DNA from: a virus
IMG/VR virus record: IMGVR_UViG_3300028025_005400
Coordinates: 1 to 25,609 of that record
Direction: 5' to 3' (one strand)
DNA length: 25,609 bases
The translations under genes and the position numbers were made by a program. How positions within the stretch are numbered: the first letter of the stretch is position 1; the number at the start of each line of letters is the position of its first letter. The notes beneath the pieces were generated by a model. That model was not told the DNA's origin and searched no databases. It saw only the letters and a list, made by a program, of their open reading frames with translations. Positions 1-25,609 of this stretch are shown here, piece by piece.

Positions 1-951
1 ATGATAAACGAAGTTAGAAACGCAGTATTATCCATAGCGAACAAAAATAACTATGGATATATTTCTCCATCAGACTTCAATTTGTTTGCTGCAAATGCAC
101 AAATGGAGTTGTATGAAGAATATTATAGTAGTTATAATAAAACCATAAATGCAGAGAATCAACGTGTTTCAGGTACTGATTATGCAGACATTGAAAGTCC
201 TCTTGCTGAAACATTAGAGATATTTTTAACTACAGATTTCTTATCTAATATTGGAGGCCATATATTTTCTGTTCCTACTGTTACTACTGTTGGTAATGAT
301 TCTTACTACATATTAAAAGTTTTATGTTATTCAAATCTTGTAACTTCAGGAAGTAGTACATCGGTAGTAGTAAATGAACTTGATGATTCTAATGCTGATT
401 TTATTGCAGATGGTATAGGTACAGATTATATTGTTGTAAATTTAGATACAAATAAAGTTGCTACAGTTGTAAGTGTTACTTCTTCGACCTCTATGATATT
501 GAGTAAAGATATATTTCTTGCATCAGGTGATGATTATAAGATATTTTCTCCTGCAGTTAAAGAAGCAGACAAAGTAAGTGTTGGTAAAATAACTATGCTT
601 AACGCATCAAACTTAACATCTCCAAATGATATTTTTCCTTCATATACACTTGAAGGTCAAAACATTAAAATATACCCTAATACTATTGATACATTAGGTC
701 AAGTTCAAGCAGTTTATTTTAGATTCCCTAAAACACCTAAATGGACATATATTACATTGGTAAGTGGTGAGCCGGCATTTGACCAATCACAACCTGATTA
801 TCAAGACTTTGAGTTACCAAATGAAGATGGTTACAAGTTAGTTACAAAGATACTTGAGTATTGTGGTATGAGTATTAGAGAGACAGAGCTTACTCAATTT
901 GGTATGGCTCAACAACAACACGAACAGCCTACATTTAGTATGCAACAATAA
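1..951 (+). CDS. Virion connector/ring-type structural protein (316 aa)
   Basis: This is probably a structural protein of the head-tail connector of a short-tailed phage. The reading frame starts exactly at base 1, so upstream context is missing. The N-terminus (MINEVRNAVLSIANKNNYGY) has the look of a true start for a family I associate with Bacteroidota phages, so I take it as complete. Residues 1-60 are helical. Residues about 115-183 form a separate beta-rich insertion, with the pattern DFIADGIG, TDYIVVN, a VVSV strand and GDDYKIF, which resembles a small beta-barrel inserted in many phage structural proteins. The C-terminal 60 residues return to helix and end in a Gln-rich tail. It is followed 18 bp later by another connector-type gene and then the tail nozzle gene, which supports a neck role. 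No enzymatic motif is visible. The exact place in the virion is inferred. Confidence 0.6.
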   Translation: MINEVRNAVLSIANKNNYGYISPSDFNLFAANAQMELYEEYYSSYNKTINAENQRVSGTDYADIESPLAETLEIFLTTDFLSNIGGHIFSVPTVTTVGNDSYYILKVLCYSNLVTSGSSTSVVVNELDDSNADFIADGIGTDYIVVNLDTNKVATVVSVTSSTSMILSKDIFLASGDDYKIFSPAVKEADKVSVGKITMLNASNLTSPNDIFPSYTLEGQNIKIYPNTIDTLGQVQAVYFRFPKTPKWTYITLVSGEPAFDQSQPDYQDFELPNEDGYKLVTKILEYCGMSIRETELTQFGMAQQQHEQPTFSMQQ

Positions 952-969
952 TAATAAAAATAAACAGAT

Positions 970-1893
970 ATGGCATATTTATCACAATATGAATATTATG
1001 AAAATAATGGCAATACACCTCAAGATGCTAATTGGGGTTCTTATCAATATGTAAAATTAGAAGATATAGTAAACAACTTCTTATTAATGCATACAGGGAA
1101 CCACTCATTGATAAATAATGAAGAAAGGTATAAAATTATATTTCATGCAAAAAGAGCCATACAAGAGCTTAATTACGATGCGTTTAAAGAAGTAAAGATA
1201 TTAGAGTTAAGCGTGGCTGATTCATTAAGATATGTACTTCCTGATGACTACGTTAATTGGGTTCGTATATCATTATACAAAGATGGTTACTTAAGGCCTT
1301 TAACTGAAAACATACAAGCTATTTCGTCTAATGCGTATTTGCAAGACCAACAAGGTAATATTCTATTTGACCAAAATGGTAATATCCTTAGACCGCAATA
1401 CTCTGATATTGATTTTGATAGACTTACTAAAATGAAAAAAAGTATCTATTTAAACCAAGGGAATCAATTTCATGGGCAATTAGGATGGAGTATAGATGGG
1501 ATGTGGTATTTTGATTATGGTATCAACACTGCATTTGGTTTAAATACAGAGACTGCAAATTTTAACCCTACTTTTAAAATAGACAAAAAAGCAGGAGTTA
1601 TTAATTTTGACTCTACTATGGCGGGTGAATTATGTATCCTTGAGTATGTGTCAGATGGTATGGAGTCAGGAGATAATTCTTTAATAACTGTAAACAAGTT
1701 ATTTGAACAATATATTTATGCTGCCATAAAGTATGAGATATTAAATTCTAAATTTAATGTTCAACAATATATTTTAGAAAGAGCAAAGAAAGACAGAAGA
1801 GCTTTATTAGCTAATGCAAAAATAAGAATCAGTAACCTTCATCCGGGAAGACTCTTAATGAATTTAAGAGGAATGGACAAGATAATCAAGTAA
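970..1893 (+). CDS. Tail tubular / head-tail adaptor protein, T7 gp11-like position (307 aa)
   Basis: This is likely the adaptor or gatekeeper ring joining the portal to the tail nozzle. It sits immediately before the nozzle gene, as gene 11 precedes gene 12 in T7. Residues 26-75 form a helical start (KLEDIVNNFL, then an AKRAIQELNY helix). Residues 85-110 (LRYVLPDDYVNWVRI) resemble the loop region of gp11/P22 gp4-like adaptors. The central part, residues 120-230, is beta-rich. Residues 240-307 form a long helical C-terminus containing EQYIYAAIKYEI and ending in RISNLHPGRLLMNLRGMDK. At 307 aa it is longer than T7 gp11 (196 aa). The stop is 1 bp before the next ATG, so the pair is probably co-translated. 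The functional name rests on position and pattern recognition, not on an alignment. Confidence 0.6.
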   Translation: MAYLSQYEYYENNGNTPQDANWGSYQYVKLEDIVNNFLLMHTGNHSLINNEERYKIIFHAKRAIQELNYDAFKEVKILELSVADSLRYVLPDDYVNWVRISLYKDGYLRPLTENIQAISSNAYLQDQQGNILFDQNGNILRPQYSDIDFDRLTKMKKSIYLNQGNQFHGQLGWSIDGMWYFDYGINTAFGLNTETANFNPTFKIDKKAGVINFDSTMAGELCILEYVSDGMESGDNSLITVNKLFEQYIYAAIKYEILNSKFNVQQYILERAKKDRRALLANAKIRISNLHPGRLLMNLRGMDKIIK

Positions 1894-1894
1894 T

Positions 1895-4800
1895 ATGACA
1901 GATTTCACTAGAAATTTTATAGCAGGTAGAATGAATAAAATCGTTGACCAAAGACTTCTTCCTGAAGGAGAGTATGTTGATGCTATGAATATTAGAATGG
2001 GGTCAACAGAGAAGTCTGAAGTTGGTGTTATTACAAATACCAATGGTAATTTGCCTCTAACGTCTTTAGCATATATAGATGGAACTCCTTTAAGTGTCAA
2101 TGCAAGATGTATTGGGGCTATAGAAAATAGTACAAATGAGACTATATATTGGTTCGTTCACGATCCAACTTTTACTGTTGGAGCTACAGGAAAACTTGAT
2201 TTAATAGTTTCCTTCAATGTATTAACTAATGTTTTGACATACCATATTATTTCTATAAACGATGGAGGAGATATAAATACAACATTAAATTTTAATAAGT
2301 CTTATTTAATTACAGGAATAAATTTAATAGACAATTTATTGTTTTTCACAGATGATTATAATCCTCCAAGATTCATCAATATCGATAATAATTATGCCAA
2401 TCCATCTCCAAGCAATATTGACTACTTTATAGCATTAGCACCTGATCCTCTTACGCCACGTCCTGATATATTGAGAGAGGCTCTTCTTGTAATTAAAAGG
2501 CCTCCAAAGGAATCTCCAACAATACAGCCGATAACTACAAGTGGTCAGGAAAATTATTTAGAAACAAGATTTATATGTTTTGCATATAGATATAAATATG
2601 CTGATGGAGAGTACTCTGCTACCTCACAATGGTCTGCTGCTGCATTTGTACCTAATCAATTTCAATTTAACATAAGTAGTATGTTAAATCAAGGAATGAC
2701 TAATTTCTGTAATGCTGTAATTGTTAATTACAATTCAGGAGGTCCTCTTGTTATTGGTATTGACTTGCTTTTTAAACAAAGCGAAAACAATATTATCAAA
2801 ATAATTCAACAATTAGATAAAGCACAATTAGGTCTTGCAGACAATATGGTGTATCAATTTACATTTAACAATAGTAAAATATTTACCATATTAAATGAGG
2901 CTGAGATTTTGAGATTATATGATAATGTCCCTTTAGTTGCTAAAGCCCAAACAATTATGGGTAACAGATTGATGTATGGTAATTATATTGAAGGATATGA
3001 TTTAATTGATAAAATAGGCAATCCTGTAAGATTAGAATTCTCAACAACTTTACTTAGTGAAGAGATAGGAGATTTTGATGTACCTGATGATTTAGATTCA
3101 GGAATTTATAATATAGACCCTTCTAGCACAGGTTTAAATATTGCTGATTCTATTCTTACTATAGATTTAACTGATAGACCTTTAGTTGAAGGAGCATCAA
3201 TAAGTGTGGATTTAACAATAGGGCATAGTCAATGGACAGGAACTCCTCCCTTTCCTGATGAAACAACTGATGGTGTTGAATTGTCGTTTAGTTTTTTACT
3301 TACTAGAACATATAGCTCTGTTTATGAATTAGCTACAAGTCCTGAGTTTGAAGCATCAATAGGTACTAGTTTAAATATTCTTCCTGTATCTACTACTGTA
3401 GTAGGACAGGATACTTCTTGCGCAGGAACTACCCTTACAGATTCTTTCAATTGCTCACTACCTAATAACTTAGGGTCAGCTCCTAATACTTATACAAAAT
3501 ATGAAAGTGGAATAAATAGCTTAGGAGCAACTTTGCAGCCTATAAGAATAATAGCAACGCCTGCGAGTAATAGCATAGGACTTCAGTTCCCTGCAATGGT
3601 TTATGTTGATGACATAACTCTTCCAACAGTAAGATACTATGAGTATTATGAAATAACATTTGCGTCAGCTGTATATCAAGAAATTGCAAATCCAAGAAGT
3701 TTACACAGCAATAGAGGTTACGAGATTGGAATTGTCTATATGGATGAATTCAATAGAGCTACTACAGCATTAGTAAGTCCTTTTAACGCAGAGCATGTTC
3801 CTTGTGGATATTCTCCAAACAAAAACAGTATTCAGGTTAGCATACCTGTAAGTCAGAGAGCTCCTAAATGGGCCAAGAGATACAAGTTTGTAATAAAACC
3901 TGATGAGGAAAGATACGAGACTATTTACAGTAATTTATTTTTTATTAATCCTGAGACTAATGAAGCGTGGCTTTTACTTGAAGGAGAAAATATGAAAAAA
4001 GTTGAAGATGGAGATAAATTGATTGTTAAGGCAGATAGTCAAGGACCTACATTAAATTGTGTGTACACTACTGTTCTTGAAAAAACAGCTCAAGCATCAG
4101 GATTTCTTGAAATACCAACCGAAGAAGATCCAACAAAATTTATAGCTGTTCCTGCAGGATTATATATAAAAGTAAACCCAAGTAATTATAATTTAGTAAG
4201 AAGTCAAAATGCAATTATAGCACCGGGAACAATAAGTGATTGGGCGAGTGGTGGAGACCATAAAATAATGCCTTATCCTATGAATATTCCTGACCCTGCG
4301 AATCCGGGGCAGTACATTGATTATAATGTACCTGCAGGAAGTAGAATAGAATGGTCAGTAGATTGGAATAGAGCAGGTGTTAAAAAAAGCTGTGAGAAAA
4401 GAGGATATAACTTGACTAAAGTTTATACTTCATCAAGAGAATATGACAATATGTACGATTGGTTTGTTGGAGATAATATTCAACTTACTATAAACTCAGG
4501 TACTGATAAAGGAGATCACGAGACCAATGAGTTTATTCCGGGAACAGGAACTCAGTTAAGTACCGTTAGTAAAAGTATAAATTATTGGCAATTCTATAGA
4601 AACCCAACTACTAATCAATTACAAATATTTTGGAGTAGTACAAATAGTTGTACAGGTAAAAACTATAAATATTCAAGAAGGATTTATATCACAGCAATAA
4701 TTACTGTTTTTAGAGCTGAAAGTTTAGTTTGTTTAGAAACTCAACCCTCAGATGCTCTTCCTGATGTATTTTTTGAAAATGAATTATCATTTGAAATAGA

Positions 4801-6814
4801 TGACTATGGTAATCACTTAGGTAATGTTCAAGATCAAGATATATTATCAGGAACTCCGGGAATTGTTGATACTAATTTTTTCAACTGTTATTCTTTTGGT
4901 AATGGAGTTGAAAGTTATAAAATTCGTGATTCAATAATTGGAAGATCTGTTGCTTTTGGAGAAAGAGTAACTACAGTTGCTGCTCAAGATTATAAAGCTG
5001 CAGATAGGTTCTCTGATATTACCTACAGTGGTATCTATAATGGAGAATCTAATATCAATAGGTTAAACCAATTTAATTCAGGATTATCCAATTTCAAACA
5101 TTGCGAGGCATCGTTTGGGCCAATTATTTTATTAGATGGGAGAAATACTGATATTCTTTGTTTACAGGAAGATAAAATATCTTACGTTTTAGCAGAGAAA
5201 AACTTATTGTCGGACGCAAGTGCCGGAGGTATAATTACAGCGACTCCTGAGGTCTTAGGAACGCAAATAGCACGTATTGAAAAGTATGGTATAAGCTTTA
5301 ATCCTGAGAGTTATGTTCAATGGGGTTACGATAGATATTTTACTGATGCAAAACGTGGAGCAGTTATTCAATTAAAAGGAGGAGATAGTGGTAATGAGCA
5401 GTTAGTAGTAATATCTGAACAAAATATGAGAACTTGGTTCAGAGATGAGTTTAATGCAAGCCTTAACTTCCAAAAACTTGGCGGATTTGACCCATATATG
5501 AATGAGTATGTTTTGTCAATGAACGAAGAATTATTACCAATTAATCCTCAATGTTTAGCTTGTGGAATTAGTCAAACATTTACCTTGTCTGTTAATACAG
5601 AAGAATCAAAAACTTTTGAATATTGCGTAGATTTAGGTTCACTTATTGGTGTTACTGAAGTTACTTGGGACTTTATAAGTATAGAACCGGGTGCTGAAAT
5701 AAAAATAACAGTTTTATATAATGGAGTTACAACAACAACAGGATTTACAGATTTAAGTGGAAGTTTCTTTTTTGATAAAAACAATGTGTCTATTGAGACT
5801 GCTGATATAACCATAGAATATACAGGAGATATGGTAGTTTCCGTGTTAGTTGATTGCTGTCTTGCTGAGCCAATGACTATAGTAGAAGTTGTTGTAACAA
5901 ACAATTCAGAGGTAGGAAAAACAATTCACACTCAATACAGATATACTGACTTGCCTTTCGTTGGTCCTCTTTTCTCTAACTTAGTTTTATTTGGAAGCGG
6001 AACAGCAATACCTCTTGTTTCAAGATACAATACGGTGTCAGGATTTATTGGTACAGGTGGATTTCCTCCTGAAGGAAGCACAATGAGATTATCTACAAAT
6101 CAAATCGTTCCTGACAACTATGTGTTTGACATTGCTCAAGATAAATTTAGATATTTGAGAAGTACAACTCTTTACAACAATACAGACCCTGAAATACAAG
6201 CTTTGCTTATAGCATCATCATTAGCTACTCCAAATTCGGGAGCTGCTCCTTTATATTATGCTGACTTTACAGTTCCTGCAAGTACAAATGGAGAGTTCTT
6301 ATATTTAATTTGGGATTTGAGAGATGCTGTACCTGCTGAACTTTGTTTTGGAACCACAAGAATTGATTCTTGTTGTAACTGTGTTCCGGGTAATTATTTC
6401 CTTAACGCATCTTTTGCAAGTGCAACTTGTGTGTTTAATGATGATGATTTGGTTGATATTGCTGACAACGGATTCTATTCTGCTGATGGTATAGTAAGAG
6501 AGCTTGTAAATGGATTATTATTACCTCAGCAACCTTGCGCTCCTTGTGGTGTTGAAGTTAATTTATGTTTCGGAACAAGTGCACTTGATGTTTGTTGTAA
6601 TTGTGATTTAACGTGTACAACGCCATATAATTACTATGAAGTAACAAATAACGAAGCTTTCAATACAACAGTTTTCTTTTACAACCAAAATGGAGTATTG
6701 ACAAGCTTACCATTATTAGCTTCAGCAACAGGTGTTATTATTTGTTCAGTTGGAGCTCCTTATTCTACGACAAGCATAACTATAACTAATGTCGAATGCG
6801 ATTGTATAACTTAA
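1895..6814 (+). CDS. Tail nozzle / stabilisation ('muzzle') protein with Cys-rich C-terminus (1639 aa)
   Basis: This is a large tail protein, probably the nozzle closing the portal-tail channel, comparable with T7 gp12, P22 gp10 and the crAss-like 'stabilisation' or muzzle protein. The N-terminal pattern FIAGRMNKIVDQRLLPEGEY followed by DAMNIR is what I expect at the start of this beta-propeller family. Residues 1-1215 carry long beta-rich segments. From about residue 1220 to the end the protein is rich in cysteine (CLACG, DCCLAE, two CCNC motifs) and contains a repeated 14-residue unit, LCFGTTRIDSCCNC and LCFGTSALDVCCNC. A module between them (NYFLNASFASATC to QPCAPCG) recurs in the next gene. 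At 1639 aa it is about twice T7 gp12 (794 aa); the extra C-terminal part may be surface-exposed and contact the host. That last point is inference. Confidence 0.7.
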   Translation: MTDFTRNFIAGRMNKIVDQRLLPEGEYVDAMNIRMGSTEKSEVGVITNTNGNLPLTSLAYIDGTPLSVNARCIGAIENSTNETIYWFVHDPTFTVGATGKLDLIVSFNVLTNVLTYHIISINDGGDINTTLNFNKSYLITGINLIDNLLFFTDDYNPPRFINIDNNYANPSPSNIDYFIALAPDPLTPRPDILREALLVIKRPPKESPTIQPITTSGQENYLETRFICFAYRYKYADGEYSATSQWSAAAFVPNQFQFNISSMLNQGMTNFCNAVIVNYNSGGPLVIGIDLLFKQSENNIIKIIQQLDKAQLGLADNMVYQFTFNNSKIFTILNEAEILRLYDNVPLVAKAQTIMGNRLMYGNYIEGYDLIDKIGNPVRLEFSTTLLSEEIGDFDVPDDLDSGIYNIDPSSTGLNIADSILTIDLTDRPLVEGASISVDLTIGHSQWTGTPPFPDETTDGVELSFSFLLTRTYSSVYELATSPEFEASIGTSLNILPVSTTVVGQDTSCAGTTLTDSFNCSLPNNLGSAPNTYTKYESGINSLGATLQPIRIIATPASNSIGLQFPAMVYVDDITLPTVRYYEYYEITFASAVYQEIANPRSLHSNRGYEIGIVYMDEFNRATTALVSPFNAEHVPCGYSPNKNSIQVSIPVSQRAPKWAKRYKFVIKPDEERYETIYSNLFFINPETNEAWLLLEGENMKKVEDGDKLIVKADSQGPTLNCVYTTVLEKTAQASGFLEIPTEEDPTKFIAVPAGLYIKVNPSNYNLVRSQNAIIAPGTISDWASGGDHKIMPYPMNIPDPANPGQYIDYNVPAGSRIEWSVDWNRAGVKKSCEKRGYNLTKVYTSSREYDNMYDWFVGDNIQLTINSGTDKGDHETNEFIPGTGTQLSTVSKSINYWQFYRNPTTNQLQIFWSSTNSCTGKNYKYSRRIYITAIITVFRAESLVCLETQPSDALPDVFFENELSFEIDDYGNHLGNVQDQDILSGTPGIVDTNFFNCYSFGNGVESYKIRDSIIGRSVAFGERVTTVAAQDYKAADRFSDITYSGIYNGESNINRLNQFNSGLSNFKHCEASFGPIILLDGRNTDILCLQEDKISYVLAEKNLLSDASAGGIITATPEVLGTQIARIEKYGISFNPESYVQWGYDRYFTDAKRGAVIQLKGGDSGNEQLVVISEQNMRTWFRDEFNASLNFQKLGGFDPYMNEYVLSMNEELLPINPQCLACGISQTFTLSVNTEESKTFEYCVDLGSLIGVTEVTWDFISIEPGAEIKITVLYNGVTTTTGFTDLSGSFFFDKNNVSIETADITIEYTGDMVVSVLVDCCLAEPMTIVEVVVTNNSEVGKTIHTQYRYTDLPFVGPLFSNLVLFGSGTAIPLVSRYNTVSGFIGTGGFPPEGSTMRLSTNQIVPDNYVFDIAQDKFRYLRSTTLYNNTDPEIQALLIASSLATPNSGAAPLYYADFTVPASTNGEFLYLIWDLRDAVPAELCFGTTRIDSCCNCVPGNYFLNASFASATCVFNDDDLVDIADNGFYSADGIVRELVNGLLLPQQPCAPCGVEVNLCFGTSALDVCCNCDLTCTTPYNYYEVTNNEAFNTTVFFYNQNGVLTSLPLLASATGVIICSVGAPYSTTSITITNVECDCIT

Positions 6815-7013
6815 TTTAATCAATATGGCAATAAATGCACCTTTTTTTTTAAACTCAGCTGATTTAGCTACAGCTACAGCTGTATATTTAGACTCGGCAT
6901 TATCAAATATAGCTCCCGATGGATTCTATGGAGATGGAACAATAGTAAGAGAGCAGTCATCAGGAATATTACTAACTGCAGAGGTTTGTGGTGATTGCCC
7001 TACGCCTTGCGGC
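6341..7013 (+). repeat. Repeated Cys-rich modules spanning two adjacent tail genes
   Basis: Two kinds of repeat are seen. A 14-residue unit, LCFG-T-x3-D-x-CCNC, occurs at 6341-6382 and 6563-6604. A longer module occurs at 6392-6550 and again at about 6843-7013 across the gene boundary: Y/F-F-L-N-x5-ATxV, then DGFY, IVRE, GLLL or GILL, and a C-x2-C ending in PCG. A weak third copy lies at the end of the second gene, around 7560-7748. This suggests duplication of an exposed module between neighbouring genes. Confidence 0.65.
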
Positions 7014-7751
7014 ACAGATATTAATGCATCAGGCTTTCAGGGTATTTACTTAGTAAATTTAGATACAGGAACTATTGATACAGGAGCTATAGTAATTAGA
7101 TTTAGCCCTCAAAGTGTACCCGATGGTTTCAGAGCAACTTACGATGGAGTTGTATATAATAAATTATCATCTCCTATAGATGGAGTGCATCAAAGTACAA
7201 CTCCCGGTAATTTTACAGTGGTAGGAAATACAGTGAATGATTGTGGAATGGCAGGAAATACTACAAACTTTCCCTTGTTAACTGAGTATCTATATAACGG
7301 AACTGCATTTGTTGCTACAGGAAATACCCAATCAATTACTGTTTTGCCCGGAGATGTTTCTTTGGGAGCTTCGCCCGGTTTTTGTGTTATTGTAATACCA
7401 AAGCTTTTAGGAACTCCTAATAATGTGCTTCTTGAAATGCTTGGACCTTGTGGAGGCACTGCTTGGAATTTAGAAGCTGTTTGTCCTGCAGCTTTGCCTG
7501 TTTTCAGTGCTTCTAATGTGTTTGCAAATTCATCAATTCCTTGTGCTACACCATTTCCTAATACTTTTTATTTTGCAAAAGTTCATAGAGCAGTAGATAC
7601 TTTTGTAGGTTTATATGATTATGTTTTTTCAGATGCAAATGGACAATTTCCTTTGCCGAATGGATTCTATTCTACCAATAACGTAGCAGTTCCAAACAAA
7701 GTAATAGAAGTAGATAACGGAGTAATAATAGCAATAACAAACTGCGTATAA
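6825..7751 (+). CDS. Tail-associated protein sharing a Cys module with the nozzle protein (308 aa)
   Basis: I do not know a function for this protein. Residues 7-63 repeat the module found at the C-terminus of the preceding 1639-aa protein: FFLNSADLATATAVYLD, then DGFYGDG, IVRE, a GILL strand and C-x2-C ending CPTPCG. The C-terminus (residues about 245-308) has a degenerate third copy: NTFYFAKVH, then NGFYSTNN, a VIEVDNGVI strand and a final Cys. The middle is beta-rich and Gly/Thr/Asn-rich, as in exposed fibre or decoration proteins. No signal peptide or membrane span is seen. The ATG is 11 bp after the nozzle stop, and the coding start contains a run of nine T. I infer an appendage or receptor-facing tail component. 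It may have arisen by duplication of the nozzle's C-terminal module. Confidence 0.5.
   Translation: MAINAPFFLNSADLATATAVYLDSALSNIAPDGFYGDGTIVREQSSGILLTAEVCGDCPTPCGTDINASGFQGIYLVNLDTGTIDTGAIVIRFSPQSVPDGFRATYDGVVYNKLSSPIDGVHQSTTPGNFTVVGNTVNDCGMAGNTTNFPLLTEYLYNGTAFVATGNTQSITVLPGDVSLGASPGFCVIVIPKLLGTPNNVLLEMLGPCGGTAWNLEAVCPAALPVFSASNVFANSSIPCATPFPNTFYFAKVHRAVDTFVGLYDYVFSDANGQFPLPNGFYSTNNVAVPNKVIEVDNGVIIAITNCV
6842..6850 (+). repeat. T9 homopolymer tract at the start of the 308-aa tail gene
   Basis: A run of nine T encodes Phe-Phe-Leu in codons 6-9 of the gene. Slippage by one base would frameshift almost the whole protein. Confidence 0.8.
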
Positions 7752-7753
7752 TT

Positions 7754-8578
7754 ATGAATTATACTTTATCATATAGCGAAGGAGTTGCCGGTTGGGTATC
7801 TTTCTATTCTTATTATCCTGATTGGATGATTGGAATGAACAATTATTTCTATACCTTCAAGGGGGGGGATTTATACAGACACAATACCGGGCCGGCACGA
7901 AACACATTTTATCAGCAATGGTGGGATAAAGTAGATTATCCTATTGTACCTTCTCCAAATGCTTTTAAGCCATCAAAAGTAACAAGCGTATTTAATAATG
8001 CTATACTTGAGAATAAGTTATTTAAAACAATAACATTACAAGGAGATGCTCCTTGGGGAGTAACTCTTGAGACAGACTTACAATACTCAGGATTTATAGA
8101 CTCATCTTGGTTTAGTAAAAAAGAAGCTACTTATTATGCTTTTGTTAGAAACAACTCTAATGGACAATTTGCTCTTAGAAGTGTAAATGGTATAGGAAAT
8201 AGTTTAACTGTTGATTTTGCAGGCACAAATAATGCTGAGGTAAACTTTAGCATAGACCCATTAGTATCTATTGGAAACATTATAAGTGTTGGAGACTATG
8301 TTTATTTTGGAGCAAATCTTCAATTTGCAGGACCTGTAGTTGCCATAAATATTGACTATCCATCAGGTATAAACCAAATTGTTGTAAACAATAATATGCT
8401 CACCCCATTAACTACCCCAATACCGGGGGATGTGAATTACTTCTTATTCGTGAAAAATTCAGTAGCTGAATCACATGGAGTTTTAGGACATTATTGTACA
8501 TTTACACTTGAGAATGGATCTAATGGAAAAGTTGAGTTATTTTCAGTACAATCAAATGTAATGAAAAGTTTCCCTTAA
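7754..8578 (+). CDS. Conserved phage virion protein, likely tail/appendage (274 aa)
   Basis: The N-terminus has a pattern I associate with a virion protein family of crAss-like and other Bacteroidota phages: YSEGVAGWVSFYSYYPDWM, NNYFYTFKGGDLY, RHN and ARNTFY, followed by KLFKTITLQGDAPWG and WFSKKEATYYAFVR. No biochemical role is known to me. The fold is predicted to be almost entirely beta, with no Cys cluster (one Cys near the C-terminus) and no catalytic motif. It begins 3 bp after the previous stop and lies between the nozzle/Cys-module genes and the internal virion protein genes, which supports a tail or appendage role. The conserved FKGGDLY motif is encoded across a run of eight G, odd in such A+T-rich DNA. 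Family recognition is from memory; the location in the virion is inferred. Confidence 0.55.
   Translation: MNYTLSYSEGVAGWVSFYSYYPDWMIGMNNYFYTFKGGDLYRHNTGPARNTFYQQWWDKVDYPIVPSPNAFKPSKVTSVFNNAILENKLFKTITLQGDAPWGVTLETDLQYSGFIDSSWFSKKEATYYAFVRNNSNGQFALRSVNGIGNSLTVDFAGTNNAEVNFSIDPLVSIGNIISVGDYVYFGANLQFAGPVVAINIDYPSGINQIVVNNNMLTPLTTPIPGDVNYFLFVKNSVAESHGVLGHYCTFTLENGSNGKVELFSVQSNVMKSFP
7861..7868 (+). repeat. G8 homopolymer tract inside the 274-aa tail gene
   Basis: A run of eight G spans AAG GGG GGG GAT in the FKGGDLY motif. GGG is unexpected for Gly in such A+T-rich DNA, and poly-G tracts are classical slippage sites. The reading frame is intact as given. Confidence 0.8.
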
Positions 8579-8584
8579 ATTTAA

Positions 8585-8592
8585 TATCTTTG
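8585..8592 (+). promoter_or_regulatory. Candidate Bacteroidota -7 box (TATCTTTG) before the gp13-like gene
   Basis: TATCTTTG matches the Bacteroidota sigma-ABfr -7 consensus TAnnTTTG exactly, in the 21-bp gap before the ATG at 8600. I see no TTG at the matching -33 distance, so it may be a chance match, a weak internal promoter, or a site read with help. If it is used, the leader before the ATG would be very short or absent. Confidence 0.25.
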
Positions 8593-8599
8593 TGTCGAT
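8590..8599 (+). promoter_or_regulatory. TTGTGTCGAT element abutting a start codon
   Basis: The 10-mer TTGTGTCGAT ends directly at the ATG of the gp13-like gene. An identical 10-mer lies at 25555-25564, directly upstream of the primase-helicase start, in the same top-strand orientation although that gene runs the other way. It could be a shared operator or be coincidence. Confidence 0.25.
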
Positions 8600-9010
8600 A
8601 TGGAATTAACTATTAGAAATCTTAATGAAAGTGATTACCACAACATCTTAGTAGATTGGTGGATTCAATGGAGTTGGGAGCCACCTAAAAGAAACTTTCT
8701 TCCCGACAACGGAACAGGTGGTATTATAGTTTATGATGGAGAAACTCCTGTATGTGCAGGATTTTTGTATATTACTAATTCAGATGTATCTTGGGTTGAT
8801 TGGATTATATCAAACAAAGAATATAAGATGAAGGACAAAAGAAGAGAGGCTATTATTTTATTAATTTCATCTCTTACTAATATCGCTAAAAATTCAGGAG
8901 CAGGATATGCTTATGCTCTTATAAAAAACAATAGCTTAATAAAAACGTATGAGAACCTTGGATATGTTAAAGGAGATACATACACGAGTGAAATGATAAA
9001 ATTATTATAA
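8600..9010 (+). CDS. GNAT-fold protein, T7 gp13-like (136 aa)
   Basis: The protein has the length and layout of a GNAT acyltransferase fold. It has an N-terminal strand MELTIRNLNESDY, a strand pair (GGIIVYDGETPVCAGFLYI), a second pair around VSWVDWIIS, a helix (EAIILLISSLTNIAKNSG), and a final YENLGYVKGDTYTSEMIKLL element typical of GNAT C-termini. T7 gp13, a 138-aa protein needed for internal virion protein assembly, has the same fold and ends in a comparable way. Here the gene is likewise between the tail nozzle region and the gp14-like gene, with a 1-bp gap to the latter. The acetyl-CoA loop (R/Q-x-x-G-x-G/A) is not recognisable: the equivalent place reads KMKDKRREA. A structural or assembly role is therefore at least as likely as catalysis. 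A TATCTTTG motif lies just upstream. Confidence 0.7.
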   Translation: MELTIRNLNESDYHNILVDWWIQWSWEPPKRNFLPDNGTGGIIVYDGETPVCAGFLYITNSDVSWVDWIISNKEYKMKDKRREAIILLISSLTNIAKNSGAGYAYALIKNNSLIKTYENLGYVKGDTYTSEMIKLL

Positions 9011-9011
9011 T

Positions 9012-9989
9012 ATGGGAGTAGCAACAGCAGTAGCAGTAGGAGGATTGGCTATATCGGCAGCATCCACTGCAAATTCATTTATGCAGGCATCAAAGCAAGG
9101 TAAAATGCAAAGAGAGGCAGAGGCTAAAGCAGCTGCTGCAATGGCAGAAGCACGTAAAAAACTTGAGATAAATTACTCTAAGGAAAGAGCAATTCAAAAA
9201 GAACCATACGAACTACAAAGAGAAGCAATGCTTTCAGCAGGTGCTCAAGCTATTCAAGCCGGCCAAGAGTCAGAAAGAGGTGCAGCTGCTACAGCAGGTA
9301 AAATATACATGGCTCAAAATGAGGGCCAAGCAGGTATAAGAACCGCTATGGGTGCGGAAATGACAGAAATTGAGAAAGAGATAATTGATGAGAACAGTCG
9401 TTTAAGAGACTTAGGTGTTCAATTAGATTTAGGAGAAGTTCAAGGTCAGCAACAAATGGCTGCTGATGCTCAACAAGCTAAAGCAGCATACACAGAGGCG
9501 GGAGTAAAAGGTTTGGCAGATACCGCTCAAATGGGTCTTAATATGATTCCTTTATTTCCTAAAACAAATAATAATAATACAGCTGCTGTTGGTAGCGCAG
9601 CCCCTTCAAATCCTTTGCCGGGAAATGCTCAGTCTTATGGGCCTATGGGTACAAATTGGGCTCCTATGAGTAGTTATAAAACTCAAGCTTCTACACCTGC
9701 TTTTGGACCTCAAATGCCTCAGCCGGGTACTCAATTTGGAGCATTTGGAGTTAATTGGAGTGGTGTAGGTTCTGATAGAAAATTAAAGAAAAACATAACT
9801 AAAATTGGAGAATCTCAAAGTGGATTAAATATATATTCTTTTGAATATATAGATGAAGAGAAATTTGGGAAAGGAGTTTTTCAAGGAGTAATGTCTGATG
9901 AAATACCACAATATGCAGTAATAAAAGGAAACGATGGATTCGACAGAGTTAATTATTCTTTATTAGATATAGAATTTAAAAAAATATAG
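9012..9989 (+). CDS. Internal virion protein (gp14-like) with C-terminal S74 intramolecular chaperone domain (325 aa)
   Basis: Residues 1-25 are a small-residue hydrophobic helix (MGVATAVAVGGLAISAAS), as at the start of T7 gp14/P22 gp7-type DNA ejection proteins. Residues 26-170 are Ala/Gln/Glu-rich and probably coiled coil. Residues 175-250 are a Pro/Gly/Asn-rich linker. Residues 254-325 match a short Peptidase_S74 (endosialidase-type intramolecular chaperone) domain: SDRKLKKNITKIG, then SGLNIYSFEYI, a GVMSDEIP turn and VNYSLLDIEF. In that family self-cleavage occurs at Ser-Asp, here residues 254/255. The gene lies directly between the gp13-like and gp15-position genes. S74 domains usually trimerise tail fibres, so its use on an internal protein without a visible fibre stalk is noteworthy. 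S74 identification is firm; ejection role is inferred from position and N-terminus. Confidence 0.75.
   Translation: MGVATAVAVGGLAISAASTANSFMQASKQGKMQREAEAKAAAAMAEARKKLEINYSKERAIQKEPYELQREAMLSAGAQAIQAGQESERGAAATAGKIYMAQNEGQAGIRTAMGAEMTEIEKEIIDENSRLRDLGVQLDLGEVQGQQQMAADAQQAKAAYTEAGVKGLADTAQMGLNMIPLFPKTNNNNTAAVGSAAPSNPLPGNAQSYGPMGTNWAPMSSYKTQASTPAFGPQMPQPGTQFGAFGVNWSGVGSDRKLKKNITKIGESQSGLNIYSFEYIDEEKFGKGVFQGVMSDEIPQYAVIKGNDGFDRVNYSLLDIEFKKI
9771..9776 (+). other. Predicted S74 autocleavage site codons (Ser254-Asp255)
   Basis: The codons TCT GAT encode the Ser-Asp pair that opens the SDRKLKKN motif of the C-terminal chaperone domain. In characterised S74 proteins, cleavage happens between Ser and Asp and releases the chaperone after trimer folding. 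Whether this copy cleaves is not known; it would release a fragment of about 71 residues. Confidence 0.5.
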
Positions 9990-9992
9990 ATT

Positions 9993-11846
9993 ATGCCTTT
10001 AGGATATGGTTATGTAGAAAGAAATGCCGACTCATACGTTGATTGGCGTGAAGTAGGTCAGTATACTACTGATATGCTTGACGAAACTATGAGAGTTCGT
10101 CAGGAAAAAAAAGATGCTTTAGATAAAGCCACTAAAGATGCGCTTAAGCAAATATCAAATACACCTATTGGAGCACATGCAAGCGCAAGACAGTCTGCTT
10201 TAAAGATGGCTGATGTTGTTAGTAAGAATTTATTGATTCAAGAGAAGTTAATGAAAAGTGGTAGGTTAGATCCAAGGGACTATCTTATATACAATCAAAA
10301 TGCTTTAGATGGTATTGACTTAGCGTTTAACGCAAATAAAGCTTATCAAGAAAATTACCAAAAAATAATTGATGGTGTTAATTCTGAAGAGATGTCAGGG
10401 TTAACTCTTGAGAATGCCGCTATAGCAGAGTCTTATGGAGATTGGAGTACAAATGGATATATAATGTCTCCTGAAGGAAACTTAATGGTTGGTATCGAGA
10501 CAGAACAAGAGATTGATGGTAAAAAAGTCAAAAAGTTAGATAAGATAACAACTCCTACTGCTTTAAATGGTTTATTATTAAATACAATTCCTCATAATAA
10601 ATTAGAAGATAAAATAAATAAGTGGATTCCTACTTTGGGTAAAAACCAAATCGCGGCTATCCAAAAAGCAGGATATGGCAAGCAAGGAATGGTTATGACT
10701 AGAGAAGATATAACTAATAGAACAGATTTGAGCGCTGATGAAAAAACAATTTTATTTCAATTTGTTGAAGCTGAAAAATTAAAAGTAGCATCATTGTTAG
10801 GAACTCCTACAAATATAGCGTCAATTCTATTTGATACAAAAAGAACATCAGATAGTGGTATTGATTACAGTCCTACAGACGATGCTGCTGAAGCTGCTAA
10901 AGACCCAAGTAAGATATTAAGAGTTTACGATCAAAAATCAGGTACTTATGAATTTCAAGTATCTGACCAACAAAGAGCAGAAGCTGAGAAGTTTGCTTTC
11001 AATAGAATGAGAGAGAAATATGATATTATTGAGAAAGTTGATGTTGGTGGTCAATTACAAAAAGATTACGCTCCTGAGTATGTTTATAATGCAGGAAAAA
11101 CTGCTGCAAAAGAAAAAGAATTTGCTAGAAATCTTGCTCAAAATTTAGTTACTTTCATGACAGGAAATGATCAAAATTCTGTACTGTCAGGTAAATATTT
11201 ATCAGGTGTTACAAATATGGCATATAACAAAACACCGGGTGGTGCTAATGTTGTAAATAAAGATAGTAAACAACAGAATTATCAATTTGATGAAAATAAT
11301 GTATTTGGAGGAGCAAAAGCTCTTATAGGTTCAATAAAAGCAAATCTACCTGATGAATATAAAAATGTAAGTGAAGATGTTATATTGAAATATGTTAAAG
11401 AATTCCTTCCTCAAGGAGCTAAATTAAATAAAACTGCTAGCGGCCAAGGTTTTGAACCTAAACCTCAGAAACAAACAGCAGTGCAGCAATTCTCTTCTTA
11501 TATAGATGATAAGATGTCTAGACAATTAAAACCTGATGCTAAGCCTGCAAATATAGCAGCGAGTTTAAATCAAAGACTTACAGGAACAGGTTTTGAAGTA
11601 GAATCAACTTTTTTTGGGGATAATATAAAAATAGTATCTAAATCAGGAAAGGGTGCTGCGGAATCACCTAGTTTCCCGGTTGGAAATGATGCTAAAAATA
11701 AAAAAGCTTTACAAAATGCTGCAAAATGGATGAAAGCAAATCTACCTGCTAAGACAGTAGAAGGAGTTGAAGATAAAGAAGTTTACGCAGAAGAGTTAAT
11801 AGAGTCAGGAGCTCTATCAGGTGGTTTAGATTATAGTAAAAAATAA
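9993..11846 (+). CDS. Internal virion protein, T7 gp15 position (617 aa)
   Basis: I recognise no domain in this protein. It starts MPLGYGYVERNADSYVDWRE and is predicted to be mostly helical and highly charged, with long stretches of Lys, Glu, Ala and Asn. Residues 20-70 (YTTDMLDETMRVRQEKKDAL onward) look like coiled coil. A beta-containing stretch is suggested around residues 150-185 (YIMSPEGNLMVGIETEQEI). There are no membrane spans, cysteines are absent or nearly so, and no catalytic motif is visible. It sits 3 bp after the gp14-like gene and 21 bp before the giant gp16-position gene, the same order as T7 genes 14-15-16. T7 gp15 is 747 aa, so the size is compatible. The most likely role is a structural cargo protein packaged in the capsid and ejected with the DNA. 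This is inference from position. Confidence 0.5.
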   Translation: MPLGYGYVERNADSYVDWREVGQYTTDMLDETMRVRQEKKDALDKATKDALKQISNTPIGAHASARQSALKMADVVSKNLLIQEKLMKSGRLDPRDYLIYNQNALDGIDLAFNANKAYQENYQKIIDGVNSEEMSGLTLENAAIAESYGDWSTNGYIMSPEGNLMVGIETEQEIDGKKVKKLDKITTPTALNGLLLNTIPHNKLEDKINKWIPTLGKNQIAAIQKAGYGKQGMVMTREDITNRTDLSADEKTILFQFVEAEKLKVASLLGTPTNIASILFDTKRTSDSGIDYSPTDDAAEAAKDPSKILRVYDQKSGTYEFQVSDQQRAEAEKFAFNRMREKYDIIEKVDVGGQLQKDYAPEYVYNAGKTAAKEKEFARNLAQNLVTFMTGNDQNSVLSGKYLSGVTNMAYNKTPGGANVVNKDSKQQNYQFDENNVFGGAKALIGSIKANLPDEYKNVSEDVILKYVKEFLPQGAKLNKTASGQGFEPKPQKQTAVQQFSSYIDDKMSRQLKPDAKPANIAASLNQRLTGTGFEVESTFFGDNIKIVSKSGKGAAESPSFPVGNDAKNKKALQNAAKWMKANLPAKTVEGVEDKEVYAEELIESGALSGGLDYSKK

Positions 11847-11867
11847 AAATTTTAAATACATAGCAAA

Positions 11868-14800
11868 ATGGATGAAGAAGTAATCAATGATTTATATTCA
11901 AGAGCACAGTCAAAAGGATACACTAAAAGTAGAGAAGAATTTGTAAATCTTTTACATACCGATTCTTCTGTATTAAATGATATGTATTCTTATGTAAAAA
12001 GCAAAGGATACAATAAAGATATAAATTCATTTTCATCTATTATTGGTAAGGAACAATCTGAACCTGCCCCTGTTGTAAAAAAAAAAGTTTCTTCGGAATC
12101 AATCGAACAGCAGGAGCCTCAAGCAGGTACTATGGAATCACCTTCGGAAGATGGTTCATCGGTTACGCCACCTATTAACAATGCGTTTCAAAGTATTGAC
12201 CAATTTGAAGGTAAGAGTCCTGTAGAGAATTTAATTACTACACAACAAAAAACTGCAGGTAAACCTAATGCTGTGCCTATAAAAGAACCAAATGAAGAAG
12301 ATTACTTCACGGGAGGTTTTGGTAATTTTTTAAGGGGTGTTGATAAAATATCTCCTATAGGAATTGGAGATTTTATAGACGATATGGCTCGTAGCGTAGC
12401 TTCAGGATATAGACAAGGTAAATTAGCAGAGGCTTCAGGAAATCTAATAGTATCAGGCGCTAATCCTAGTGATGAAGAAATAACACAATTTATAGAATCT
12501 AGGAAATTAGCAGAAGAAATAAAACCTTCTTCTGAAATGCAGGATTATACTAAAATATACGAAGAAGAAGGAAAAGGGTTTTGGGGAGTAGTTAAAGGAT
12601 TGGCTAATAACCCATCTATTATACCTGAATTATTAGTTAGTTCATTAACTTCAATGGCTACAAATACAGATGCCATAAAAGCAGGAGTTGGAACAATAAT
12701 AGCAGGAGGAAGTATTGGAGCTGCTACAGGAGCAACAGGAGGTTCGGTAGTTCCTATACTTGGAACAGGTGTAGGAGCAGGAGCAGGAGCTATAGCAGGA
12801 GCTGAAGCAGCAATTCCTTTTGCATTTGGAGCTGCAAGTGCTGTTGTTGAAATGGGTTCTACTTTTGGAGAATTACTTCAAGAAGAACTTGGAGATAAAG
12901 AAATGAGTAAAGAAAATGTAAGAGCTATTCTTGAAAATCCTGATAAATTGCAAAGCATAAGAAATAAGGCAATAGCAAGAGGTCTTGTTATTGGTACTAT
13001 TGATACTGTTACAGGTAAACTTGCGACAGGTGTAGGGGCTAAAATATTAACAAAGTCAGCTGCAAAATCAGCTACAGGTGCAGTAACTAAAGCAGCTGCT
13101 ACTAAAGCAGTTGCGGCAGGTGCAGGAGTAGAAGCATTAGGAGGTTCGTTAGGAGAAACTGCGGCAAGAGGAGTTATAGGACAAGATATGGATGTGTCTG
13201 AAATAGCACTTGAAGGACTTGCTGAATTACCCGGTGGTATAAGGTCAACTATTCAAGCAAGGTTTGCTAAACCTTCTTATAAAATAAATGGAGAAAAAGC
13301 TACAGCAGAAGAAATTGATGAAATAACTGCTACAATGACTCCTGAGCAATTGGCTTCTACTAAAATAGATATTAAAAATGATTATCAAGGTAGAGAATTC
13401 AAAATAAGAGATAAGGTTTTAACCAATTCCATAAAAGAAGAAGTTAGGCAAGCTAATCCAAACTTAAATGAAACTAGCTTGAATGCTATTACTGAATTAG
13501 AAAAACAATTAAAAACCTTAGAAGGAAATAAAACTCAAACAGGTAAAGATAAGGCTTCTTTATTAAGAAATCAAATCAAAGACATTCAAGAGAATCAATT
13601 ACAAGAAGAGGTAGTAACAGAAACAATTAAAACAGAACAAGATGCCATTCAAGAGCAAACAACAGATGAAAGCGTGCTACGCACAGAACAACCCGAATTG
13701 GGACTGCAAGGAGTGGGCGAAGGAAACGCCCAACCTGTCGAAGTTACCGCAGAAGAAACTATCACTACTCCGCAACCGCAAGAAGTAGTAGGTGTCCCTG
13801 ATGAAATATCACAACCAATAGAGTTATCCGTAACTCCTGAAGTGGCTCCTGAGCAAGCTGTAGAAACCGCTCCTGTTACAGAGACAGCTCCTGTTGCTGA
13901 AACTCCTGCTGTTAAATCTGAACAAGATATTGTAAGTGAGGTATATGATAGAGCCGATAGTGAATTGCGTAAGTTGCGTGAAGATGTAGATAATGAATCG
14001 CCTAAGTTAGAATATGATGGAGACAATGAGTCTATTAAAGAAGAAGTAGAAAGATACGACAGATTAACAAGAAAAATTGAAGAAGATGGTTCTTTTTCAA
14101 ATAGATACGGTTATGGTTTAATACAGAAATTAATAGAAGCAGGTGGTGGTAAAAATACAAGAAAATTAGCAAATGCATTAAGAAAGGCAGGTGTTTTTAG
14201 TGGATACTCAAGAGAAATGCCAAGTGGAAATTATATTGGTACTCTTATAGGTGATTCAAGTGAAATTATAGCTAATACTTATTCTGTTTTAAATAGTTCA
14301 GAAAAAATAGAGGCTACAAAAATATTCACAAAGTTAGCCAATGAATTAGGAGTAGATGTTGCGAGTTTAGAAACAGAGGCCAATAGACCGGTTGAGAAAA
14401 TAGGAGTCGAAGCAAAAGCCGAGGTAACTCCTGTTGCGGAAGGCCCTAAAACTGCTGAAGAATTTATAACTGCAATAGATGAGAAGGCGGATGCTAATGA
14501 AAACAAAGTTGGCAGGGCTATAAAAGTTGCAGAAAATGTTTTTATATCTAAATTTGGAGATACATACGTTTTAACATATCCTGATGCAAGAATTACTGAC
14601 TCAAATTTTGATGCAGAAGCAAAACAATACAGAGGAGGACCTATAGGTTCAGTTCAAAGAAAAAGTAATCTAACTAAGGAACAAGCTATAAAAATATTAA
14701 AAAGAGAAATAAAAAAAGCAAAAGCAAAAGCCGAGACAGCTCCTGCTGAAGTAGATAAAATAAAGTCAGACATTGAAGCGTCTAAAGAGAGGCTGAAAAA

Positions 14801-17800
14801 AGCGTGGGATAAGTATAAAACAATGGGCATTGCTTTTGACCCTAAGAACAATTTAGCTAGGGATAGAGAGCTTGTTAAGTCTTTGGTTGAATATGCGTAT
14901 AATAATATTAGATTAGGCTCTTACGAGGCCTCTAAATTGATTAAGGATTTAGCTGAACAAGGTTTTGAAATAACTAAAGATGGTGCTAAGTTTATTATAG
15001 ATAAAGCATCTAAAAAAGTTCAAAGAGAAATCAACAAAACTGTTGGTATAAAACCAAAGGCTACAGAGCAGAAAAGAATAAACAAAGCTTATGCAGTTGG
15101 TGTAGCCACTCAAAGGATTGCTACTGAAGAGGCAAAATCTGAAATTAAAGATTTGAAAGGTCAAGTAGTTGACGTATTTAGAGCAGGTATTCAAGCTATT
15201 AAGATAGCTCAAACTACAGCTAAAGAAAAGGCTAGAGATATTAAAACTAAATCTCAAGAGTTAGCCAAGTATTTAGATAATCTAAAAGGCAAGGGAAAGA
15301 TAACATCAACCCAAGCTGCTGTTATGGTTAAAAGATTTAGCAAAGTAAATGTGCTTAGTGAGAAGTCAGTAAATAGATTTATTGACTACGCCACTAAAGT
15401 TCTTAATGATGCTAATTATAACACCAAACTAAATGAGGCTAGAAAAACTTTATCATCATTAAAGAAATTATCTAAGAACGCAGAGAAGAATGCAGACCTT
15501 AGAGCAGTTGCCTCTCAATTCGTTAAAATAGACCCTTCAATGGTAGAAAACATTGATGAGTATAATGATATAGCAAAAGAACTTAAAAATGCCGTAGATG
15601 GCTCTAAAATAAGAAGAGCAAATACTAAGATTGTCGATACAGTAAACATTAATGATGTAAGCACTTATGTTGAGAAAATTCTTACAGAGCAAGAAATTAA
15701 ATTAAGAGCGGAAAAAATAGCAGAGCTTCAAAACTTACTTGATGTAGATGCTTCTAAATTTAGTGCGGAAGAGATAGATAATTTATTTGACATTTATGGA
15801 GAAGAAAAAGAACTTGATACCAAAAAGTATGATTCAAAAATTGTAAGAGCCGCATTAAACAAAGCATTTGATATATATTCAACTGTTATAAATGAAATGA
15901 TAAATACAAATGTGGATCCGTTTACAGAAGAAGAAGTAGAATTTACTGATGGTCAAAAGAAAATCATCAGAGAGTTCATAGGTATTGATTTAGATACCAT
16001 AGAAGATAATAAAGAGGCTTTAAGAATAATTGACTCTTTAATTAACTTTATTCAAAACAAATCAACAGCAGGAATGCTTAGGCCAATTGCTGACTATCAA
16101 GCTATTGTTGGAGGTAATGAATTAAGAAGACAAAAAATTGAAGGTAAAGGCATAAGAAAATTTTGGTCTCCAAGTTTTGGTAAAACATTAGCTGAACAAT
16201 TTACATCTTTAAATTTATTATTTGAGAAAGAGTTCAAAGGATTTAATGTAGCTTCCAAGGTTAGAAAAATGATGGGTATTACGGATTTGGTTAATGGAAA
16301 ATCTATTGGTCAAAGTGAAGCTAATCGAATAGTAAAAAAGTATGTTGAACAATTTTACAATAAGACTGCTAATGGAGAAGCATTTAATTCTGCTTATAAT
16401 GATATTGAAAGAGGAATTTTTGCTCATGTTTATAGAAACGTAATTGGAACAGATAAAAGAAGAAAAGATGTTTTTGATAAAAGAAAACAAGAAGTTTTAG
16501 ATGCTGCAGAATTTTTAGAAGAAAATGGAAATAAAGAAGAAAAACAACTTGCAGAACTTTACAAGAAAGTATACGATAAGATACTAGATGGATCTGAAAA
16601 TATTGAAGATGTTAGACAGAAAACAGACGCTAACAATGTAGATGGTGTTAATTATTGGGTAAATCAATGGGCAAACAAATTTGATGCTCTATCTGATTTG
16701 GCTCTTAATTTTTATAATAAAATATTAAACAGAGATTTAGGATATACTCCTGATAGATTTAAAAGACGTCAGGGAGAAACTAAGGAAGTAGATTTAGAGA
16801 ATGATGAGTCGGCATTTATATCAAATACTGATGGAGTTCTTTATAATAAGAAGTCAGGTAGTTTAATGGATAAGCAAGAGGATAGAAAAGCTCCTAAAGG
16901 AATGTTTATAGATCTTTCTTTTGATTCTAAAAATTCTAATTCTATGTACGATGCTATGATTGACTTAAATACGGCATTTAGCATTAGAAAAGTTCAATCA
17001 TTCTTGAACTCTGAAAACTTTAGTAAAATATTTAAAGATGATGCTGACTTATTTAAGAAAAGAATAGCAAGCTACGTTAGATTGTCAAGAAGAAAAAGTC
17101 CATATACAGGAAGTGAATTATCAGGATTGATACAGAAACTAGATAAGATTGCAACAATTGGTGTAACTCAAGCATTAGCATCTCCAACTCAACCATTTAA
17201 ACAAACAATACCTGTCGCGGCAAGTACACTTATCAACGCAGGAAGCTTAGGAATGGGAGCGGCATTTAATCCATCGTACAATAATTGGCTTAATAAATTA
17301 GGATATGCTATATCAAATAGAGGTATAGAATCTAGGGCAGAAATTGAATCTATAAATAGATTATTAGAAAAAGCTGCAAGTTCTAAAAAAGAAAAAGTCG
17401 GTAAATTTATTAGAGAGGCAAATGAAAAAATGTTAAAGTTGACTCTTGTTAATCCTGACGTTTGGATTGCTAGAGCATCTTTCAAAGCTTACTATGAGCA
17501 ATCACTAAAAAAACAAGGATTAAAATCAAGTAATATTGATTATAATGACCATAAAGTAAATAAAGAAGCTGCAGATTATGCTCAAGAGATGATTGATAGA
17601 CAGCAAAATATTTCAGATTATGACTTGGCAGGAGATTTATTTACAGATAAAAACTCAGTAACAAAAGCTTTTATTAAAATGTTAATGGCTTTCTCGAGTT
17701 TTAGAATGAACCAAGGTTCAAGATTAGGAGCTGATTTAACAACTTTAGAATATTGGAATACGTCTACTAAAGAAGATAAAGTGATTGCTCTACGTTCTAT

Positions 17801-18800
17801 TGCAGGATATACTGCAGAACAGGCAGTTTTTAGAGGTTTACAAATAACATTTGGAATGATGTTCTATTATGGTGCGAAAGAACTTATGGGAAAAGACGAT
17901 GACGAAGAAGAAGATGATAAATACAAAAACAATTTGATAAAAGCTAGTGCTACAGGATCAATTACAGATACATTTTCTCCTTTACCATTGTTAGACCCTT
18001 ACGTGCAAAATTTATCAGCAGCATCAGTAGATGCAATTCAAGATATTGTAAAAATACCTGAAGAGGATAAAGTAAAACTTTTTGAAGCTAACAAGCAAGA
18101 GGCTATAAAGCTACTAGGTATTTATGGTATTGTTCCTGAAAAAGTAGGCACAATATATGACTTAGGTAAATTAGCATATACTAAAAAGTTTAAAGATAAT
18201 TACGGAAAAGAAAAAGAAATATCTCAAGAAGATGCAAATGCTTTAAAAGTTCTTATTGGTCCATATATAGCAGCTTCAGTAACCGGTGTTTTAGCGCCTG
18301 ATGTATCATCATTAGTTAGAAAGTCAGTTAAGATAGCTGAGAAAGGAGCTAAAACTACCGAACCTAAAGAGGGAGCGTATGAAGATTATGAAAAGTCTAA
18401 AGAAAAGAAAGCTATTTTAGATAGTATTATTGAAACTTCTTATGACCAAGATATAATTGATGCTGCAGAACAAAAGAAGAAAGATTTACAGTATGCAGGA
18501 ACTGATTATCAGAAAGCAATGAACAAGAAAGAAAAAAGAGAGAAAAAAGAATTGCTTTTTGATCCGGAAACAGGAACTGAATATGATAATGAAGAGGACT
18601 TGAAAAAATACAATGAGACTTTATGGAATGAAAACTTTGGTCCTAATTCAGATTGGGAACAAGAGCATCAATATGAAGACGCAGTAGATAAAATGGTAAC
18701 AGATGCTCTCACTAAAAAAGAAGAAGAAGAATATAACTACGTGAAACCTAAAAAAAAGAAGAAAACAAATTCAGATGGAACACGTAGAAGGTCTAAGTAA
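11868..18800 (+). CDS. Giant internal virion / ejection protein, T7 gp16 position (2310 aa)
   Basis: This very large protein closes the structural operon. Residues 5-60 are a tandem repeat of about 28 residues (LYSRAQSKGYTKSREEF and MYSYVKSKGYNKD). Residues about 245-330 are a Gly/Ala-rich hydrophobic stretch with glycine-zipper character (AGVGTIIAGGSIGAATGATG, GVGAGAGAIAGAEAA), likely to insert into membrane. After it comes ELLQEELGDKEMS and ARGLVIGTIDTVTGK, a pattern I associate with large polyvalent and internal phage proteins. Residues 577-690 are a Glu/Pro/Thr/Val-rich linker. The rest is mainly helical and charged. Residues about 1935-2015 include MLMAFSSFRMNQGSRLG and a hydrophobic helix (FRGLQITFGMMFYYGAKEL) before an acidic run. 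The last 27 residues are Lys/Arg-rich. No lysozyme or RNA polymerase (DFDxD) motif was found. T7 gp16 is 1318 aa. An ejected channel or DNA-translocation protein is inferred. Confidence 0.65.
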   Translation: MDEEVINDLYSRAQSKGYTKSREEFVNLLHTDSSVLNDMYSYVKSKGYNKDINSFSSIIGKEQSEPAPVVKKKVSSESIEQQEPQAGTMESPSEDGSSVTPPINNAFQSIDQFEGKSPVENLITTQQKTAGKPNAVPIKEPNEEDYFTGGFGNFLRGVDKISPIGIGDFIDDMARSVASGYRQGKLAEASGNLIVSGANPSDEEITQFIESRKLAEEIKPSSEMQDYTKIYEEEGKGFWGVVKGLANNPSIIPELLVSSLTSMATNTDAIKAGVGTIIAGGSIGAATGATGGSVVPILGTGVGAGAGAIAGAEAAIPFAFGAASAVVEMGSTFGELLQEELGDKEMSKENVRAILENPDKLQSIRNKAIARGLVIGTIDTVTGKLATGVGAKILTKSAAKSATGAVTKAAATKAVAAGAGVEALGGSLGETAARGVIGQDMDVSEIALEGLAELPGGIRSTIQARFAKPSYKINGEKATAEEIDEITATMTPEQLASTKIDIKNDYQGREFKIRDKVLTNSIKEEVRQANPNLNETSLNAITELEKQLKTLEGNKTQTGKDKASLLRNQIKDIQENQLQEEVVTETIKTEQDAIQEQTTDESVLRTEQPELGLQGVGEGNAQPVEVTAEETITTPQPQEVVGVPDEISQPIELSVTPEVAPEQAVETAPVTETAPVAETPAVKSEQDIVSEVYDRADSELRKLREDVDNESPKLEYDGDNESIKEEVERYDRLTRKIEEDGSFSNRYGYGLIQKLIEAGGGKNTRKLANALRKAGVFSGYSREMPSGNYIGTLIGDSSEIIANTYSVLNSSEKIEATKIFTKLANELGVDVASLETEANRPVEKIGVEAKAEVTPVAEGPKTAEEFITAIDEKADANENKVGRAIKVAENVFISKFGDTYVLTYPDARITDSNFDAEAKQYRGGPIGSVQRKSNLTKEQAIKILKREIKKAKAKAETAPAEVDKIKSDIEASKERLKKAWDKYKTMGIAFDPKNNLARDRELVKSLVEYAYNNIRLGSYEASKLIKDLAEQGFEITKDGAKFIIDKASKKVQREINKTVGIKPKATEQKRINKAYAVGVATQRIATEEAKSEIKDLKGQVVDVFRAGIQAIKIAQTTAKEKARDIKTKSQELAKYLDNLKGKGKITSTQAAVMVKRFSKVNVLSEKSVNRFIDYATKVLNDANYNTKLNEARKTLSSLKKLSKNAEKNADLRAVASQFVKIDPSMVENIDEYNDIAKELKNAVDGSKIRRANTKIVDTVNINDVSTYVEKILTEQEIKLRAEKIAELQNLLDVDASKFSAEEIDNLFDIYGEEKELDTKKYDSKIVRAALNKAFDIYSTVINEMINTNVDPFTEEEVEFTDGQKKIIREFIGIDLDTIEDNKEALRIIDSLINFIQNKSTAGMLRPIADYQAIVGGNELRRQKIEGKGIRKFWSPSFGKTLAEQFTSLNLLFEKEFKGFNVASKVRKMMGITDLVNGKSIGQSEANRIVKKYVEQFYNKTANGEAFNSAYNDIERGIFAHVYRNVIGTDKRRKDVFDKRKQEVLDAAEFLEENGNKEEKQLAELYKKVYDKILDGSENIEDVRQKTDANNVDGVNYWVNQWANKFDALSDLALNFYNKILNRDLGYTPDRFKRRQGETKEVDLENDESAFISNTDGVLYNKKSGSLMDKQEDRKAPKGMFIDLSFDSKNSNSMYDAMIDLNTAFSIRKVQSFLNSENFSKIFKDDADLFKKRIASYVRLSRRKSPYTGSELSGLIQKLDKIATIGVTQALASPTQPFKQTIPVAASTLINAGSLGMGAAFNPSYNNWLNKLGYAISNRGIESRAEIESINRLLEKAASSKKEKVGKFIREANEKMLKLTLVNPDVWIARASFKAYYEQSLKKQGLKSSNIDYNDHKVNKEAADYAQEMIDRQQNISDYDLAGDLFTDKNSVTKAFIKMLMAFSSFRMNQGSRLGADLTTLEYWNTSTKEDKVIALRSIAGYTAEQAVFRGLQITFGMMFYYGAKELMGKDDDEEEDDKYKNNLIKASATGSITDTFSPLPLLDPYVQNLSAASVDAIQDIVKIPEEDKVKLFEANKQEAIKLLGIYGIVPEKVGTIYDLGKLAYTKKFKDNYGKEKEISQEDANALKVLIGPYIAASVTGVLAPDVSSLVRKSVKIAEKGAKTTEPKEGAYEDYEKSKEKKAILDSIIETSYDQDIIDAAEQKKKDLQYAGTDYQKAMNKKEKREKKELLFDPETGTEYDNEEDLKKYNETLWNENFGPNSDWEQEHQYEDAVDKMVTDALTKKEEEEYNYVKPKKKKKTNSDGTRRRSK
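11880..12047 (+). repeat. Two tandem 28-residue SKGY repeats at the N-terminus of the giant virion protein
   Basis: Residues 5-31 and 35-60 align as two copies: V-I/L-N-D-L/M-Y-S-x3-SKGY-x-K-x3-x-F, followed by a short hydrophobic end (NLLHT and SIIG). The DNA copies are diverged, so this is an old protein-level duplication. It could be a small helical binding module, for example for docking the protein in the head or on a partner. Confidence 0.7.
18793..18800. other. Overlap of convergent structural and replication operons
   Basis: The stop of the giant virion gene (+) lies inside the last codons of the PD-(D/E)XK-like gene (-). The two ends overlap by 8 bp, leaving no intergenic room for a bidirectional terminator. 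Transcripts from both arms must end inside the opposing gene or run through it. Confidence 0.85.
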
Positions 18801-19206
18801 ACCGAATATATTTTAAGTCTTTTTGTTTATCGTAATAAACCATTAGTTCTAAATCATCATAGGAGTTTTCTCGTGGGGTTCTTCCTCCCCACTTGATTTC
18901 TCCTTTTAGTTTATTAACCTTGCCGTAGATAATACCATCTTCGCAGGCCCATATCATAACAGGTATAAGTCTTTTATCAACCAACTTAACCACTTTTCTT
19001 GCAGCCACCGGTAATGGATAAGCACTATGCATTGTTCTAATTCTGCCCTTTACTTCTGCATAGGCAATTAAATTACCATCTTTATCGAATACCTTGTAAT
19101 CAACGTCAAGAGGGTCTAATTTCTTAAATGAACCTCCAAAGGTGCTTACGAATAAAGTTATTGCTTTCTGCTCTCGCTTTAAGTCTTCTTCTTTCTCAAA
19201 AATCAT
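18793..19206 (-). CDS. PD-(D/E)XK-type nuclease (137 aa)
   Basis: This is a likely small Mg-dependent endonuclease of the restriction-endonuclease fold. The core is visible: an N-terminal helix (EDLKREQKAITLFVSTFG), then LDPLDVDYKVF with Asp34 or Asp36, a beta-turn (DKDGNLIAYA), and EVKGR with Glu51 and Lys53. The D-x(14 to 16)-E-x-K arrangement fits the catalytic signature. Downstream, VAARKVVKLVDKRLIPVMIW matches the helix and strand that follow the active site in this fold. The protein is short, like many single-domain phage nucleases or Holliday-junction-type enzymes. It is the last gene of the minus-strand operon, overlaps the upstream gene by 11 bp, and overlaps the convergent structural gene by 8 bp. 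Substrate preference cannot be read from the sequence. Confidence 0.65.
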   Translation of the reverse strand: MIFEKEEDLKREQKAITLFVSTFGGSFKKLDPLDVDYKVFDKDGNLIAYAEVKGRIRTMHSAYPLPVAARKVVKLVDKRLIPVMIWACEDGIIYGKVNKLKGEIKWGGRTPRENSYDDLELMVYYDKQKDLKYIRFT

Positions 19207-19390
19207 CTTCTTGTATTGATTTTAATATACACCTTAATTCCATTATTAAAAACTGAGTTTCCTTAGTGACCTTTTTAAAATCTCGGTCAACTAAATTTTC
19301 GTAAATGCTAGCTAATACAAAATGATATTCATTTACTCTATAAGCTATTCTATTTGCTCTTTCGTTCTCAGTCTTAATGTTTGGTTCCAT
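19196..19390 (-). CDS. Small helical protein of unknown function (64 aa)
   Basis: This protein is not recognised. It is predicted to be all helical (RANRIAYRVNEYHFVLASIY, then KETQFLIMELRCILKSIQ), with charged N- and C-termini and no membrane span or signal peptide. The stop overlaps the start of the nuclease gene by 11 bp, and the ATG lies 6 bp after the DnaA-like gene's stop in a 'gatATG' context like other genes here. The tight packing and Bacteroidota-type start make it a credible gene. It may work with the nuclease or with the DnaA-like protein; that is guesswork. Confidence 0.6.
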   Translation of the reverse strand: MEPNIKTENERANRIAYRVNEYHFVLASIYENLVDRDFKKVTKETQFLIMELRCILKSIQEDDF

Positions 19391-19396
19391 ATCGTT

Positions 19397-19891
19397 TTAT
19401 TGATTAAACAATGGCAATATAGTATGTCTGTAATCGTAAATACTTGGCAAATAACCTCTCTGCTTTTCATACTGCTCAATGTAATCTACAAAATCATTTA
19501 AAACTTTCTTCTTACTTGACACAGCATCTTGCAGTTCGCTTGTTAGTCTTACTACAGTTACATATATATCTACATCTTTTTCTATTTGTTCTTTAATGGA
19601 CTTTCTCGTTGTTATAAAAACATTTTTACAAGCCACGTATTTATCTATTATTATTTTATCATAGGATAATATATACTCTATGTTCTTAATGTAATGTATT
19701 ATTGTTGCGTGATCTTTTCCTAATGTCTTTCCTATTAAGTCATAACTATATCCATTATCTCTTAATATTTTAGAGTAAACTTTACGAGCATCAACCACAT
19801 CTCTTTTTCTATTAATAACTTCTAAATCAACTAAGAAAATATCATTAACTATTCTCTTGAGTTCATCTATCTCTTCTTGTCTTGATTGCAT
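19397..19891 (-). CDS. Stand-alone DnaA domain IV (DnaA-box-binding HTH) protein (164 aa)
   Basis: Residues about 30-75 resemble the C-terminal DNA-binding domain of bacterial DnaA: VDARKVYSKILRDNGYSY, LIGKTLGKDHATIIHYIKN. The KDHATIIHYIKN segment corresponds to the DnaA signature helix (RDHTTVIHA-type) that reads the DnaA box. There is no AAA+ ATPase domain: the first 28 residues are a short helix and the remaining 90 residues are helical, with no Walker motifs. The protein could bind DnaA boxes in the phage origin, recruit or replace host DnaA, or compete for host sites. It lies between a VRR-NUC nuclease gene 4 bp upstream and a small helical protein downstream, within the replication operon. 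I saw no convincing TTATCCACA box in this window. Confidence 0.75.
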   Translation of the reverse strand: MQSRQEEIDELKRIVNDIFLVDLEVINRKRDVVDARKVYSKILRDNGYSYDLIGKTLGKDHATIIHYIKNIEYILSYDKIIIDKYVACKNVFITTRKSIKEQIEKDVDIYVTVVRLTSELQDAVSSKKKVLNDFVDYIEQYEKQRGYLPSIYDYRHTILPLFNQ

Positions 19892-19895
19892 TTGA

Positions 19896-20138
19896 TTAAA
19901 TTGGTTTATAAACTTCTGTTTTAATATTCTTATCTGCTAATTCTTTTATCCTGTACTCCTGTAATGAAGATAACTTACCTGTCGGACCTTTCACTTCTAC
20001 AAATAGAACGTCAGAGTTTGGTGGTATAGCTATCAAATCAGGAATACCGTTCTTATTTGTCTTAATGAGCTTAATAACGTAGTATCCTTGAGCTTCAAGT
20101 TCCTTAATTTTCTTGGACTGTATTTGGCTTTCCTTCAT
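19896..20138 (-). CDS. VRR-NUC domain nuclease (80 aa)
   Basis: This is a minimal VRR-NUC protein, a PD-(D/E)XK-fold nuclease family found in phages and in eukaryotic FAN1. The complete set of motifs is present: KESQIQSKKIKELEAQGYYV at the start with Glu3 and Gln5, then GIPDLIAIPP with the catalytic Asp34, FVEVKG with Glu48 and Lys50, and GKLSSLQ with the family's conserved Gln60. At 80 aa it is a single domain with nothing added. Family members cut branched or flapped DNA, and the stand-alone phage forms are often encoded beside SNF2-like helicases, as here (three genes upstream in the operon). It sits just downstream of a 20-bp tandem repeat and 4 bp before the DnaA-like gene. Confidence 0.88.
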   Translation of the reverse strand: MKESQIQSKKIKELEAQGYYVIKLIKTNKNGIPDLIAIPPNSDVLFVEVKGPTGKLSSLQEYRIKELADKNIKTEVYKPI

Positions 20139-20140
20139 TT

Positions 20141-20190
20141 ACGTTTTTTACGGAATTGATACGTTTTTTACGAAATTGATACGTTTGTTT
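20141..20190 (-). repeat. 20-bp tandem repeat upstream of the VRR-NUC gene
   Basis: On the top strand, TACGTTTTTTACGGAATTGA (20141-20160) is followed directly by TACGTTTTTTACGAAATTGA (20161-20180), differing at one base, and then by a partial third copy, TACGTTTGTT (20181-20190). The array fills the only sizeable gap in this part of the operon and also encodes the last residues and stop of the upstream 102-aa gene. It could be an operator or protein-binding array, a replication iteron, or simple slippage. Confidence 0.85.
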
Positions 20191-20476
20191 CCTTCATCAA
20201 CTCTTTTACTGAAAAAGTAATGTGGTTACAATCCTTAATGAACTCACTTAGTTTTCCTAAATCCTCTTCTCTAAACGCAAATCGGTTTGCGAGGAACCAC
20301 GTGTAGGGAGAACAACTATCATCAAGGTCAATCTCTTCCACTTGAAAAGCTAATTGCTTCTGTGGCAATACAGTCATGCTGAAAGCCAACGTGTACTCCT
20401 TGTCCTTCTCTAACCATTTGTGCTGAGGTATTTTTGAAGGTTTATTTTTGTCATCTATACAAACGCACTTTATCAT
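20168..20476 (-). CDS. Conserved phage protein of unknown function (102 aa)
   Basis: The start MIKCVCIDDKNKPSKIPQHK followed by KDKEYTLAF is a pattern I have the impression is widespread in Bacteroidota phages, but no function is known to me. The middle (QLAFQVEEIDLDD, then PYTWFLANRFAF) suggests alternating strands. The last third (EDLGKLSEFIKDCNHITFSV) is a helix plus strand. There are no catalytic or zinc-binding motifs; two of the four Cys are near the N-terminus (CVC). The ATG overlaps the stop of the upstream HNH-like gene by 4 bp (ATGA), which supports the start. The C-terminal residues VSIS are encoded by the 20-bp repeat array, so this end may have been reshaped by repeat expansion. 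Confidence 0.6.
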   Translation of the reverse strand: MIKCVCIDDKNKPSKIPQHKWLEKDKEYTLAFSMTVLPQKQLAFQVEEIDLDDSCSPYTWFLANRFAFREEDLGKLSEFIKDCNHITFSVKELMKETNVSIS

Positions 20477-20769
20477 TTCTTACTTGATTTTCCGTTTTGG
20501 CCGTTACGAGCTCGATTAGACATCATATTCTCCTTAACCACACTACCTGCTTTGGTATGGCTCATGTCTTTACCATCACCATTACCATAAGTCCCGGCAT
20601 CACGATTGGCTTTGTTAAGCTCAACCCTGTAGTTTTTTCTTTTCTCAGTAGCTTGATACTTCTTATCATAAGCTAACTTCTTTTTCTTTCTATCTTCTGA
20701 CATGTTTAATTTGTCATACGATGGGTGTTCCCCGGCTAGTTTATTTCTCATAATGCTTCTTAAATTCAT
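20473..20769 (-). CDS. Small basic protein, possibly a degenerate HNH-like phage family (98 aa)
   Basis: The protein is very basic and likely binds nucleic acid. It has the pattern KKYQATEKRKNYRVELNKAN, then YGNGDGKDMSH, and SNRARNG. This resembles a widespread phage family that reads YQAT, R-x-A-x-R-N, KGDGKDVDH and SKSKNRS, which itself looks HNH-derived (the DH and N residues). Here the DxDH pair has become DMSH, and the Asn of the final motif is retained, so nuclease activity is doubtful. The match is from memory and is tentative. The ATG at 20769 lies inside the upstream 47-aa gene, a 29-bp overlap. A later in-frame Met (residue 7 or 23) could serve instead, but I keep the longest frame. 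The stop overlaps the next ATG by 4 bp. Confidence 0.5.
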   Translation of the reverse strand: MNLRSIMRNKLAGEHPSYDKLNMSEDRKKKKLAYDKKYQATEKRKNYRVELNKANRDAGTYGNGDGKDMSHTKAGSVVKENMMSNRARNGQNGKSSKK

Positions 20770-20884
20770 TTAACATATCTTTATGTGTGTAGTGGAAGTA
20801 CTTCTCAGCATTTTCCATTGTATCATTTTTTCTCATCCATCTATGGAACTCAATAGCAAATTTATCTATTTCTTCTGTTGTCAT
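20741..20884 (-). CDS. 47-aa small protein, coupled to the SNF2-like helicase
   Basis: A short open frame fills the gap between the helicase gene and the HNH-like gene. It reads MTTEEIDKFAIEFHRWMRKN, then ENAEKYFHY and LNEFKKHYEK before TAA. Its ATG overlaps the helicase stop as ATGA, the coupling used throughout this operon, and its end overlaps the next gene by 29 bp. It is rich in charged and aromatic residues and helical, with a FHRWM segment that I think recurs in small phage proteins. No function can be assigned. The coupling and lack of any other explanation for the gap are the main support. Confidence 0.65.
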   Translation of the reverse strand: MTTEEIDKFAIEFHRWMRKNDTMENAEKYFHYTHKDMLNEFKKHYEK

Positions 20885-22383
20885 AATAATTTCTTAAAGT
20901 GAGAAAGTGTAAAATCTTTCTTTTTGGTTACTGCTTTATAAATCTCTTGTTCAATACCTCCTTTTGAGAAAATCCAAAATATCTCATTGTTTGGTCTATC
21001 TTTTGTCGTCATTCGGTCCTTGCTCTGCCAATAGCTCGTAGCACTAAAGTCAATGTTATAATACACAAGGTACTCTGCTTTCTTTAAACTTATACCCTCA
21101 CGACCCGATACAATCTGCAATGCTATGTTCTTATACGTGGCATTGAACTCATCAAGATCAGTTGTCAACTCATCTCCAAATATTTGTTGTAAAGCTACTA
21201 ATTCTTCTTTAAACTTATAGAAGATACCAATCTGACATCCTTGCCATTGTTCTTTAATAAACTCAGCCTTTGTGGTATCAAGTACCATAGACTTTCCACT
21301 CTCAAACTTCACCGTTCCTGAACACAACTGATGCACTTTACTCATCAACTTTACAGGTGTATCTCCTAAGATAACTTCTTCCTTTCCTTGAACAACTAAA
21401 TCACGCTTTAGCTTATTTATAAGCTTATAAGTTGATTCTTTTAACTCAACCTCAAATACCTCCTCGGTAGTCTCAGCAATAAATCCTGCCTCTTTCTGAG
21501 TATAGTTTATAGTGAATGGCTTCATCTCATCTATAATAGTCTCCAAACCATCTGAGTAATCATTCATAGATAAACCATTGATTATTTTAGTCTTGACATT
21601 TACAAATTTACTACAAAACTTATAGAAAGTTTTAAATTCTTTAAAAGGATTTTTCGGTATGCCATAAACTTGATGGTACATCTGTGAATATGACTCCGGA
21701 GTAGGCGTTCCTGATAGCAAAATAACATAAGGTTTATGGTAACTTATAAGTTCCCTTACTTGTTTAGCTCTATTGCTTGGTTTAGGAAAAGCACCCATAC
21801 CATGAGCTTCATCACAAATTATTAAATCCCAATGCATATCCGGATCTATCTTATGTAAACTCTCGTAGTTGATAATTGTTAAATGATAGAAAGGAGACAA
21901 CATCTCGTAGTCCCTTTGAATACTGCTAATAGCCTTCTTCTTTGTTAAAAACAAAACATTATTGGTTGAAATGTTTGATGCAATACCAAGACTTGTTAAT
22001 GTCTTTCCTGTACGCACTTCCATAGCAAGATATAAGAAGCCATGTTCCTTTATAATCTTCGTGCCTTCGTAGATTATCTTTGTTTGGTAATCTCTGAATT
22101 GTATTGTTCCACTTACTAGAACTTCTTTTACCGCCATATCTTCTTCATATAATTTTTTATAATACTCACAGCTATTAACTATTCTTTGTCTGATTTCGGA
22201 AGGAGTAGAGTGTTTGAAGCTTTTAATAACCCTAACACTCTTACCTCTGCCGACCTTGGTTTCTACCATTTGGAATACAACGCTTCTTAATAACTCGCAT
22301 TGCTTCCACATCTCATAGTTATTAAACCCTGAGTTTCTTTCGAATACATCTATCTTTTCAATGTCAGATTGCATATAGAACAT
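20881..22383 (-). CDS. SNF2-like SF2 DNA helicase/translocase (500 aa)
   Basis: This is an ATP-driven DNA translocase with all the main SF2 motifs. They are FRDYQ at 96-100, motif I VRTGKT with Lys127 of Walker A, motif II DEAH at 191-194, motif III SGTPTPES at 224-231, motif V IVSGREGISL, and motif VI QSKDR with the arginine finger at about 457. The layout and the spacing between the two RecA lobes fit SNF2-type phage helicases, which help replication or recombination. About 95 residues at the N-terminus precede the core and have no recognised domain. The start is uncertain: ATG at 22383 overlaps the zinc-ribbon gene by 34 bp, and Met4 (22374) is a possible alternative. It is followed by a coupled 47-aa gene and, further down, a VRR-NUC gene. 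Confidence 0.85.
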   Translation of the reverse strand: MFYMQSDIEKIDVFERNSGFNNYEMWKQCELLRSVVFQMVETKVGRGKSVRVIKSFKHSTPSEIRQRIVNSCEYYKKLYEEDMAVKEVLVSGTIQFRDYQTKIIYEGTKIIKEHGFLYLAMEVRTGKTLTSLGIASNISTNNVLFLTKKKAISSIQRDYEMLSPFYHLTIINYESLHKIDPDMHWDLIICDEAHGMGAFPKPSNRAKQVRELISYHKPYVILLSGTPTPESYSQMYHQVYGIPKNPFKEFKTFYKFCSKFVNVKTKIINGLSMNDYSDGLETIIDEMKPFTINYTQKEAGFIAETTEEVFEVELKESTYKLINKLKRDLVVQGKEEVILGDTPVKLMSKVHQLCSGTVKFESGKSMVLDTTKAEFIKEQWQGCQIGIFYKFKEELVALQQIFGDELTTDLDEFNATYKNIALQIVSGREGISLKKAEYLVYYNIDFSATSYWQSKDRMTTKDRPNNEIFWIFSKGGIEQEIYKAVTKKKDFTLSHFKKLL

Positions 22384-22685
22384 TTTACTTTAGCACTATA
22401 CTTTTCTATGTTAGGCATATCGCACTCGCAACACTTCTCTTTATAGCTTCCATCCTTATTGAAGGTTTTATTAATGTACTTATTTAAATCAGTGCATTTC
22501 TCATACATCTCATGCTTTTCAAAATAGTATATCATAAACTGAATACTCTTCATTGCTGTGTCCTCATCAGGGGAATGAGCAAACATTCCTATTCCTGAAT
22601 TGACTACATCTTCTACCGATGCCTTACCCATTAAAACATTGAATGAATTTATCATTCCAATGTGTACCATTTGTGTATTATTCAT
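22350..22685 (-). CDS. Zinc-ribbon protein of unknown function (111 aa)
   Basis: Residues 1-75 are helical (MIYYFEKHEMYEKCTDLNKY) and unrecognised. The last 27 residues carry two CxxC knuckles, CCEC at 85-88 and CSIC at 102-105, separated by 13 residues, the spacing of a small zinc ribbon. Such ribbons bind nucleic acid or protein partners. The gene overlaps the start of the SNF2-like helicase by 34 bp, so production of the two is probably linked, and the ribbon protein may help the helicase load. Upstream, its ATG lies inside the end of the 27-aa membrane peptide gene (8-bp overlap). The zinc ribbon is seen directly; the partnership is inferred. Confidence 0.7.
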   Translation of the reverse strand: MNNTQMVHIGMINSFNVLMGKASVEDVVNSGIGMFAHSPDEDTAMKSIQFMIYYFEKHEMYEKCTDLNKYINKTFNKDGSYKEKCCECDMPNIEKYSAKVKCSICNLTLKR

Positions 22686-22761
22686 GTGCTATTTTTAATA
22701 TTAAAAATATAGTAATAAAATAAATCATTACCAATAAAAACTTAACTATTGCTTTTTTCAT
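22678..22761 (-). CDS. 27-aa single-span membrane peptide
   Basis: A tiny frame occupies what looks like a 72-bp gap. It encodes MKKAIVKFLLVMIYFITIFL followed by ILKIAHE and TAA. The sequence is a short basic start (Lys2, Lys3), about 18 hydrophobic residues, and a short polar end: a classic one-helix membrane peptide with the positive end probably inside. Its ATG overlaps the stop of the upstream gene as ATGA, and its own end overlaps the next ATG by 8 bp, so it is locked into the coupled operon at both ends. Function is unknown. Candidates are a small regulator of an envelope protein, a superinfection-exclusion peptide, or an anchor for the replication machinery. Holin function is less likely as no lysis gene is nearby. 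Confidence 0.65.
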   Translation of the reverse strand: MKKAIVKFLLVMIYFITIFLILKIAHE

Positions 22762-22943
22762 AGTTTCTCTATTTCTTTTTTAACTTCAATCCACCATATT
22801 TGTCTAATATTGGGAACTTCAAATTGTGTTTCGTATATCAACTCATCAACTGCTATTAATGCACATTGTTTACAATTATATTCATCAATACCTGTATAAT
22901 AGAATTTACCTATTAGTTCTAATGCTTTTTCTTTTAGTGTCAT
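22758..22943 (-). CDS. Small conserved phage protein of unknown function (61 aa)
   Basis: The sequence begins MTLKEKALELIGKFYYTGID, contains CKQCALIAVDELIYE, and ends WWIEVKKEIEKL. The combination of KEKA-L, QCALIAVDE and W-x-EVK-EIEKL is one I remember as a frequent small hypothetical in Bacteroidota phages and prophages. It has two Cys as CxxC but no partner pair, so a zinc site is not certain. Predicted mostly helical. It is coupled by ATGA overlaps at both ends, to the 62-aa gene upstream and to the 27-aa membrane peptide downstream. Function unknown. Confidence 0.65.
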   Translation of the reverse strand: MTLKEKALELIGKFYYTGIDEYNCKQCALIAVDELIYETQFEVPNIRQIWWIEVKKEIEKL

Positions 22944-23128
22944 AATATCTCGTATTTAAAATTACTTGTCATTCCAATCTCATCTCCTACTTCATTACTC
23001 CATAGTCTGACATTGGTCATACCTTCTTCATTGTCTAATAACTCTATAAACCAATCTTGTTCCTCTTTGTCTTCACTCCACCAAAAGTTATCATCAACTT
23101 CTATCTCGCATTCTATTTTTATTTTCAT
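22940..23128 (-). CDS. Small acidic protein of unknown function (62 aa)
   Basis: This protein is not recognised. It opens with a beta-strand (MKIKIECEIEVDD), followed by an acidic, Trp-rich segment (NFWWSEDKEEQDWFIELLDN) and a final GMTSNFKYEIL strand. Acidic small phage proteins are sometimes DNA mimics or host-enzyme inhibitors, but nothing here proves that. The start is 1 bp after the primase-helicase stop in an 'aatATG' context, and the stop is coupled by ATGA to the next gene, so it is likely real. Confidence 0.6.
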   Translation of the reverse strand: MKIKIECEIEVDDNFWWSEDKEEQDWFIELLDNEEGMTNVRLWSNEVGDEIGMTSNFKYEIL

Positions 23129-23129
23129 A

Positions 23130-25553
23130 TTAGTTCAATTGTATTTGTGTATTATTATCTGTTCTCTTCTTGATGATTATCCATCTACCAATATGGTCTC
23201 TATCTTCCTCGGGCATAATGCCTTCTTTGTAGATAGCGTAAGCTACTAACCATTTGTAGAACTTAGTCCTGCTTACAGTCATCTTACCTCTCGATCCATA
23301 GTCCGGGTACTCATCAACAAACGCATTGTATAATTCGTTCTTGTATAGTTTCACATTCACAGGTAGCATATTGTTGCTCTCATCATTATCAACCAATCCA
23401 CACCACTCGATGAACTCATGGCAAGTCTCTGCCGATAGTTGTCGTATCTTAAGGTTTACGAACTTTGACTTAACCAATCCATATCCTAAATAGAATCTCA
23501 AACATGTAATCATGTAGTTGTCAAACTCACACCAATCATCATCGTTCCAATCGCCAAACATCATCTTACCGAAATCATCTCTTGGAGTAAAGTTCATATT
23601 ATAATACTGATGCAACTCTAACTCCCACTTTCTACGTGCAAATGAATTACCTGCTCCCTTGATAGCATAGTTAGTTGTTATAGCAACCTTTGGAGACTTA
23701 ATGAATGGTATCTTAATAGCATCTTTGTTCTTCTTCTCTAATGTCAATCCCTCTGTAATAACACTGAACAGTCTCTCGAAGTCAAAGTGTTTCTTAACAT
23801 CATCAAAACAAAGTATCTGCGTATCTGCTGATACCAACTGATAAGGGAACGACTTCTCAAAGTTGAAAGACTTACCATCAATCACTACTAACTTCTTCAT
23901 TTGAGAAAGAGCATTCATTATCAATCCCTTTCCTGTACCACCTTCAGGGTTATCACTAATAACCTCATCGTTTAGTATTACTGCCGGGCAGAAAGATAAG
24001 TTCTTGTATCCGTGCATTAAGAATCCAATAGTACTCTCCATGGTCTTGATACGACTTCCATCTCCACCATTAATGTTACTGATAAACCTTTTGAAGTCAC
24101 AATTACCTGTAACATCGCATAAGTTAAACTTCCTATCTATAACGTGGTCCTTCCATACATACCCACCTAAATCTAAATAGTCAATAGGACTAATGCCATC
24201 TTTTGAAATCTTAACAGCGCAGTTCTTGTAGTACAGGTATGCTGAATCTCTAGTGTCTGCTATGAAATATATATCTATCGTTGATAGCAAGGTTAAGAAC
24301 TCATCCTTAAAGAACCTTGTATTGTCTGCAAAGTAATTGTAAACAGACACATCATCAAGATCGATTAGGTAGTTCAGTATAAAATCTTTAATCTCTTTCT
24401 CTGATGTATTGTCTATAAGATTATTTGTAACCTTAACAAACACGTAGTTACGACTACCTTCAGGACAGAACTTATAGAACCCCGAGTCCTCTAAGAACTT
24501 CTTGAATAGTATATGCTCTATCTTTATAACTCCCTTGTCATTCTTGGTCCAAAAAGTCATCTTGGAATTTTCTTCCTCAACTTTATTTAGAACAGAATCA
24601 ATTACACCACTATCCAAATTGGAGTCTTGCAATTGGTAGCGTATATCTTTTTTTGATACACCTCTCCTTAGCTTGGCTCTTATTTGGTTTATTCTCTCCT
24701 CATCTTCGTAGTACTTAGTGCCAAAGTTAGCAGTATGCTTATACGCAGAGTCAATAGTAGCTGCAATCTCTGAAATTGGAAAGTCTTGAGTAGCGAATTG
24801 ATTAAGAACATAACCGGCAAGACTTTTGTTTATACCGAAGTCATTGAATGCCATCGCCAAGATATAAGTGTTGTGGTTTCTTTGTCCCTCATTCATAGGA
24901 TACTTCTTCTGCCACCACTTGATTAAGATTTCTACAATCTTATTCTCATCTGTAATTGGTATAGTAGCTACATCTCTAATCTTATTTACCTCTGTGTATT
25001 CAGGCTCCTCAATCACATCCCAAATAGAAGAATTGAAATTAACGTGAATTAAGGGGTCATAAGACTCGTAACATACCCTAGATAGGTTTTTACTTGTTTT
25101 ATCAAAATAAGGGCTGTTAAAATGCTTTTCAAGGCTATTGAAATAGTTTGTATGATTATCTGCATCGGCAGGTATCTTTACAAGAACTTTTAAACCATTA
25201 CCTGAAGGAGATATGAATGCCGAAAAAACATATTTGTTTTTCGATAACATTTCTTTTTCCTGCAGTAAGTCTTTCTGTTTTGCGTAGCCATCAAAGTCCA
25301 AACAGATAAGTCCCGAGTGTTGCTCAAGGGCAGTATCTAATCTTTTCTTGAATGTACCACTGAAACAAATAGCCGGTAACAACTTCTTAATCTCATTACG
25401 TTCAGATTTGTTTTTCTCTGCTCTGATACGCTTAACTATATCCTTTGTCGAATTTGTACCCTCTCTAATTCTATCAAGAATAAGCGTTACATCCCTGTAG
25501 AATGGGGTGTCAGTGTCTCTTATTGTTTTAAATATTGTTATATTGTGCGTCAT
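23130..25553 (-). CDS. Primase-helicase: VirE_N/BT4734-type primase, PriCT-like, SF3-type ATPase (807 aa)
   Basis: This is a multidomain replication initiator. Residues 1-180 are a BT4734/VirE_N domain of the archaeo-eukaryotic primase (AEP) class: motif I LDFDGY with Asp86 and Asp88, motif II SPSGNG at 115-120 followed by LKVLVKI, and motif III near NLSRVCYESYDP. Residues about 205-275 (KWWQKKYP, then NHNTYILAMAFNDFGI) look like a PriCT-type linker domain. Residues about 500-660 are a phage DUF5906/SF3-like ATPase: Walker A PEGGTGKG (Lys542), Walker B LCFDD (Asp584/Asp585), sensor Asn628 in AITTNY, and arginines 640/641 in FARRKWEL. Together these indicate primer synthesis plus unwinding in one protein, comparable with phage NrS-1-type primase-polymerase. 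It is the first gene of the minus operon. The start codon fits; 'ATGACGCAC' follows two TGTCGAT elements. Confidence 0.85.
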   Translation of the reverse strand: MTHNITIFKTIRDTDTPFYRDVTLILDRIREGTNSTKDIVKRIRAEKNKSERNEIKKLLPAICFSGTFKKRLDTALEQHSGLICLDFDGYAKQKDLLQEKEMLSKNKYVFSAFISPSGNGLKVLVKIPADADNHTNYFNSLEKHFNSPYFDKTSKNLSRVCYESYDPLIHVNFNSSIWDVIEEPEYTEVNKIRDVATIPITDENKIVEILIKWWQKKYPMNEGQRNHNTYILAMAFNDFGINKSLAGYVLNQFATQDFPISEIAATIDSAYKHTANFGTKYYEDEERINQIRAKLRRGVSKKDIRYQLQDSNLDSGVIDSVLNKVEEENSKMTFWTKNDKGVIKIEHILFKKFLEDSGFYKFCPEGSRNYVFVKVTNNLIDNTSEKEIKDFILNYLIDLDDVSVYNYFADNTRFFKDEFLTLLSTIDIYFIADTRDSAYLYYKNCAVKISKDGISPIDYLDLGGYVWKDHVIDRKFNLCDVTGNCDFKRFISNINGGDGSRIKTMESTIGFLMHGYKNLSFCPAVILNDEVISDNPEGGTGKGLIMNALSQMKKLVVIDGKSFNFEKSFPYQLVSADTQILCFDDVKKHFDFERLFSVITEGLTLEKKNKDAIKIPFIKSPKVAITTNYAIKGAGNSFARRKWELELHQYYNMNFTPRDDFGKMMFGDWNDDDWCEFDNYMITCLRFYLGYGLVKSKFVNLKIRQLSAETCHEFIEWCGLVDNDESNNMLPVNVKLYKNELYNAFVDEYPDYGSRGKMTVSRTKFYKWLVAYAIYKEGIMPEEDRDHIGRWIIIKKRTDNNTQIQLN

Positions 25554-25554
25554 C

Positions 25555-25577
25555 TTGTGTCGATTTTATGTCGATAT
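25555..25577 (-). promoter_or_regulatory. Two TGTCGAT direct repeats, 11 bp apart, upstream of the primase-helicase gene
   Basis: On the top strand TGTCGAT occurs at 25558-25564 and 25569-25575, in the wider frame TTnTGTCGATnTT, an 11-bp period (one helical turn). The pair lies directly before the first gene of the replication operon and is therefore placed like an operator. The 56 bp from the start codon to the window edge are otherwise very A/T-rich. I found no TAnnTTTG promoter box in them. Confidence 0.4.
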
Positions 25578-25609
25578 TTTTTTCTTAACTTATTGATTAT
25601 TAAATACCT

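Follow-up and report, generated by a model that had tools for sequence, protein, structure and literature searches.

The largest gap between genes in a 25,609-base virus record, analysed here as a whole and referred to as the window, is filled by an 84-nt reading frame, p27 (22678..22761, minus strand), which is very probably a real, translated gene. The frame itself, its overlaps with both neighbours, its conservation in other phages and the purifying selection acting on it were computed directly, and together they point to translation. With almost the same degree of probability, the predicted product is a single-span peptide of the inner membrane. The best overall explanation, which we advance tentatively and at slightly less than an even chance, is that p27 is a translationally coupled, single-helix accessory peptide of the inner membrane that binds, and so modulates, a membrane protein of the host or the phage.

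Reading frame and operon

In the window the virion genes lie on the plus strand and a compact operon on the minus strand. The operon contains, in this order, a BT4734-like primase (23130..25553; phrog_28855), a 62-aa gene (22940..23128), a 61-aa gene (22758..22943; phrog_21441), the 27-aa ORF, a 111-aa gene (22350..22685), a SNF2/ResIII-type helicase (20881..22383), and smaller genes, some of them nuclease-like. The 61-aa family is widespread, being found at 25 loci in very diverse phage contexts. The 111-aa protein ends in an invariant, zinc-ribbon-like CxC...CxxC motif, and its gene is usually found, in many relatives, ahead of the helicase. Among annotated phages, the podovirus MW202828.1 (61 kb) comes closest, with 76% identity in the primase and 61% in the helicase, and weaker primase matches occur in phages of Flavobacterium, Maribacter, Polaribacter, Cellulophaga and Bacteroides; we infer a host among the Bacteroidota.

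The p27 frame reads MKKAIVKFLLVMIYFITIFLILKIAHE (27 codons, 84 nt; minus strand, 22761..22678). It occupies a 72-nt gap, every other gap between genes of the window being 29 nt or less. Its start overlaps the stop of the 61-aa gene in a 4-nt ATGA (22758..22761), and its TAA stop overlaps the start of the 111-aa gene over 8 nt, ATGAATAA (22678..22685), such that CAT-GAA-TAA of p27 is read as ATG-AAT-AA in the following frame. These features support the placement of p27 in one operon with the primase and the helicase, coupled to both neighbours. The usual minimum length of gene callers is 90 nt, and p27 falls below it. Codons 8-22 (22696..22740) form the only hydrophobic span, with a maximum of 2.7 on the Kyte-Doolittle scale over 17 residues. 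The preliminary description of this DNA, which had proposed a one-span membrane peptide of 27 codons in an apparent gap at 22678-22761, is thus borne out in position, gap and hydropathy; its overlaps with both neighbours are also present, ATGA being the form of the upstream one only.

Homologues and their contexts

Relatives of the window were collected through the primase (80) and the helicase (11), and examined by tblastn and ORF listing. Homologues of p27 were recognized in at least 10 other phage contigs, some of them related to one another, and in 9 the frame is intact; they are 26-37 aa long and share the invariant core YFxxIxxIL (Y14, F15, I18, I21 and L22 of p27). The primase and helicase relatives contributed L032 (with a GTG start), L033, L040, L065, L112 and, with less certainty, L041, while two DNA-motif scans of IMG/VR added at least one new member, L186. 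Leave-one-out profiles recover the window peptide with E 4.5e-5 and yield 23-47 bits for all members except L041 (10.5 bits); sequences picked just for the core DNA motif, among the matches listed, reach at most 18.6 bits. A weak match in G021 (15.8 bits) was rejected, as that record offered no similarly small membrane ORF equipped with a start codon. A tblastn search of 50,697 phage records with the 27-aa peptide gave no match, and neither the window peptide nor the homologues tried gave anything better than E 0.16 in Pfam, PHROGs and NCBIfam. By its sequence, p27 forms a new family, although small accessory genes of this kind are familiar from phages.

The family persists while its surroundings change. 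In L027, a 5.6-kb contig 92-98% identical in this region (92-96% in nucleotides, 98% in the primase), the 62- and 61-aa genes are both missing, and p27 is retained with 26 of 27 residues identical (I24V), 1 nt after the primase stop and with a downstream overlap identical to that of the window. The upstream 4-nt overlap of the window recurs in L040, L041 and L065. Short overlaps are a recurrent feature, and the downstream ATGA is found in L032, L033, L040, L065 and L112, not in the window. L097 and L186 share a context unlike that of the window (an 87-aa lipoprotein-like gene, a 57/66-aa gene, the peptide and a 132-aa gene), in which the next gene lies 27-37 nt away with no overlap; in L097 the peptide is approximately 3.3 kb upstream of the primase. 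Across the family, the preceding gene is a 61-aa-type gene, a 38-aa peptide, a 70-aa gene or the primase, and the following one a 111-aa gene, a 61-aa-type gene or a 56-aa gene. Of 50 whole records searched, 9 carry the family, each in one copy; the majority of relatives that share the primase and helicase do not have it. The helicase gene also differs among these contigs: in L040 (7570-10041) intein-like splicing halves interrupt the SNF2 helicase homologue and flank an endonuclease-like ORF of the DUF559 type, an arrangement that resembles a split intein, and in L027 (1787-3438) and L042 (3762-5412) it appears as two adjacent ORFs (approximately 142 and 408 aa) instead of a single one of approximately 500 aa.

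Evidence for a coding gene

When the gap was dinucleotide-shuffled with the neighbours fixed, an ORF spanning it was obtained in 14% of cases, so that the frame alone is weak evidence. Spanning ORFs with a hydrophobic span of at least 2.0 arose in 1.1% of the shuffles, and with one of at least 2.7 in 0.04%; the case for p27 rests on this hydrophobicity and, above all, on conservation. Between homologues, synonymous substitutions predominate (pN/pS 0.42 in four independent pairs; Fisher p 2e-8, the p-value being rough because it derives from a simple count method with 22 codons per pair). The frame is thus conserved with an excess of synonymous change, as is seen in coding genes.

Relatives with stop codons in the frame had been proposed as evidence against the gene. 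The frame is intact in 10 sequences, including that of the window, and broken in one: L039 (7094-7174) has a premature TAA at codon 4, owing to a single base that differs from the intact L065, with a TTG directly after it. Since L039 and L065 are 98.5% identical over the interval, differing at 25 of 1,683 positions, this stop is best regarded as a recent loss, a polymorphism or a sequence error.

A non-coding role for the region was considered and rejected, as RNA folding is unremarkable (z −1.8), sigma-70-like promoter sites occur at chance level, and no terminator was recognized in the region. The Bacteroidetes-type promoter motif has a single occurrence in the window, far off at 10810.

Small ORFs in the gaps of related phages

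The preliminary description had considered the position of p27 among replication genes unusual. We surveyed 142 same-strand gaps of 45-120 nt at 76 related loci, taking shuffled sequences as the expectation. Spanning ATG ORFs numbered 34, against 12.6 expected; those with a membrane-like span numbered 15, against 0.20 expected, and are therefore about 75 times commoner than shuffling predicts. Five of these 15 belong to the p27 family, and the other 10 look like several unrelated families. Given this enrichment, and given that the early operons of phage SPP1 also carry small membrane ORFs (PMC6316719) and that phiNM1 Gp11 is comparable, the position of p27 is not unusual: p27 exemplifies a general tendency of these phages. 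As part of the same excess, further tiny one-span families fill gaps behind the helicase in L049, L084 and L109, and others are seen in L059 and L081. A second, unrelated one-span family of 30-32 aa (MTxxxxxxVExxAW...) occurs in the same primase-helicase interval at L035:3286-3378, L037:6426-6524 and L097:6397-6489.

It follows from the example of p27 that a gene of 26-27 codons, shorter than the usual cut-off, can be established by comparative evidence alone, and the excess of gap ORFs suggests that annotations of this large, mostly uncultured group of phages probably lack genes of this sort.

Predicted membrane topology and helix surface

Nearly all members of the family have a basic or polar N-terminus (rich in K/R in most), followed by one span and, soon after it, the end of the peptide. 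The structure predicted for the L097 homologue is a single helix of 28 residues (3-30; mean pLDDT 96), and p27 itself falls among small single-span membrane proteins, a kind and not a homologous family, defined by a length of at most 50 aa and one predicted membrane-spanning helix. The N-terminus is predicted to lie inside, by the positive-inside rule only. On the helix, the five invariant residues are confined to an arc of 120 degrees, as are approximately 3-4% of random sets, and the conservation moment has p 0.04 when calculated on the core only and 0.25-0.28 on longer stretches; a packing face is thus marginally indicated, a hint and not a proof. A holin was rejected on context: p27 does not lie in a lysis cassette with an endolysin, the neighbours being the 61-, 62- and 111-aa genes, the primase and the helicase.

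Proposed role and alternatives

Translation is coupled where the stop of one gene overlaps the start of the next, and a separation of approximately 20 nt nearly abolishes the coupling (PMC10666635). Bacteroidetes hardly use Shine-Dalgarno sites, and re-initiate at short overlaps without such motifs (PMC6728339). For these reasons re-initiation on the ATGA is the likely source of the peptide: ribosomes finishing the 61-aa gene would re-initiate on the overlapping ATG, make the 27 residues, and continue into the 111-aa gene. As a single helix, the peptide would insert in the inner membrane of the host, with its lysine-rich N-terminus inside and its C-terminus at, or slightly past, the outer face. 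There, the face formed by Y14, F15, I18, I21 and L22 may pack on a membrane-protein partner or on a second copy of p27, which would thereby modulate a membrane protein of the host, or of the phage, in early infection. We put such binding and modulation at slightly less than an even chance. The early accessory role is a suggestion, with early expression read from gene position only, and p27 would be an accessory gene that can be exchanged, and no core component of replication. If a host membrane protein is modulated, the phage sequence variants would represent a natural set of mutants with which to find the target.

Among other readings, p27 could be a host-directed inhibitor or a membrane-active small toxin, acting by depolarisation of the membrane or on a membrane protein that the host cannot do without. 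Its size, single span and operon position are like those of small hydrophobic toxins in general, and an early small membrane protein of phiNM1, Gp11 (53 aa, two spans), does block host division (PMC11237401); however, p27 matches no known toxin family in Pfam, PHROGs or NCBIfam, and early depolarisation would seem costly for a replicating phage, so that we regard this reading as unlikely. As regards a type I toxin, which is paired with an antisense RNA antitoxin, the promoter scan of the region gave no more sites than chance. Exclusion of other phages, an idea already present in the preliminary description, would here mean a block on the DNA entry of competitors, and would suit a small, patchily distributed, exchangeable membrane gene. 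Superinfection exclusion is best known from the lysogenic life style, but there is no sign of lysogeny here (the primase has six relatives in genome records, all of them in bins derived from metagenomes and none in the genome of an isolate), nor any match to a named exclusion family in the same three databases, and we consider it distinctly improbable.

It is also conceivable that the ORF serves as a bridge over the 72 nt, by which ribosomes leaving the 61-aa gene would reach the 111-aa gene in a host without use of Shine-Dalgarno sites, the peptide being secondary. The overlaps with both neighbours, the collapse of coupling at a distance of about 20 nt (PMC10666635) and the near absence of such sites in Bacteroidetes (PMC6728339) agree with this, but the selection on the amino-acid sequence does not; moreover, in records without p27 the 111-aa gene often starts right after the primase (L043, L049, L055, L061), so that no bridge is needed there, and the peptide gene has no overlap with the one that follows it in L097 or L186. 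This reading is accordingly given little credence. A broader proposal is that these phages carry a hidden layer of one-span microproteins, made up of several unrelated, exchangeable families that are fitted in by short overlaps and missed by gene callers; p27, as one of them, would recognise a specific host membrane protein through the conserved helix face and also relay ribosomes from one neighbour to the other. This proposal appears unlikely as a whole.

Membrane anchoring of the replication complex, which the preliminary description had suggested, is disfavoured. Although p27 lies between the primase and helicase genes, and the products of overlapping genes are often partners in a single complex (PMC10666635), most of the relatives that have this primase and helicase are without p27, and in L097 and L186 it is located outside the primase-helicase interval, which makes anchoring highly improbable. 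Equally remote is a chance, untranslated ORF in an AT-rich gap, for which the shuffled gaps and the L039 stop might be cited, against a frame and sequence conserved under purifying selection across changing contexts.

Comparison with known systems

The coupled accessory peptide that we favour has partial counterparts elsewhere. YohP of E. coli is, like p27, a one-span protein of 27 aa with a lysine beside the membrane, a likeness of kind; since YohP has been found experimentally to insert and dimerise (PMC7549839), the size of p27 is a workable one. The two differ in that YohP belongs to the host, is oriented N-out and has a glycine-based dimer contact, whereas p27 is devoid of glycine and its predicted orientation is N-in. 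In SPP1, the small ORFs 46.1, 50.1-51.1, 53, 30, 31.1 and 31.2 have predicted membrane segments and belong to early transcription units, one set of them being dispensable and variable between phages (PMC6316719). As short early-operon ORFs these are similar to p27 in kind, but they come from a different phage with a Bacillus host, whereas p27 has just 27 aa and lies in an apparent gap. Gp11 of phiNM1 resembles p27 as an early small membrane protein, one that acts on host proteins (PMC11237401); it differs in its greater length, its two predicted spans, its Staphylococcus host and its known targets, MurG and DivIC, so that the parallel is one of kind.
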